Shown here piece after piece: positions 1-59,676 of a DNA stretch of 59,676 bases. The DNA comes from Fodinibius halophilus (lineage in GTDB: Bacteria > Bacteroidota > Rhodothermia > Balneolales > Balneolaceae), in the NCBI RefSeq assembly GCF_011059105.1, contig NZ_JAALLS010000026.1:1-59676 (forward strand), in the 5' to 3' direction. The position numbers were made by a program, and so were the translations under genes. The notes beneath the pieces were generated by a model. It saw only the letters and a list, made by a program, of their open reading frames with translations, was not told the DNA's origin and did not search any database. Each line of letters opens with the position of its first letter. The first letter of the stretch is position 1.

Positions 1-290
1 AAAAGCTTGAAAAAGTCATAGTATTCAGCATGACAAGGAATCGTTATATGATTCAGTTGTCCCTCTTTTAAGTTATTTCGAGGTCCCTCTCCTATAGAAT
101 AGGGCAGTAAAGTAAACCATTCTTAAAGGAGCCTGCCACCACGTTGTCACTCTTCTATTTTATCTTTCCACCACACTGGAAACTGGACTGCAGAACCGTG
201 ATATTAGCTCAAGCCGTCACGCATTACGGTTCATGTATCACGAACCACACATCCTGCAACCTGAATCCTGAAACAGACTAACCTAAAAGC
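1..290. other. Leading spacer, no gene recognised
   Basis: No coding region is convincing on either strand before rmuC. A weak 7-bp inverted repeat (GAACCGT near 196, ACGGTTC near 233) flanks about 30 bases. The left edge may hold the end of something outside the window. Confidence 0.4.
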
Positions 291-1649
291 ATGGAATTGA
301 TCTCAATCCTATTTATTATTATTGGCCTCATCTTAGGCTACGTCATCGCCCACTTCAAATATAAGAGCAGTCAGGCGTTAAGCAGGGAAGAGGCAGAGGT
401 TCTGGAGCAGGAGCGCGAGCAGGCTATGCAGACGATCTCACGGCTGGAGGAGCGCAACGAACGATTGGACGCTGAGGTCTCGGAAGCAAAGAATAACTAC
501 CAGAAAGAACAGGGCCGAGCCAACGAAGCAGAAATGCAGCTGGCTGAACTCAATGCCGACTACCGCAACCTTAAAGAGCGACTCCGTGAGCAGAAAGAGG
601 AGATGGAGAATCTGCAGGATAAGTTTAAGGATGAGTTTGAGAATCTGGCCAATAAGATCCTGGAGAAGAAGTCCCAGAAATTTACCGAACAGAATAAAGA
701 AAAGCTGGATCAGCTGCTTAAGCCGCTGGGCGAAAAGATGGAGGCCTTTAAGAAAAAGGTGGAAGAGACCCACAAAGAGGATATTGAGGGACGAAGTTCC
801 TTAAAAGAGCATCTCAAACACCTCAAAGAGATGAACAAACAGATGGCCCAAGAGGCGAAAGACCTGACCCGGGCACTGAAAGGGGAATCCAAGACGCAGG
901 GAAGCTGGGGTGAGGTGATCCTGCAGCGGATTCTTGAGAAGTCAGGCCTTACCAAGGGACGTGAATATGAGGTACAGGAACATCATACCACCGATGACGG
1001 CCGACGCTTGTATCCGGATGTGGTGGTACATCTGCCCGACGAAAAGCGTCTTGTTATAGATTCCAAAGTATCGCTGACCGCCTACGAACGGTTTAGTTCT
1101 GCTGATGATGAAGCTGAGCGGGAGCGGGCCCTGAAGCAGCACGTGAATTCCTTGCGAAGCCACGTAAAGGGGCTCAGTAGTAAGAATTACGAGCAGTTAT
1201 ACGGCGGCAACAGCCCCGATTTTGTGCTGATGTTTGTACCTATTGAATCGGCCTTTGGAATAGCCCTGCAGCACGATGCCAGCCTTTATTACGATGCCTT
1301 TGATAAAAATATTGTGATCGTAAGTCCTTCAACGCTGTTAGCTACCCTCGCTACCATTGACAGCGTTTGGAAGCAGGAATACCAAAGCAAGAACGCGCAG
1401 GAGATAGCAGAACGCGGCGGTGCACTATATGATAAGTTTGTACTGTTTGTAGAGAGCATGCAGGATATTGGGCAGCGTATTCGTCAGACCCAAGAGAGTT
1501 ACGACGAGGCGATGGGACGTCTGTCTGAAGGGCGTGGTAATGTAGTTAGACAGGTAGAGATGTTGCGAGAGCTGGGAGCCAAAGCCAGCAAGAATCTGCC
1601 CGGCGATCTGGCCGAACGTCAGCAACTGGAAGAGAAGAACAAAGATTAG
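291..1649 (+). CDS. rmuC: DNA recombination protein RmuC
   Basis: RmuC-family protein of 452 residues. The family is linked to limiting inversions at short inverted repeats, and its C-terminal domain resembles nucleases. Residues 2-20 form a membrane anchor. Residues 30-200 are a long, charge-rich coiled coil. The conserved domain starts near GSWGE (204-208) and includes DSKVSLTAYE (257-266). The length is normal for the family and ATG 291 is the first good start. It appears monocistronic. The 3' flank (1650-1690) is a degenerate CTCCAAC repeat. The family call is firm; the cellular role is known only from the family. Confidence 0.93.
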   Translation: MELISILFIIIGLILGYVIAHFKYKSSQALSREEAEVLEQEREQAMQTISRLEERNERLDAEVSEAKNNYQKEQGRANEAEMQLAELNADYRNLKERLREQKEEMENLQDKFKDEFENLANKILEKKSQKFTEQNKEKLDQLLKPLGEKMEAFKKKVEETHKEDIEGRSSLKEHLKHLKEMNKQMAQEAKDLTRALKGESKTQGSWGEVILQRILEKSGLTKGREYEVQEHHTTDDGRRLYPDVVVHLPDEKRLVIDSKVSLTAYERFSSADDEAERERALKQHVNSLRSHVKGLSSKNYEQLYGGNSPDFVLMFVPIESAFGIALQHDASLYYDAFDKNIVIVSPSTLLATLATIDSVWKQEYQSKNAQEIAERGGALYDKFVLFVESMQDIGQRIRQTQESYDEAMGRLSEGRGNVVRQVEMLRELGAKASKNLPGDLAERQQLEEKNKD

Positions 1650-1782
1650 CCTCCAACTTCCAATTTCCAGCCTCTAACCTCCAACATACAACGTAGCTGA
1701 CTTATGATGATCGTTTCGAAAATACGAGAAGCATATTAGTTTTTAATTTCATTTATGGTAAAAGCTTTTCATATTTGTGTCT

Positions 1783-2379
1783 ATGAAAAAATATCTTTCT
1801 ACGGTCGTTTTAACCCTATTATTGCTACATATTTGGCAACCAGTACAAGCACAGGATGATATATCAGTAGAACTGGGAGGTACAGAAGCCAAATCTGTAG
1901 CAAAAGCACGCAGTATCGGTTATACAAATACGGTAAGCCCCATTGCCTTAGGTGTTGGAACAGTAGCCATCACTGACAATAATACTTTTGAAACGGTAGG
2001 TGCAGGTCTGGCAGTGTATGGTTTAATAATAGGTCCTTCAACGGCAAATTTTCATGTAGAAGACTACAAACGTGGTGCCCTTGGGGCGGTCGTTCGCGGT
2101 GTGGGGGCATTTTTAATGGCGGATGCAACCCGTGAAATTTTTGGGGATGATTTTGCTGATGCTCTTACTATAGATGACCGCAAAGTATCTTTAACGGATA
2201 CTAAAATACTTATTGGAGAGGTCCTGATACTGGGGAGTATGGTATATAATATTGTAAGTGCAAAAGCATCAGTGAGAGAATATAACAGGCGTTCACGATT
2301 TTCACTGAAAATCGATTCTGAGCAGATTAATTTTAAAAACAAAACAGCGCCGATGCTTACCGCACAGATAAGGCTATAA
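1783..2379 (+). CDS. Secreted hypothetical protein
   Basis: Not recognised. ATG 1783 is preferred to the GTG two codons upstream because it begins a clean signal peptide (MKKYLSTVVLTLLLLHIW, cut near VQAQ). The mature part has alternating hydrophobic stretches (about 48-85 and 98-115) with many glycines. It contains SVAKARSIGYTNTVSPIALG and ends in alternating polar/apolar residues, AQIRL. It may be a small outer-membrane or periplasmic protein. It faces the anti-sigma-like gene tail-to-tail, with only 4 bases between the stops. That it is a real gene is well supported; its function is unknown. Confidence 0.6.
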   Translation: MKKYLSTVVLTLLLLHIWQPVQAQDDISVELGGTEAKSVAKARSIGYTNTVSPIALGVGTVAITDNNTFETVGAGLAVYGLIIGPSTANFHVEDYKRGALGAVVRGVGAFLMADATREIFGDDFADALTIDDRKVSLTDTKILIGEVLILGSMVYNIVSAKASVREYNRRSRFSLKIDSEQINFKNKTAPMLTAQIRL

Positions 2380-2383
2380 AAGC

Positions 2384-3295
2384 TTATTCATCGGAATTAT
2401 AGTGCAGTGGTTTAACCAAGGAAGCAAGGGTATTGCCGTCATGATTGGATATCGCGGCATACCAGACATCATTCCACTTCCAGGAAACTACATGTTTGCC
2501 ATCAAACTCTCGGATATAAAAATCTGTAGGGTTATTGCATTGCTGTATGGCCTCTTTAGTTCGTATGAGGTGCCTGTTTTGCTTCAGCTTGTCTAACTTG
2601 AAAGCGAAAATATAAATGTACTGATCTTGGGCAGGGAGATAATACTCAAGCATGGGGGCCTTGAAACCGGAAACAAAGGTATGATACACTACACCTTTAA
2701 AACTGGCATTTCGAATAGAGGGGATAATCATGGGCATATCGTAATTGGAAGCGAGCTGTAGTTCCGCTGATCCCAAATCTGTGGTCGCAATAGTTGGTTC
2801 TATCCACTGTCCCTTATTACGCACGAAGTGGTCATATGCCGATTGCTCAATGTTATATAGGGGCTTTGTAGAGGTTGCAGTAGGGGCAAGGGTGAAGTAT
2901 GTCCAGCCAATGATGGCAAATATAGCGATGGCTGCCGCAATTTTCATAAATGTGCTACTGTTGCGTTGCGCTGATTCTTCCGCATATTTTTTAACATTTT
3001 TTGGGTGCCCAACCGATCGATCTGTCGGGAGATCATAGATGGGTGCGTCTGTTTCTTTGGCGTTGTAGCTTATACCTTTAACAAACTCTTTGATCGAAGC
3101 AGGAGCCTCGGCGCGTGGGCAACGTGACTGTACAACAGTTTTTACTTTCTTCATCGAAAGATATGCATAACGTATCTCTTCGTCTTCGGAGATATAGTCC
3201 ATAAAGGATTCATGTTCACTATCTGTCGCTTCCCCATCTATTACAGGAGTAATGAGTTGAATCGCTTCTTCTTTACTAAGTTTAGAATTTCCCAT
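2384..3295 (-). CDS. Anti-sigma-factor-like membrane protein
   Basis: About 303 residues from ATG 3295; a TTG start 22 codons upstream is possible but less likely. The N-terminus (SKEEAIQLITPVIDGEAT, then a helical acidic stretch) resembles the regulatory domains of anti-sigma proteins that count 'layers' of residues, here without a zinc ligand set. One membrane segment follows near the middle (KIAAAIAIFAIIGWTYFTL). The C-terminal 150 residues would be periplasmic and contain VVSWKWNDVWYAAISNHD, like the sensor parts of anti-sigma proteins. No sigma factor gene adjoins it, so the role is inferred from architecture. Confidence 0.5.
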   Translation of the reverse strand: MGNSKLSKEEAIQLITPVIDGEATDSEHESFMDYISEDEEIRYAYLSMKKVKTVVQSRCPRAEAPASIKEFVKGISYNAKETDAPIYDLPTDRSVGHPKNVKKYAEESAQRNSSTFMKIAAAIAIFAIIGWTYFTLAPTATSTKPLYNIEQSAYDHFVRNKGQWIEPTIATTDLGSAELQLASNYDMPMIIPSIRNASFKGVVYHTFVSGFKAPMLEYYLPAQDQYIYIFAFKLDKLKQNRHLIRTKEAIQQCNNPTDFYIREFDGKHVVSWKWNDVWYAAISNHDGNTLASLVKPLHYNSDE

Positions 3296-3434
3296 AGCAC
3301 TATCTACTGATGCTGCAGACGGATTGCGGTAATAAAGACCTGTATGTCTCCATTCAAACAACAGCAGGTATTGTTTGAATGTTCCGCGTATTCAAGGATT
3401 TAAGAAGGTTTAACTTTTTTAATGTTTGTAATTG

Positions 3435-4313
3435 TTACGTTGCCAGAACTATATGAAAGCCATTTAGCATAGGGGGATTTGTATCAGTATGGGTATGTAA
3501 GGTTTCCTTAATTTGTTGACTATCAAAGTGTTCCAGCACTTTGTAATTGGTTTCTGATAACAAATCTTCAAATTCGTCCATCGATTTATTGAGCTGTAAT
3601 TCTTCGCCTACGAGTTGTACACTGGACTGAAAGACACGACGCTGGAATGGCGAAAGCTCATTTAGGGCAAAATGTGTGCTTATGAGAATGGGGTTATTTA
3701 GAAAATGCTGTTTAAGCTGTTGTAAGGTGTGTTTTACAGTACGGGTGTTCAGATAATCAAAAAAGCCTTCTGCTACTATGATAGTTTTTTTATTGGGATC
3801 AAGATTGGGTTGACTTCCCAAAACATCGATTAACTGATTTTCCGGCAGATAGGTTTCGATAATCAGGGGATGTCGGCTGTTGGGATAGAATTGCTGAAAA
3901 AACGCTCGTTTTCGTTTCGCCATATAGGGTACATCACATTCAATACAGTACATCCCTTGCTGGCAGTAATGGTAGGCCAGATGGTCAAAACCGGCCCCCA
4001 ATACAATCAGTTGTTCATAACCATCAGCGATGCATTTCTTCACCATCCGTTGAATATACCATTTACGTGCTATAACATGAAGTAAGTCACCGGGCAGCAA
4101 AAGCTCTTCTGACCAAATGTACAGGCGACGAACCCATCCAAATTTGAGCCAAAAGTGGTAGTAGCGTAAAGGAGCAGGTAATGTTTGCACAAGGTGCTCA
4201 TAAAATGAGACAACAGAATCATCAAATAATGACCGGAAGGTATCAAAACGGCTGAGCCCGTAAAATTTGATCGCTAAAAAGGCCGCTGTTTGACTAAGCT
4301 GATCGGCTTTCAT
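3435..4313 (-). CDS. Class I SAM-dependent methyltransferase (LCMT-like)
   Basis: 292 residues. The motif VLGAGFDHLAYHYCQQG is the S-adenosylmethionine-binding loop, followed by IECDVPYMAKRKRAF (acidic residue after strand 2) and IIVAEGFFDYL (strand 4 region). This order is typical of the leucine carboxyl methyltransferase/PpmK-like family found in bacteria. The substrate is unknown; many relatives act on small molecules or polyketides. It lies upstream of the anti-sigma-like gene on the same strand with a 139-bp gap, so they need not be co-transcribed. Confidence 0.75.
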   Translation of the reverse strand: MKADQLSQTAAFLAIKFYGLSRFDTFRSLFDDSVVSFYEHLVQTLPAPLRYYHFWLKFGWVRRLYIWSEELLLPGDLLHVIARKWYIQRMVKKCIADGYEQLIVLGAGFDHLAYHYCQQGMYCIECDVPYMAKRKRAFFQQFYPNSRHPLIIETYLPENQLIDVLGSQPNLDPNKKTIIVAEGFFDYLNTRTVKHTLQQLKQHFLNNPILISTHFALNELSPFQRRVFQSSVQLVGEELQLNKSMDEFEDLLSETNYKVLEHFDSQQIKETLHTHTDTNPPMLNGFHIVLAT

Positions 4314-4382
4314 TTGAGTGTAATAAAAGATTCGATGATCTCGACTATTCTGCTGCGCTGATAGTAATATGGACCTCCAATG

Positions 4383-5072
4383 CTATAATTGGATAATTGA
4401 AAACTGATTCCAGGGCTTTTCGTTGGGGGGCGCAAGTTCAAAATGCATCTGTTGTTTGAGCGTGGGATGTTCAAAGTTCAATTCTACAGCTCGTAATGCC
4501 ATATTACGGCCATCGGGTTGATCTATCCCATACTTGTAGTCGCCCCAAATCGGATACCCTTCATGAGCAAGTTGTACTCGAATTTGGTGTGGCCTGCCGG
4601 TTTGTAAATGAACGGATAGCAAATTCAGATCATTCGTTTCTTCCAGTTTAGCAAAAGAAAGGATCGCCTCTTTCCCTTTCTTCTGGTTTCCGGCTACCAC
4701 TTCTACTACGTTTCGATCCCGATCTTTATGCAGATGATGAGTGAGCATACCGTTTTGAGGTGGCGAGCCCGATGTAATGGCCCAATAGGTTTTCTGTATT
4801 GTACGATCGCGTATTTGTTGAGATAGGGCATTGGCCGATTGGGGAGTTTTAGCTAATAACATTAGTCCGCCCACCGGACGGTCAAGTCGGTGAACTAACC
4901 CCAGGTAGGGATTATTTTGAGTACGACTGAGATACTCTTTACATAGGGTGAGGACATCCGGATCGCCGGTATGATCTTCTTGGGAGAGAACATTGGCAGG
5001 TTTTTGAATAAGAAGAAGGTGATCATCCTCAAAAACAATAGGGATTTCGGGCTGCGTGTGCGTCTGCTTCAT
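4383..5072 (-). CDS. RluA-family RNA pseudouridine synthase
   Basis: 229 residues that isomerise uridine in rRNA or tRNA. The catalytic motif HRLDRPVGG starts at residue 61, with the nucleophilic Asp at 64. The C-terminal binding motif GRPHQIR is at 159-165. There is no N-terminal S4 domain, and the length fits single-domain RluA/TruC-like enzymes. Which site it modifies cannot be told. Its ATG overlaps the stop of the symporter gene by one base (5072), so it is probably the last gene of a three-gene unit with the two genes upstream. Confidence 0.9.
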   Translation of the reverse strand: MKQTHTQPEIPIVFEDDHLLLIQKPANVLSQEDHTGDPDVLTLCKEYLSRTQNNPYLGLVHRLDRPVGGLMLLAKTPQSANALSQQIRDRTIQKTYWAITSGSPPQNGMLTHHLHKDRDRNVVEVVAGNQKKGKEAILSFAKLEETNDLNLLSVHLQTGRPHQIRVQLAHEGYPIWGDYKYGIDQPDGRNMALRAVELNFEHPTLKQQMHFELAPPNEKPWNQFSIIQL

Positions 5073-6544
5073 TATGCGTTAAGGTACCGTTCTATGCGTT
5101 CTTGTGATTCGGGTTTTGTATATAAGCTTACTGTTGTGAGGAGACTTACATTTACTATAAGTCCGTAAATTCCTTCGTGTAGGGGAAAGGGACGGAGTTC
5201 GGGATAGAGCAGAAAAAGTATGGTGGTGAGAACCCCACCCAAAAGCCCAGCTATTGCCCCGTATCCTGTTGCTCGTTTCCAGTAAAACATGCCAAGCACC
5301 AGTGGAAAAATTTGCGCGACTCCACCGTAGGATCCCAGCAGCAGGTTAACAATGGGCACATCCGAAATAACGGCAAAATAGTAAGCTACCAGACTGATGA
5401 TGATAACAAGGAGTCGGATAAGATTACGTTCCTTTCTATCAGTAAGCCACTTGGCTGGTAAAATGTGAGAAAGGCCATCACGGACGCCGATAGAAGCTGC
5501 TGAATGGAGTATGGCATCACCGGAAGACATAGAGGCAGCTAGTGTACCAGCACAAACAAGGCCAATAATGATTATGGGCAGGTCGAGTTGGGTTAGGATA
5601 TATGGTAGAATACTGTCTGCGGGGGTTACACCGGGATAGGCAAGGATGGCCGTAAAGCCAATGATTAAAATTGGAACCAGGAAAAACTGAAATGTAGGAT
5701 AAAGTACCGCTGTGAGTTTCATCGTTCGGTCGTTATTGGCGGCAAAGGCGCGCATAAAAAGGTGAGGCCACACCGAAAACCCTATTGCCGATACAACTAC
5801 GGCTGAGCTGTAACTCCACCAGTTCCAGGGTTCACCGGAGGCATTGAGACCGGGAGCCTGTAGCATAGCCGACATGTCACTTTGGGCAATTTGGGTAAAC
5901 ATCTCGCCTACTCCTCCGAATAGTTTATAAGGCAAATAGAGTCCTAGGAACCAAGCGATTACCATCATAAAGATACCTTGGAAGGTATTGGTCCAGCCTA
6001 CGCCCATAACACCGCTAAAGTAGACGTACATTAAAACCACGAGATAAGCGATGCCTGCTCCCAGCCATTGTGGAATGGCGCCTTCGCTGATAGTGGTGAT
6101 AACATAACCGGCGCCTTTCATTTGTAGGGTTAAATAGGGTATAAAGACAATAATACTTATGACAGCCAATAGCGCAGATAGTGAGGTACTGTTAAAACGG
6201 TCTTGCAAAATTTCGGCTTGCGTTACAAAACCATACTTTTCACCTAAGCGTCGCACTTTTGGTCCAAAGAAATAGATAGGAATCATACCGGTGGCTCCAT
6301 AGGAGATAATGTAAAAGGCCGCAGCACCCCGGGAGTAAGCCCAACCGGGTCCACCGAGGAAAGCAAAGGAAGAGAAGATGGAAGCCCCCAACACAAAATA
6401 AAGCAGCAGTACATTCATGCTGCGGTCACCGGCCACAAATCCGCTTACGCTATCAGAAACTTTTAATCCCGGAATAATACCCATCGCCAGAGTTACGGCA
6501 AGGTAAATTCCACAGATAAGTAAAATAATAACCCAACTTTCCAT
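5072..6544 (-). CDS. Sodium:solute symporter (SSS family)
   Basis: 490 residues with about 13 hydrophobic helices, in the cytoplasmic membrane. SSS-family features include FAFLGGPGWAYSRG near residue 65 and a Ser/Gly-rich segment GTLAASMSSGDAILHSAASIG near 340, typical of the helices that line the Na+ site. Family members take up monocarboxylates, amino acids, sugars or pantothenate with Na+. The small DUF3311-like partner directly upstream favours a monocarboxylate permease (MctP/ActP-like), but the substrate is inferred. The stop/start junction with the upstream small gene also overlaps by one base. Confidence 0.88.
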   Translation of the reverse strand: MESWVIILLICGIYLAVTLAMGIIPGLKVSDSVSGFVAGDRSMNVLLLYFVLGASIFSSFAFLGGPGWAYSRGAAAFYIISYGATGMIPIYFFGPKVRRLGEKYGFVTQAEILQDRFNSTSLSALLAVISIIVFIPYLTLQMKGAGYVITTISEGAIPQWLGAGIAYLVVLMYVYFSGVMGVGWTNTFQGIFMMVIAWFLGLYLPYKLFGGVGEMFTQIAQSDMSAMLQAPGLNASGEPWNWWSYSSAVVVSAIGFSVWPHLFMRAFAANNDRTMKLTAVLYPTFQFFLVPILIIGFTAILAYPGVTPADSILPYILTQLDLPIIIIGLVCAGTLAASMSSGDAILHSAASIGVRDGLSHILPAKWLTDRKERNLIRLLVIIISLVAYYFAVISDVPIVNLLLGSYGGVAQIFPLVLGMFYWKRATGYGAIAGLLGGVLTTILFLLYPELRPFPLHEGIYGLIVNVSLLTTVSLYTKPESQERIERYLNA

Positions 6545-6765
6545 CAGGATTCAGAAGATTTGGGGTTCTGGTGTGTTGGATCGGTTAAATAATACCAGAG
6601 CAGCAGAAAAAAGGCGGATACCAGCATCACTACAACCCAGAAAAAAGAGAGCGGTAATCCCAGGATCATAGGATAAATATCCGAAAAGAGAGCATAGCCC
6701 GGCCAAATCAATCCCAGTTGAATGAGAATAAAAATAGTTATAAAAAATTTTTTCCGAAGGCTCAT
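6544..6765 (-). CDS. Small membrane partner of the symporter (DUF3311-like)
   Basis: 73 residues with two membrane segments (about 8-28 and 35-60) and a motif PMILGLPLSFFWVV in the loop and second helix. This matches the short proteins, DUF3311/DUF997 type, usually encoded immediately before SSS monocarboxylate or pantothenate permeases. The stop overlaps the symporter start, so the two are translated together. The likely job is assembly or stability of the transporter. Family assignment is moderately sure. Confidence 0.7.
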   Translation of the reverse strand: MSLRKKFFITIFILIQLGLIWPGYALFSDIYPMILGLPLSFFWVVVMLVSAFFLLLWYYLTDPTHQNPKSSES

Positions 6766-6853
6766 AGAGAATATAATCGATCTTGATTCGTCTACTAATG
6801 TAATAATTATAGGTTATGAATCAATCCCTGATATTGGGATTGACTTATTTTAA

Positions 6854-6963
6854 GGAAGTTTTGCAAAATCTATTGCCAACATCTCCGAGGGATTTATACT
6901 CTCGCTAAAAAATATGGGATATCGGTGGTACAACCATCTTGGTATGGGGTTTGCAAAGTCCTC
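6854..6963. mobile_element. MITE-like element, copy 1
   Basis: A 110-bp non-coding element with terminal inverted repeats. The left end reads GGAAGTTTTGCAAA; the right end, read inward, is GAGGACTTTGCAAA. The flanks are TTTAA on both sides (6849-6853 and 6964-6968), a likely target duplication. The ends match those of the element at 53932-54102, but the cores differ. It lies in the divergent spacer between the symporter unit and uvrC. Confidence 0.55.
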
Positions 6964-7043
6964 TTTAAATGTTTCCATTCCAGTAACACTATCAGTAAGT
7001 TTATGCCTGGAAAAATTGAGATTATAAAAGAGTTCTTTCTACG

Positions 7044-8903
7044 ATGAGCAATGAGCATAGCCCCGATGTGGATGTAAAGGAAAAAGTGGATAATCTGCCG
7101 CTTTCTCCCGGCGTATATATGTTTAAGGATAAAAAAGATCGGCTGCTCTATGTGGGTAAGGCCAAACGATTACGCAACCGGGTGCGGTCCTACTTTCAGG
7201 ATTCCAGTGATCACAACGGGCGTATTCGGGTGATGATACGTAAGATCGAAGACCTGGACGTGATTGTTACGGATTCGGAGGCGGAAGCCCTTATTCTTGA
7301 AAACAACCTGATTAAAAAGCACCAGCCGCGGTATAACATTCTCTATCGGGATGACAAAACCTATCCCTATATCTGTGTTACTAATGCCGACCGTCCTCGC
7401 GTTTTTCCAACGCGAACAGTAATCAACGACGGTAGCAAGTATTTTGGGCCCTACGACAGTGTGAAACATATGAAGCGGATGCTTGAGACCATTCGTAAGG
7501 CATTTAATCTATGTACCTGTGCGGTATCCCGAAAGAATATCGATCGTACCAAGGGGGCACCCAAATGGCACTCCTGTTTTGATGATTACCTGGAGAGTTG
7601 TTCCGGGGATTGGGATCTTGAGGAGTATAGAGCTACCATAGAGAAGGTAGAACGAATGCTAAATGGTCGCACGAATGCGCTAATTCGTGATCTCAAAGAG
7701 GAGATGTCGATCGCCTCTGATGCATTGGAATATGAAAAGGCAGCTCGCATACGTGATAGTTTGCAAGCGGTACAAAAGTACAGTAAGAAAATGAAGATGG
7801 TAGCCGGTAAAAAAGTGGACCGTGATCTGTTTGCTGTTAAGGTTGATGAGGAGATAAATGAGGCCTGCGGGGTGCTCTTTAAAGTGCGGGAAGGGAAGCT
7901 GATCAGCAAGTTTCATCGGTTCCTGAAGAATATCAAACACCTCGAGAAAGGGGAGATGTTGCAGTCTTTTGTAGAAGATTACTATACGGGACAGTATGCG
8001 GGAGCTATACCTGATGAGGTTTATGTTAGTGATGAACTTAGAAATTCGGAACCACTTGCCCAGTACCTATGGGAGGAGCGAGGTAAAAAGGTGCGTGTTC
8101 ACCGTCCGCAACGGGGAGAGAAAGCAAAAATGATACGTATGGCACTTTCCAATGCTAAGTTGTTACTGGGAGAACGGAAGCTCGAAAAAGAAAAAGCGGC
8201 GCGTAAACATATTCCCCATTCGGTGAAAGAGCTTAAAGAGCAATTGGGTCTCGATCGTTTGCCCCGACGTATTGAGTGCTTTGACAACTCAAACCTGCAG
8301 GGCAGCGATCCCGTGGCATCTATGGTCTGTTTTGTAGATGCACGTCCCAGGAAAAGCTCCTATAAGCGTTTTAATATAAAAACAGTTGAGGGCCCCGATG
8401 ACTTTGCGTCTATGAAAGAGGTATTAAGCAGACGCTATAAGCGTGTGATGGATGAGAAAGAACAGATACCGGACTTAATAGTGGTCGATGGAGGCAAGGG
8501 CCAGCTAAGCAGCGCCGTTGCTGCTCTTAAAGAGATCGGTTTCTATGGACAGTGTGAAATTATCGGTTTGGCAAAGCGGCTCGAAGAGGTTTTTGTACCT
8601 GGCAGGTCCCAATCCATTATGATCCCCAAGAAATCATCAGCCCTGAAATTATTGCAGAAGGTGAGAGATGAAGCACATCGTTTTGCCGTTGAGTTTCATC
8701 GCAATAAACGATCGAAGCGTACAATAAAAACTGAGTTGACTCAAATTAGTGGTATTGGTGATAAAACGGCCAAGCAGTTACTGACAGCGTTTGGGTCGGT
8801 GAGTGCTGTTCAGGAGAGTTCGTTGAACGAACTACAAGAAGAAGTTGGCAATAAAACGGGAGAAAAGGTGTATACCTATTTTAATGGGGATGAAGAGGAG
8901 TAA
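7044..8903 (+). CDS. uvrC: UvrABC system protein C
   Basis: 619-residue dual-incision nuclease of nucleotide excision repair; it cuts on both sides of a lesion held by UvrB. Domains in order: GIY-YIG nuclease at the N-terminus (GVYMFKDKKDRLLYVGKAK near 23-41), a cysteine-containing segment near 155-190, a UVR/UvrB-binding motif (DALEYEKAARIRDSLQAVQ near 227), the RNase H-like second nuclease (ECFDNSNLQGSDPVASMVCF and VVDGGKGQL), and a C-terminal HhH pair (ISGIGDKTAKQLLTAFGSV). The length is normal and all parts look intact. It stands alone, with no uvrA or uvrB nearby. Confidence 0.97.
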   Translation: MSNEHSPDVDVKEKVDNLPLSPGVYMFKDKKDRLLYVGKAKRLRNRVRSYFQDSSDHNGRIRVMIRKIEDLDVIVTDSEAEALILENNLIKKHQPRYNILYRDDKTYPYICVTNADRPRVFPTRTVINDGSKYFGPYDSVKHMKRMLETIRKAFNLCTCAVSRKNIDRTKGAPKWHSCFDDYLESCSGDWDLEEYRATIEKVERMLNGRTNALIRDLKEEMSIASDALEYEKAARIRDSLQAVQKYSKKMKMVAGKKVDRDLFAVKVDEEINEACGVLFKVREGKLISKFHRFLKNIKHLEKGEMLQSFVEDYYTGQYAGAIPDEVYVSDELRNSEPLAQYLWEERGKKVRVHRPQRGEKAKMIRMALSNAKLLLGERKLEKEKAARKHIPHSVKELKEQLGLDRLPRRIECFDNSNLQGSDPVASMVCFVDARPRKSSYKRFNIKTVEGPDDFASMKEVLSRRYKRVMDEKEQIPDLIVVDGGKGQLSSAVAALKEIGFYGQCEIIGLAKRLEEVFVPGRSQSIMIPKKSSALKLLQKVRDEAHRFAVEFHRNKRSKRTIKTELTQISGIGDKTAKQLLTAFGSVSAVQESSLNELQEEVGNKTGEKVYTYFNGDEEE

Positions 8904-9283
8904 AGAGGGAAGCTTTTTCATATTTGAGTTTTGTTATTGGTTAATTGACTGCTTTTAGCCGGGCAGAATGGGGTAAAAGGATCAAAAATGGCAGGTTTCA
9001 TGGCTTCGGCATGGAAGTTGTAGTATTTAATACCTCTAACATTATCATGTGATAGATACTAACTCTGCTAAGAATTAGAATGAAAACAGCTATTAGCAGT
9101 AGGCGATTGGTTTCACCATTTTGGAACAATTATTTGCATAGTGACTATATTAACTGTTTACTAACAGTCAATGAATTACAAAAAAGTTTGTTCTGAATGT
9201 AAGATGAGGTCAATAACATGCATCTAATAACTTGTTAGTTGCATCGCTGACTAAAATTTTCTTAATTCAGCCGTGAGGTTATT
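8904..9283. other. Spacer between uvrC and the sigma factor gene
   Basis: 380 bases without a gene. A palindrome at 9153-9168 (ACTGTT-TACT-AACAGT) lies about 115 bp upstream of the sigma factor start and could be a regulator site. No terminator with a T-run is clear after uvrC. Confidence 0.4.
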
Positions 9284-9931
9284 ATGAAACTCAAGCAATC
9301 AAAACATATCAGTAAGAAATATCAGCAACTCGAGGATAGAGATCTTGTTCGTTTTTACCGACAAAACGGTGACGAGCAGGCATTCAACGAGTTAATGAAT
9401 CGGCATCAGACCAAGATCTATTCCTATATCTATAGTATGGTGGGCAGTGCCGGGAAAGCTGATGATATTTTCCAGGAAGTCTTTACAAAGGTCATCACAA
9501 AGATGGATGACACCTATAACGAACAGGGGAAATGGATTGCCTGGGTTATGCGGATTGCCCATAACGCAACAATCGATTATTTAAGAAAACAAAAACGGTT
9601 TGTGGACGTTAGTTCTAACTACGACAAAGAATCAAACACTGATTTCTATGATCGTTTGCCTGATGAAGATCTTATCAGCGCACAGGAACAGCTCGAGAAA
9701 GAAGAGGCTAAAAGTAGTCTTATGAAGCATATAGGTGAGCTTTCCAAGGAACAACGTCAAGTAGTAATGTTGCGACACTATTATGAGATGCCGTTTAAAG
9801 AAATTGCTGAACTTACGGATGTTTCCATAAATACCGCATTAGGACGCATGCGGTATGCGTTAATAAATCTTCGAAAACTTTTTGAGAAAGAAAAAGAACA
9901 AGAAGAAAATAATTATGCCCAACGAGGATAA
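9284..9931 (+). CDS. ECF-type RNA polymerase sigma factor
   Basis: 215 residues. The region-2 helix set (LVRFYRQNGDEQAFNEL, then DDIFQEVFTKVI and WVMRIAHNATIDYLR) binds core polymerase and the -10 element. Region 4 near 145-200 (LSKEQRQVVMLRHYYEMPF, then IAELTDVSINTALGRMRYA) recognises -35. Regions 1 and 3 are absent, as in sigma-70 family group 4. Good GTGAGG ribosome site 6 bases before ATG 9284. The gene overlaps the start of the next by 17 bases, a usual layout for a sigma/anti-sigma pair. Its target genes are unknown. Confidence 0.92.
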   Translation: MKLKQSKHISKKYQQLEDRDLVRFYRQNGDEQAFNELMNRHQTKIYSYIYSMVGSAGKADDIFQEVFTKVITKMDDTYNEQGKWIAWVMRIAHNATIDYLRKQKRFVDVSSNYDKESNTDFYDRLPDEDLISAQEQLEKEEAKSSLMKHIGELSKEQRQVVMLRHYYEMPFKEIAELTDVSINTALGRMRYALINLRKLFEKEKEQEENNYAQRG

Positions 9932-10565
9932 TGATTGTATTCGGTACCTGATGAAGGAGATGGATCCTTCTGAGGAGCTACTCATGGAACGAGCAATGAT
10001 GGAAGATGAAGATCTTCTTATCGAAGTTGAAAGCATGAGACAAACGCTCCAGAAGTTGAATAAACTTCCAAAAATGGAACCGCCTTCTGATGTTACCGAT
10101 GCCATTATGGATAAAGCGGCTGAACAAGCCGAAAAGAATCGTCAATCCCAGAAGACATTTAAACCGGTATTACAATATGCCGTTGCTGCTACACTGGCTT
10201 TAACAGTTACGGCCGGTGGTATGTGGTACTTTATCGGTAGCGAGAGTAAAAAGAATGCTCCTGCTGAGACGACAACATCATCAACGGCTTCTTCTGCCAA
10301 TATCTCTTCTAATCTCAGGGGAGCACAATTATCTACAATAAACAATGATAAATCACAATCCTCGCCATTAGATTCATCCCAACCTGAGGTTGAACCATGG
10401 ACCGACCGGAATGATATTCTTCGTTTTGAAGATCAGTTTTTGAAGCAAAACGGGCAGTACCAAACACTTATTAAAGATGCTACCCAAAAGTTGCGTTTGA
10501 TTGAACGACCCACGCAGGGTACCAATCGTGTAAATTCTCTTCAATTAACAGGATCGGGTAATTAA
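9915..10565 (+). CDS. Putative anti-sigma factor, membrane-anchored
   Basis: 216 residues from ATG 9915, inside the end of the sigma gene. An acidic helical N-terminal part (CIRYLMKEMDPSEELLMERA, about 1-60) would face the cytoplasm. One membrane helix follows near 94-112 (LQYAVAATLALTVTAGGMWY), then a Ser/Thr-rich linker and a C-terminal periplasmic stretch. There is no HxxxCxxC zinc motif, so it is not a classical ZAS protein. The role is inferred from overlap with the sigma gene and from topology. Confidence 0.65.
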   Translation: MPNEDNDCIRYLMKEMDPSEELLMERAMMEDEDLLIEVESMRQTLQKLNKLPKMEPPSDVTDAIMDKAAEQAEKNRQSQKTFKPVLQYAVAATLALTVTAGGMWYFIGSESKKNAPAETTTSSTASSANISSNLRGAQLSTINNDKSQSSPLDSSQPEVEPWTDRNDILRFEDQFLKQNGQYQTLIKDATQKLRLIERPTQGTNRVNSLQLTGSGN

Positions 10566-10722
10566 TTGCTGGTTTTGTTAGCCGAAAGGCTCTATACTTT
10601 GATATCTTAAAGTAGTACAATTTCCTTTATAAAAAGTTAGGTATCAGAGTAAGACTTCGAGTACCCCCCAAACTGTTTGGTAGGTCAACAGTGTAAGAAG
10701 ATTGAACCAGCGAGTATAACAG

Positions 10723-11460
10723 ATGATTACCCATACCGAAGCGATTATTTTCAGGACGGTAGATTACCAAGAGTCCAGTAAGATTGTTACCATGTTTACC
10801 CGAGAGCATGGTAAAATTGCACTTATGGTTCGCGGCGCCAAAAAACCGAAAAGTAAATTTTCGGGGCTTATAGAGGTCGGCAATATTCTTGATGTTGTTT
10901 ATTACCACAAGTCATCGCGTTCGGTACAAATTCTCTCCGAGGCCAGCTATGCCGTGAAAAATGACCAGTTACGTGTCAATTTTGAGAAGATGGCCACGAT
11001 GACATCAGCTATTGAGTTGATTAGCCAGCTTCTACATGATGATGAAGTCAATAAGCCACTCTTTGATTTTTCTAAAAAGATGTTGACCTGGCTCAATACG
11101 GCTGATATCCATCCACCGGTGATGTTTCCGTACCTACAGATACGGTTGGCGGCGCTTACCGGAATTGGCTTACAGCTTGATGTAAACCAGACGGAGGAAG
11201 AAACGAACTATTTTAACCTGGAATCGGGTTTAATAACTACAGAAAGTATTTCTTCGCATTCTTACAAACTAACGCAAACGCAATACGATTATATTCGTAT
11301 TGCACTTCAGGCAAGGAGTTCAAAATTATTTGAGATGCCGTTTGATACTGGCGAATTGGGGTCACTGATCGATCACTTAGACCGATACTTGAAATATCAT
11401 GTTGAAGGACTCCGGGACCGTAAATCTGATGCTATCTTTGAACAAATTTTACAGGAGTAG
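10723..11460 (+). CDS. recO: DNA repair protein RecO
   Basis: 245 residues; recombination mediator that works with RecR and RecF to load RecA at gaps. The N-terminal OB fold shows EAIIFRTVDYQESSKIVTMF, then HGKIALMVRGAKKPKSKFSG. The helical middle includes LISQLLHDDEVNKPLFDF. The Cys-cluster zinc finger found in some RecO proteins is absent, which is common in this group of bacteria. Stop and next start are only 2 bases apart (11460/11463), so recO and the protease gene are probably co-transcribed. Confidence 0.93.
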   Translation: MITHTEAIIFRTVDYQESSKIVTMFTREHGKIALMVRGAKKPKSKFSGLIEVGNILDVVYYHKSSRSVQILSEASYAVKNDQLRVNFEKMATMTSAIELISQLLHDDEVNKPLFDFSKKMLTWLNTADIHPPVMFPYLQIRLAALTGIGLQLDVNQTEEETNYFNLESGLITTESISSHSYKLTQTQYDYIRIALQARSSKLFEMPFDTGELGSLIDHLDRYLKYHVEGLRDRKSDAIFEQILQE

Positions 11461-11462
11461 TT

Positions 11463-13004
11463 ATGAAAAGCCGAGACCGTTATTTGTCGGGTATTTTGTT
11501 AGTACTTATTGGCGTAATTATAGGTACGCTTATCGCTTTTTACCAGCAACAAAATATGGTAGATGACCACGCAGAGGTAGAGGTTACAGAAGTAAAGCAT
11601 AATAGCACACCAATTTTTAGCGACGAAGAGCTAACCAAGATTGATGATCGATTTCTCTTTAAACAGATCGCTGAGCGCGTTACTCCGACGGTAGTATATA
11701 TAGAAACGGTAATACCATTTTCGGGTCGTCGTAATGTCCCCGATGATGAATTTCACGATGAGGAAGATGGGTTTTGGGGAAATATTATCCCTCGCCGTAC
11801 GCGTACTGTGGGCTCGGGTATCATCATAAGCAGTGATGGATATATTTTAACAAATAATCATGTTATTGATGGGGCAGTAGAGGATGGTATTGAAGTAGTA
11901 TTAAACGATAAGCGGGCATTTGAAGCACGTATTGTGGGTCAAGATCCTACCACGGATTTAGCAGTTCTTAAAGTTCCGGCAAAGAATCTTCCTGCTATTA
12001 CTATTGGTAATTCCAATGAAGTAGATGTGGGAGAATGGGTGCTGGCTATTGGAAATCCATTTCGGTTGCGATCAACGGTAACGGCGGGTATTGTAAGTGC
12101 GCTAAGTCGGGATGTCCAGATTATCAATGACCAAATGCGGGTGGAAAGTTTTATTCAAACGGACGCCGCTATAAACAAAGGAAATAGTGGTGGGGCATTA
12201 GTTAATACGGATGGAGAATTGATTGGGGTCAATACTGCTATTGCCTCTCAAAGCGGCAGTTACCAGGGCTATGGCTTTTCAGTACCTTCGAACTTAGCGG
12301 CTAAGGTGGGGCAAGACCTTATTCAATACGGTGAGGTGCGTCGCGCCCTGCTGGGAGTAACGATCGTAAGCGTGAATGCTGAGTTGGCGGAGCAACTGAA
12401 TATGGCTGAGATTCGCGGAGTACAGATCACGGCAGTATCGCCCAGTGGAGCAGCAGCTAAAGCAGGACTACAAACAGAGGATGTCATTTTAAGTGTTGAC
12501 GGGGATAAAGTGAACGAGTCTAATCAGCTGCAGCAGAAGATAGCGGTACGAAATCCCGGTGAGTTAGTGAAGCTCAATATTTTGCGAAATGGCAGAGAGC
12601 TACAAAAGACTGTTGAATTAGGATTGTTGGAACCTGAAGGCCAACAGTTTGCCAATACTGCCCCTCCCGAAGAAACAGGTGAAAAAGGCGGAGACAGCGA
12701 TCATTCACTTGATGATGAGAGTCGTTTTGCTGTGCTTGACTTTGGGATTAAGGTGATGGCGATTCGCAAAGAAGGGACGTCTGATACGTTTCATCTGATC
12801 ATCACCGAAGTAGTAAATGGGTCCGAAGCTGCTGAAAAAGAGCTAAAAGCTGGATTTGAGATAATAAAAGTAGGCGATCAAAAAGTTGAAGATCTGGAAT
12901 CTTTAAAGGATCTTATAAGTCAATTTTTAAATAAATACAATTCGGTACTGTTAGAGGTCAAAACCCGAGAGGGAGAGGCCAAAGTGGTCGAATTAGAACA
13001 GTAA
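11463..13004 (+). CDS. Periplasmic HtrA/Deg-type serine protease with two PDZ domains
   Basis: 513 residues. An N-terminal uncleaved anchor or signal (about 8-26) places it in the periplasm. The trypsin-fold catalytic triad is visible: His133 (LTNNHVIDGA), Asp165 (DPTTDLAVLK) and Ser242 (NKGNSGGALV). Two PDZ domains follow: PDZ1 near 290-385 (RALLGVTIVSVNAELAEQL, GAAAKAGLQTEDVILSVDG) and a more divergent PDZ2 near 420-510. The protein would degrade or refold damaged envelope proteins. It follows recO closely and precedes a lipoprotein gene by 10 bases, so a three-gene unit is likely. Confidence 0.92.
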   Translation: MKSRDRYLSGILLVLIGVIIGTLIAFYQQQNMVDDHAEVEVTEVKHNSTPIFSDEELTKIDDRFLFKQIAERVTPTVVYIETVIPFSGRRNVPDDEFHDEEDGFWGNIIPRRTRTVGSGIIISSDGYILTNNHVIDGAVEDGIEVVLNDKRAFEARIVGQDPTTDLAVLKVPAKNLPAITIGNSNEVDVGEWVLAIGNPFRLRSTVTAGIVSALSRDVQIINDQMRVESFIQTDAAINKGNSGGALVNTDGELIGVNTAIASQSGSYQGYGFSVPSNLAAKVGQDLIQYGEVRRALLGVTIVSVNAELAEQLNMAEIRGVQITAVSPSGAAAKAGLQTEDVILSVDGDKVNESNQLQQKIAVRNPGELVKLNILRNGRELQKTVELGLLEPEGQQFANTAPPEETGEKGGDSDHSLDDESRFAVLDFGIKVMAIRKEGTSDTFHLIITEVVNGSEAAEKELKAGFEIIKVGDQKVEDLESLKDLISQFLNKYNSVLLEVKTREGEAKVVELEQ

Positions 13005-13014
13005 AATTATTTTT

Positions 13015-13566
13015 ATGCATCGTTTTTTGGTTTTAGTGGTGGTTGTTATTTCATGTTTATTCCTTTCATCTTGTTCTGGGACATCAGAAGTGGCTCAGCA
13101 GGAAACCTCCTCCCAAGAGGAGGTAAAAGACTCTCCCCCATGGTATAGCACTAAATCAGTGGTTGACAGCGAAGACAAGTTGTTGGGATATGCCTCGGCC
13201 CTGAACAGTGATTCCGCTTCTTCAGTATCAAGGGCAGTGTCTCGCGCAAAAGTAGAATTGCAGGCGGCTCTATCTGATAAGCTGGAAGAAATTCGGTCTG
13301 ATGCAGTTTCGGAATATGGCTCGGGTTATGGTTTAGATTCTGCAAAGTTTTTAATTGCCCTTCGGAAGGCGGATAAAGCTATAAATGACATTGTTACGGT
13401 AACCAATACTGAGGCAAGAAATGTAGAGGGTTACGAGAGTTATCGTGGTTTTGCGCAGGTGAAGGTATCGAAGTCTGCGTTAGTTGAACGAATTGGTAAA
13501 CGACTGGCAGGGTATGACAAAGCATGGAATGCAATGAAAGAATCCAAAGCTTTTGAGAGTTTCTGA
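13015..13566 (+). CDS. LPP20-like outer-membrane lipoprotein
   Basis: 183 residues. A signal peptide ends in a lipobox, LFLSSCSG, so Cys20 would be lipidated. The body (SPPWYSTKSVV... and AVSRAKVELQAALSDKLEEI) has the beta-alpha pattern of LPP20/FlgT-N-like lipoproteins. These have a conserved Trp near the start of the mature domain and a helix rich in Ala and Lys. Function of the family is unclear. The gene is the last of the recO-protease run and is followed by a strong terminator. Confidence 0.75.
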   Translation: MHRFLVLVVVVISCLFLSSCSGTSEVAQQETSSQEEVKDSPPWYSTKSVVDSEDKLLGYASALNSDSASSVSRAVSRAKVELQAALSDKLEEIRSDAVSEYGSGYGLDSAKFLIALRKADKAINDIVTVTNTEARNVEGYESYRGFAQVKVSKSALVERIGKRLAGYDKAWNAMKESKAFESF

Positions 13567-13590
13567 CAGGGAAATTATACTGATCTGCTT

Positions 13591-13630
13591 AAAGGGTACT
13601 CATAATTTAATGAGTACCCTTTTTCTTTTT
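13591..13630 (+). terminator. Rho-independent terminator after the lipoprotein gene
   Basis: A perfect 13-bp stem (AAAGGGTACTCAT with ATGAGTACCCTTT), a 6-base loop and a following T-rich tract end the recO-protease-lipoprotein unit. Confidence 0.92.
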
Positions 13631-13680
13631 TACCTACCCAAGAGTATATAATTGGTCCTCCCTCTATAACTAATATAATT

Positions 13681-13708
13681 TTCAACATTAGCTTATTAGT
13701 GTTATAAT
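13681..13708 (+). promoter_or_regulatory. Candidate promoter of the TonB-dependent receptor
   Basis: TTCAAC and TATAAT are separated by 16 bases and lie 52 bp before the receptor start, which has a strong AGGTAGGG ribosome site. The match is to the general sigma-70 pattern; use in this organism is inferred. Confidence 0.35.
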
Positions 13709-13760
13709 AAATCACCTATTAGGTTAAAAATATTAGTTTAAATAAAAAGGTAGGGTTAAA

Positions 13761-16700
13761 ATGTTACGAAAAATACTATTTGTTGCGCCACTTTTTCTAT
13801 TCTTACTATTGAGTTTGCAAAATAGTTATGCACAGATTACCACTGCCTCTATAGAGGGTATTGTAGTTGACCAAGATGGGGAACCTCTGCCGGGGGCGAA
13901 TGTAATAGCAGTCCATGAGCCTTCTGGCACTAAGAGGGGGACTTCAACGCGGACCAACGGCCGTTTTACATTAAATAATTTACGAGTGGGCGGACCATAT
14001 ACGGTGAAAGCTAGTTTCGTCGGTTTTGAGCCACAATCCCAGAAAGAAATATTCTTGACGCTAGGTAAAACTCAAACAGTGCGGTTCGAGCTTGCTGAAA
14101 ATGTGGAAGGGTTGACTGAGGTAGTGGTAACGGCCGGAACAGAAGATATAAATGATAATAGAACCGGTGCCGCTACAACGATAGATAATGCTGAACTGAA
14201 AAATCTACCGACCATTACTCGTTCTGCTGAAGATATCTATAGAATATCGCCCTCATCTGATGGCAACTCGTTTGCGGGTCGTAACGATCAGTTTAATAAC
14301 TTCTCTTTGGATGGCTCTATATTTAACAATCCTTTTGGCCTTGATGCTGCAACGCCCGGAGGACAATCAAATGCACAACCTATATCGCTGGATGCTATTG
14401 ACCAAATACAGGTTTCAGTAGCTCCTTATGATGTTACTCAATCGGGATTTACTGGAGCATCGGTTAATGCTGTAACCAAAAGTGGTACTAATACTTTTAA
14501 AGGTTCGGCATTCAGCTATTATCGTAATGAGAATTTCACAGGTGGTAAGGTAGCTGGAAATGATATTTTTGTCCCTGATCTTACGCAGTTACAATCCGGA
14601 GTTAGTATCGGAGGTCCAATTGTAAAGGATAAATTATTCTTTTTTGCTAATTTTGAAATTGAGCGGCGCGATGACCTAGGAACTGATTTTTTAGCTGCTG
14701 ATAGTCCCGGTGAAATTGGATCCGGTAATACTTCGAGAGTTCTTGAATCGGATCTAAAAGCAGTAAGTGATATTTTGAAAAGCGAATATGGATATGAAAC
14801 GGGGCCATATGAACGTTATTCCCATGATACAGACAATAATAAGGGGATTTTAAAGCTTGATTGGAATGTTAATCAACAACATTCGGTAACGTTGACATAT
14901 AATTTTTTAGATGCCTTTCGTGAGCAAAATGCTCACCCATCAGCCTTAGGACGACGGGGACCGGATATTACGACATTGCAGTTCTTTAATTCCGGCTATC
15001 GCATTAACAATGACATACAGTCCGGTATCCTGGAAGTGCGGTCGATGTTCGGCAACAAGTATTCCAATAAATTACAGATCGGCTTTACCCATTTTGATGA
15101 CAGCAGGGAGCCCTTTAGTGAACCTTTTCCGGTTATCAATATTGCCAAAAATGGGTCACGGTATATTGTAGCCGGTCACGAACCGTTTTCTATTCACAAC
15201 CGATTGGATCAAAAAGTATGGCAGGCAACCAATAATTTCGACATTTTTGCCAATGACCATACCATAACTGTTGGTAGTTCATTTGAGGCTTTTCTGTTTG
15301 ATAATTCTTTTAACCTGGGAGCCTATTTTAGCGGGCAACCCGGTGGAACCTTTGCGGCTGATTTTTCCAGTGTCCAAGATTTTTTGAATTATGTTAACTC
15401 GGGACAGTTTGATTCTGCGGTACAAAATGCGCGAGATGTGTATAAAAATAATAACGCAAATGATAGCTGGGCACTGGCAGAAACCAATATAGGGCAGTGG
15501 GCGTTTTATGCTCAGGACAAATGGGCGGTCAGCGAAGATTTTACGTTCACCTACGGGTTGCGGGTAGATCTGCCACTCTATTTTAACACTAAAGAAAAGA
15601 TTCGCGAAAATATTGAACGCAAAGGAGGAACTATATCCGAAGGCGGTACCTATGCCCCTGGTGTAACTTACTTTGATGAAAATGGGAACGGGGTATCTTT
15701 TGATCACACGAAATTACCGGATCAAGATCCACTGTTTTCACCTCGGTTAGGGTTTAATTGGGATGTGTTTAGTGATCAAACCTTACAGCTGCGCGGTGGG
15801 TCTGGGTTATTTACGGGACGATTACCTTTTGTGTGGATTGGCAACCAAGTTGCCAATCCTGATTTCTTCTTTTATCAAATTACCTCTCCTGATTTTGATT
15901 TTCCCCAAGTATGGCGTTCTAACCTCGGGGCCGAGAAAAAATTTGACGGCGGGTGGTTGGTATCCACAGACTTTATCTTTACGAAAGATATCAATGCTGC
16001 TATCGTACGGAATTATGGCTTAAAACCGCCATCAGGAAATTTAAATGGGGTTGATAACAGAGCATATTATCTGTCATCCGATCATGCGACAGGTCCTTTT
16101 GGGGGCAATGTTAATGCCTATGTATTTACCAATACTGATAAAGGCCGTAGTTTCAACTGGACGGTAGAGGTAAAGAAGCGTTTTGATAGCGGACTTTTTG
16201 CCTCACTGGCTTATAACTATCTGGATTCACGTGATTTGAGTTCGATTGAAGCCGAAATTTCCAGTGATGCGTTTGCTCGTAATCCGGCTCTTGGAAATGT
16301 TAACAAACCGGAATTAGCGCCCTCGCTATATGGCAACAAACATCGTTTTGTGGGACGCTTAAACAAAACGTTCAATTATAGTGATGGCATGTGGGCAACA
16401 ACGGTTTCTCTATTCTTTGAATATGCTAAAGGAGGGCGGTATAGTTATACCTATTCAGGAGATGCCAATGGGGATGGGTCGGGACTTAATGATCTCATCT
16501 ATATTCCCACACAATCTGAACTGGAACAGTATGATTTTTCTGGGACCCCAACAGAACAAGAAGCACAGCGACAGGCATTTAATGAGTACATTGTGCAAGA
16601 TGAATACCTCAACGAGAACCGGGGAGAATACGCTGAAAAGTATGCTAATTTGAGTCCATGGTATGGTCGTTGGGATCTGCGCTTAATGCAAGAGCTGGAT

Positions 16701-16937
16701 CTTGGAACGAACTCTTTTGAGTTTACTGTGGATATGTTAAATGTTGGAAACCTGCTTAACTCTGAATGGGGGGTAAAGAAGGCACCGGTTAATACCCAAC
16801 CGATAGGGGTAAGTGTTGATGCAAATCAAAATCCTACCTATAGTTTTGATACCAGCCTAGATGATACTTATACAAACCAGTTTAACTTGCAATCGAGATG
16901 GCAGGTACAATTTGGATTGCGATATAACTTCAACTAA
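13761..16937 (+). CDS. TonB-dependent receptor, Oar-like
   Basis: 1058 residues. Signal peptide 1-25 (ending NSYAQ), then a carboxypeptidase-regulatory/CNA-B-like domain near 28-115 (IEGIVVDQDGEPLPGANVI, TRTNGRFTLNNLRVGG). A plug follows near 130-245 (TAGTEDINDNRTGAATTIDN, ISLDAIDQIQVSVAPYDV, GFTGASVNAVTKSG). A large beta-barrel ends in the aromatic-terminal strand WQVQFGLRYNFN. The plug lacks a clear TonB box, as in Oar-like proteins. It would import a large or scarce substrate through the outer membrane; the substrate is unknown. It stands alone between two terminators. Confidence 0.92.
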   Translation: MLRKILFVAPLFLFLLLSLQNSYAQITTASIEGIVVDQDGEPLPGANVIAVHEPSGTKRGTSTRTNGRFTLNNLRVGGPYTVKASFVGFEPQSQKEIFLTLGKTQTVRFELAENVEGLTEVVVTAGTEDINDNRTGAATTIDNAELKNLPTITRSAEDIYRISPSSDGNSFAGRNDQFNNFSLDGSIFNNPFGLDAATPGGQSNAQPISLDAIDQIQVSVAPYDVTQSGFTGASVNAVTKSGTNTFKGSAFSYYRNENFTGGKVAGNDIFVPDLTQLQSGVSIGGPIVKDKLFFFANFEIERRDDLGTDFLAADSPGEIGSGNTSRVLESDLKAVSDILKSEYGYETGPYERYSHDTDNNKGILKLDWNVNQQHSVTLTYNFLDAFREQNAHPSALGRRGPDITTLQFFNSGYRINNDIQSGILEVRSMFGNKYSNKLQIGFTHFDDSREPFSEPFPVINIAKNGSRYIVAGHEPFSIHNRLDQKVWQATNNFDIFANDHTITVGSSFEAFLFDNSFNLGAYFSGQPGGTFAADFSSVQDFLNYVNSGQFDSAVQNARDVYKNNNANDSWALAETNIGQWAFYAQDKWAVSEDFTFTYGLRVDLPLYFNTKEKIRENIERKGGTISEGGTYAPGVTYFDENGNGVSFDHTKLPDQDPLFSPRLGFNWDVFSDQTLQLRGGSGLFTGRLPFVWIGNQVANPDFFFYQITSPDFDFPQVWRSNLGAEKKFDGGWLVSTDFIFTKDINAAIVRNYGLKPPSGNLNGVDNRAYYLSSDHATGPFGGNVNAYVFTNTDKGRSFNWTVEVKKRFDSGLFASLAYNYLDSRDLSSIEAEISSDAFARNPALGNVNKPELAPSLYGNKHRFVGRLNKTFNYSDGMWATTVSLFFEYAKGGRYSYTYSGDANGDGSGLNDLIYIPTQSELEQYDFSGTPTEQEAQRQAFNEYIVQDEYLNENRGEYAEKYANLSPWYGRWDLRLMQELDLGTNSFEFTVDMLNVGNLLNSEWGVKKAPVNTQPIGVSVDANQNPTYSFDTSLDDTYTNQFNLQSRWQVQFGLRYNFN

Positions 16938-16968
16938 AAAATAACTTCGGTCACAATTAATTCATAAA

Positions 16969-17001
16969 AAAAGCCCGCAAAGTAATTCTTTGCGGGCTTT
17001 T
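16969..17001. terminator. Bidirectional terminator between receptor and icd
   Basis: A perfect 14-bp stem (AAAAGCCCGCAAAG / CTTTGCGGGCTTTT) with a 5-base loop sits between two convergent genes. The A- and T-runs at the stem ends serve both strands. Confidence 0.93.
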
Positions 17002-17033
17002 GGTATATAGCTAGAAAAGGGATGTAGGGTATA

Positions 17034-18281
17034 CTACATATTTTCTACAATTTTATCTCCAAACTCAGAACATTTGAGCAGTGTTGCATCGTCCATCAGT
17101 CGCTCAAAGTCGTAGGTTACGGTTTTTTGGCTGATAGAAGCTTCCAGTCCTTTTTCGATAAGATCAGCAGCTTCATCCCACCCCAGGTAACGGAGCATAA
17201 TAACACCGGAAAGAATTAATGAACCGGGATTCACCTTATCCTGGCCGGTATATTTAGGAGCAGTACCGTGTGTTGCTTCAAAAACGGCTAAGCCTGTGTT
17301 ATAATTAATGTTGGCTCCGGGTGCAATACCAATACCGCCTACACAAGCTGCAAGAGCATCAGAAACGTAGTCACCGTTGAGATTCATAGTGGCGATTACG
17401 TCGTACTCATCAGGACGGGTAAGGATCTGCTGCAGAAATGCATCTGCAATAGCATCTTTAACAACGATTCCGTTGGGCAGTTTACACCAGGGACCTTCGC
17501 CGATGACTTCGGCATCAAACTCTTCACGGGCTACTTCATATCCCCAGTCTTTGAAGCTACCTTCGGTAAACTTCATAATGTTCCCTTTGTGAACAAGGGT
17601 AACGCTGTCTCGGTCGTTTTCAATGGCGTAGTTGATTGCCGAGCGAACAAGACGTTTTGTTCCTTCTTCAGAAATCGGTTTAATTCCCAGAGAGGTGGTA
17701 TCAGGGAACCGCATATTATCTACTCCCATTTCATCAATCAAGAAATTTTTCAGTTTCTCATTTTCCGGGGTTCCTGTCTGATATTCAATACCGGCATAGA
17801 TATCTTCGGTATTCTCACGGAAGATAACCATATCGGTTTTTTCAGGATGCTTTACCGGGCTGGGGGTTCCTTTATAATATTTAACCGGCCGTACACAGGC
17901 GAACAGGTCTTTATGTTGACGAATGGCAACATTCAGCGAACGGATGCCACCGCCAACAGGAGTTGTTAAAGGTCCTTTGATAGCAACCTTGTAGTCTTCA
18001 ATAGCATTAAGGGTATCTTCGGGAAGCCATTGGCCTTCACCGTAAAAATCTACAGCCTTTTCTCCGGCATAAATTTCAAACCATTCAATTTTCTTTTTAC
18101 CGTCGTAGGCCTTTTCAACAGCGCTGTCGAGCACATGGCGCATGGTTGGGGTAATATCGATGCCAATACCATCACCTTCGATAAAAGGAATAATAGGGTT
18201 GTCACCAACGTTCAGGCTACCATCAGATTCAGTAGTAATTTTAGTCCCGTTTTCGGGAGGCGTAATCTTGTCGTAACTCAT
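17034..18281 (-). CDS. icd: NADP-dependent isocitrate dehydrogenase
   Basis: 415 residues; decarboxylates isocitrate to 2-oxoglutarate in the TCA cycle. The phosphate-binding/active-site segment [13 protein letters not shown] is present, with its Ser and Arg. The metal ligands sit in [11 protein letters not shown] and in [20 protein letters not shown]. The C-terminal nucleotide pocket reads [20 protein letters not shown]. Length and motif order match the dimeric E. coli-type enzyme. Single gene, with the terminator on its 3' side. Confidence 0.95.
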
Positions 18282-18481
18282 GGATATTTCAGCAATAAGT
18301 TCGGATTAAATTTGCATTCTAAGTATAGTAAAAAAATGATGCAGGTGCAGAGTTATACGTAATTTCAAATAAAATTAATTAGCAGTCGTTTTATAGAACG
18401 ATAAAGGAGCTGAAAATTGGTTATTTTCTCATTATATTGTGCAACAGAAAGAATTCCTATTTTTAGCCAAAGGAATCCGTT

Positions 18482-18682
18482 ATGATTAAGTCAATGTTCG
18501 GGCATCGTCCCAAAAACAAAAAGTTTAAATACCAATACCGGTATTACGATCCCAAGAAAGAGCAGAGCCGACGCGAGCGTATTAAAATAAAACGCCCCTA
18601 TAAAAAGACCCATCAAGGACGTTCTGTTTTGATTTATGCACTGGGATTGGCAATGGTGATCTACATCATGTATCTGCTGTAG
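18482..18682 (+). CDS. Small basic membrane protein, unknown
   Basis: 66 residues, not recognised. The N-terminal 45 residues are very basic and Tyr-rich (KYQYRYYDPKKEQSRRERIK), and one membrane helix closes the protein (VLIYALGLAMVIYIMYLL). It could sit at the membrane and touch nucleic acid or phospholipid headgroups. It precedes mutL by 85 bases on the same strand and could share its transcript. It is probably real, given the clear start and composition. Confidence 0.6.
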   Translation: MIKSMFGHRPKNKKFKYQYRYYDPKKEQSRRERIKIKRPYKKTHQGRSVLIYALGLAMVIYIMYLL

Positions 18683-18767
18683 TTTTAGGTGTGATTTCAT
18701 CTTACTTATAGGGTGATAATTTTGTATCATCTGCCTTAATAAAAATCATGCAAAAGAAGCAGGTACC

Positions 18768-20633
18768 TTGACTCAGGAAACGGATTCTTCAAATTCCATA
18801 ATACGTCAGCTTCCCCCTGAAATTTCAAATAAGATAGCCGCCGGTGAGGTTATTCAACGACCAAGTTCTGTTGTCAAAGAACTGTTGGATAATTCCATTG
18901 ATGCGGGTGCGGATCATATTAAAATTGTGATTCAAAATGCGGGGCGCACACTCATCCAGGTGGTGGATAACGGCTCCGGTATAGGAAAAGAGGATATACG
19001 CCTCTGTTTTGAGCAGCATGCCACCTCTAAGATCCAGGATATGGATGACCTGTTTCGTGTCCGTACACTCGGTTTTCGTGGCGAGGCGATGGCTTCTATT
19101 GCATCGGTGGCCCAGGTGACGCTCAAAACGAAGCGTCACGAAGATGATATGGGTTATAAATATGAAATTTGGGGAGGCGAAGAAAAATCCTTTGAACCTG
19201 CTGCTGTCGAAGCCGGAACATCTGTGGCTGTACGCAATTTGTTCTTTAATGTCCGTGCTCGCCGCCAGTTCCTGAAGACAGATGCTACCGAGTTTCGACA
19301 TATTCTTAAGACGGTACAACAGGCCGCTCTAGCCAATCCCGATATCGGTTTTGAGCTTATTGCCGATACTGATACGATATATGATCTGCCGAAAGAGCAG
19401 TCGATGAAAGAGCGTATCAGCGGAATGTTTGGGAAGAGCTACAAAGCAAGTCTTATTAAATTCAGGGAAGAAACAAGCTACCTGACGGTGCATGGCATTC
19501 TTGCCGATCCCAAGCTAACGAAGCGCAGCAGGGGAGAACAGTTTATCTTTGTGAATGGACGACCCATTCAGCATCGATGGCTTACTCATACTATCCTAAG
19601 TATTTATGATACATGGACCGGCGAAAAGGATTACCCGTTTTATGCTATTTTTCTTGAAGTTGATCCCAAGCAGGTAGATGTGAATGTGCATCCTGCCAAA
19701 GAAGAGGTGAAGTTTGAGGATGAACGAAGTATGATAAAGCTCACAAAATCAGTGGTCAAGAAGGCATTGAATGAGCAGTTCCTGGTTCCGGATGTCACCG
19801 ATCGGGAGCAAAAGGATGATAGTTCCTCTCCAAGAGGGTTTTCTTCGAACTTTAACTTCGGAGGACGAAAGAATACCGGTTCTAAGCAAAAGCAGGATAA
19901 CCCGGTAAAATTTCCGTCTCGGATTAATTTTGATCGTCCTGAGAAATCATCAAAAAAAAGGGGACAGAACGATTTCTCGAAACAGCTCTACGATTTTGAT
20001 GATCAGTCGGAAGAGCAGGGGGCAGAATCAGGACAGGATGCCGGGCAGTCTGACAGACCGCAACGAATGCGAGATCGAGGCTTTTGGCAGCTACATGATT
20101 GCTATATTCTGACGCAAACGCGCTCCGGTCTCTGTATGATTGATCAACATGCCGCACACAAACGTATAGTCTATGAGAAAGCGTTGAGCGCAACAGAGGC
20201 GGCTATACCCAGTACACAGCAGCTTCTTTTTGCACAGACCGTGGAGTTTTCAGCATCTGAGTTTTCCCTGCTTGAAGAATTGCATCCTATCATTCAGCGT
20301 ATGGGCTTTAATGTACAGCTTATGAGTGGCAATACTGCTATGGTAAGCGGGGTGCCCGCTGATATTGATGTGGGGGATGAGCAGTCGGTATTAAAGTCGA
20401 TGCTGCACCAGTACAAGGAGTTGGATGGGAAATTTGATTTTGATGAGCGTCGTAAGTTGGCGATTGCATTTGCATCGAAAACGGCTATCCAAAAGGGGAA
20501 AAAGCTTACCGACCTGGAGATGGAAAATCTGTTGGATCAACTTTTTGCCTGTGAAGAGCCCTATAAAGATCCACTGAATAAACCTACAATAGAGTACATT
20601 CCACTTGAAGATATTGAGGCTCGCTTTCGATAA
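18768..20633 (+). CDS. mutL: DNA mismatch repair protein MutL
   Basis: 621 residues. TTG 18768 is the only start that keeps the conserved N-terminus (RQLPPEISNKIAAGEVIQRP), because the ATG 21 bases earlier is out of frame. The GHKL ATPase has ELLDNSIDAGA, VVDNGSGI and RTLGFRGEAMASIASVA. The transducer domain contains the VNVHPAKEEVKF motif near 310. A charged linker (about 345-430) leads to a C-terminal dimerisation domain. I do not see the DQHA-x2-E-x4-E endonuclease motif in full: IDQHAAHKRIVYEK has Lys-Arg-Ile-Val-Tyr-Glu after DQHAAH, close to the motif, so endonuclease activity is possible. Good ribosome site (AAGAAGCAGG). Confidence 0.95.
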   Translation: MTQETDSSNSIIRQLPPEISNKIAAGEVIQRPSSVVKELLDNSIDAGADHIKIVIQNAGRTLIQVVDNGSGIGKEDIRLCFEQHATSKIQDMDDLFRVRTLGFRGEAMASIASVAQVTLKTKRHEDDMGYKYEIWGGEEKSFEPAAVEAGTSVAVRNLFFNVRARRQFLKTDATEFRHILKTVQQAALANPDIGFELIADTDTIYDLPKEQSMKERISGMFGKSYKASLIKFREETSYLTVHGILADPKLTKRSRGEQFIFVNGRPIQHRWLTHTILSIYDTWTGEKDYPFYAIFLEVDPKQVDVNVHPAKEEVKFEDERSMIKLTKSVVKKALNEQFLVPDVTDREQKDDSSSPRGFSSNFNFGGRKNTGSKQKQDNPVKFPSRINFDRPEKSSKKRGQNDFSKQLYDFDDQSEEQGAESGQDAGQSDRPQRMRDRGFWQLHDCYILTQTRSGLCMIDQHAAHKRIVYEKALSATEAAIPSTQQLLFAQTVEFSASEFSLLEELHPIIQRMGFNVQLMSGNTAMVSGVPADIDVGDEQSVLKSMLHQYKELDGKFDFDERRKLAIAFASKTAIQKGKKLTDLEMENLLDQLFACEEPYKDPLNKPTIEYIPLEDIEARFR

Positions 20634-20730
20634 AAGTGTTGCTTATCATCTGAGCTCAAGTACGTTGGTGGGATCTCAATCTCATCCCGTATTGGATAAA
20701 AATTAGCATTAACTGTTTAGTGTGACATCT

Positions 20731-21864
20731 ATGAATATTTTGGCTGTTGAGCCGTTCTACAGCGGATCACATAAAGCTTTTTTAAAGGGCTTAGAGAAGC
20801 ATTCGCGTCATAATATTATTCCGGTGAGCCTCAGCTATAAGGGTAAAAAGTGGCAGATGCACGGCAACTCGGTGGTATTAGCCGGGATGACTCAAGACAT
20901 AGCCGAAGATATTGACCTCTTGCTGGTGAGTAGTATGACCAATCTGCCTGCTTTCTTAGCGCTTACAAATCCCCGGTTTGCTGAGATTCCCAAAGTAATG
21001 TATATGCACGAAAATCAGTTTACCCAGCCGATGCCGGAAGGGGAAGAGCGCGATCTCACCTACTGCTACCTCAATTATTTGAGTATGCTCTCGGCCGACC
21101 AACTTATTTTTTCATCGAACTTTCACCGGGATGATTTTTTAGAAGCCCTGCCCAAATTTTTGGAGCATCACCCGGATGATAAACACTATTATCCTGTTGA
21201 TAAGATAGCCTCAAAGAGCAGGGTTCTGTATCCGGGCCTGAATTTGAAGCGGTTTGATAAGCAATCGGCTCAGCGTGAATCCAATGAAAATCCAGTGATT
21301 GTCTGGAATCAACGCTGGCAATTCGATCGGAATCCTGCGATGTTTTTTAGGGTACTTAACCGGTTGAATGATATCGATCTGACGTTTGACCTTATCTTAG
21401 CCGGAGATACCCAGCACGAGAAACCGGAAGAGTTCGAAAAAGCGTGGGAGCGGTATGGGCGCCATATTACTCACTTTGGATACGTAGAAAACGAAGAGAG
21501 CTATAGCCGTTTGTTACACAGCGGTGATATTGTAGTTTCAACAGCGACCTATGAATTTTTCTGTGTAGCCATTATGGAGGCGATATACTGTGGTTGCCAT
21601 CCACTGGTTCCCAATCGGCTTCATTACCCCGAACTTATTCCCGAAAATCTGCATGAACCCTTGTTGCATGCCCCTGTGTTGTATGATACCGAAGATGACC
21701 TGTTTCACTATCTAAAAGATCTACTGACAGAGGAGACTAAACCGCTGCCAAATACTTCTTTACAGAATATTAACAAGCATTTGGATTGGTCTAAACGTAT
21801 CGATGCATATGATGATATGTTTGAGGAGTGTCGGGATATAGAAATCGCTTCCTCTCTGTCCTAA
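20731..21864 (+). CDS. DUF3524 glycosyltransferase (tRNA-queuosine mannosyltransferase-like)
   Basis: 377 residues from ATG 20731; a GTG 9 bases earlier is less likely. The N-terminal half is the DUF3524 domain: ILAVEPFYSGSHKAFLKGL, KGKKWQMHGN, YMHENQFTQP and YCYLNYLSMLSADQLIFSSN. The C-terminal half is a GT-B, GT4-like domain with VIVWNQRWQFDRNP and VVSTATYEFFCVAIMEA. Human GTDC1/QTMAN, which mannosylates queuosine in tRNA-Asp, has the same architecture. The queuosine genes queD and queE occur 9 kb away. Substrate inference is therefore reasonable but untested. Confidence 0.8.
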   Translation: MNILAVEPFYSGSHKAFLKGLEKHSRHNIIPVSLSYKGKKWQMHGNSVVLAGMTQDIAEDIDLLLVSSMTNLPAFLALTNPRFAEIPKVMYMHENQFTQPMPEGEERDLTYCYLNYLSMLSADQLIFSSNFHRDDFLEALPKFLEHHPDDKHYYPVDKIASKSRVLYPGLNLKRFDKQSAQRESNENPVIVWNQRWQFDRNPAMFFRVLNRLNDIDLTFDLILAGDTQHEKPEEFEKAWERYGRHITHFGYVENEESYSRLLHSGDIVVSTATYEFFCVAIMEAIYCGCHPLVPNRLHYPELIPENLHEPLLHAPVLYDTEDDLFHYLKDLLTEETKPLPNTSLQNINKHLDWSKRIDAYDDMFEECRDIEIASSLS

Positions 21865-21928
21865 AAAGTAAATCAATCAAGAATTAGAGAGTAAGATCAC
21901 TTCTGGTAAGCAGAGGCAATAAATGTAT

Positions 21929-22156
21929 AACGGGATGGCATCCCGTTCATATTGTACGTAGTGCTAGCTGTTAACTCTGTTAGATAGAAATGGGGGAATA
22001 AATGAACGAGATGGCATCTCGTTCAACAGGGTTGATTAATAGGTAAGTAGTACTTAATTGTCGTTTACGTACAGCTGGTTGTTTCATTCTGTATATTTTT
22101 ATCGCCCGTAGGCAATAACCTTGAGAGGATAATAGCTTTAAGGGAGCTGTACTCCC
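21929..22156. repeat. Three REP-like hairpins
   Basis: Three hairpins with related sequence. 21929-21947 (AACGGGATG-G-CATCCCGTT) is perfect. 22003-22025 has perfect 11-bp arms around the same ATG-G-CAT centre. 22142-22156 is GGGAG-CTGTA-CTCCC. The pattern resembles REP elements spread by Y1 transposases, but no such transposase is in the window. Confidence 0.6.
22101..22127 (-). repeat. Copy of the 3' end of the adjacent permease gene
   Basis: 27 bases match 26 of 27 with 23044-23070, the last codons of the LolC/E-like permease (encoding the end of LKVIAYGR). This suggests a partial duplication or recombination joint about 940 bp from the intact gene. Confidence 0.7.
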
Positions 22157-22199
22157 GTAGCGTTGATGTTGTCTGCACAGATAGGTAGAAAATAAGTTA

Positions 22200-23040
22200 T
22201 AATTACATTTCAATTATGGCTGTTCATCTTCCGCCACTACGTTAAAACTTCGAGGCGCCTACCTGTACAACCTTCGGTTTCCGCTGGCAACCCCATCTTC
22301 GTTTCAGCCGCAAGGAGGACTTCTTCTTGCTCTATCAACGACTGACATCGCGAGTGCAGTGAAACGGAACGCGGCGATCTCCCTGATATAGCTACTCGAT
22401 GCGTTAAAGGATATCCTTTGGATACTACGCACACCTACGCCGAGGTGAACTCTGTCGAAGTTTTTGAGTGAAGGTATGGCTTCGGCGCACTTTGCGATCT
22501 AAGAAAAGGAGACTGCCACGGTCTTCCGAAGAATCGCCGGAATCCCTTGCAGTGACACTGCTTTTAACATTTTTAAACCGATATTAGCATTGGGGTAAGA
22601 GAGTGCCAAGCAAGCAGATGAGATATCTCACGAATTGCCAGCGGTTCGACATGACCTGTAGGTTATTTGTTCCTCCACTATGCAGTAACCCCACTCTGTT
22701 AGATAACTCTTTTAACTAATTACCCACCCCTTACTCCCCTCCCCGGAGGGGAATATTACCTACCTCTTAGACACTAAGCGAGCCTCTTCCATGGATCCCT
22801 CGGCTGCGCTTATCCATAAAACGGGGAACCTTGGGATAACGTTGCTTTTATTCTTTAAAAACAGCGCCTGAATTGCTGTTACTTATGCAATATCCTCAAA
22901 ATAACGTCTCCCTCCATGCTTGCAGGGAGGGAACAAGGGTGGGTCAGCCTGGCACAAGCGGGTTGACACGGCAATCTCTTTGAGACAACCGGCTGATGTA
23001 TGAGGAGTGCCTCTTTAGAATCTACGCGAACTCATAAGTA
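22200..23040. repeat. Repeat-rich gene-free region
   Basis: No open frame here looks coding. Pieces resemble dispersed intergenic repeats: a TGACATCGCGAG...CGGCGATCTC block near 22341-22380, an inverted relative near 22508-22558, another inverted block near 22618-22655, and CACGGCAATCTC near 22968. G+C hairpins lie near 22735-22751 (CCCTCC-CC-GGAGGG type) and 22908-22931. The region looks like a landing zone for small non-autonomous elements. Confidence 0.6.
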
Positions 23041-23042
23041 GA

Positions 23043-24269
23043 CTATCGCCCGTAAGCAATAACCTTGAGAGGGTCTGTTTTAGCAGCAATTCGGGCCGGC
23101 AGCCATGATGCTAAGGCACATAGTACAAAAGTAACTACGCTAACAAGGAAAAAGTCGAGTAAGTGTGGCTCTACCGGAGCGTAGGCCATATAGTAGTTTT
23201 CTTCGGATAAGGGAATAATATGATAGGCGGTCTGAAGCCAGGCAAAAGTGACAGAAAGAGCAATTCCGATTGCTAAACCAACAACGGCTACAAAAAATCC
23301 CTCTAACAGAAAGATACCCCGTATACTCTTGTTGCTGGCCCCCATTGTTTTAAGGATACCAATATCCCGAGTACGGGTAAGAACCATCATCAGAACGGTG
23401 CCAATTAGGTTAAAGGCCGCTACGATTATCATTACGCTTATTACAAAGGGGATAGTTTCTTCCTGTAGGTCAACCCACGCAAAGAGACTGCTGTAGCGTT
23501 TATATATTGTTTCTGAAAAGTAAGGATACTCCAGGCTGGCAATAAATTTTTGATTCAAAGATTCAATCTTTGACGGATCTTTTAATCGGATTTCGATAGC
23601 CGAGGCGCTGGATTCCTGAAACTGGAACAGCTTTTGGGCATGGGGACGAGCAACAAGTGCTAAAATATTATCGAACTGGCTTATGCCGGTTTGATAGATA
23701 CCTGTTAGCCGAAACTGCTTAATTTCCGGGGAGTTCAGTGGAGAGGGCAGCCCATCAATAGTATAGGCGGTGAGCACAGAGTTGATATCAGCACCCAGTG
23801 TTTTAGCAATTTTGGACCCCAGCACCATACCGGGCAGGCCGGTAGAGTCGGTCCCCAAATTATAGCTGCCTTTTGTTATATAGTTTCGGATATCCGTGAG
23901 ATCGCCTTCTTTGGAAACCCCTTTAAAAAGCGTTCCCGTTACATCTTCGGATGATTGTAACATACTTTGGCTGGTAATAACGGGTTGAATCTCATCAATT
24001 TCGGGATACTGTCTGAGATCCGATATCAGGGTATCAGCCTGTGAAATAGGAGTGCCGTTGAAGGTCGTTATGGTAACATGGGGAGCGAAGCCCAGAACTT
24101 TATCGTTAATAACGGATTTGAAGCCATGAACTACAGAAAGAGCGATGAGCAGGCCGGCCGAACCTACGGCAACGCCGGTTATGGCCATAACCTTAATAAA
24201 GGATAAGAAGCTGGATCCTTTGCGCTTACCCTTGAAATATCGCTTGGCCAAATACCATTCGAAGTTCAT
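23043..24269 (-). CDS. LolC/E-like lipoprotein-releasing ABC permease
   Basis: 408 residues. A membrane helix after the N-terminal FEWYLAKRYFKGKRKGS motif is followed by a MacB-like periplasmic domain (about 48-240). Three helices near 275, 320 and 375 form the FtsX domain (TRTRDIGILKTMGASNKSI). The end, DPLKVIAYGR, is typical of LolC/E relatives. It would extract lipoproteins from the inner membrane with a LolD ATPase, which is not encoded nearby. The gene follows lysS on the same strand, with an inverted repeat between. Confidence 0.88.
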   Translation of the reverse strand: MNFEWYLAKRYFKGKRKGSSFLSFIKVMAITGVAVGSAGLLIALSVVHGFKSVINDKVLGFAPHVTITTFNGTPISQADTLISDLRQYPEIDEIQPVITSQSMLQSSEDVTGTLFKGVSKEGDLTDIRNYITKGSYNLGTDSTGLPGMVLGSKIAKTLGADINSVLTAYTIDGLPSPLNSPEIKQFRLTGIYQTGISQFDNILALVARPHAQKLFQFQESSASAIEIRLKDPSKIESLNQKFIASLEYPYFSETIYKRYSSLFAWVDLQEETIPFVISVMIIVAAFNLIGTVLMMVLTRTRDIGILKTMGASNKSIRGIFLLEGFFVAVVGLAIGIALSVTFAWLQTAYHIIPLSEENYYMAYAPVEPHLLDFFLVSVVTFVLCALASWLPARIAAKTDPLKVIAYGR

Positions 24270-24277
24270 AGTAAAAT

Positions 24278-24349
24278 GTTATTGGTTATTAGTTATTTGT
24301 TAATTGGCTTTTGAGGCGATAAAGCCCCAAATAGCCAATAACCAATAAC
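24278..24349. repeat. Long inverted repeat between the permease and lysS genes
   Basis: A perfect 13-bp pair (GTTATTGGTTATT at 24278-24290 and its complement at 24337-24349) with further TTGGCTATT-like pairing inside, about 72 bp in all. It resembles AT-rich foldback spacers in this group and has no clear T-run terminator. Confidence 0.6.
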
Positions 24350-24354
24350 TATAA

Positions 24355-25887
24355 TTACTTCTCCGGTTTCATCTGTGGAAAGAAAAGGACATCGCGGATC
24401 GAGTCGGAATCTGTCATAATCATAGCAAGTCGGTCAATACCGATGCCGAGTCCTGCTGTGGGAGGCATACCGTATTCCAGCGCCTGTAGAAAGTCTTCGT
24501 CGATGGTCATTGCCTCTTCGTCACCTTCAGCGCGCAGGCGGGCCTGCTCTTCAAAACGTTCACGCTGATCTACAGGATCGTTGAGCTCTGAGAATGCATT
24601 TGCAATCTCTTTACCGTTACAGATACATTCGAACCGTTCAACCAGCCCTTCTTTCTCACGGTGTTTCTTGGCCAACGGACTCATCTCAATGGGGTAGTCA
24701 GTGATAAATGTGGGCTGAATAAGTTTTGGCTCAACAAATTCACCAAATATTTCATCAATAATTTTGCCCTTGCCATAACTGTCTTCCAACTCAATGTTAA
24801 GATCTTTGGCAGCAGCCTTGAGTTCGTCCAGATCTTTGCCATACAGATCCTTGCCGGTTTCGTTCTCAATAGCCTCAAACATAGGAATTCGGGGCCAGGG
24901 GCGTTCAAAGTCGATCTCGTTATCGCCTACCTGTACTGTTGTAGAACCGTGAAGCTCTTTAGCTACCGTCTCTACCATACTTTCTACAAAGTTCATCATC
25001 CAGTCGTAATCTTTGTATGCTACATAGAGTTCAACCTGGGTAAATTCCGGGTTGTGGAAACGGGAGAGTCCTTCATTACGGAAGTCTTTTGAGAATTCGT
25101 AGACACCATCATATCCGCCCACAATAAGACGTTTGAGATATAGCTCATTGGCAATACGCAGGTAGAGCTTCATATCCAGTGCGTTGTGGTGTGTCACAAA
25201 AGGTTCTGCGGATGCGCCCCCATAAATAGGCTGCAAAATCGGAGTTTCAACCTCCATATAGCCTTTGTCGTTCATAAAGTTACGCATCGCCTGTACCATC
25301 TCGGTACGCTGCTGGAAGACATCACGCACTTCTGGGTTTACAATAAGATCGAGATACCGTTGGCGATAGCGCTGCTCTTTGTCAGAGAAGGCATCATACA
25401 CTTTCGTTTCGCCATCCTCTTCAACTTCTTTAGGTACCGGAATGGGGCGCAGCGTTTTACTGAGTAGCTGAAATTCTTTAGCGTAGACCGTAGTTTCACC
25501 GGTTCCGGTTTTGAAAACATGTCCTTTGATCCCCACGATATCGCCAATATCGGTGAGCTTTTTAAATACTTTGTTGTACTCTTCCTTTCCTACATCATCA
25601 CGGCGAATATAGACCTGAATTTCTCCTTCAGAATCTTGCAGGTTGAAGAAGGTTGATTTTCCCATGATACGTCGTGTCATGACACGACCTGCAACCGACA
25701 CTTTTTCAACATCGTCTTCGTCTTGGTCATCCTGTTTTATAAGTTCGGGATGGTCCAGAATGTATTTACTCTTATGGGTTACCTCAAAATCATGAGGATA
25801 TGGTTCGTAACCTAAATCACGAAGCTCCTCTAATTTTTCTAGACGTATTTCGTGCTGTTCGCTTACTGAAGATTCAGTATTGCTCAT
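24355..25887 (-). CDS. lysS: Lysyl-tRNA synthetase, class II
   Basis: 510 residues; charges tRNA-Lys. The N-terminal OB-fold anticodon domain (about 60-150) contains [19 protein letters not shown]. Class II motif 1 is near [15 protein letters not shown], motif 2 near [18 protein letters not shown], and motif 3 reads [15 protein letters not shown] at the C-terminus. The length is typical. The permease gene downstream may be co-transcribed. Confidence 0.97.
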
Positions 25888-26044
25888 GAGAAAATGCTGT
25901 GTTTGATTCTATTGTGTTGAACGTTGTTACAAGTCGCTAAAAATAAAGAATTAAGCGTAAAGTTGTGATTTTTTTCTGAACTTCCAGAAATAGTTTCAGA
26001 TGTGCAGAAATTTAAAGATTTTCAGCCGTTAATTATTGTAATCA

Positions 26045-26689
26045 ATGACCTATATGCGGGATATCTCCCAACAAATAAACGAACAACTTTCTCTTCAGGG
26101 ACAATTTGTTCTAGAGCGACTTCGTTCTGTTACTAATAGCGCAGTTTCTTTATTAAGCGAAACGGAATTGGAAGAGTTTCACTCGTTTTCGAACAAAACG
26201 AGACAGCAAGAATTTATTACTTCACGGGTCCTTTTAAAGAAGATGGCTCGCAAATGGAATGAAGAGGAGTTTTCGGTTCAGAAAGATAAATTAGGACAAC
26301 CTTATGGAGTGGGGCATTCGCGTCGATACTATATAAGTATAGCACACAGCAAGGATAAGGTATTTTGTGGTATATCGCCTAACCGGGCTGTGGGAGTTGA
26401 CTTAGAACCGATAGCAAGGGAAGTATCTGCTAGGTTGCGTTCACGAATTTTGCATCCTGAAGAATCAGAAGGGCTGGCCGAGTTGGAAACAATACGGCTG
26501 TGGACCATAAAAGAGGCCTTCATAAAACTTCGGGGACAAGGTCTTCGACTAAATATGAACCAAGTGCGGGTACAAAGCGAAGAGGATGCTTATTTTGTAG
26601 AAATTAATAATGACAAAAGAGCTAAAATTTGTAGTTTCAGGTCAGAAAATGACTGGTTGGCTATTGCACATTATCAGACTAAAAAATAG
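26045..26689 (+). CDS. 4'-phosphopantetheinyl transferase (Sfp/AcpT-like)
   Basis: 214 residues; transfers phosphopantetheine from CoA to a carrier-protein serine. Motifs: SIAHS at 98-102, GVDLE at 117-121 (Mg2+ site) and WTIKEAFIKL at 153-162 (catalytic Lys and Glu). The length fits the Sfp class rather than short AcpS. It might modify fatty-acid ACP if no AcpS exists, or a secondary-metabolite carrier. No such carrier genes are near. It precedes the MEMO-like gene by 16 bases. Confidence 0.88.
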   Translation: MTYMRDISQQINEQLSLQGQFVLERLRSVTNSAVSLLSETELEEFHSFSNKTRQQEFITSRVLLKKMARKWNEEEFSVQKDKLGQPYGVGHSRRYYISIAHSKDKVFCGISPNRAVGVDLEPIAREVSARLRSRILHPEESEGLAELETIRLWTIKEAFIKLRGQGLRLNMNQVRVQSEEDAYFVEINNDKRAKICSFRSENDWLAIAHYQTKK

Positions 26690-26705
26690 ATTAGCATAAC
26701 TTTTT

Positions 26706-27467
26706 ATGAATATTACCTCCTACTCACGGGAACAAATTGCAAAAGGTATTAGCAAGGCAAAAGAGAAACAGGACGGTCCCAACGATCATATCCGCCTTCT
26801 TTTTGCTCCCGAACGAATAAATGAAGACAACTTTGATCGAGCTTGCGATATTTACAGTCGCCTTGATATGTCTAATTATGATACAGTGGTAGTCGTCGAG
26901 TCATACGATGAAAAGCTGGATAAGAAGTTGCCGATGTGTTCTAATGCTACGTATAGCACTTCACTGGGCGAAGTGCCGGTAAACGATTATATGCGTAACG
27001 AATTTTGTGATGAAGATGACGATTTCTTTATCCATGATGAGGCATTCAACGAAGATATCAGTCTGTTCCAACAGCTGATGTTTTTGCAGACTATTTCTGA
27101 TGACTTCAAAGCTTTAGGTATTCAGATTGCCGACCCTGATCCTTCTATTGTAAAAGAAATTGGGTATGTGTTGGAAGAGGTTTTAGCTTCACGAAGTGCC
27201 TTAATCGTCTTTTGTTGTGATCTTGATAACGATCGCAAAGAAGAGTTCAGTCGTGTTGTTGAAATGATTGAAGACAAGAATGAATCTGCCCTGATGAACT
27301 ATCTTAATAGCGGAGATTCCCACATTGACGGGACAACAGCTTTTATCGCCGGTATCCTGGTAGCCAATAAATGGGAGCTGGATCTTAATTTTTTAGGCGG
27401 TGAGTATGATGATTATTCCGGTAGTTTGTTAACGGCCTATGCCGACCGTCAACGAGTGGTATTTTAA
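26706..27467 (+). CDS. MEMO-like (AmmeMemoRadiSam B-like) protein, divergent
   Basis: 253 residues. Weak but ordered matches to the MEMO fold: TVVVVESYDEK, then YSTSLGEVPVND (family has a T-x-LGEV/I-P-V segment), FIHDEAFNEDISLFQQLMFL (family has D-x-x-H-x-x-EHS-x-E), ALIVFCCDLD, and FLGGEYDDYSGSLLTAYADRQ at the end. Several histidine ligands are replaced (the expected EHS-E reads NEDIS), so metal binding is doubtful. No radical SAM or AMMECR1 partner is adjacent. The following gene starts after 9 bases. Function unknown. Confidence 0.5.
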   Translation: MNITSYSREQIAKGISKAKEKQDGPNDHIRLLFAPERINEDNFDRACDIYSRLDMSNYDTVVVVESYDEKLDKKLPMCSNATYSTSLGEVPVNDYMRNEFCDEDDDFFIHDEAFNEDISLFQQLMFLQTISDDFKALGIQIADPDPSIVKEIGYVLEEVLASRSALIVFCCDLDNDRKEEFSRVVEMIEDKNESALMNYLNSGDSHIDGTTAFIAGILVANKWELDLNFLGGEYDDYSGSLLTAYADRQRVVF

Positions 27468-27476
27468 CCTCACAAC

Positions 27477-28343
27477 ATGCATTTGCCTGATACAACTATA
27501 ATAGGAACAGGCGGGTTGGGGAGTGCCTTTATTAGGGGATTTGCAACAAAGGGCATTCCCATTAAAAGTATTTTTAATCGTACCTTGGCCAAGGTCGAAC
27601 CACTGGTTCAAGAAGTACAGGTTGAAGAGAAGGGTACGTTCCCCAATACCAAAGAAGAGCTCGGGCAGATTATTTTTTTAACGGTACCCGATCGGTCTAT
27701 CACTCAAGTAGCCGATAGATTAGCAAGTCTTAGTGATGACTGGAGTGATAAAACGATTGTACATTGTTCCGGCAATGAATCTGCGCATTTGTTGAAGGAG
27801 CTACAGGAAAAGGGGGGCACCACGGCCTCATTTCATCCCCTGCAAACCTTTCCACCGGGTTCCACCTCTGATCGTTTTGAGGATATATATTTTAGTATGC
27901 AGGGAGATAACTCTGCCTTCCCATTCCTCAAGGAAATTGCAGAACTGTTGGGAGCCCATTTTTTCCAGGTCAATGAAGAGCAGAAATCTCATCTTCACGC
28001 CGCAGCTGTTATGGCTTCGAATTATGTACATACTATTCTTGATGCGGCTGTTAATACTGCAGCTCTTGGTGATCTTTCCAGGGGAGAGAGCAAAAAAGCC
28101 CTGCTTCCCCTTGTTCAACAGACTGTAACAAATGCTGGAAAATATTCTCTTGAAGAAGCGCTTACCGGCCCCATTCAAAGGGGAGATCTTTCGACGGTTA
28201 AAAAGCATCTGCAATTGTTGGAAGAGGATGAGGAGCTACGGAAAATATATAGTCAGTTAGGTCGTAATACTGTTGCATTGGCGCTTCGTTCAGGGGCTAT
28301 AACAGATGAAACAGCTGATCAGTTTTATAGTATCCTGAAATAG
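27477..28343 (+). CDS. Rossmann/DUF2520 NAD(P)-binding protein
   Basis: 288 residues. N-terminal Rossmann motif TIIGTGGLGSAFI, then IIFLTVPDRSI near 63 and IVHCSGNES near 98, as in F420-dependent reductase relatives. FHPLQTFP near 120 is a typical DUF2520 junction motif. The C-terminal helical domain (about 150-285) has AAAVMASNYVHTILDAA and ALTGPIQRGD, which match DUF2520. It is probably a dehydrogenase relative, but the substrate is not known. It may be co-transcribed with the MEMO-like gene upstream. Confidence 0.8.
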   Translation: MHLPDTTIIGTGGLGSAFIRGFATKGIPIKSIFNRTLAKVEPLVQEVQVEEKGTFPNTKEELGQIIFLTVPDRSITQVADRLASLSDDWSDKTIVHCSGNESAHLLKELQEKGGTTASFHPLQTFPPGSTSDRFEDIYFSMQGDNSAFPFLKEIAELLGAHFFQVNEEQKSHLHAAAVMASNYVHTILDAAVNTAALGDLSRGESKKALLPLVQQTVTNAGKYSLEEALTGPIQRGDLSTVKKHLQLLEEDEELRKIYSQLGRNTVALALRSGAITDETADQFYSILK

Positions 28344-28439
28344 GGAATCGATTCTTTAGTCCTTTTCTTTGTATAAAGATACTCTTCTTACAGTTATACG
28401 CAGATGAAGAGCCGATATAGCCTCACATAAGAAAGGGAA

Positions 28440-28757
28440 ATGACAAAGAATAATTATAAACGAGTACATGAGGTGGTCGATCGGATTCCAAGAGGGCGAG
28501 TTTGTACGTATGGTGTTATTGCCGAGTACTTAGGGATCACATCCGGGGCTCGCATGGTAGGCTATGCTCTTAATAATACCGGAGAAACGAAGATTCCTGC
28601 CCATCGTGTTGTTAACAGAGAAGGTGAGCTAACGGGGCGTTCCCACTTTCCGGATGATACGATGCAAGAACGCCTGAAACAAGAAGGGGTTACCTTTATT
28701 GATGAATATCAGGTTGACATTGAGGCTCATTTGTGGGATCCTTCTGAAGAAAGTTAA
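28440..28757 (+). CDS. Alkyltransferase-like protein (ATL, MGMT family)
   Basis: 105 residues, the size of a single MGMT DNA-binding domain. GRVCTYGVIAEYLG (20-33) and GYALNN surround the helix-turn-helix with arginine finger. The active-site motif reads PAHRVVNREGELTGR: the acceptor Cys of MGMT (PCHRV) is Ala54. In ATL proteins this position is usually Trp. Such proteins bind O6-alkylguanine and hand it to excision repair, so a link with uvrC in this window is plausible. The protein cannot act as a suicide methyltransferase. Confidence 0.85.
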   Translation: MTKNNYKRVHEVVDRIPRGRVCTYGVIAEYLGITSGARMVGYALNNTGETKIPAHRVVNREGELTGRSHFPDDTMQERLKQEGVTFIDEYQVDIEAHLWDPSEES

Positions 28758-28767
28758 TCAAGCAGGA

Positions 28768-29283
28768 ATGATGAATATAAGACAGCTGCGTTTGAAATAT
28801 ATTGTATGGATATTTTTACTATCTATTGTGACTTCTGAATCATCAGCCCAACAAGCAGATTCAAAATTACAAGATATAACGCCGGATCAGCTGCAGGAGG
28901 TTGTGGACTCTTACCAGGGTGAAAAGGCTGTACTCATCAATGTTTGGGCTACCTGGTGTGCACCATGTATTGAGGAGTTCCCTGAAATTGTAAAATTGCA
29001 GCGAAATTATTCTGAAGAACTGAAAGTAATATTTATTTCTGCCGATTTTCCGAACAGCAGAGATAAGGCGAAAGAGTTTTTGAAAGAACAGGGAGTAGAC
29101 TGGATAACTTATTTTAAGACCGGCAAAGATGAAGCATTTATAAATACAGTATCGGAAAAATGGACAGGAGCTTTGCCGTTTTCAAAAGTAATTGATATCA
29201 ATGGTAATGTAGTGGACAGTTGGGAAAAGAAGGCCAGCTACAAAAAATTTGAACGTCATATTAAAACTGCAATAAACCCGTAG
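28768..29283 (+). CDS. TlpA-like thiol:disulfide protein
   Basis: 171 residues from ATG 28768; the frame extends upstream to 28699, but that part lies inside the previous gene. Signal peptide about 1-28 (ends SESSAQQ). The thioredoxin fold has the catalytic pair Cys64-Ala-Pro-Cys67 in VWATWCAPCIEEF, and the cis-Pro segment GALPFSKVID. It would reduce disulfides in the periplasm, for instance in cytochrome maturation. The next gene, another thioredoxin-fold protein, starts 4 bases after its stop. Confidence 0.88.
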   Translation: MMNIRQLRLKYIVWIFLLSIVTSESSAQQADSKLQDITPDQLQEVVDSYQGEKAVLINVWATWCAPCIEEFPEIVKLQRNYSEELKVIFISADFPNSRDKAKEFLKEQGVDWITYFKTGKDEAFINTVSEKWTGALPFSKVIDINGNVVDSWEKKASYKKFERHIKTAINP

Positions 29284-29287
29284 ACTA

Positions 29288-29905
29288 ATGAAAAAAATAT
29301 ATTTCGTATTACCATTAATTTGTGCGCTTTTTTTAATTGCATTTCTACCCCTTGAAAAGCCCATGGATGAACTTTCGATAGGGGCCAAAGCACCAATGGC
29401 GGACGTTGAGGTTACCGATGTATCCGGCGAAAAGCTGACGTTGAATGATGTAGCAAGGAAAAATGGCTTGTTGGTAAATTTCTCTTGTAATACCTGCCCA
29501 TGGGTGGAAGCATGGGAAGACCGATACAATCCCATTGCAAAGTTAGCCAAAGAAAATGGAATAGGTATTATTGCCTTAAACCCGAATGCAGGGTATAGAA
29601 ATAAGGGGGAATCCTTAAAGGATATGAAAGAGCGCGCCAACCAGAGTGATTACCAGTTCTATTATGCGCTGGATAAAGGTGCTAAGATTGCCAAGGTTTT
29701 CGGTGCCACACGCACGCCCCACATTTTCTTATTCAACAGCGACATGGAACTGGTGTATCGGGGTGCCATTGATGATAATGCTAAAAATGCCGATAAGGTA
29801 GAACAACCTTATCTCAAAAATGCGATTAAAGATTTAGTGATGGGGAACCAGATAAATCCGCAGACTACAAAATCTTTGGGCTGTACCATTAAATGGCCTC
29901 GTTAA
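29288..29905 (+). CDS. Redoxin/thioredoxin-fold protein, exported
   Basis: 205 residues. The N-terminal hydrophobic stretch (3-20) is a signal or anchor. The redoxin domain starts near IGAKAPMADVEVTDVSGEKL and has a Cys67-Asn-Thr-Cys70-Pro-Trp centre. GIIALNPNAGYRNKGES and TPHIFLFNSDMEL complete the fold. The protein resembles AhpC/TSA-family thioredoxins with two cysteines, often paired with TlpA. It may reduce a periplasmic partner. It shares a transcript with the tlpA-like gene and is followed by a terminator. Confidence 0.82.
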   Translation: MKKIYFVLPLICALFLIAFLPLEKPMDELSIGAKAPMADVEVTDVSGEKLTLNDVARKNGLLVNFSCNTCPWVEAWEDRYNPIAKLAKENGIGIIALNPNAGYRNKGESLKDMKERANQSDYQFYYALDKGAKIAKVFGATRTPHIFLFNSDMELVYRGAIDDNAKNADKVEQPYLKNAIKDLVMGNQINPQTTKSLGCTIKWPR

Positions 29906-30007
29906 TTAAGGTTTTTCTCTGCTGAGGCTTTATTAGGATGGGTATAGACCAGCTGAGATTCTATGAGTTGCTATATTCCTAATTGTCTCAATATTTGCTT
30001 ATTTTCA

Positions 30008-30037
30008 AGGTTTGTCGGCTAACCGGCAAACCTTTTT
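30008..30037 (+). terminator. Rho-independent terminator after the redoxin gene
   Basis: Stem AGGTTTGTCGG / CCGGCAAACCT (one G-U pair), 4-base loop, then a run of seven T. It separates the redoxin unit from queD. Confidence 0.9.
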
Positions 30038-30064
30038 TTCTGAATTAAATATTTGATCTAAGAA

Positions 30065-30454
30065 ATGCCTACGTGGACCTTACATACAGAATTTAAATTT
30101 GATGCTGCTCATTTTATAGAAGGGTACGACGGTAAATGCGGCAATATGCACGGACATACTTATAAGGTCCATGTTTCTGCTAAATCGCATAAACTAAATC
30201 CATCCAAATACTTGGATACCGATGATATGGTGTGCGATTTCCGTGAACTCAAATGGGCCGCAAAGAGTCCGAAAAAAGGCGGGCTGGATCATGCTGTATT
30301 AAATGAGGAATTAACAGTAAACCCGACAGCTGAACGGATAGCAGAATTTATTTATAAAGAGACTATGCAGCGTATTCCCGATGGTATATCACTAAAGATA
30401 ACCGTTTGGGAAACAGAAACGTGCTGGGTGGAATATACAGAGGACAATGTTTAA
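30065..30454 (+). CDS. queD: 6-carboxytetrahydropterin synthase QueD
   Basis: 129 residues; second step of queuosine precursor synthesis from 7,8-dihydroneopterin triphosphate. The zinc ligands His16, His29 and His31 and the catalytic Cys25 lie in DAAHFIEGYDGKCGNMHGHT. Later motifs are LDHAVLNE and the terminal ETCWVEY. The length is right for QueD. Its end overlaps queE by 8 bases, so the two are translated from one message. Confidence 0.92.
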   Translation: MPTWTLHTEFKFDAAHFIEGYDGKCGNMHGHTYKVHVSAKSHKLNPSKYLDTDDMVCDFRELKWAAKSPKKGGLDHAVLNEELTVNPTAERIAEFIYKETMQRIPDGISLKITVWETETCWVEYTEDNV

Positions 30455-31103
30455 CGATATCGATCAGGACAAATTAGAATCTCTTGTAGACCAAGAGGAG
30501 ATGAAAGCGGTGGAATATCCGTTGGTAGAGGATTTCTATACCATCCAGGGAGAAGGAGCTCATACAGGACGTCCGGCTTATTTTATTCGTACAGCCGGTT
30601 GTGATGTCAACTGTTGGTGGTGTGATGTACAAGAAAGTTGGGATGAAGAAGCACATCCCCCCAAGTCAGTTGGGCACATTGTTCAGAATGTCAAAGACAG
30701 CGGGGCCGAGTTTGCAGTTATTACCGGGGGTGAACCATTATTGCATGATCTGGATCCACTCACCTTTCAACTAAAGCAAGCCGGACTTCAGGTGCATATC
30801 GAGACCAGTGGCTCATCGCCGCTCTCGGGATATCTTGACTGGATTACCCTTTCCCCAAAGAGATTTAAAGAACCCATCGATGATATTTTTCCCTATGTCG
30901 ATGAATTAAAGGTGGTAGTACTGACCAATAAAGATTTTGAATGGGCTGAAAAAAATGCCGAAAAGTGTCCCGATGATACCCAGCTTCTATTACAGCCTGA
31001 GTGGGAAAAAGAAGGGGCCGTTGAACTTATTATCGACTATGTGAAAGAGAATCCGGAATGGGGCATTAGTTTGCAGACGCATAAGTTTATGGGAGTGCGA
31101 TAA
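30447..31103 (+). CDS. queE: 7-carboxy-7-deazaguanine synthase QueE
   Basis: 218 residues; radical-SAM enzyme that makes the deazaguanine ring. The cluster motif is Cys52-x3-Cys56-x2-Cys59 (AGCDVNCWWCD), with TIQGEGAHTGRPAYFIR before it. ITGGEPLLHDL and HIETSGSSPL bind SAM and substrate. Start and stop overlap queD and the SDR gene, so the operon is queD-queE-SDR. queC and queF are not in the window. Confidence 0.93.
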   Translation: MFNDIDQDKLESLVDQEEMKAVEYPLVEDFYTIQGEGAHTGRPAYFIRTAGCDVNCWWCDVQESWDEEAHPPKSVGHIVQNVKDSGAEFAVITGGEPLLHDLDPLTFQLKQAGLQVHIETSGSSPLSGYLDWITLSPKRFKEPIDDIFPYVDELKVVVLTNKDFEWAEKNAEKCPDDTQLLLQPEWEKEGAVELIIDYVKENPEWGISLQTHKFMGVR

Positions 31104-31825
31104 TGGCCAACCAGCAACAGCATTCTGTTGTTATTACCGGGGCCAGCCGAGGGATTGGTCGGCGCATTGCACTGGCATTTAACCGAGAAACAGATTTTGG
31201 CCTTATTCTTATTGCCCGATCTACTGACGGTTTAGAAGAGACAAAAGAGCTTTGTGAAGCTGAGTCGGATAGTTGTGTTCATATCATAAGCTGTGATGCC
31301 AGTGATTTGAAGTCGGTTGATGAAATTACTCTGCCTGAGCATTTTCCCATCCCAAAAGTTTTGGTCAATAATGCCGGCTACTTTTTGTTAAAAAAGCTTG
31401 CCGAGACGAGCAGTAAAGAATTTATGCAGCAGATTCAGGCCAATCTATTTACCGCTGTGAATGTGACTAATCGTTTTCTGGATGATCTGAAATCAAAAGA
31501 GCGATCGTTGATTGTTAATATATGTTCGGTAGCGGCAACAGAAGGTCGCAAAGACAGTGGTGCCTATTCTGCCTCTAAACACGGGTTGTTGGGATACACA
31601 CGGTCGCTTAGGCGGGAATTGCTGGATACTAATGTAGGGGTTACAGCTATTAACTTAGGGCAAACAGAATCTTCTTCCTGGGAGGGATCTAGCATAGATC
31701 GAGACCGTTTAATTGCCCCCGATGATGTAGCTAACTTAATTGTTAACTTAACGTCCCTTTCTGAACGCACTGTTGTTGAGGAGATGGTGGTAAAGCCACA
31801 ACATGGACGCGTGCCACCAATGTAG
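31103..31825 (+). CDS. SDR-family NAD(P) oxidoreductase in the queuosine unit
   Basis: 240 residues. Rossmann motif TGASRGIGR (12-20), NNAGYF near 90, catalytic Tyr in YSASKHGLLGYTRS. Its ATG shares a base with the stop of queE (TAATG), so it is co-translated. A role in pterin or queuosine chemistry is possible from position, but SDR sequences alone do not show substrate. Confidence 0.82.
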   Translation: MANQQQHSVVITGASRGIGRRIALAFNRETDFGLILIARSTDGLEETKELCEAESDSCVHIISCDASDLKSVDEITLPEHFPIPKVLVNNAGYFLLKKLAETSSKEFMQQIQANLFTAVNVTNRFLDDLKSKERSLIVNICSVAATEGRKDSGAYSASKHGLLGYTRSLRRELLDTNVGVTAINLGQTESSSWEGSSIDRDRLIAPDDVANLIVNLTSLSERTVVEEMVVKPQHGRVPPM

Positions 31826-32621
31826 TGGTACTATGATTTGGTGGATGGAAGCAGCTGGTTATGTTCGATAGATGGCAATCTCCTTAGAAAATTTAGAAGT
31901 CTGGGTTCAAAATGGATATTGCTTGAATAATATTCTCAATTAAGGCGCCTCTCTACGAGCTGGGAGAGAAACGCTTTGGTTTGCTTCTTATTTGGGATGA
32001 GCTCTCATCTGTCGTCGGGCGGCTGGGAACGCCGTCCGGCGAATAATATAAAGCAAGGAAAAGTGAGGGGCCGAGCCGTGAGGTAGGATGGGGCTATTGA
32101 TTAAACAATGATTACAAGTATCTGTGTTGTCTATTTTTTGTCAGCATCAGCCGATAGGCGGACCAGCAGAGCTGGAAGCCCCCCCCGTAGAACGGGGCAC
32201 AGCAAAAAAACTGCTGGTACTACTACGCCAAGGCCTCGTAGCACGCAGGGAATCGTATCCCGAGGGCTGTCGGGACCAGACCTTGACTTTTACAATCGGT
32301 CGTTCCTAAATGGTTATTCCAAACGACATTAGAATTGTAAGCGGAGGCCAAGGTATGCGGTTGTGTATTTTGTACTGGTAAATTTTTGTGAATTAATTTT
32401 AAAAAGAAAAAGGACCATTAAAATACACGCATACTGCCGGCCGGAGCTGGGCTACAATTCTTAGTCTTGATTTTTTACGAGCCTTTTGGATCAAGCCAAA
32501 AGGCGGAAAAAGATGATTGCAATACATTTTGCTTGTTACTGTTTTTCAACGACGAAAAAAGTAACCAAATAAGCTATGTGGCAGTATCTAAAAGCATTAT
32601 AACTCTTAAATTCTTTAAGAA
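31826..32621. repeat. Gene-free spacer with small repeats
   Basis: About 800 bp with no likely gene; frames at 32108-32332 and 32467-32763 have no coding character. A G+C hairpin sits at 32012-32042 (CGTCGGGCGGC / GCCGTCCGGCG, with G-U pairs). A 25-base segment at 32220-32244 matches 24 of 25 with the complement of 53969-53993. Confidence 0.6.
32331..32461. mobile_element. Foldback (palindromic MITE-like) element
   Basis: A 131-bp element whose two ends are complementary over about 40 bases: AGAATTGTA at the left, TACAATTCT at the right, then G+C-rich GGCC...TATGCG arms and TGTATTTT nearer the centre. The A+T-rich middle is unpaired. No ORF. It resembles non-autonomous elements of two long inverted repeats. 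Confidence 0.6.
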
Positions 32622-32656
32622 AAAAAGCTTCCGCGGCATAACCACGGAAGCTTTTT
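32622..32656 (-). terminator. Terminator of the malic enzyme gene
   Basis: Stem AAAAAGCTTCCG / CGGAAGCTTTTT with an 11-base loop, 21 bp past the malic enzyme stop on the minus strand; the T-run on that strand fits. Confidence 0.85.
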
Positions 32657-32677
32657 CAATTTCTAATTATCTAGATG

Positions 32678-34096
32678 TTATGGCTTTGGTCGTTCAGCAA
32701 CGCCACTTTCATAAGCTGCTTCTTCAACAGCAGATGAGACCTTACGAACCACATCTTTACTGAAGACACTTGGTACGATATACTCTTCACCAAGTCCATT
32801 TTCATCAATACAGTTGGCAATGGCATGAGCAGCTGCGAGCTTCATCTCTTCGTTAATATCCGTTGCTCGTGCATCCAAGGCACCACGGAAGAGTCCCGGG
32901 AATGCCAACACATTGTTAATTTGATTAGGATAATCGCTTCTGCCTGTGGCAATAATACGGGCGATATCACTGATTTTCTCCGGCATAATCTCTGGAACGG
33001 GATTAGCAAGAGCAAAGATAATTGGGTTATCAGCCATTTTCTCAATAGCTTCTTTTGGAACGGTTCCAGGTCCGCTTACCCCAATGAGAAGGTCAGCATC
33101 CGAAGTGGCATCCATAAGTGGGCCTTGCAGGTTATCGGGATTGGTGTTATTGGCAAGCCACTTTTTGCTGGAATCAAGGTTTTCTATTTCGCTTCGATTA
33201 ATAATACCCTGTCGATCGCAGCATAGAATCTCACTGGCTCCGGCTTCTAATAAGATCTTGGTAATAGCAACTCCTGCAGCACCGGCTCCAACGATGACGA
33301 TACGCAGATCAGACAGTTCTTTTTCCACAACTTTGAGAGCATTGATCGTAGCTGCCAGGGCAACAACAGCTGTTCCGTGTTGGTCATCGTGGAAGACCGG
33401 AATATCAAGCGCTTCTTTAAGTTTATCTTCAATCTCAAAACAGCGGGGGGCACTAATATCTTCGAGGTTTATTCCACCAAACCCGGGTGACATATGCTTG
33501 ACCGTAGAGACAATTTCATCAACATCCTGGGTGTCAAGGCAGATCGGATAACCATCTACATCTGCAAACTCTTTAAAAAGCATCGCTTTTCCTTCCATCA
33601 CCGGCATTGCAGCTTCCGGACCAATATCACCTAAACCCAGTACGGCCGACCCATCACTTACAACAGCCACTGAATTCTCTTTAATGGTAAGAGTATGTGC
33701 TTTCTCCTTTTCTTCTGCTATGGCTTGGCAAACACGTCCAACACCAGGGGTGTAGGCCATAGAAAGGGCATCGCGGGTATCTACGGGCACTTTATTTTCA
33801 ATACGAATTTTGCCACCGAGATGTAGCAAGAAAACGCGATCTGATACATTGCGAACCTTTATGCCATCCAGCTTTTTAATAGCGTCTACAATATCCTGGG
33901 CATGTTCTTCGTCGCGGGCACTTACAGTGAGGTCACGCACTTTGTAATTGCCTTCCACCTTTACCACATCCACGGCACCGGGATCGCCTTTGTGATCTGC
34001 AATTATATTTAGTACTTCGGCCAGCATACCGGGCTTATTTTCAATGTACAAACGCATGGTAAAGCTGTAGCTGACACTGGGCTGTATTTCACTCAT
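32678..34096 (-). CDS. NAD(P)-dependent malic enzyme with N-terminal ACT domain
   Basis: 472 residues; oxidative decarboxylation of malate to pyruvate. Residues 10-90 form an ACT domain ([20 protein letters not shown]), which implies control by a small ligand, perhaps an amino acid. The enzyme body starts near 100 with [15 protein letters not shown]. Further motifs: [35 protein letters not shown] (metal Asp) and [16 protein letters not shown] (NAD site). This arrangement is the bacterial MaeA-like class. With PEP synthase 6 kb away, it could feed gluconeogenesis. Confidence 0.93.
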
Positions 34097-34467
34097 CTGA
34101 TCTCGGTCTTGTTTGATTTAATTAATTTGGTTCTTCTGTTGCAAATAAATGTCTGCAAATATATCAATAATATTTTGGAATCTTAACAATAGTATTGGCA
34201 GTAATGTAATTTATCCTGGATAGTTATAGTTCCATAATACAGTTGTTGTAGTTTTGGGATATCAGGTTCTAAATGAATGACATGAAGTGGGACCAATGAT
34301 GTTTCAACTTTTGTATGGATCTAACAACAGAAGGAGTGAATTTTATTGCTGTTGTATGTAGTGGATATGCCCTCAGGGTAAAACAACTTTACCTCTGCTT
34401 ATTCTATCCCCAAATACGGTTTCTTGTTCATACAAGATGATTTACCCATAATATAATCTGATTACTC
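34097..34467. other. Divergent spacer at the island edge
   Basis: 371 bp between the malic enzyme and the DUF2267 gene. The only clear element is the operator-like site at 34357-34375; I see no other gene or repeat. Confidence 0.5.
34357..34375 (+). promoter_or_regulatory. Operator-like motif, site a
   Basis: TGTAGTGGATATGCCCTCA, 92 bp before the DUF2267 start. It matches the island consensus TGTRGGRNAWWNCCYTTCA at most positions. Binding by the local NarL-type regulator is inferred. Confidence 0.45.
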
Positions 34468-35025
34468 ATGGCGGATCCAAATAATGAGCTTCATTGGTTT
34501 AATAAACTAACGGAGGAAGAGTCGTGTCAAAAAAGTTCTGATAAGAAACGACAATCGAAATCAAAAGGAAAAGAGAATATGGCGATAGGAAAGGTGAATT
34601 TTGACAAGTATGGACGTAATGCTCGACAATGGGTTATTGAGCTCACCAAGTTACTGGATCTTGAAACTGAAAGAGAGCGGGCATGGATTCTTTTGCGCGT
34701 TGTATTACATGCTATTAGAGATCGGTTGTCACCGACAGAAGTATTTCATTTATCGGCCCAGTTTCCAATGTTGATACGCGGAGCATTCTTTGAAGGGTAT
34801 CATTATACTGGTGAGCCAAAAAAGTTTCATGTTGATGAATTAAAAAGCCGGATAGAAGAAGTATTACCTGAAGTGTTGGCCGGTAAGGAAGAGGAGGTTT
34901 TCAAGGCCGTTTTGATAGTTTTGTATAATCACATAAGCACCGGTGAGCTTGATGATATCTATGAAAATATGCCCAAAGACATTAAACAATTATGGGATGA
35001 GAATTTAAACATACAAACTGTATAA
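34468..35025 (+). CDS. DUF2267 protein
   Basis: 185 residues from ATG 34468; ATG 34579 is an alternative start that removes a low-complexity, Lys/Ser-rich leader. The DUF2267 domain starts near residue 42 (FDKYGRNARQWVIELTKLLD) and continues through RAWILLRVVLHAIRDRLSPTE, HLSAQFPMLIRGAFFEGYH and VLPEVLAGKEEEVFKAVL. Members are small helical cytoplasmic proteins common in stress gene clusters; the molecular role is unknown. The next gene follows after 17 bases, so both are likely read from the operator at 34357. Confidence 0.85.
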   Translation: MADPNNELHWFNKLTEEESCQKSSDKKRQSKSKGKENMAIGKVNFDKYGRNARQWVIELTKLLDLETERERAWILLRVVLHAIRDRLSPTEVFHLSAQFPMLIRGAFFEGYHYTGEPKKFHVDELKSRIEEVLPEVLAGKEEEVFKAVLIVLYNHISTGELDDIYENMPKDIKQLWDENLNIQTV

Positions 35026-35042
35026 CTTTTAAAGCATTAGTT

Positions 35043-35399
35043 ATGGAAAAAGGTAAAGAACTGGCAAAAACAAATGTAACTGCAACCGACGAAAAGAAAT
35101 CAGTGGAAAAACGCGAAGAATATATTGATAACTTTACTGCCAAGCTGAAGGAATGGAACCGGGAATTGGAAAGGTTCGAAATAAATAACGAAAGAAAACT
35201 AACTCAGTTAAGGCAAAAAATGGATAAGAGTATTTCCCAGCTGAAAGCAGAAAGAGATAAACTGAATAACAAGTTAGACCGGGTTGAAATAGTTGGAAGA
35301 GAAAATTTCAAGAATCTTCAGAAAGATCTTGATACCCTATGGGAGGATCTGAAAGAAGGTTTTTCAGCAGTTAAAAAGGAGCTAAAACGACATGATTAG
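35043..35399 (+). CDS. Coiled-coil protein, paralogue 1
   Basis: 118 residues, almost all helix. YIDNFTAKLKEWNRELERFE near 28-47 and LDTLWEDLKEGFSAVKKELK near the end are shared with the 49404 protein (IDRFTEKLKEWNEELEKLE, INKLWEDSIDVLQSLKENLK). The 53384 protein is a weaker third member. There is no membrane segment or signal peptide. It is probably an elongated oligomer. It lies in a unit with the DUF2267 gene. Function unknown. Confidence 0.7.
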   Translation: MEKGKELAKTNVTATDEKKSVEKREEYIDNFTAKLKEWNRELERFEINNERKLTQLRQKMDKSISQLKAERDKLNNKLDRVEIVGRENFKNLQKDLDTLWEDLKEGFSAVKKELKRHD

Positions 35400-35509
35400 C
35401 TCACCTCACGATGAGTAGCTATTCGTTAGATCCATAACCGCAAGGTAGCTGTTTAGAATTATTATAATTTTCCTTCAGTACTTATAGTCGTGCATACCTG
35501 TTTTCTCAT

Positions 35510-35755
35510 TTAATGAAGAGCCAGTAGTTTCACTTCGACACAATAATAAGGGCCGTCATCTTCAAAAATGATCTTGCCGCCGGTTACTTCAAATACCTCT
35601 CCTTGTTTAAGAGGTGCATTTATGTAAGAGATAGGGGTATTAGGGACTTCGGAGCCCCCACCTTCACTTTCCCACCGTGCAATACTTTCCCATTCTTCTT
35701 TAAGATAATCAGCATCTTCTATTTTTATTTTGAGCGATCGTGTTGCCTTTTTCAT
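35510..35755 (-). CDS. Small hypothetical protein
   Basis: 81 residues, not recognised. A basic start (MKKATRSLKIKIEDADYLKE) leads into a mixed alpha/beta pattern. GEVFEVTGGKIIFEDDGPYYCVEVK near the C-terminus suggests a small beta barrel. A half-site-like TTTGTAGGGGAA lies about 83 bp upstream on the opposite strand. Moderate confidence that it is translated. Confidence 0.45.
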   Translation of the reverse strand: MKKATRSLKIKIEDADYLKEEWESIARWESEGGGSEVPNTPISYINAPLKQGEVFEVTGGKIIFEDDGPYYCVEVKLLALH

Positions 35756-36077
35756 AGCAAAGTTGGTTTAATTTGTGTTGGAATGTTTTAATGGTAACCA
35801 TTGGAGAGTAAAAGTTGGGTAGGTAAGAGGGAATCTCTTTTTGTAGGGGAAAAGAATACGCATTGATTTCGTACGGAGAATGTAGCAGCATCTTAATGAT
35901 GCTATTTAATTCAAAAGGAGGCTATTAGCAGTTGCTAATACGTATCTCAATCTGTGATGTGGGAGAAAGCCGTTCAACATGTATTAGAAATACTTACATC
36001 ATTGTGGGGAGAACAGATCTCAACAATAGATAGGAAGGATTGACTTTTTATAAGAAAGCCAACTATAAATTAATATT

Positions 36078-36164
36078 ATGAGTGCGCAACCCCATATTCT
36101 TATTTTGGGATGTAACTTCGCTGGGTTAAGAACAGCATTTGTTGGAGATCGCACAATAATATAA
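36078..36164 (+). pseudogene. Remnant: N-terminus of a sulfide:quinone-reductase-like gene
   Basis: 28 codons from ATG 36078 read MSAQPHILILGCNFAGLRTA then a stop. This is the FAD-binding N-terminus of NAD(P)/FAD oxidoreductases of the SQR/NDH-2 type (usual form HILILGGNFAGL). The downstream part is missing and the next gene starts 14 bases later, so a deletion probably removed the rest. Confidence 0.6.
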
Positions 36165-36178
36165 CTGTCAAAAATGCT

Positions 36179-36631
36179 ATGAATACACGCGAGATAGTCC
36201 GTAATTTACAATTACTTGGTGGGAGTATTGCATTATTTACTATAGCAGGTACAGGGTATATCATGGGAAGAGCCCTCAGGCATCATAAAACGAATAATGC
36301 TAATTCTGATGATAGTTCAACTGAAAAGTGGACAGGAACAATACAAAATGTTGAATGTCTGAAAGAAAAAGAGGAGTTAACACAGACTGTTGCAATTAAG
36401 CTAAAAACCAAAGGTGAAGAGATTTTAGTGTTTTTGGGGCCGGCATGGTATATCAACCATCAGAAGAAGCAATTGAATAAAGGTGATAAAATTACTGTCT
36501 TGGGAACAGCGATAGAAGTGGAAGGGGATTCACTTATTATTGCTACCCGGGTTATTCATAATAATACCCGGCTCATGCTTCGCGACGAACAGGGCATGCC
36601 ATACTGGGATAACTGGCGGCAGGTAGGATAA
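36179..36631 (+). CDS. Membrane-anchored OB-fold-like protein
   Basis: 150 residues. One N-terminal membrane helix (about 10-30). The soluble part is all beta: WTGTIQNVECLKEKEELTQT, IKLKTKGEEILVFLGPAWYI, then GDKITVLGTAIEVEGDSLII. LGPAWYI and the closing RDEQGMPYW resemble small OB-fold proteins found near redox enzymes and in magnetosome-type (MamS/MamX) domains. That link is only by eye. With a redox-enzyme remnant just upstream, it may once have served an electron-transfer system. Confidence 0.55.
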   Translation: MNTREIVRNLQLLGGSIALFTIAGTGYIMGRALRHHKTNNANSDDSSTEKWTGTIQNVECLKEKEELTQTVAIKLKTKGEEILVFLGPAWYINHQKKQLNKGDKITVLGTAIEVEGDSLIIATRVIHNNTRLMLRDEQGMPYWDNWRQVG

Positions 36632-36649
36632 CTCATTAAAAAGCGATAT

Positions 36650-36718
36650 ATCAACACCAACAGGAGTTTTAATTTTGATGTATCGTAGTCATTAAAAACT
36701 CCTGCGGTTGGTGCTGAT
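36650..36718. terminator. Long hairpin between convergent genes
   Basis: ATCAACACCAAC-AGGAGTTTT pairs with AAAACTCCTGCGGTTGGTGCTGAT over about 25 bases (two-base bulge, one mismatch) around a 15-20-base loop. It lies between the OB-fold gene and the DUF892 gene tail-to-tail and probably ends both transcripts. Confidence 0.75.
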
Positions 36719-36729
36719 AAAAGATATTA

Positions 36730-37296
36730 TTATTTGAGATGCTTTTTCCGTTCCTTTTTGCCCTCTACTTTTTCAACTAGCGAAGTCCATTTAGCATCGG
36801 GATTGATATAATTTTCTGCGAGATCTGTTAATCCCAAATCTGCTTCTTTTTCTTCTCGAAGTGTTTCTAGAAGTATTTCTCCGATATCATGACGTTCATG
36901 AGCTTTGGCATAAGCAATGGCAGTACCATAGCCCGCAATTTCGTAGTGATTGATATGTTGGATCGCAGTAATAATTGCCGCATCACAAACTTCCGGGTTT
37001 TGACAGCGATCAATTAGGTTTTGGGTATCTGAGATGATTCCTTGTATACCTTCGCAGCTTTCGCCGGTTTGTACCTCATCCAAGATATCAAAGATTTTAT
37101 CAAGACGATCTAATTGGATTTTAGTTTCTCGACGATGCATATTTATAGTTTCATCAAGTTCGAATGATGTTACTTTTTTTTCTACATCAAGTAGAAAATT
37201 TAGCTGTTGTCGTTCTCCATCATACAAGTCACGTACCTGCTCTAGCATCAAATCGTAGAGGTCAAAAATTTCACGTTCTTTTTTTAGCGTTTTCAT
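36730..37296 (-). CDS. DUF892 ferritin-like stress protein (YciE/YciF type)
   Basis: 188 residues, four-helix bundle. Key pieces: LYDLMLEQVRDLYDGERQQL near 12-31, NMHRRETKIQLDRLDKIFD, AIQHINHYEIAGYGTAIAYA near 120 and LREEKEADLGLTDLAE. The E...H/EK pattern typical of ferritin-like DUF892 proteins is present, but metal binding in this family is not proven. Members rise under osmotic or oxidative stress in other bacteria. The gene diverges from the response regulator across a spacer that holds the operator at 37384. Confidence 0.88.
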   Translation of the reverse strand: MKTLKKEREIFDLYDLMLEQVRDLYDGERQQLNFLLDVEKKVTSFELDETINMHRRETKIQLDRLDKIFDILDEVQTGESCEGIQGIISDTQNLIDRCQNPEVCDAAIITAIQHINHYEIAGYGTAIAYAKAHERHDIGEILLETLREEKEADLGLTDLAENYINPDAKWTSLVEKVEGKKERKKHLK

Positions 37297-37383
37297 AACT
37301 CAAAAATTTAGTTAAAGTTTTCTGTTGGTTTATAGGTACTACTCGTGTGACAGAATGGTAAGGAGAGAAAATAGTTATAATTG

Positions 37384-37402
37384 TGTGGGATATACCCTTA
37401 CA
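37384..37402 (+). promoter_or_regulatory. Operator-like motif, site b
   Basis: TGTGGGATATACCCTTACA, an imperfect dyad, sits in the divergent spacer 123 bp from the regulator and 88 bp from the DUF892 gene. A TTGTGGGGA half-site follows at 37406. It could control both genes, and imply autoregulation. Confidence 0.5.
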
Positions 37403-37524
37403 CTCTTGTGGGGAAGTATTGTACTGCATATCATTTCAAAATTATGTATGCTAAGCCTAGGTAATATTATCGAACAATATGTAATGGTTCTGCAGACTAA
37501 CGTAAAGGATCAGGTGTAACTATT

Positions 37525-38196
37525 ATGTCAGAGAATCTTAAAAAAAAGATTATAGTTGTTGATGATCATCCAATGATGCGTAAAGGATTATCACAAACAC
37601 TTAATGCTGAACATGGGTACGATGTGGTAGCACAGTTTGAAAGGGCTGAAGAGGTACTGCAAGAGTATCAAGATATTGAACCGGATATGGCAGTTATTGA
37701 TATTTCACTGCCTGGGATGAGTGGGCTTGAGTTGGTGAAACATCTAAATTCATTGGATGCCGGATTAAAGATGTTAGTGGTTTCACGGCATGAAGAAACA
37801 CTGTACGCCAAACGAGTACTTCGAGCGGGGGCCAAGGGATACGTTATGAAACAGGAGGCCGGTGACGTATTACTTAAAGCCACAAGGAAAATTTTTAATG
37901 GCGGTATTTATGTAAGTGATGACGTAAACGAGAAGTTACTGTTAGATATGGCCTGTGGCCGTGAAGATATTTCTAAATCACCGATTGACTTATTGAGCGA
38001 TCGTGAGATAGAAGTTTTTGAGATGACCGGCAAAGGTAATAAAACCCGGGAGATAGCCGAGAAGTTACACCTGTCAGTAAAAACAGTAGAATCATATCGT
38101 GCACGTATTAAGACAAAGCTCAATTTGGAAAATGCCACTGAACTGATGATGCATGCGGTTAAATGGGTTGAAAATGAACAGGAATATTCACAATAA
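37525..38196 (+). CDS. NarL/LuxR-type response regulator
   Basis: 223 residues. Receiver domain 8-125: acidic pair Asp13-Asp14, phospho-acceptor Asp59 (VIDISLPGMSG), Ser/Thr-like switch in VVSRHE, Lys109 (GYVMK). The C-terminal LuxR helix-turn-helix at about 157-215 contains LSDREIEVFEMTGKG and LHLSVKTVESYRARIKTKL. This is the NarL/DosR domain order. The cognate kinase may be the PAS kinase at 54130, the only kinase in the window. It probably binds the GGG...CCC dyads in the island, as DosR does at its own box. Confidence 0.93.
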   Translation: MSENLKKKIIVVDDHPMMRKGLSQTLNAEHGYDVVAQFERAEEVLQEYQDIEPDMAVIDISLPGMSGLELVKHLNSLDAGLKMLVVSRHEETLYAKRVLRAGAKGYVMKQEAGDVLLKATRKIFNGGIYVSDDVNEKLLLDMACGREDISKSPIDLLSDREIEVFEMTGKGNKTREIAEKLHLSVKTVESYRARIKTKLNLENATELMMHAVKWVENEQEYSQ

Positions 38197-38498
38197 GGTG
38201 AGCCCTTATTACGGCCTGGTTATATTGTGAGCTCATTTATCAAGAGTGTAGAAATACTATATTACTTCTGACTAAAAACATTCTATTCAGCTACTGCTGA
38301 ATAGGCGGTGATTCCTGATCTGATTATTAGTCACTGTGTGTAGGGGAATACCTTCATTTATATATGCATATTCACCTACAATTTGACTTGCGGATAGTAC
38401 TGCATTTAAAGCTATTAATAATGCCTTTCTTTTTAATGAAGAGCGAGGTGGAAATCCATCTCCCTTAAAATAGCTAATAAACATAAAGAGATAGTAAA
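38197..38498. promoter_or_regulatory. hsp20 upstream region with operator-like dyad (site c)
   Basis: 302 bp without a gene. TGTAGGGGAATA (38339-38350) and TATTCACCTACA (38369-38380) face each other, 11 of 12 matched, across 18 bases, and the first continues as CCTTCA (the site c motif, 38339-38356). A separate small hairpin is at 38283-38304. The sites lie about 120-160 bp before hsp20. Confidence 0.5.
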
Positions 38499-38942
38499 AT
38501 GAAATCAGTAAAACGTTATTCAGATCTATCTGTACTTGAGTCTATGAGAAGAGAGATGGATCATTTTTTTGATGATCTTGCTCCTTTTTCATGGAAGAGA
38601 GGTAATGGAGGAAAAGAGATTTGGGCACCCAATTCCGATATGAGTGAAACCGAAAACGAATATCTAGTTAAAATTGATCTTCCTGGTCTTTCAAAAGATG
38701 ATATTGAAGTCAACTATAAAGATCATCGCTTAACAATAGCGGGCGAACGTAAATTGGAAAAAGAGGAAGATGAGAAAAATATGATTCGTAAAGAGCGATA
38801 TTTCGGCACCTTTGTACGTGCGTATACGCTCCCGGAAGCAATTAAAGAAGATCGTATTAAAGCTACATTTAAAGATGGCGTTCTCACCATAGAAGTTCCC
38901 AAAACAGAAGTTAAAAAGCCTACAAAAATTCAGATTGACTAA
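38499..38942 (+). CDS. Hsp20/alpha-crystallin small heat shock protein
   Basis: 147 residues; ATP-independent chaperone that holds unfolding proteins. N-terminal arm MKSVKRYSDLSVLESMRREMDHFF typed in two parts: MKSVKRYSDLSVLESM then RREMDHFFDDL. The alpha-crystallin domain is about 42-135 (WAPNSDMSETENEYLVKIDL, IKATFKDGVLTIEVPK). The C-terminal I-x-I motif is IQI at 144-146. The length is usual. It heads the island's central run on the + strand. Stress control through the dyad upstream is inferred. Confidence 0.93.
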   Translation: MKSVKRYSDLSVLESMRREMDHFFDDLAPFSWKRGNGGKEIWAPNSDMSETENEYLVKIDLPGLSKDDIEVNYKDHRLTIAGERKLEKEEDEKNMIRKERYFGTFVRAYTLPEAIKEDRIKATFKDGVLTIEVPKTEVKKPTKIQID

Positions 38943-38963
38943 ACAATAAATCCCCACAAGGAT

Positions 38964-38993
38964 GTAGAGCCAGCCGTGAAAGGTTGGTTCTAC
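38964..38993 (+). terminator. Hairpin after hsp20
   Basis: GTAGAGCCAGCC pairs with GGTTGGTTCTAC (two G-U pairs), 6-base loop, no T-run. It may weaken read-through or stabilise the hsp20 mRNA 3' end rather than end transcription. Confidence 0.5.
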
Positions 38994-39019
38994 CTCTCTG
39001 TAATTAAAAAAACAGAACT

Positions 39020-39211
39020 ATGGATTTGAAAGAAAATGTAGGAACGCTGGATAAAATTATTCGAATACCATTAGGAATAATTATGATCGTCGCTGGCATT
39101 TATTTAAGCAGCTTTTGGGGGCTTTTAGGGATTATACCTCTAATTTCAGGAGTAAGCGGATTTTGCCCCCTCTATTCTGTATTTGATATCTCGACTGCCA
39201 AAGTAAGATAG
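39020..39211 (+). CDS. DUF2892 membrane protein
   Basis: 63 residues: MDLKENVGTLDKIIRIPLGI, then two membrane helices (about 17-33 and 36-55) with FCPLYSVFDIST at the end. This is the YgaP transmembrane/DUF2892 type, including the Cys-Pro in the loop. Often found beside rhodanese or sulfur genes, but none is here. It stands 40 bp before the SDR gene on the same strand. Confidence 0.85.
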   Translation: MDLKENVGTLDKIIRIPLGIIMIVAGIYLSSFWGLLGIIPLISGVSGFCPLYSVFDISTAKVR

Positions 39212-39251
39212 GATCTATACGCAATGAATGTAGTAATTAAAATTTAACATA

Positions 39252-40004
39252 ATGAATGATAAAAAGGCACTTGTTACCGGAGCCGCAATGGGTATTGGAA
39301 AAGCAACTGCAGAACTGTTAGCCCAAAAAGGTGCCCAGGTTCTGATAGCGGATATTGAAGAAGACGCATTACAAAAAACGGCCAAAGAAATCGAGGATAT
39401 GGGCGGTAAGGTTATTACTGCAATAGCTGATATCTCAAAAGAGAAAGATGTACGTACTATGGTCCGGAAAGCAGTAGATGAGTTCGGCCAGCTCGATATT
39501 GCGTGCAATAATGCCGGCATTGAAGGGGAGATGGCTTTAACGGCTAACTACAGCCTGGATGAGTGGGATCGCGTACAGAATATTAACTTGCGAGGCCAAT
39601 TTCTGTGTATGAAAGAAGAGATTGCTGCTATGTTGGAGAGTGGGGGTGGATCAATTGTCAATGTTTCGTCTATTTTGGGCAAGGTGGGGTATCAACAAGC
39701 TCCGGCCTATACCGCTGCTAAACATGGTTTGCTTGGATTAACAAAAACAGCAGCAATAGAATATGCCCAAGAGGGAATCCGCATAAATGCGGTATGCCCG
39801 GCCTTTATTGATACTCCGATGCTTGAAAGAGCGGGTATTACAACGGATGAGGAGGTAAAAGAACAAACTATTGGGTTACACCCGGTTGGCCGGCTTGGAC
39901 ATGCTAAAGAAGTGGCTGAAGCCATTGTATGGTTAGCGTCAGAGCAGGCCTCTTTTGTAGAAGGTCATGCCCTAATGGTGGATGGCGGATATACTGCCAA
40001 ATAA
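39252..40004 (+). CDS. SDR-family oxidoreductase
   Basis: 250 residues, classical SDR. TGAAMGIGKATAELLA (cofactor loop), ADIEEDALQ (acidic, suggests NAD), NNAGIEGEM, catalytic Ser in VNVSSILGKV, Tyr-x3-Lys in YTAAKHGLLG. The end ASFVEGHALMVDGGYTAK is typical of glucose-1-dehydrogenase-like members. The substrate is unknown. It is 21 bp upstream of ppsA, so they are probably co-transcribed. Confidence 0.88.
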   Translation: MNDKKALVTGAAMGIGKATAELLAQKGAQVLIADIEEDALQKTAKEIEDMGGKVITAIADISKEKDVRTMVRKAVDEFGQLDIACNNAGIEGEMALTANYSLDEWDRVQNINLRGQFLCMKEEIAAMLESGGGSIVNVSSILGKVGYQQAPAYTAAKHGLLGLTKTAAIEYAQEGIRINAVCPAFIDTPMLERAGITTDEEVKEQTIGLHPVGRLGHAKEVAEAIVWLASEQASFVEGHALMVDGGYTAK

Positions 40005-40025
40005 CTGGTACTTAATTATTCTCTT

Positions 40026-42434
40026 ATGAAAAAGCCCTATAGTACATTTATTAAGTGGTTTGGCGATATTGATATGCAAGATATGGCTGATGTTGGCGGT
40101 AAAAATGCCTCATTGGGAGAGATGTCTCAATATCTGCAATCCACAGAAGTAAATATCCCTGGTGGTTTTGCCTCAACGGCTGAAGCATATCGTACCTTTG
40201 TAAGTGAGAACGATTTAGACCAAACCATTCGTGAGGAGTTAAAACAGTACAAAAATGGGACACAAGATCTGCACGAAACGGGCTTACATATCCGGGACGC
40301 TTTTAAAAAGGGGATGATTCCAATTCCTATTGCCAAAGAAATTAGTACCGCATATGACAGATTATGTACCCAAAGCGGCGTTAAAAATGCATCGGTAGCA
40401 GTGCGAAGTAGCGCTACAGCAGAAGATCTGCCTACGGCGAGTTTTGCCGGTCTGCAGGAAACATTTTTAAATGTTCAGGGCAAGGAACAGCTGATGGATA
40501 TGTGTAAAAAGTGTTTTGCCTCGTTATTTACTGATCGTGCTATTTCATATCGAGATGAGAAAGGATTTGATCATTTGGAGGTGGCTCTTTCGATAGGTGT
40601 TCAACGAATGATAAGAGCAGATAAGGCAGGGTCGGGCGTTCTGTTTACATTGGATACTGAAACAGGCTTTCCGGATACTATTGTTATTAATGCAGGTTGG
40701 GGACTGGGAGAAAATATAGTGCAGGGCACCATAAATCCAGACCAATATATTGTGTTTAAACCATTATTGGGTCAAGCAGGTTGTACCCCCATCCTGGAAA
40801 AGATACTGGGCAGCAAGAACCAAAAAATGGTGTTCGTTGCCAAGAATGGCAATCGCGTTAAAAATGTGCAAACAACGACCGAAGAACAGCATTCTTTTGT
40901 GTTGTCTGATGAAGAGATTATTGCCCTTTCAGAAGGTGCCGTTAGAATTGAAGATCACTATAAAAAGCCGATGGACATTGAGTGGGTGAAAGAGGATGAG
41001 ACCGATAACCTGTTTATTGTACAAGCAAGACCAGAAACGGTGCACTCTGCAGCTCAAAAAGGGTTATTTAAATCCTATAAACTCAAAGAAAAAAATGCTA
41101 ATCCCATCCTCAAGGGGGTTAGCATCGGGAGTGCTATCGTTCACGGGAAAGTGCGTCATGTAGAACATATTAGTGATCTCGAGACGTTAGAGGAAGACGA
41201 TATTATGGTTGCCCAAATGACCGAACCCGACTGGGTGCCTGCTATGAAAAATATAAGGGGGATTATTACGGATTCCGGGGGACGTACATGCCACGCAGCA
41301 ATAATTAGTCGTGAAATGGGTATACCAGCTATAGTTGGCACTGAAGTGGCTACGAATGTTTTAGATGAAGGAAAAGAGATTACCCTTTCAACTGCTCGCG
41401 GACAGGAAGGAGCTGTTTATGATCATTATTTAGATTATGAAGTAGATGAAGTTGATCTAAAGGAACTACCGGATATCGATACGGATATCATGATCAATCT
41501 GGCTACTCCGGATACTGCGTTTAATTGGTGGCAGTTACCCATTCAAGGGATAGGACTTGCTCGCATGGAGTTTATCATCAGCAACCATATTAAAGTCCAT
41601 CCGATGGCGCTCCTTAATTTTGACAAAGTAATTAAAGAGTCTGATCGGAAAAAAATCCGGAAGATCACTAAAGACTATAAAAATAAAGGGGATTTCTTTG
41701 TTAATAAGTTATCGGATGGGATTGCCAAAATTGCAGCTTCTCAATATCCCAAGCCGGTTATTGTACGCACCAGTGATTTTAAAACAAATGAATATGCCGG
41801 ACTAATAGGGGGCAAGGACTTAGAACCTCAAGAGGACAATCCAATGTTGGGCTGGCGGGGTGCTTCACGCTATTATTCCGATGAATACAAAGATGCATTT
41901 GCTTTGGAATGTAAAGCCATAAAGCAGGTGAGAGAAGAGATTGGGCTCGAAAATGTTATCGTAATGATTCCCTTCTGCCGGCGAACCAGCGAAGCCAGAC
42001 GGGTACTTGAAGAGATGCAGAAAAACGGGCTTGAACGAGGTAAATACGGCCTGAAAGTGTATATGATGTGCGAAATTCCCTCTAATATTATTTTAGCCGA
42101 ACAGTTTGCCCGCTACTTTGATGGTTTTTCCATTGGCTCTAACGATTTGACCCAGCTTATACTGGGGGTGGATCGCGATTCAACAAAGCTTAATTACCTT
42201 TTTGATGAAAATGATGAGGCGGTCAAAATATCTATTCAGCAACTCATTCAAAAAGCCCATAAGATGAATTCTACCGTAGGGTTTTGCGGTCAGGCCCCCA
42301 GTGATAATCCTGATTACGCAGAATTTTTAGTCCGCAGTGGTATCGATTCCATATCGGTAAATCCGGATAGCGTAGTAGAAGTCATTAAACATATATATCA
42401 AGCGGAAGTAAATAATTATAGTAAACCTGTTTAG
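40026..42434 (+). CDS. ppsA: Phosphoenolpyruvate synthase
   Basis: 802 residues; pyruvate + ATP to PEP + AMP + Pi. N-terminal ATP-grasp half: VGGKNASLGEMSQYL, VAVRSSATAEDLPTASFAGLQ typed in part as AVRSSATAEDL, and ATP-site VQARPETV. The swivelling phosphohistidine domain has GGRTCHAAIISREMG with His423. The PEP-binding barrel ends with SIGSNDLTQLILGVDRDS and GFCGQAPSDNP. Length and order are standard. atpD starts 15 bp after its stop. PEP synthesis costs two ATP equivalents, so its pairing with an ion-pumping ATPase operon is notable. Confidence 0.95.
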   Translation: MKKPYSTFIKWFGDIDMQDMADVGGKNASLGEMSQYLQSTEVNIPGGFASTAEAYRTFVSENDLDQTIREELKQYKNGTQDLHETGLHIRDAFKKGMIPIPIAKEISTAYDRLCTQSGVKNASVAVRSSATAEDLPTASFAGLQETFLNVQGKEQLMDMCKKCFASLFTDRAISYRDEKGFDHLEVALSIGVQRMIRADKAGSGVLFTLDTETGFPDTIVINAGWGLGENIVQGTINPDQYIVFKPLLGQAGCTPILEKILGSKNQKMVFVAKNGNRVKNVQTTTEEQHSFVLSDEEIIALSEGAVRIEDHYKKPMDIEWVKEDETDNLFIVQARPETVHSAAQKGLFKSYKLKEKNANPILKGVSIGSAIVHGKVRHVEHISDLETLEEDDIMVAQMTEPDWVPAMKNIRGIITDSGGRTCHAAIISREMGIPAIVGTEVATNVLDEGKEITLSTARGQEGAVYDHYLDYEVDEVDLKELPDIDTDIMINLATPDTAFNWWQLPIQGIGLARMEFIISNHIKVHPMALLNFDKVIKESDRKKIRKITKDYKNKGDFFVNKLSDGIAKIAASQYPKPVIVRTSDFKTNEYAGLIGGKDLEPQEDNPMLGWRGASRYYSDEYKDAFALECKAIKQVREEIGLENVIVMIPFCRRTSEARRVLEEMQKNGLERGKYGLKVYMMCEIPSNIILAEQFARYFDGFSIGSNDLTQLILGVDRDSTKLNYLFDENDEAVKISIQQLIQKAHKMNSTVGFCGQAPSDNPDYAEFLVRSGIDSISVNPDSVVEVIKHIYQAEVNNYSKPV

Positions 42435-44283
<1,849 letters not shown>

Positions 44284-44287
<4 letters not shown>

Positions 44288-44577
44288 GTACAGAAAACGA
44301 AAATAACAAAAAAGCATTTAAAGAAAGCGTCAAAAAAAAGTCGCAGCGGAAGCTTAATGTTCGGAAACAAGATGAAAGAGGCTTGCTTTATGGGTTCGGG
44401 ATGTTTGGACTGGTCGGATGGTCGGTTGCTATACCAACGTTAGTGCTGTTGGCTTTGGGGATATGGATTGACAGTACTTTTAAAGGACCCTATTCGTGGA
44501 CGTTAATGCTGTTGGTTTTAGGAATCATGATAGGTTGTATCAACGCCTGGTATTGGGTAAAAAAAGAAAGTGAATAG
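44284..44577 (+). CDS. atpQ: AtpQ (AtpZ/AtpI-like) subunit of N-ATPase
   Basis: 97 residues from TTG 44284, overlapping the epsilon stop (TTGA). Basic N-terminus, then two membrane helices: GWSVAIPTLVLLALGIWID and WTLMLLVLGIMIGCINAWYW. The position between epsilon and AtpR is the N-ATPase hallmark. It may aid c-ring assembly or Mg2+/Ca2+ entry, as proposed for AtpZ/AtpI relatives. Confidence 0.85.
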
Positions 44578-44587
44578 GAAAAATGAT

Positions 44588-44872
44588 ATGAACTGGATCT
44601 TTATTTTCATAGCAATTGTAAGCGGGGCTATTGTCAGCGTCTTCTATTTTGGAGGACTATGGTTAACACTGCGTAAAATTGCCGAATATAAGTTTTCTTA
44701 CCTGCTGATACTGGTAAGTTTTGTTATAAGAATTACATTACTACTGCTGGTTTTTTATCTCCTGTTGCAATACCACTGGGCATATTTAGGATTAGCACTC
44801 ATGTCATTTCTGATTGTTCGTCAGGTACTGTTATTGAAACTGGGAAACCCCAAAGGTGCACTTTATAATTAA
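44588..44872 (+). CDS. atpR: AtpR subunit of N-ATPase
   Basis: 94 residues from ATG 44588 with an AGGA site; a GTG 18 bases upstream is an alternative. Three membrane helices, with FGGLWLTLRKIAEYKFSYLL between the first two and charged Arg residues in helices (LVSFVIRITLLLLVF). AtpR is found only in N-ATPase operons. Its role is unsettled; it is proposed to interact with the c ring through its intramembrane arginine. Confidence 0.85.
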   Translation: MNWIFIFIAIVSGAIVSVFYFGGLWLTLRKIAEYKFSYLLILVSFVIRITLLLLVFYLLLQYHWAYLGLALMSFLIVRQVLLLKLGNPKGALYN

Positions 44873-44885
44873 TTGGATACCAGCT

Positions 44886-45578
44886 ATGGAGCTCAATATT
44901 GATGATATCATCTTTTGGCAATATGAGTTTTTTAAAGTTAATGCCACCTTGATTAATTCATGGATCGTCATGCTATTGCTTATATCTGTCTCATGGCTGA
45001 TTACCAGAAAACTCACGGCCGGTATAGATATAAAACGCGGACAGGCGTTTATTGAATCTTTTGTGGTGTATGTGGTTGACCAGATTCGGGAAGAAACGCA
45101 TGAAGAGCCTGATAAATACTTACCGTTTATTGGGGCATTATTTTTGTTTATCGCATTCTCCAATATTATTGGCATTATACCGGGTTTTAACGCCCCTACA
45201 GCATCATTGTCTACGGCCACAGCATTGGCCATTTGTGTGTTTATTGCTGTGCCCATTTTTGGGATCTCCAACCGCGGTTTTTCCACGTATATAAAGCATT
45301 ATATACAGCCGAGCCCACTTATGTTGCCATTTAATATTATTGGCGAACTTTCTCGTACGCTTGCTCTTGCTATCCGTTTGTTCGGTAATATCATGAGTGG
45401 CAGCCTTATTGTAGCAATAATTTTGAGCTTAAGTCCGCTCTTTTTTCCAGCAATTATGCAGGCTTTTGGCCTGTTGATTGGCATTATACAGGCATATGTC
45501 TTTGCTATTCTGGCATTGGTTTATATCGCATCAGCTACAAGAGTTCGGGAGGTAAAACAAAATAACGAGGTAAAATAA
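44886..45578 (+). CDS. atpB: N-ATPase subunit a
   Basis: 230 residues from ATG 44886; the frame extends upstream to 44856, but that part overlaps atpR. Five or six membrane helices. The conserved half-channel helix FNIIGELSRTLALAIRLFGN contains the essential Arg (SRTLALAIR). FSNIIGIIPGF and LVYIASATR are also typical. It passes ions to the c ring. Confidence 0.92.
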   Translation: MELNIDDIIFWQYEFFKVNATLINSWIVMLLLISVSWLITRKLTAGIDIKRGQAFIESFVVYVVDQIREETHEEPDKYLPFIGALFLFIAFSNIIGIIPGFNAPTASLSTATALAICVFIAVPIFGISNRGFSTYIKHYIQPSPLMLPFNIIGELSRTLALAIRLFGNIMSGSLIVAIILSLSPLFFPAIMQAFGLLIGIIQAYVFAILALVYIASATRVREVKQNNEVK

Positions 45579-45605
45579 CCGAAATAATAATATAAATATA
45601 TCGAT

Positions 45606-45878
45606 ATGGACAGTATTAGCATTATTGGGATGATATCAATTATCACAGCGGGGATTACTATTGCTGTGGGATCCATTGCCCCGGCATTGGGAGAAGGGAA
45701 GGCACTGTCTCAAGCATTGACGGCAATAGCTCAGCAGCCAGATGAGACCCCCAGTATTACCCGGACGCTATTTGTAGGATTGGCTATGATAGAATCAACA
45801 GCAATCTACTGTTTTGTTGTGGCCTTAATTTTAATCTTTGCTAATCCCTTTTGGGATTATGTGATTAGTGGAGGATAA
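45606..45878 (+). CDS. atpE: N-ATPase subunit c with Na+ ligands
   Basis: 90 residues, two helices. Helix 1 has Glu30 (PALGEGKALS) where the Ilyobacter Na+ c subunit has Gln32. Helix 2 has Met61, Glu63, Ser64, Thr65 and Tyr68 (AMIESTAIY). The spacing 30 to 63 and 63 to 68 equals that of the Na+ enzyme, so every Na+ ligand is present. A second carboxylate in helix 1 is typical of N-ATPases. Na+ use is therefore well supported, though not measured. Confidence 0.93.
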   Translation: MDSISIIGMISIITAGITIAVGSIAPALGEGKALSQALTAIAQQPDETPSITRTLFVGLAMIESTAIYCFVVALILIFANPFWDYVISGG

Positions 45879-45881
45879 GAC

Positions 45882-46679
45882 GTGGTTATCGATTGGTTCA
45901 CAGTGGTTGCTCAAATAGTCAATTTTTTGATTTTGCTGGCCCTCTTAAAGCGGTTTCTGTTTGGGCCTATTCAGGATATTATGACCAAGAGAGAAGAGCA
46001 GGTTGCCTCTCGGTTGAATGAGGCACGTAAAAAATTAGCGGAAGCAGAAGCAAAAAAGAAGAATTATCAGCATAAACTTGATGAGCTGGAGAGATCGAAA
46101 AAAGAGATGCTCCAAGACGCCAAAGAGCAGGCAGCCCAAACCCAAAAACAGCTAGAGCACGAGGCGCGCGAAGAGATTGAAAAGATGCAGCATAACTGGA
46201 AAGAAGCTCTTGCATCAGAGAAGGAAGCATTTTTTAAAGAGTTACACCGACAGGCTACGTTTAATATTATTAATATTCTTAAAAAACTTGTTCAAGAGCT
46301 GTCTAATAGCACGCTTGAAAAGGAAACGGTTAATGTTTTTATAGAAAAGCTCCAATCGTTGGGTAAAGAAGAACAACAGAAGATCACAACAGCAGTTTCA
46401 GGTGGTGAAGCCCAAACGGTTTCAGTAATCAGTTCTTTTGAACTAAATAACGAAATGCAGCAGCAAATAACCGGTAGCATCAAGAGACTGTTTTTAGATG
46501 ATTTTAAATGCATATTTGAAGTTTCATCCAGTATAGGATTTGGCATTGAGTTGAGTACTGATGGGTGGAAAATAGGATGGGATGCCAATATTTACCTGGA
46601 AGATCTTAAAAGAAATATTGAACAGCTTTTTACTTCTGATGTTGAAACAATACAACAGCAAACCACACAAAATGAGTAG
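45882..46679 (+). CDS. atpF: N-ATPase subunit b with delta-like C-terminus
   Basis: 265 residues from GTG 45882 with a GAGG site; usual b subunits are near 160. An N-terminal membrane helix (IVNFLILLALLKRFLF) is followed by a long charged coiled coil (about 35-125). Residues 170-265 (IFEVSSSIGFGIELSTDGWK, then IGWDANIYLEDL) resemble the delta C-terminal domain (F-x-V-D-x-x-L-I-G-G). No separate delta gene exists, so this tail probably does its job on top of F1. Confidence 0.85.
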   Translation: MVIDWFTVVAQIVNFLILLALLKRFLFGPIQDIMTKREEQVASRLNEARKKLAEAEAKKKNYQHKLDELERSKKEMLQDAKEQAAQTQKQLEHEAREEIEKMQHNWKEALASEKEAFFKELHRQATFNIINILKKLVQELSNSTLEKETVNVFIEKLQSLGKEEQQKITTAVSGGEAQTVSVISSFELNNEMQQQITGSIKRLFLDDFKCIFEVSSSIGFGIELSTDGWKIGWDANIYLEDLKRNIEQLFTSDVETIQQQTTQNE

Positions 46680-46687
46680 TATTCATA

Positions 46688-48202
46688 ATGATGAACCCGG
46701 ATTCTACATTATCGGTTATTGATCAAGTATTTGAGTCAATAACTAAATCTCAAGAAAGTCGCCTTGATCTTATAATCCGGGAGAAAGGAAATATACGTTC
46801 TGTGGGCGAAGGCATTGCCACAGTCGGTGGATTGCCGAATGTAGTAACCGATGAACTGCTAAAGTTTGAAGACGGATCACTTGGTTTGGTCTATAATCTT
46901 GATGAGCATGAGATTGGGGTTATACTACTTGATGAAGAACAACATATTGATGCTGGGGATGAAGCATTCAGAACCGAACGTGTTTTGGGAGTACCGGTTG
47001 GAGAGGCGCTTTTAGGGCGGGTAGTAGATGCGTTGGGACGCCCCATAGATGGAAAGGCGGCTTTTCGGGCTGCTACGTACTTGGCTGTAGAGCGAGAGTC
47101 TCCGCCCATTATGAATCGGCAATCAGTGGATACCCCACTGCAAACCGGCATTCTTACCATCGATGCCCTGCTGCCCATAGGTCGGGGGCAGCGCGAGCTG
47201 ATTTTGGGAGATCGCCAAACAGGAAAGACTGCTATTGCAATAGATAGTATTATCAACCAGAGGGATACTGACGTTATTTCAATTTACTGTGCCATTGGAA
47301 AGCAGCGTGCTGAAGTAAACCGGGTAGTTTCCGACTTGCAAAAAAATGATGCCTTTGAAAATACTATTGTGTTATCGGCAAGCAGTAGCGTTCCGGTGGG
47401 CTTACAGTATATTGCACCCTATGCGGCAACCACTATGGGAGAATATTTTATGGAGCAGGGACGAGATGCATTGATTATTTATGACGATTTAACTTGGCAT
47501 GCTCGTGCTTACCGTGAACTGGCGCTATTGCTTCGTCGTCCGCCTGGACGAGAAGCTTTTCCCGGGGATATTTTCCACATTCATGCCCGTCTGCTGGAAC
47601 GATCAACACACCTTAAAGAGTCTGGTGGCAGTATGACGGCTCTGCCCATTATTGAAACCCAGGGACAGGATATAGCAGCATTTATCCCTACCAATCTTAT
47701 TTCAATAACAGACGGACAGATATTTCTATCGCCCGATTTATTCCAGAAAGATGTGTTGCCTGCCATAGATATTGGTAAGTCAGTATCAAGAGTAGGGGGT
47801 GCTGCGCAACTGCCCGCATATCGTATAGCGTCAGAAGAATTGCGGTTGGCTTATTCACAATTCGAGGAGCTGGAAGCCTTTTCTCGGTTTAGCTCCCGAC
47901 TGGATGAAGATACTCTACATCGTATAGAGCGGGGAAGACGTATCCGGGAGGTGTTAAGCCAAGATCAATTTGATACTATCGATGTGGTTCAACAGATAGC
48001 TCTGCTAATCGCTGTAACCAATGGTTTATTTGATGAGTTGGACCTATCCCAAATTAAGCCTGCCTGTAGGATGATGCGTAATAATATTGAATCTGAATTA
48101 GGCAATATGAGCACTAAAATTAAAGAAGGAGAAAAACTGGAAAAGAATGAAGAGGAAAGGGTAGTAAATATTTTACGAAAATTAGTGGATAAGAAGTTCT
48201 AA
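46688..48202 (+). CDS. atpA: N-ATPase subunit alpha
   Basis: 504 residues, ATP-binding but non-catalytic. Walker A GDRQTGKTAIAIDSI (174-188), DALIIYDDLTWHARAYREL, arginine finger region near SVSRVGGAAQ. ATG 46688 or 46691 could start it. Length is full. Confidence 0.94.
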   Translation: MMNPDSTLSVIDQVFESITKSQESRLDLIIREKGNIRSVGEGIATVGGLPNVVTDELLKFEDGSLGLVYNLDEHEIGVILLDEEQHIDAGDEAFRTERVLGVPVGEALLGRVVDALGRPIDGKAAFRAATYLAVERESPPIMNRQSVDTPLQTGILTIDALLPIGRGQRELILGDRQTGKTAIAIDSIINQRDTDVISIYCAIGKQRAEVNRVVSDLQKNDAFENTIVLSASSSVPVGLQYIAPYAATTMGEYFMEQGRDALIIYDDLTWHARAYRELALLLRRPPGREAFPGDIFHIHARLLERSTHLKESGGSMTALPIIETQGQDIAAFIPTNLISITDGQIFLSPDLFQKDVLPAIDIGKSVSRVGGAAQLPAYRIASEELRLAYSQFEELEAFSRFSSRLDEDTLHRIERGRRIREVLSQDQFDTIDVVQQIALLIAVTNGLFDELDLSQIKPACRMMRNNIESELGNMSTKIKEGEKLEKNEEERVVNILRKLVDKKF

Positions 48203-48219
48203 ACCAATAAATCCCGACT

Positions 48220-49107
48220 ATGCAAACTGTTGAACATTATAAACGGAAAATTAGCAATGCAGAGGATTTACACGCAATTGTTCATACCATGAAAGTGTTG
48301 TCTTCGGTAAGTATCCATCAGTTTGAAGAGGCAGCAGAATCACTGGGAGAGTATTATCGAACGGTGAAGATGGGACTCCAAATTGTACTGGGGACCTCAC
48401 AGGAGCAGCACTTCCCATATTTATATGCTCATAAAGTGGCGCAGGAATGTATCATCATTTTAGGTTCAAGCCAAGGGCTGTGTGGGACGTTTGATGAGCA
48501 GGCTAAAGATTTTTTAGAAGCCCAGGTTTTAGAACAATCATTTTCAGCTCCCCGGTTGCTGGTAATGGGAGGGCGCTTGGCTTCTAAGTTATCAGTTAAG
48601 TATTCCGTGGAAGATGTAATTGAGTTACCCGCATCGGTATCAGGGCTTAACAACCGGGCGGTACAGTTGTTAAAAGCTATTGAGCATTTACGAGAGACAA
48701 AACATATCTCACGAGTTGTAATTATTCATCATAAACCCGTAAAGAAAGGCTTATATAAACCTCGTATTCAATTTTTATTACCGCTTGATCGGCACTGGTT
48801 AGATCGTCTGGCAGCCAAAAAATGGCCAACCAATAATTTGCCAAAGTTTACAATAGATGCAGAACAGCTTTTCACTCATTTTATTCGTCAATATCTGCTT
48901 GTTTCATTATATCGGGCCATGGCTGAGTCGCTGGCTGCAGAACACACAAGTCGATTAAATGCGATGTCAATAGCTGAAGATAAAATTGAAGAACGACTTT
49001 CCAAGCTACATAACAAGTATGCCCAGGAGAGGCAAAAGGGAATAACCGAAGAACTGCTCGATATATTATCGGGCTATCTTGCTGTTAAAGATAGAGAGGG
49101 AAAATAA
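48220..49107 (+). CDS. atpG: N-ATPase subunit gamma
   Basis: 295 residues. N-terminal helix YKRKISNAEDLHAIVHTMKV and C-terminal helix AAEHTSRLNAMSIAEDKIEE form the rotor shaft. The Rossmann-like middle has ECIIILGSSQGLCGTFDEQA. It is less similar to housekeeping gamma subunits at its N-terminus (KVLSSVSIHQFEEA), as usual for N-ATPases. Last gene of the operon; no strong terminator follows. Confidence 0.9.
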   Translation: MQTVEHYKRKISNAEDLHAIVHTMKVLSSVSIHQFEEAAESLGEYYRTVKMGLQIVLGTSQEQHFPYLYAHKVAQECIIILGSSQGLCGTFDEQAKDFLEAQVLEQSFSAPRLLVMGGRLASKLSVKYSVEDVIELPASVSGLNNRAVQLLKAIEHLRETKHISRVVIIHHKPVKKGLYKPRIQFLLPLDRHWLDRLAAKKWPTNNLPKFTIDAEQLFTHFIRQYLLVSLYRAMAESLAAEHTSRLNAMSIAEDKIEERLSKLHNKYAQERQKGITEELLDILSGYLAVKDREGK

Positions 49108-49246
49108 TGGGAGCATTCTTGTTGCATTAGAAAAATACATAGCTGCCTACTTTTTTGTAATTAAATGAGGTGATTGTTATATGCTGATTTAGATATCGCT
49201 CTCTCTTCGCTTTTTAAGAAAAATAGATCACCATAGTCAATTTATT

Positions 49247-49265
49247 TGTAGGAAAATGCCCTTCA
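49247..49265 (+). promoter_or_regulatory. Operator-like motif, site e
   Basis: TGTAGGAAAATGCCCTTCA, 139 bp before the 49404 coiled-coil gene. It matches the island consensus TGTRGGRNAWWNCCYTTCA. Confidence 0.5.
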
Positions 49266-49309
49266 ATTATAAAATGGATTAGCCCATGTTTTTTTGGCGT
49301 GGGATTCGT

Positions 49310-49323
49310 CACATTTAAATGTG
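49310..49323. repeat. Perfect 14-bp palindrome
   Basis: CACATTTAAATGTG lies 80 bp before the coiled-coil gene, between the operator and the start codon. It could be a second regulator site. Confidence 0.4.
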
Positions 49324-49403
49324 GTGAGTAGTTCAAAGAGCTCTATAGGATGACTCATTACCTTGCCAACTAACTATAATTTGATGCTAAAATATTGAAG
49401 ACT

Positions 49404-49712
49404 ATGAAAGTAACTGCCAAAGACCAAAGAGAAGAGTTTATTGACCGGTTTACCGAAAAATTAAAAGAGTGGAATGAGGAGCTAGAAAAACTGGAAAACA
49501 GGCTGGATGAAGAATATGAAGAGCTTAAAAGCGATTATAAAGGAAGAATTGTAGAACTTAAGCAGTATAGGAATGAGATGGAAACAAAGCTCGACAAACT
49601 TGAGGAGGTAGGTGAAGAGGCTTTTGAGTCTATCAAAGGTGATATAAATAAGCTATGGGAAGATTCAATAGATGTCTTGCAGTCTTTAAAAGAAAACCTC
49701 AAGAAGAGTTAA
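49404..49712 (+). CDS. Coiled-coil protein, paralogue 2
   Basis: 102 residues from ATG 49404 (a TTG 9 bases earlier extends it). Helical throughout and acidic/basic, with IDRFTEKLKEWNEELEKLE and KLDKLEEVGEEAFESIKGDI. It is the closest relative of the 35043 protein. The dodecin gene lies 84 bp downstream on the same strand. Function unknown. Confidence 0.7.
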   Translation: MKVTAKDQREEFIDRFTEKLKEWNEELEKLENRLDEEYEELKSDYKGRIVELKQYRNEMETKLDKLEEVGEEAFESIKGDINKLWEDSIDVLQSLKENLKKS

Positions 49713-49796
49713 TAGCCCGGCAGAAAACCAATAGTATCAAGGCTGATCGGAATTAAAATCATTTAACTATCTATAATAAATAAACGGGAGAACATT

Positions 49797-49997
49797 ATGT
49801 CATTAGCCAAAGTAATTGAAGTAATGGGAGAAGGCAGTACTATGGAAGAAGCAGTCGAAAATATAGTAAAAGAAGCTTCTAAAACGGTACATAATATTAA
49901 AAGCATATATATGGAAAATATTCAGGCCATTGTCGAAGATAACCGAGTAGACCACTACAGGATTGATGCAAAAGTAACTTTTTTATTGGAAGAGTAG
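49797..49997 (+). CDS. Dodecin (flavin-binding)
   Basis: 66 residues, the size and pattern of dodecin: AKVIEVMGEGSTMEEAVENI, then ASKTVHNIKSIYMENIQAIV, then YRIDAKVTFLLEE. It stores or shields flavins as a dodecamer. The Trp that stacks flavin in archaeal dodecin (near K-x-x-x-V in the third strand) is not present; Tyr residues are. Strong GGGAGAA ribosome site. Confidence 0.9.
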   Translation: MSLAKVIEVMGEGSTMEEAVENIVKEASKTVHNIKSIYMENIQAIVEDNRVDHYRIDAKVTFLLEE

Positions 49998-50035
49998 AGA
50001 ATAAAATAGCATCCTTTTTTTGATTCAAAAAATTA

Positions 50036-50078
50036 TACAGCCGGTAAATTTGAGCTTAGGCTTGATTTACCGGCTGTA
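50036..50078. terminator. Strong inverted repeat after dodecin
   Basis: A perfect 14-bp stem, TACAGCCGGTAAAT / ATTTACCGGCTGTA, with a 15-base loop. The T-run follows it only on the minus strand. On the + strand it is a hairpin that may still end or protect the dodecin message. Confidence 0.6.
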
Positions 50079-50188
50079 AACATATTGGTATAGGCACAGA
50101 CATATGCAGAGTCAGCAGTAAGTAGTTGATTACTGTATATTCGAGAGCTTAAGATAACTCGTGATTCAAGTTTGAAAAAATATCCAAA

Positions 50189-50974
50189 ATGAATATTAAA
50201 AACATTCTTGTTCCGACCGATTTTTCAAATTGTTCTGAAGCTGCCACTTCTTTTGCCATCGATTTTGCGATAGCGCAAAATGCCCGTCTCTATCTAATGC
50301 ATTCAATGAAAAGTTCGTACTCAATGACATCAGAAAGACTTTTGGAGAAGATGATGGAGGATGACCGCTTTAAGGAAGTTAAAGCCCAACCGGTAGCAGA
50401 AATCGGGGATCCCGGTTCAGCAATACTTAGAGAATCTAAAGAAGTTGAAGCCGATCTTCTGATAATGGGTAATAAAGGTAGTTCGGGGGGTAGAAATTTT
50501 TTGGGAAGTACAACTACTGAGGTTATCACTAAATCCGAAATTCCCGTCCTTACTATTCCGGAAGAGAGCTCATATTCTGGTTTTGACGATATTCTATTTA
50601 TGACTGATTTCAAGGAGGGAGATTTATCAGCTCTAAAAGAAATGTTGGATTGGGTAGAACTTTTTAGGGCCCATATACATGTCGTTCATATTTCTACTGA
50701 TGATAACTTTGAGGAAAAGATAAAATATCGTGGGTTCAAAGAGGCAGCAAATGAATATGCTGACTATGAAAAATTAACTTTTGAACGGGTTGTTAATCCT
50801 TCTTTTTATGACGGTTTTCTTGAACTTATGGAAAAAAGAAATCCTGATCTCATAACGGCAACGAGATATAAAAAAACTTTCTTCCAAAAGTTACTGCAAA
50901 AAAATCATACCCGTATGCTTGGTTACGAAGCTGATACTCCTTTTTTGTCGTTAAACGGGGAGAAATATTTATGA
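50189..50974 (+). CDS. Universal stress protein, tandem-type
   Basis: 261 residues. The first UspA domain (about 3-130) has ILVPTDFSNCSEAATSFAID and the ATP-loop GNKGSSGGRNFLGSTTTEVI (G-2x-G-9x-G-S/T). The second half (about 133-261) is a degenerate UspA repeat without a full loop (ILFMTDFKEGDLSALKEML). This size is common among USPs of DosR-like regulons. No operator of the consensus type is evident upstream. Confidence 0.9.
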   Translation: MNIKNILVPTDFSNCSEAATSFAIDFAIAQNARLYLMHSMKSSYSMTSERLLEKMMEDDRFKEVKAQPVAEIGDPGSAILRESKEVEADLLIMGNKGSSGGRNFLGSTTTEVITKSEIPVLTIPEESSYSGFDDILFMTDFKEGDLSALKEMLDWVELFRAHIHVVHISTDDNFEEKIKYRGFKEAANEYADYEKLTFERVVNPSFYDGFLELMEKRNPDLITATRYKKTFFQKLLQKNHTRMLGYEADTPFLSLNGEKYL

Positions 50975-51048
50975 CTGGGATGATCAAATGTTTGATTCTG
51001 AAACAGGGATACTTTTTAGTTAACAAACATATTTGATGTGCATGGTAT

Positions 51049-51282
51049 TTATTGGTCGAATAACAGATCAATTTGATTTATCACCTTTTCGACTGCCTGT
51101 TGTTTTGAATCAGCATTGCCAGAAATTTTCATTCCTTTACTGTTAATAGCCGTTACTTTAACTCCATTCCAATTTTTGCTGATGTTGTCAATTGAAAACC
51201 CCCGATACGTTTCGTTAGACAGTAACGTTGGACGTTTTCCAAGTACCGTATTTGTTTTAGGTTCATGATCTTGATTATTCAT
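51049..51282 (-). CDS. Small hypothetical protein
   Basis: 77 residues, not recognised. Mixed alpha/beta: YRGFSIDNISKNWNGVKVTA, then ADSKQQAVEKVINQIDLLFD. It starts 8 bp after the DksA-like gene, probably in one unit. Confidence 0.5.
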   Translation of the reverse strand: MNNQDHEPKTNTVLGKRPTLLSNETYRGFSIDNISKNWNGVKVTAINSKGMKISGNADSKQQAVEKVINQIDLLFDQ

Positions 51283-51290
51283 AGCGGTTG

Positions 51291-51695
51291 TTAGTTATTC
51301 TGAATAAGTCCTTCTTCTTTCGCTTCCATACTGTATCTGGTGTGAGGTACAGCTTCGAGACGCTCTAAAGGAATCTGTTTCCCAGTCGCCTGACAAATTC
51401 CGTACGTTTTATTTTCAATTCTTTCGAGTGCATCGTTTATGTGCATGATATATTCTCGCAGGCGCTCTATTTGCAAATAATTCATCTCCGATTCTTGTTC
51501 CTCGGATCCGACGTCACCCATATGATGAGCGCGTGAAGAGTAATCGGCATCGTCGGCCTCATCTAAATTGGATTGAATGTCGCGAATAGTATCCAATTCT
51601 TTCTGTGTTTCAGATCTCTTATCCAGTAACAACTCTTTAAAATATTGTAACTTTTTATCCGAGAGGGAGGTTTTTCTTTTTTGTGAATTTTTCAT
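51291..51695 (-). CDS. TraR/DksA-like protein without a full zinc finger
   Basis: 134 residues. N-terminal coiled coil, then an acidic tip region, then IERLREYIMHINDALERIEN and YGICQATGKQIPLERLEAVP. The usual C-x2-C...C-x2-C zinc site is reduced to one Cys (YGIC). Such proteins still bind polymerase in some bacteria. It may tune transcription in stress. The weakness in the finger lowers confidence in the exact role. Confidence 0.8.
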   Translation of the reverse strand: MKNSQKRKTSLSDKKLQYFKELLLDKRSETQKELDTIRDIQSNLDEADDADYSSRAHHMGDVGSEEQESEMNYLQIERLREYIMHINDALERIENKTYGICQATGKQIPLERLEAVPHTRYSMEAKEEGLIQNN

Positions 51696-51899
51696 GATAG
51701 GATAATATTTATGATTAAACCTTGATCTATATTATTTTTATTTGGTGATACAAAATCTATGGGACAGGCACTGAGATTGGTGTAATGGTTAAACTTACAC
51801 TAGCTGTAAGCCTGTTTTGTAACTTTTTCATTCTTTCTTGCGAGAATTATCCCAATAACTTTTTATAATATCTGTTTTCAGGAATCCCCAATTCATTAA

Positions 51900-52461
51900 T
51901 TACGGGGTTGGCTGTTTTACTTTAGATTGTTTGGTCACTGCTTGTTCCAGTCGCTTGATAATTTGTTCTACTTGGTCCCAGTCGGTGTACTCATGATCTT
52001 CAGAGGTGTCGGTACTGCCCCCGCTTTTATACGCTATTAATCCGCATAATAAATTTCTTAAAGAAATTGTATTTAGAGTAGCGTAATGCTCCTGCCACTT
52101 GTTCTATAAAAGTGGGATTCCACCCAGTCTTATCCAGAAATTCTCGGGTAATCTTCTTCAACTCTTCCAATGATTCCGGCTCGTCACTTGCAGCAGACAA
52201 GCTTACAGAAATGAATACCCCGGGCTTTTTATTGAGTTCTTTATGATTTTCATCCACATATTTTTCAACAGCCACTTGATATTTTTCTGCATGCAGGGAG
52301 TCTCCCACAGCAACAGCATCAAATTCTTTTGGTTGGGAAGGGTGCTCAAGGGCATTGGCAAGTGAAACCTCGTGATCTGCTTTTTTTGCCTTATCTCGCA
52401 AGAATTCACAAATCTTTTTCGTTTGACCTTCAGTAGTGGCGTAAACTATCAATAATTTCAT
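51900..52461 (-). pseudogene. HemG-like flavodoxin, frameshifted
   Basis: The intact frame from 52461 encodes 144 residues starting MKLLIVYATTEGQTKKICEF, a flavodoxin fold of the menaquinone-dependent protoporphyrinogen oxidase type. It stops after FFKKFIMRINSV. In the next frame, GLIAYKSGGSTDTSEDHEYT continues the known family tail to a stop at 51900-51902 (total about 187 residues). One extra base near 52040-52047 explains it. It may be a true pseudogene, a sequencing error, or a shortened protein. The frame carries a HemG-typical end, so the family call is firm. Confidence 0.8.
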
Positions 52462-52639
52462 AACGTCATTATTGGTTTGAAGTGATGAATAGAAATCTAA
52501 GGGAGTTATATTTTGTAAAGCAGAGGAAAAAGGAGGGGTTTTGACTAGGAAAATCTTCTACAATCTAATCTCTTTAGCGGCATAGGATTCACTAGTATAC
52601 ATGAGGTTTACCTTATTAGTGAATAGGCTGGGTAGTTGA

Positions 52640-53257
52640 TTATAGTGTTTTGGCCAGAGAGTCAACATAGGATTGGGAAAATTGAACACTCCATATTCCA
52701 CGCAGCTCACCCATTTCAAATCCTGTTGCCTGGTCATTGGGATACAGCTCTTGAATAGTTTTAAGGTCAGCTTTACTGATATCCTGCCCCGGCCTACCGT
52801 GACAGTTCAAACAAAGCTGACCGGGAATACGAATAGGGGCATGATAGTTGATTTTATCACCATGCGCTATTGTGACGGGTTCTAAAGATTCTTCTTTCTT
52901 AATTTGTACCAAATACTTCTGGATTGTTGCCACCTCTAATGAGTCAGCTTGGTTTTTAGGGTTTCGCGGTTGGTGAGAAGCCCGGCGTAGTTCAACATTA
53001 TAGTGAGCAGAGAGGGAGTCGGTAAGCGGCATAGCCCGAATACTGCAGAACTGCAGGGCATTTTTCACGCCGCCCTCAGCTATAGCTTGTTGTAAATTAC
53101 TGCTTAACGTACTAAAAGCGGCTTGTGTAATTTTTTGTCCTTCTTTTATTACTGTGGTAGTATCGAAAGCCGTTGCTTCATTTGTGCTTCTCTTATCTTC
53201 TGCCTGGTTACTACAAGCAATAATTGGGATAAGACAAACAATAATAAGAAATCGCAT
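52640..53257 (-). CDS. DUF3365 haem-binding lipoprotein
   Basis: 205 residues. The lipobox IIAC makes Cys15 the lipid site. The domain (AFSTLSSNLQQAIAEGGVKN, then LRRASHQPRNPKN) matches DUF3365/Tll0287-like proteins. A single CxxCH haem site is at 149-153 (LCLNCHG). It would sit on the periplasmic face as a redox or gas sensor. It stands alone on the minus strand. Confidence 0.85.
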   Translation of the reverse strand: MRFLIIVCLIPIIACSNQAEDKRSTNEATAFDTTTVIKEGQKITQAAFSTLSSNLQQAIAEGGVKNALQFCSIRAMPLTDSLSAHYNVELRRASHQPRNPKNQADSLEVATIQKYLVQIKKEESLEPVTIAHGDKINYHAPIRIPGQLCLNCHGRPGQDISKADLKTIQELYPNDQATGFEMGELRGIWSVQFSQSYVDSLAKTL

Positions 53258-53383
53258 AACGCCTAATATTAATTAAAAAGGAAGTATATATTATTGTTGA
53301 GTCACCGGCGATTGGATATCGCTTTTCCCGTTTTTAAATGAGAAGGTAGTCATTCGCGATTGCTTGTCAGAGAGATAAATATG

Positions 53384-53680
53384 CTAATTTTCCAGGGCCC
53401 TCATGATAGTGTCCCAAAGTTGTTCTTCCCTCATATTAATAGATTGTTCAACAGTTTCTAAAGTGGTGTCACTCATTTGGTAAAATTGATCTAAACTTTC
53501 TTTGATAAGAATTCGAACTTGTCGTATATCAGCAAGCTGGTCTCTATGGTTGCGCCTAACTTTTTCAAACTGTTGGTTGACTTCTTTCTCCAGTTCAAGG
53601 AGTCTTTTATCCCATTCTATAAGTCGTTTTTTAAGTTCTCGTACAGGTTTATGGTTATCTTTAAGCGATAAATTTTCCAT
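53384..53680 (-). CDS. Coiled-coil protein, paralogue 3
   Basis: 98 residues, helical: VRELKKRLIEWDKRLLELEK is like the KLKEWNEEL segment of the other two, and REEQLWDTIMRALE is like LWEDSIDVLQSL. The middle is more divergent. The operator-like motif d lies 107 bp upstream on its strand. Function unknown. Confidence 0.65.
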   Translation of the reverse strand: MENLSLKDNHKPVRELKKRLIEWDKRLLELEKEVNQQFEKVRRNHRDQLADIRQVRILIKESLDQFYQMSDTTLETVEQSINMREEQLWDTIMRALEN

Positions 53681-53786
53681 AATATGAGTCTCCGCTAAAA
53701 TTAAAGCACTTATTTTTCTCTCATGTTTCTACTTTTAAAAACGGTTTCTGCCTGCTAATGCAATACAAGCAGTATCCCCATAATTA

Positions 53787-53805
53787 TGAAAGGATATTCC
53801 CCACA
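53787..53805 (-). promoter_or_regulatory. Operator-like motif, site d
   Basis: On the minus strand it reads TGTGGGGAATATCCTTTCA, the best match to the consensus. It lies 107 bp before the 53384 gene, and about 325 bp before the kinase gene on the other side. Confidence 0.5.
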
Positions 53806-53931
53806 AAGCTTTTTTTGAATATTAACGTGTTGATGGCATATTCATAAATAGTTATCCGAATTTTTTTAAGCATTTTAATTATGCTAATTGCTGCAAGGGG
53901 CTACACCATCTGGGCGGAATATTTTTTAGTA

Positions 53932-54102
53932 GGGAGCTTTGCAAAACCCGGCATGTCATCCTGAACCTGTGCTACGAAGCCTTGGCGTAGTAGTAATCAG
54001 TTCATTCAGGGTCTCAGTTTTAAGACTAATAATTGTATATGAGATGCTGATCCGCCAGCCGACGGACAGCATGACAAGATATGACTAGCTTTGTAAAGCC
54101 CC
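53932..54102. mobile_element. MITE-like element, copy 2
   Basis: A 171-bp element flanked by a perfect TTAGTA duplication (53926-53931, 54103-54108). Ends: GGGAGCTTTGCAAA at the left and, read inward from the right, GGGGCTTTACAAA. The core has the CATCCTGAACC...TTCAGGGTCTC repeat typical of this group. It sits between the operator at 53787 and the kinase start. Confidence 0.7.
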
Positions 54103-54129
54103 TTAGTATTAATTTGATTTATATCGAAT

Positions 54130-55881
54130 ATGTTAAAATCCATAAAGAGCTTTGAGTCCACTCATTTACTATTTACTGGTATCGCTGCATTATGTTTTTT
54201 TGTTTTTGTCGTTGATATACAATTTCCGCTGGGTATAGCCGGTGGGGTGCCATATGCTCTGTTGGTGATGGCTACCTATTGGAATAAGACAAAGCAGCCT
54301 ACTCTTATTACAGGTATTGTAAGTACGCTGTTAATTATAATCGGCTTTTTCGGATCAGAATCTTCTGAATACATTATTATGGCCGGTGCTAATAGGGGGA
54401 TGGCAATTGTTGTCGTTTGGGGGGCAGTTTGGTTTGTAAATAAGTACAGGGAGTCAATAGCAAAAATTCAAAAAGATGAGAAGCGCATATCCGCTTTATT
54501 TGAAGCGGCTACTGAGGGAATGTTAATTTCTGATATGAAGGGCAACATTGTGATGCTCAATGAAAAAATTGAGGAGCTTTTTGGATATTCACGGGAAGAA
54601 TTAATTGGTGAAGAGATTGAAAAATTAGTCCCCGGGCGATTTGAAGAAAAACACCCTGAGCATCGGCATCAATATTACGAAAATCCTGAACCACGACCGA
54701 TGGGACAGGGGCGTGATTTATATGGACTCAAAAAAAATGGAGAAGAATTTCCGGTGGAGATTAGCCTGAATCATTTCGAAACAGCGGAAGGTAAGTTCAT
54801 TATCAGTTATATCATTGATATAACACAGCGGAAGAAGGCAGAGCAGCAAATGAGAGAAAATGAGCGCCGATACAGTATGTTGTTCCAGGCATTGACTGAT
54901 GAGATCCTCGTTTTTCAGTTAGATGAACAGATGCAGCCCCTTCCATTCACAGAGGTTAATAATGTTGCGTGTGAAATATTGGGATATGAGCGCGAAGAGC
55001 TGTTACAAAAGACCATTTATGATATCGTAAATGCAACTGAAAAAGAAGTTGATGATCGCATTCAACATATTTTAGAACATCGAGAAGTTCTTTGGGAAAC
55101 CGAGCATGTGACCAGCAGTGGCAAGGCTATTCCTTTAGAGATTAGAGCCAAGGCTTTTATCTACAGTGGAACTAACACTATTATTGTTGTTGGGCGTGAT
55201 GTACGTGAACTTCGTAAATTGGAAAAAGAGATCTTAAACATAAGTGAACAGGAACGTCGCCGCATAGGACAGGATATGCATGACGGCCTCGGACAGATGC
55301 TTACAGGTATTGGGTTGATAGCGCAGAACTTAGCAAAGAAGCTGGAATCAAATGAATTACCGGGAGCAGAAACAGCCCAGGAAATATCTGACATGATTAG
55401 AAAAGCGGATGACCAGGCTCATTCACTGGCGCGTGGCTTGGTACCGGTAGATGTCGAGGCTAATGGGTTGGGAGTAGCCATCCAGGAGCTGGTTGAGCGT
55501 ATCCAGAAACTATATGATGTCAAGATAAACTATAACAGTAATAATACCGGGAGTTCGCCATTTGTTCAGGATAATGATACAGCTATACATCTGTATCGTA
55601 TAACACAAGAGGCGTTAAATAATGCGGTAAAGCATGCAGGGGCGTCAACAATTACAGTAGGTTTGCAATCATCAGAATCTTATTTGCAGATACGTATTCA
55701 AGATGATGGGGAAGGATTCGATGAGATCACAGATATGACAAAAGGAATGGGAATGCGATTGATGAATTTCCGGGCTCAGATGATAGGGGGTAACCTAGAG
55801 GTTAACAGTAAAGAAGGTGAGGGAACCAAGATAATTTGTGAAATTTTGAATGAGTCTTCATCAACAGCCCCTGAAAACTAA
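54130..55881 (+). CDS. PAS-domain histidine kinase (HisKA_3)
   Basis: 583 residues. Membrane helices about 12-30, 38-50, 58-75 and 85-104. PAS1 near 118-235 (ISALFEAATEGMLISDMKGN) looks like the FixL haem PAS, but the haem His is Arg189 (NPEPRPMGQGRDLYG). PAS2 is near 246-360. HisKA_3 dimer domain: ERRRIGQDMHDGLGQ with His384. HATPase: TQEALNNAVKHAGAS, DDGEGFDE and GMGMRLMNFRAQMIG. This is the NarX/DosS type that pairs with NarL-type regulators such as the one at 37525. Confidence 0.92.
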   Translation: MLKSIKSFESTHLLFTGIAALCFFVFVVDIQFPLGIAGGVPYALLVMATYWNKTKQPTLITGIVSTLLIIIGFFGSESSEYIIMAGANRGMAIVVVWGAVWFVNKYRESIAKIQKDEKRISALFEAATEGMLISDMKGNIVMLNEKIEELFGYSREELIGEEIEKLVPGRFEEKHPEHRHQYYENPEPRPMGQGRDLYGLKKNGEEFPVEISLNHFETAEGKFIISYIIDITQRKKAEQQMRENERRYSMLFQALTDEILVFQLDEQMQPLPFTEVNNVACEILGYEREELLQKTIYDIVNATEKEVDDRIQHILEHREVLWETEHVTSSGKAIPLEIRAKAFIYSGTNTIIVVGRDVRELRKLEKEILNISEQERRRIGQDMHDGLGQMLTGIGLIAQNLAKKLESNELPGAETAQEISDMIRKADDQAHSLARGLVPVDVEANGLGVAIQELVERIQKLYDVKINYNSNNTGSSPFVQDNDTAIHLYRITQEALNNAVKHAGASTITVGLQSSESYLQIRIQDDGEGFDEITDMTKGMGMRLMNFRAQMIGGNLEVNSKEGEGTKIICEILNESSSTAPEN

Positions 55882-55901
55882 ACGGTAACGTTATTACTGT
55901 A

Positions 55902-56279
55902 TTACAGCTCCCACACTTGTGAAGGAGAAATATTAAAGTGGCTATACAACTTATTTATCTCTTCAGTTCTTCCATATTCAATGGCGATAACAATGGTAAC
56001 ATCCCATTTGCTATTTGAGGCTTCAACCATCTTTTGGAGTGCCGTATTTGAAATGGTTTCGTTTAAATCGTATTCATTAATAAATTCAAAATAATAATCT
56101 GTACCATCTTTTTCGGCCACAAGGTTTGGATTATAATCATCAACAATATATTTGGAAGAGGGAGGATTCGGATATTCGGGATGCTTTTTTACCCAGATAT
56201 TGGCAAAGTTTAGTTTATGAAGTAACGGTATAAGCTTGTTTACTAGTTGCTTCTGCTTATTATCTGCCAGTTGTCCCAT
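55902..56279 (-). CDS. Hypothetical cytoplasmic protein
   Basis: 125 residues, not recognised. Mixed alpha/beta; YFEFINEYDLNETISNTALQ then WDVTIVIAIEYGRTEEINKL. The EF/E...K arrangement recalls endonuclease-like folds, but no catalytic motif can be named. Confidence 0.5.
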   Translation of the reverse strand: MGQLADNKQKQLVNKLIPLLHKLNFANIWVKKHPEYPNPPSSKYIVDDYNPNLVAEKDGTDYYFEFINEYDLNETISNTALQKMVEASNSKWDVTIVIAIEYGRTEEINKLYSHFNISPSQVWEL

Positions 56280-56464
56280 ATTCTCTCTCTATTTTTAAAA
56301 TATGAATCTAAAAAGTCTAGATATTCTTCAAGGTAATGCTTAACTATCAGTAATTAAAAGATATTGTCAAAATATCACTTCATCAGTATCAGGTATTTCC
56401 TTACGTAGTTTTTGGGACGGCTTTTTATATTTAGCTCTCTATACACTTAACTAAAAGGAGAGTT

Positions 56465-56776
56465 ATGATTGAATTAGGTGCAACAGCTATTTTTTGGTTC
56501 ATTGCAATGGGGTTAGGGGTTGGTTCACTCTTTGGTGCTATTATAGGCAGAGAAGGAGTATCAGTACAGGCAAATATAGTATGGGCTGTGTTTGCTTCTG
56601 TTGTTTGCGGTTCGATTGGTATTGTCTTTGGTATGGGGGATGGACTGTTATTTGCCTTTGTAGGTACCTTGGGAATGCTATTTTTGGCAAATGTTTTTCA
56701 TCTTCATCACGAAGAAGATATTTACGGGGATATTGATAGAGATCTGCATATCAAAAAAGAAAAAACTGATCCTTGA
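56465..56776 (+). CDS. GlsB/YeaQ/YmgE-family membrane protein
   Basis: 103 residues, three membrane helices with IAMGLGVGSLFGAIIGREGV and GSIGIVFGMGDGLLFAFVGT. The family is often induced by general stress. The C-terminal tail (LHHEEDIYGDIDRDLHIKK) is acidic and longer than usual. A YeaQ-like operator half-site on the reverse strand near 56400 is weak. Confidence 0.8.
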   Translation: MIELGATAIFWFIAMGLGVGSLFGAIIGREGVSVQANIVWAVFASVVCGSIGIVFGMGDGLLFAFVGTLGMLFLANVFHLHHEEDIYGDIDRDLHIKKEKTDP

Positions 56777-56808
56777 TACTATTGGTAGTGATATATTGAT
56801 AAATAAAA

Positions 56809-56832
56809 TGCCCCATTTAAAAAATGGGGGCA
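56809..56832. terminator. Hairpin between GlsB-like gene and the next minus gene
   Basis: TGCCCCATTT pairs with AAATGGGGGCA (one bulge). The T-run follows on the minus strand, so it best ends a minus-strand transcript. Confidence 0.65.
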
Positions 56833-56852
56833 CTGTATTCTTTCTCTCTCTC

Positions 56853-57041
56853 CTAGTTTTTTAAAGCCAACGATTTCCTTTCGCCGGTATAGTCCGGATC
56901 AAGTTCAAGGGGTGTAATCTCAGTCCCGATAAATATCAGGACACCCTCAACCGCTGGCTTAGAATCAACCACCTGTCGGTGATTAATAAAAAAACCTGAG
57001 TACACTCTTTTACCTTTTTGAGAAGGCTCAAAAGAAGCCAA
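56853..57041 (-). CDS. Possible small protein
   Basis: 62 residues, not recognised (MASFEPSQKGKRVYSGFFIN, then VLIFIGTEITPLELDPDYTG). A terminator-like hairpin follows it, and a weak operator match (TGTGGGGGTTTTCCTCTTC, 57188-57206) lies upstream. That arrangement, not the sequence, is the argument for a real gene. Confidence 0.35.
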   Translation of the reverse strand: MASFEPSQKGKRVYSGFFINHRQVVDSKPAVEGVLIFIGTEITPLELDPDYTGERKSLALKN

Positions 57042-57338
57042 AGGAATAATTTTTTGGCTTGTTTATTTCTGCACCGTAGCACAGCTATAGACTGTACTCA
57101 TTAAGTAATAATCACTACGTCAAAGATTCTGTTTATAAGATAGTTGCTGGTTGGCTTTTTGTATGCAGTTAAAACCGATGGATATGATGTGGGGGTTTTC
57201 CTCTTCTAAAAGTAGGTATATTTAGATCTATTATAGTTCTAACTATTGAGACGTATATTTTTCTATTAATTCTGATTGATCAATAATATGTCCATTCACT
57301 AATTTGAGTTTGGCCTATAGTTTCAAATCGCGGATGTT

Positions 57339-57980
57339 TTATGGTTTTGCCGCTTGCGGACTTGAAAAATAATTATCTTGCAGCTGTAGTATTTTAACCA
57401 ACAGTTGATGATTTATCTCCAGGTCATACTTGTCTGATAAGTATCGATGAGCTTGTTTTTCATCGGCCTCCAGCATGTTACCATCTTCTAAGAAGTGTAG
57501 TATATCTTCCGATACGGCCCATTGATAGATCAACCATTTCCATTCGGGTAACTTCTTAGCAGTATAGTCGGCCTCAAAAATGGTTTCCGATTTTTCGTGC
57601 AATACGGCCGTTTTTAGCAGTGAGGGCTCAAATGGTTCAATATGTGTAACCGCTGTACGTAAGGTTTTACCGGTATCGTTGACATCATCGACCACCAGGA
57701 CTTTTTTACTTTTGATATTGGATTGAATCGGGTCAATAACTTCCGCTTTTTCCAGCTTTGCGGCCCCGCTTTCATAATGTTTGATTTGAATAGAAGAGAG
57801 CCTCTTTATATTTAAAAAGTCACAGAGTAAACGGGCCGGCAACATTCCACCACGAGCAATAGCAACGATATGATTAAAGTTATAAGAGCTCAGACTGATT
57901 TTCTTTGCCAGAGAATGGGTGGTTTGATAGACCTCTTGCAGCGAAACTATTCGGGCAGAAAAGTCTTTATCCATAATCAT
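57339..57980 (-). CDS. Phosphoribosyltransferase (PRTase fold)
   Basis: 213 residues. The PRPP loop is VLVVDDVNDTGKTL (94-107), with the Asp98-Asp99 pair. IVAIARGGMLPARLL near 38 binds pyrophosphate. The C-terminal 60 residues (HFLEDGNMLEADEKQAHRYL) are unusual for guanine/xanthine PRTases. A weak operator-like sequence lies at 58032-58050. Purine or pyrimidine salvage is likely; the exact base is unknown. Confidence 0.85.
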   Translation of the reverse strand: MIMDKDFSARIVSLQEVYQTTHSLAKKISLSSYNFNHIVAIARGGMLPARLLCDFLNIKRLSSIQIKHYESGAAKLEKAEVIDPIQSNIKSKKVLVVDDVNDTGKTLRTAVTHIEPFEPSLLKTAVLHEKSETIFEADYTAKKLPEWKWLIYQWAVSEDILHFLEDGNMLEADEKQAHRYLSDKYDLEINHQLLVKILQLQDNYFSSPQAAKP

Positions 57981-58120
57981 CCGGCATTTATTAAGTTGTG
58001 TTTAATTATCGTAATAAAAGAGGGAGCCTGCTGTGGGGGAGATTCCTATTTTCTGTCAAAATTTGGTAGTTAGCAGTAAAGCAGATGCTTTTGGATAGCA
58101 GAGCCTGAGAAGGAATGGGG

Positions 58121-59676
58121 TTAATTAGCTTTAGCAGCCGCTATATTCTTAGTAGAATCTTCATCGCGTTGTTTGGTAAATAGTTTTAGAAGAGCAGGTA
58201 ATGTAATTAATGCAGCTAAAAGTGAAAGGCCTATTCCAAGAATAGCAACTTCACCGATAGAACGCATTCCCGGATGTATAGAAAACAAGAGTCCGCTAAA
58301 ACCAAGCATTGTGGTAAGTCCGCTGACCAGAATATGTTCACCCGTTGACTTCAGCACCGTTCTGATGGATCTTTTGTCTTCTTCAAGGTATCGATGAACG
58401 ATATGGATGCCGCTGTCGTCTCCGATACCCAGGATAGTGGGTAATACCACCAGATTATAGAGGTTGATACGCCAGCCCAGAAGATCCATAAGCCCAAATA
58501 ACCAAATAAAACTGCCAAGTAGTGGTAGTAGGGCAAAGACCATCCATTTTACTCTATGTAGGATAAAGAGTTTAAAGATGATGATAAATAAGATGATTAA
58601 AATAAGCATGGTGGGGGCCTCGGCAATCATAAGTTGCAACATATCGGAGGCAACGATGGAGGTTGAACCGGCATAATATGTTGTTCCATTGGCCAGGGAA
58701 ACGTTGCCAACATCATCTGCAAAATTCATGGAATTTCGTCCATCAGATAAACCTACTGATGGATAGACAATGACCAGATTACCTATGGTACCATTTGATG
58801 AAGTGAAAGGAGCTTTGATAAATTCAGGAAGGCTGTCGAGTGGAATTTTACTCCTGGTAGATGCTGAAGAACGTAATTGTTGTATAACTTCGCTGTCATT
58901 ACCTTCAATAAAAGGATCTGATAATAATGCTCGTACCTTTTGAAGTCTTTTTAATTTTTGCCGAATCTCAACAGATGTTGAAGGATAACGGTCTTGAAAT
59001 ACTTCTACTTCTCGAATAGTGGGAGTAGCAGTATCATCGGATGCCCGTTCTCGAAGGATGCTTGCAACTTTCGGTGCATGCGAAGCTTGATCAACAATGA
59101 TATAAGCGGCGTTACGTGTTTTGCGATCGCTGTACACTTTCCATGCCATTTGGTTGAGTTCTCTATAGCGTTCATATTTGGGTTCGAGTTTCCCAAAGTC
59201 ATACTCGAATTGAAGGTCAGGTAGTTTGATAACTGATATAACGGTGATTGCAATTGTTATTCCTATAATACCAATTGCAATGGTTTTCCAGCTGTTAGTT
59301 GTCGCATTCGGGGTATGGTAAGTGTTTATATTAGCTTCTTGTGATTTCTTTTGAAGATTTAGTAAAGGACTGCGTTCCAGTAACACAAGCAGGGCGGGCA
59401 AGAAAAAGAGGTAAGCTATGATGGCAAAAAGAAGACCGATACCGGCAATCATTCCAAATTCACTGAAGCCTTTGAAGTCGGCAATGACTAATATAAAAAA
59501 GGCTGCTGATGTAGTTAAGCCAACTGTGAATATGGCTTGGCCTGTGGTCATAAAGGTGGTAAAAATGGGTGTGTAAACTGAACTCTGTCTGGGCTGCTTA
59601 CTTTTCATGGTTATGGGGTAAGTCCAGTGGCAGGTGATCTCCAAATCGAATTATTAACTGTTTGCTGATAGGTACT
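58121..59676 (-). pseudogene. MMPL/RND-type exporter, partial and frameshifted
   Basis: The gene runs off the right edge. The frame from 59608 (ATG) to 58121 covers the end of the first MMPL half (TVGLTTSAAFFILVIADFKG) and all of the second (IGDDSGIHIVHRYLEED, SGLTTMLGFSGLLF). Upstream of 59608 the frame is different: it reads GDHLPLDLPHNHEK then a stop. This aligns with the IGDDSGIHIVHRYLEE loop of the second half. Removing one A from the run at 59602-59605 joins both into HNHESKQPRQSS. So it is either a pseudogene or a sequencing error in a homopolymer. Such proteins export lipids or hopanoids. Confidence 0.75.

Follow-up and report, generated by a model that had tools for sequence, protein, structure and literature searches.

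A HemG-like flavodoxin gene of Fodinibius halophilus interrupted by a single surplus base

The closest described systems include HemG. In Escherichia coli HemG the insert comprising residues 124-149 has been proposed to form the active site, and the enzyme lacking this insert is reported to be inactive (ref 20 in PMC4114063, as quoted in that paper). In Leishmania HemG, residue Y137 was found to be essential (PMC4114063). Among the titles listed in literature searches, none deals with the HemG-like gene in Balneolaceae; such work may exist.

The window, i.e. the whole stretch of 59,676 nucleotides of Fodinibius halophilus DNA that was analyzed (assembly GCF_011059105.1, contig NZ_JAALLS010000026.1), harbours a HemG-like gene on its minus strand (Table 1). 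The frame runs from an ATG at 52461 to a stop at 52027 and encodes 140 residues of family sequence followed by 4 residues foreign to the family. The protein scores 108.6 bits against the Pfam model Flavodoxin_5, above the curated cut-off of 27, and its first 140 residues span profile positions 1-132 of 145. It also matches positions 1-141 of 177 of the NCBIfam model NF008316 (6.6e-27), that of HemG, menaquinone-dependent protoporphyrinogen IX dehydrogenase. The score of 94.5 bits against this model, below the equivalog cut-off of 142 bits, is that of the truncated form alone. The name hemG for the gene at 52461 is a putative one, given by similarity only.

An earlier note on this DNA had described a HemG-like flavodoxin gene broken by one base, with the shift at about 52040-52047. 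Both profile matches bear out the family assignment, and the break itself was confirmed by DNA alignment of the 3' parts, in which the window has one base more than all 8 intact homologues, none of the 8 relatives carrying the extra base. The shift falls at about codon 141, and the alignment places it at about 52037-52044 instead (Table 1).

Table 1 Features of the HemG-like flavodoxin gene in the window
Feature	Position	Strand	Basis
HemG-like flavodoxin gene, 5' part	52027..52461	-	ORF of 144 aa; PF12724 4.3e-31
One-base surplus, exact base ambiguous	52037..52044	-	DNA alignment with 8 intact homologues
Out-of-frame 3' part, 46 C-terminal family residues	51900..52040	-	alignments, model, by eye

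The insert and the C-terminal tail of HemG are not complete in one frame. The tail continues on the same strand but in the next frame, where it carries LIAYKSGGSTDTSEDHEYTDWDQVEQIIKRLEQAVTKQSKVKQPTP. It comprises the rest of the insert helix, the TDTS and EYTDW motifs and the final helix, up to the intact form's stop, which ends at 51900. Back to the in-frame stop that precedes this tail, no ATG, GTG or TTG was seen by eye. The tail shares 34 of its 46 residues with the closest homologue (L002); none of 2000 base-shuffled versions of it gave more than 10 matches (mean 2.7), which excludes a chance match. Over 34 codons of the tail, L002 and the window differ by 7 nonsynonymous changes and 8 synonymous ones (pN 0.086, pS 0.381); the corresponding values for the 140 codons of the head are pN 0.183 and pS 0.688. 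Approximately four nonsynonymous changes per synonymous one would be expected in the tail under neutrality, and the observed 7:8 departs from this ratio (binomial p 0.005). Since this count takes in changes on the L002 lineage as well and does not isolate the recent history of the window itself, it sets just a loose limit on how old the shift can be. The absence of excess amino acid change in the tail indicates that the shift is either recent or an error, as the earlier note had supposed. That note had also rightly placed the tail in the next frame, but the length it gave, 45 residues, should be 46, and its description of the tail as fully conserved was overstated, the tail being roughly as conserved as the remaining gene. 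Synonymous divergence from the copy of the closest relative (G010) is low at 51939-52040 (pS 0.38 versus 0.69 for the head; Fisher p 0.011, few sites), which may be due to local recombination, constraint or chance.

The gene was searched for in the own genome and 57 relatives (E up to 1e-5) and was found in 8 of these relatives: 5 among the 11 further members of the genus and 3 among the 46 more distant genomes. With the own genome included, 6 of 12 Fodinibius genomes harbour the gene; the HemG-like flavodoxin gene is an accessory gene, optional in the genus. A comparison with close relatives, which the earlier note had proposed, showed intact copies throughout, in all 5 carriers within the genus and all 3 from other genera of the family, each open to the expected end with 174-186 residues. 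A scan of GTDB yielded 107 stretches confirmed as encoding relatives, of which the best 80 were examined. At least four of these loci (L018, L019, L020 and L028) appear to match four of the eight relatives above (G007, G001, G011 and G022). Frames of 173-191 residues were found in 78 of the best 80 loci, one of them (L094) reaching the contig end, and none of the 80 has the shift of the window. The other two are broken otherwise: the homologue of L033, a metagenome-assembled genome (6001-6540), is terminated after 12 residues, and that of L035 (Flavobacterium soyangense, 6001-6525) departs from the family sequence past approximately residue 136, near the contig end. No second Flavodoxin_5 copy able to compensate was matched elsewhere in the F. 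halophilus genome.

To see what the truncation removes, the intact relative L002 was modelled with AlphaFold from 47 sequences (the 8 relatives and 39 chosen from the best 80 of 107 loci). This model, with a mean pLDDT of 91.8, replaced a poor single-sequence prediction (pLDDT 46.3). Residue 141 is located in a predicted helix of residues 133-145, and the last helix comprises residues 161-185; a shift at about codon 141 would thus cut the former and remove the latter. Among the lost residues, W161 is invariant in all 47 aligned intact sequences, and D155, E157, Y158 and T159 are each at least 90 % conserved. Y131, likewise invariant in the 47 sequences, is retained. Through its spacing from Y128 we provisionally equate this residue with the essential Y137 of Leishmania HemG.

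The best explanation, to which we assign a probability of about 70 %, is a real and recent loss of function by a single-base insertion rather than a read or assembly error. A previously intact HemG-like (Flavodoxin_5) gene would have gained the base either in the sequenced strain itself or recently in its ancestry. Translation would then end four residues past R140, inside the HemG-type insert, giving a product that lacks the rest of the insert, the C-terminal helix and the conserved segments TDTS and EYTDW. Such a product is most likely non-functional. The extra base, the retained tail, the intact homologues and the presence of a separate hemY-type oxidase gene (see below) all support loss by a single indel, and the extra base is probably real. 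Annotation of this locus should flag it as frameshifted.

The main rival, an artefact of sequencing or assembly that adds a base to a gene intact in the strain, appears possible but rather unlikely. Assembly errors create many spurious pseudogenes in bacteria (PMC11017572), and the F. halophilus assembly consists of 91 contigs. The tail shows no relaxed selection, and this absence of decay would be equally expected under an error. Short homopolymers are also found near the surplus: a stretch of four T (52025-52028) and one of five C (52018-52022), as read on the plus strand, lie 9-19 bases further downstream in the gene, and misplacement of the surplus base relative to these runs would affect just four residues. 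However, the alignment puts the surplus base upstream of both runs in the gene and outside any homopolymer, with no run of equal bases longer than two in 52037-52044. No second genome of the species is present among the 12 of the genus, and the best other copy shows 74 % DNA identity. A proxy was therefore sought in split frames: 1.32 Mb of the closest relative (G010) supplied the query proteins, the window and a further 400 kb of the own genome (4.19 Mb) served as target, and splits between frames were counted but in-frame stops were not. At 60 % identity or more, 143 of 1025 queries were matched (48,100 residues), and the HemG-like gene was the only one split between frames. As no other split occurred among these 143 proteins in the sampled sequence, a frameshift-prone assembly is unlikely and a real mutation is favoured. 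In the opposite direction 140 of 343 queries were matched, 3 of which are split in G010. A smaller comparison of the window with 120 kb of G010, with 136 queries unfiltered for overlapping ORFs, gave one split in 68 good matches, again the HemG-like gene, and 2 splits in 64 good matches in the other direction. One frameshift in approximately 144 kb of compared coding sequence fits mutation and error alike. Furthermore, the gene is apparently dispensable, which makes a real loss easy.

Programmed or frequent ribosomal +1 frameshifting, joining both parts into a full-length protein, is very improbable. The conserved tail would be compatible with such a product, and as the first frame has only 4 codons left between its family sequence and the stop, a slip there would alter no more than about 4 residues. 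A +1 slip within these four codons, giving a full-length HemG-like flavodoxin and perhaps serving as a strain-specific switch, is an equally doubtful proposition. The shift is absent from all 8 relatives and from the best 80 of 107 GTDB loci, 78 of which are open throughout, and programmed frameshifting is unlikely because no other examined copy has the shift. A conserved shift site, searched for as a mark of programmed frameshifting, was found in 0 of the 8 relatives and 0 of these 80 loci, and neither a prfB-like slippery codon nor an internal Shine-Dalgarno-like stretch was seen by eye. That the 144-residue protein is functional as it stands, for example as a reduced flavodoxin, is hardly credible, since the short form does keep profile positions 1-132 of 145 of Flavodoxin_5 and Y131 but lacks W161 and the four other highly conserved residues, the last helix and part of the insert helix, and deletion of 124-149 is reported to inactivate the E. 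coli enzyme.

A loss of the HemG-like gene would be compatible with the other haem synthesis genes of the genome. A second protoporphyrinogen oxidase gene, the presence of which the earlier note had wished to see checked, was found; it is full-length and of the hemY type (TIGR00562, 344.1 bits, ORF of 460 aa, C9:85703-87040). This hemY-type gene occurs in 32 of 33 genomes (the own genome included) and in 12 of 12 of the genus, the exception being G016, which belongs to another genus. The genome also harbours hemF, hemN and hemH (ferrochelatase), while searches for hemJ and ChdC gave no match in it. A coproporphyrin-type pathway, with the hemY-type gene acting as CgoX, was considered and rejected; the lack of a ChdC match together with the finding of hemF and hemN makes the protoporphyrin route likelier. 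Because the hemY-type oxidase, hemF, hemN and hemH are encoded, haem synthesis is expected to be unaffected by loss of the HemG-like gene, which looks dispensable, and is better attributed to the hemY-type gene found outside the window.

The region around the gene (38499-53257) resembles an island for stress or alternative energy supply. Inspection by eye suggested genes for a small heat-shock protein and a PPDK-like protein as well as an F-type ATPase operon, presumably N-ATPase-like. Pfam matches to dodecin, Usp, DksA/TraR and a Tll0287-type protein follow the ATPase operon, and in L003 a Tll0287-like frame was also seen by eye after the homologue. Clustering of neighbouring ORFs from the window and 80 loci (best 80 of 107; 81 loci in total) revealed no conserved operon partner: the largest neighbour cluster is present in at most 24 of 81 loci, while the gene's own cluster is present in 71. 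Among the window and L018-L065 (49 of the 81 loci), most large clusters belong to one Muricauda/Flagellimonas block. Elsewhere in the window, a gene that by eye resembles a phosphoribosyltransferase has an open frame (57339-57980), whereas its G010 counterpart is apparently split over two frames.

The best solved fold for the L002 model is that of FldH, a haem-bound flavodoxin of Fusobacterium nucleatum (PDB 8g64; Foldseek E 1.0e-07, TM 0.54/0.59, 23 % identity), which is also a weak profile match (9.3e-05). FldH is distant, and the likeness gives no evidence of a haem-related role for the gene in the window. HemG and Flavodoxin_5 proteins are closer: the window protein matches both models, and its intact relatives combine the flavodoxin core with the insert and a TDTS/EYTDW tail. 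Unlike HemG, the window protein ends inside the insert and scores under the equivalog cut-off, and a HemG-like role in haem synthesis is not required of it, as its genome also encodes a hemY-type oxidase. With bacterial pseudogenes made by a single frameshift the locus has in common one indel, a conserved remainder and intact orthologues in relatives, and no difference from them was seen. The disruption of this HemG-like flavodoxin gene is an ordinary, recent, single-base one, with error as its main rival.
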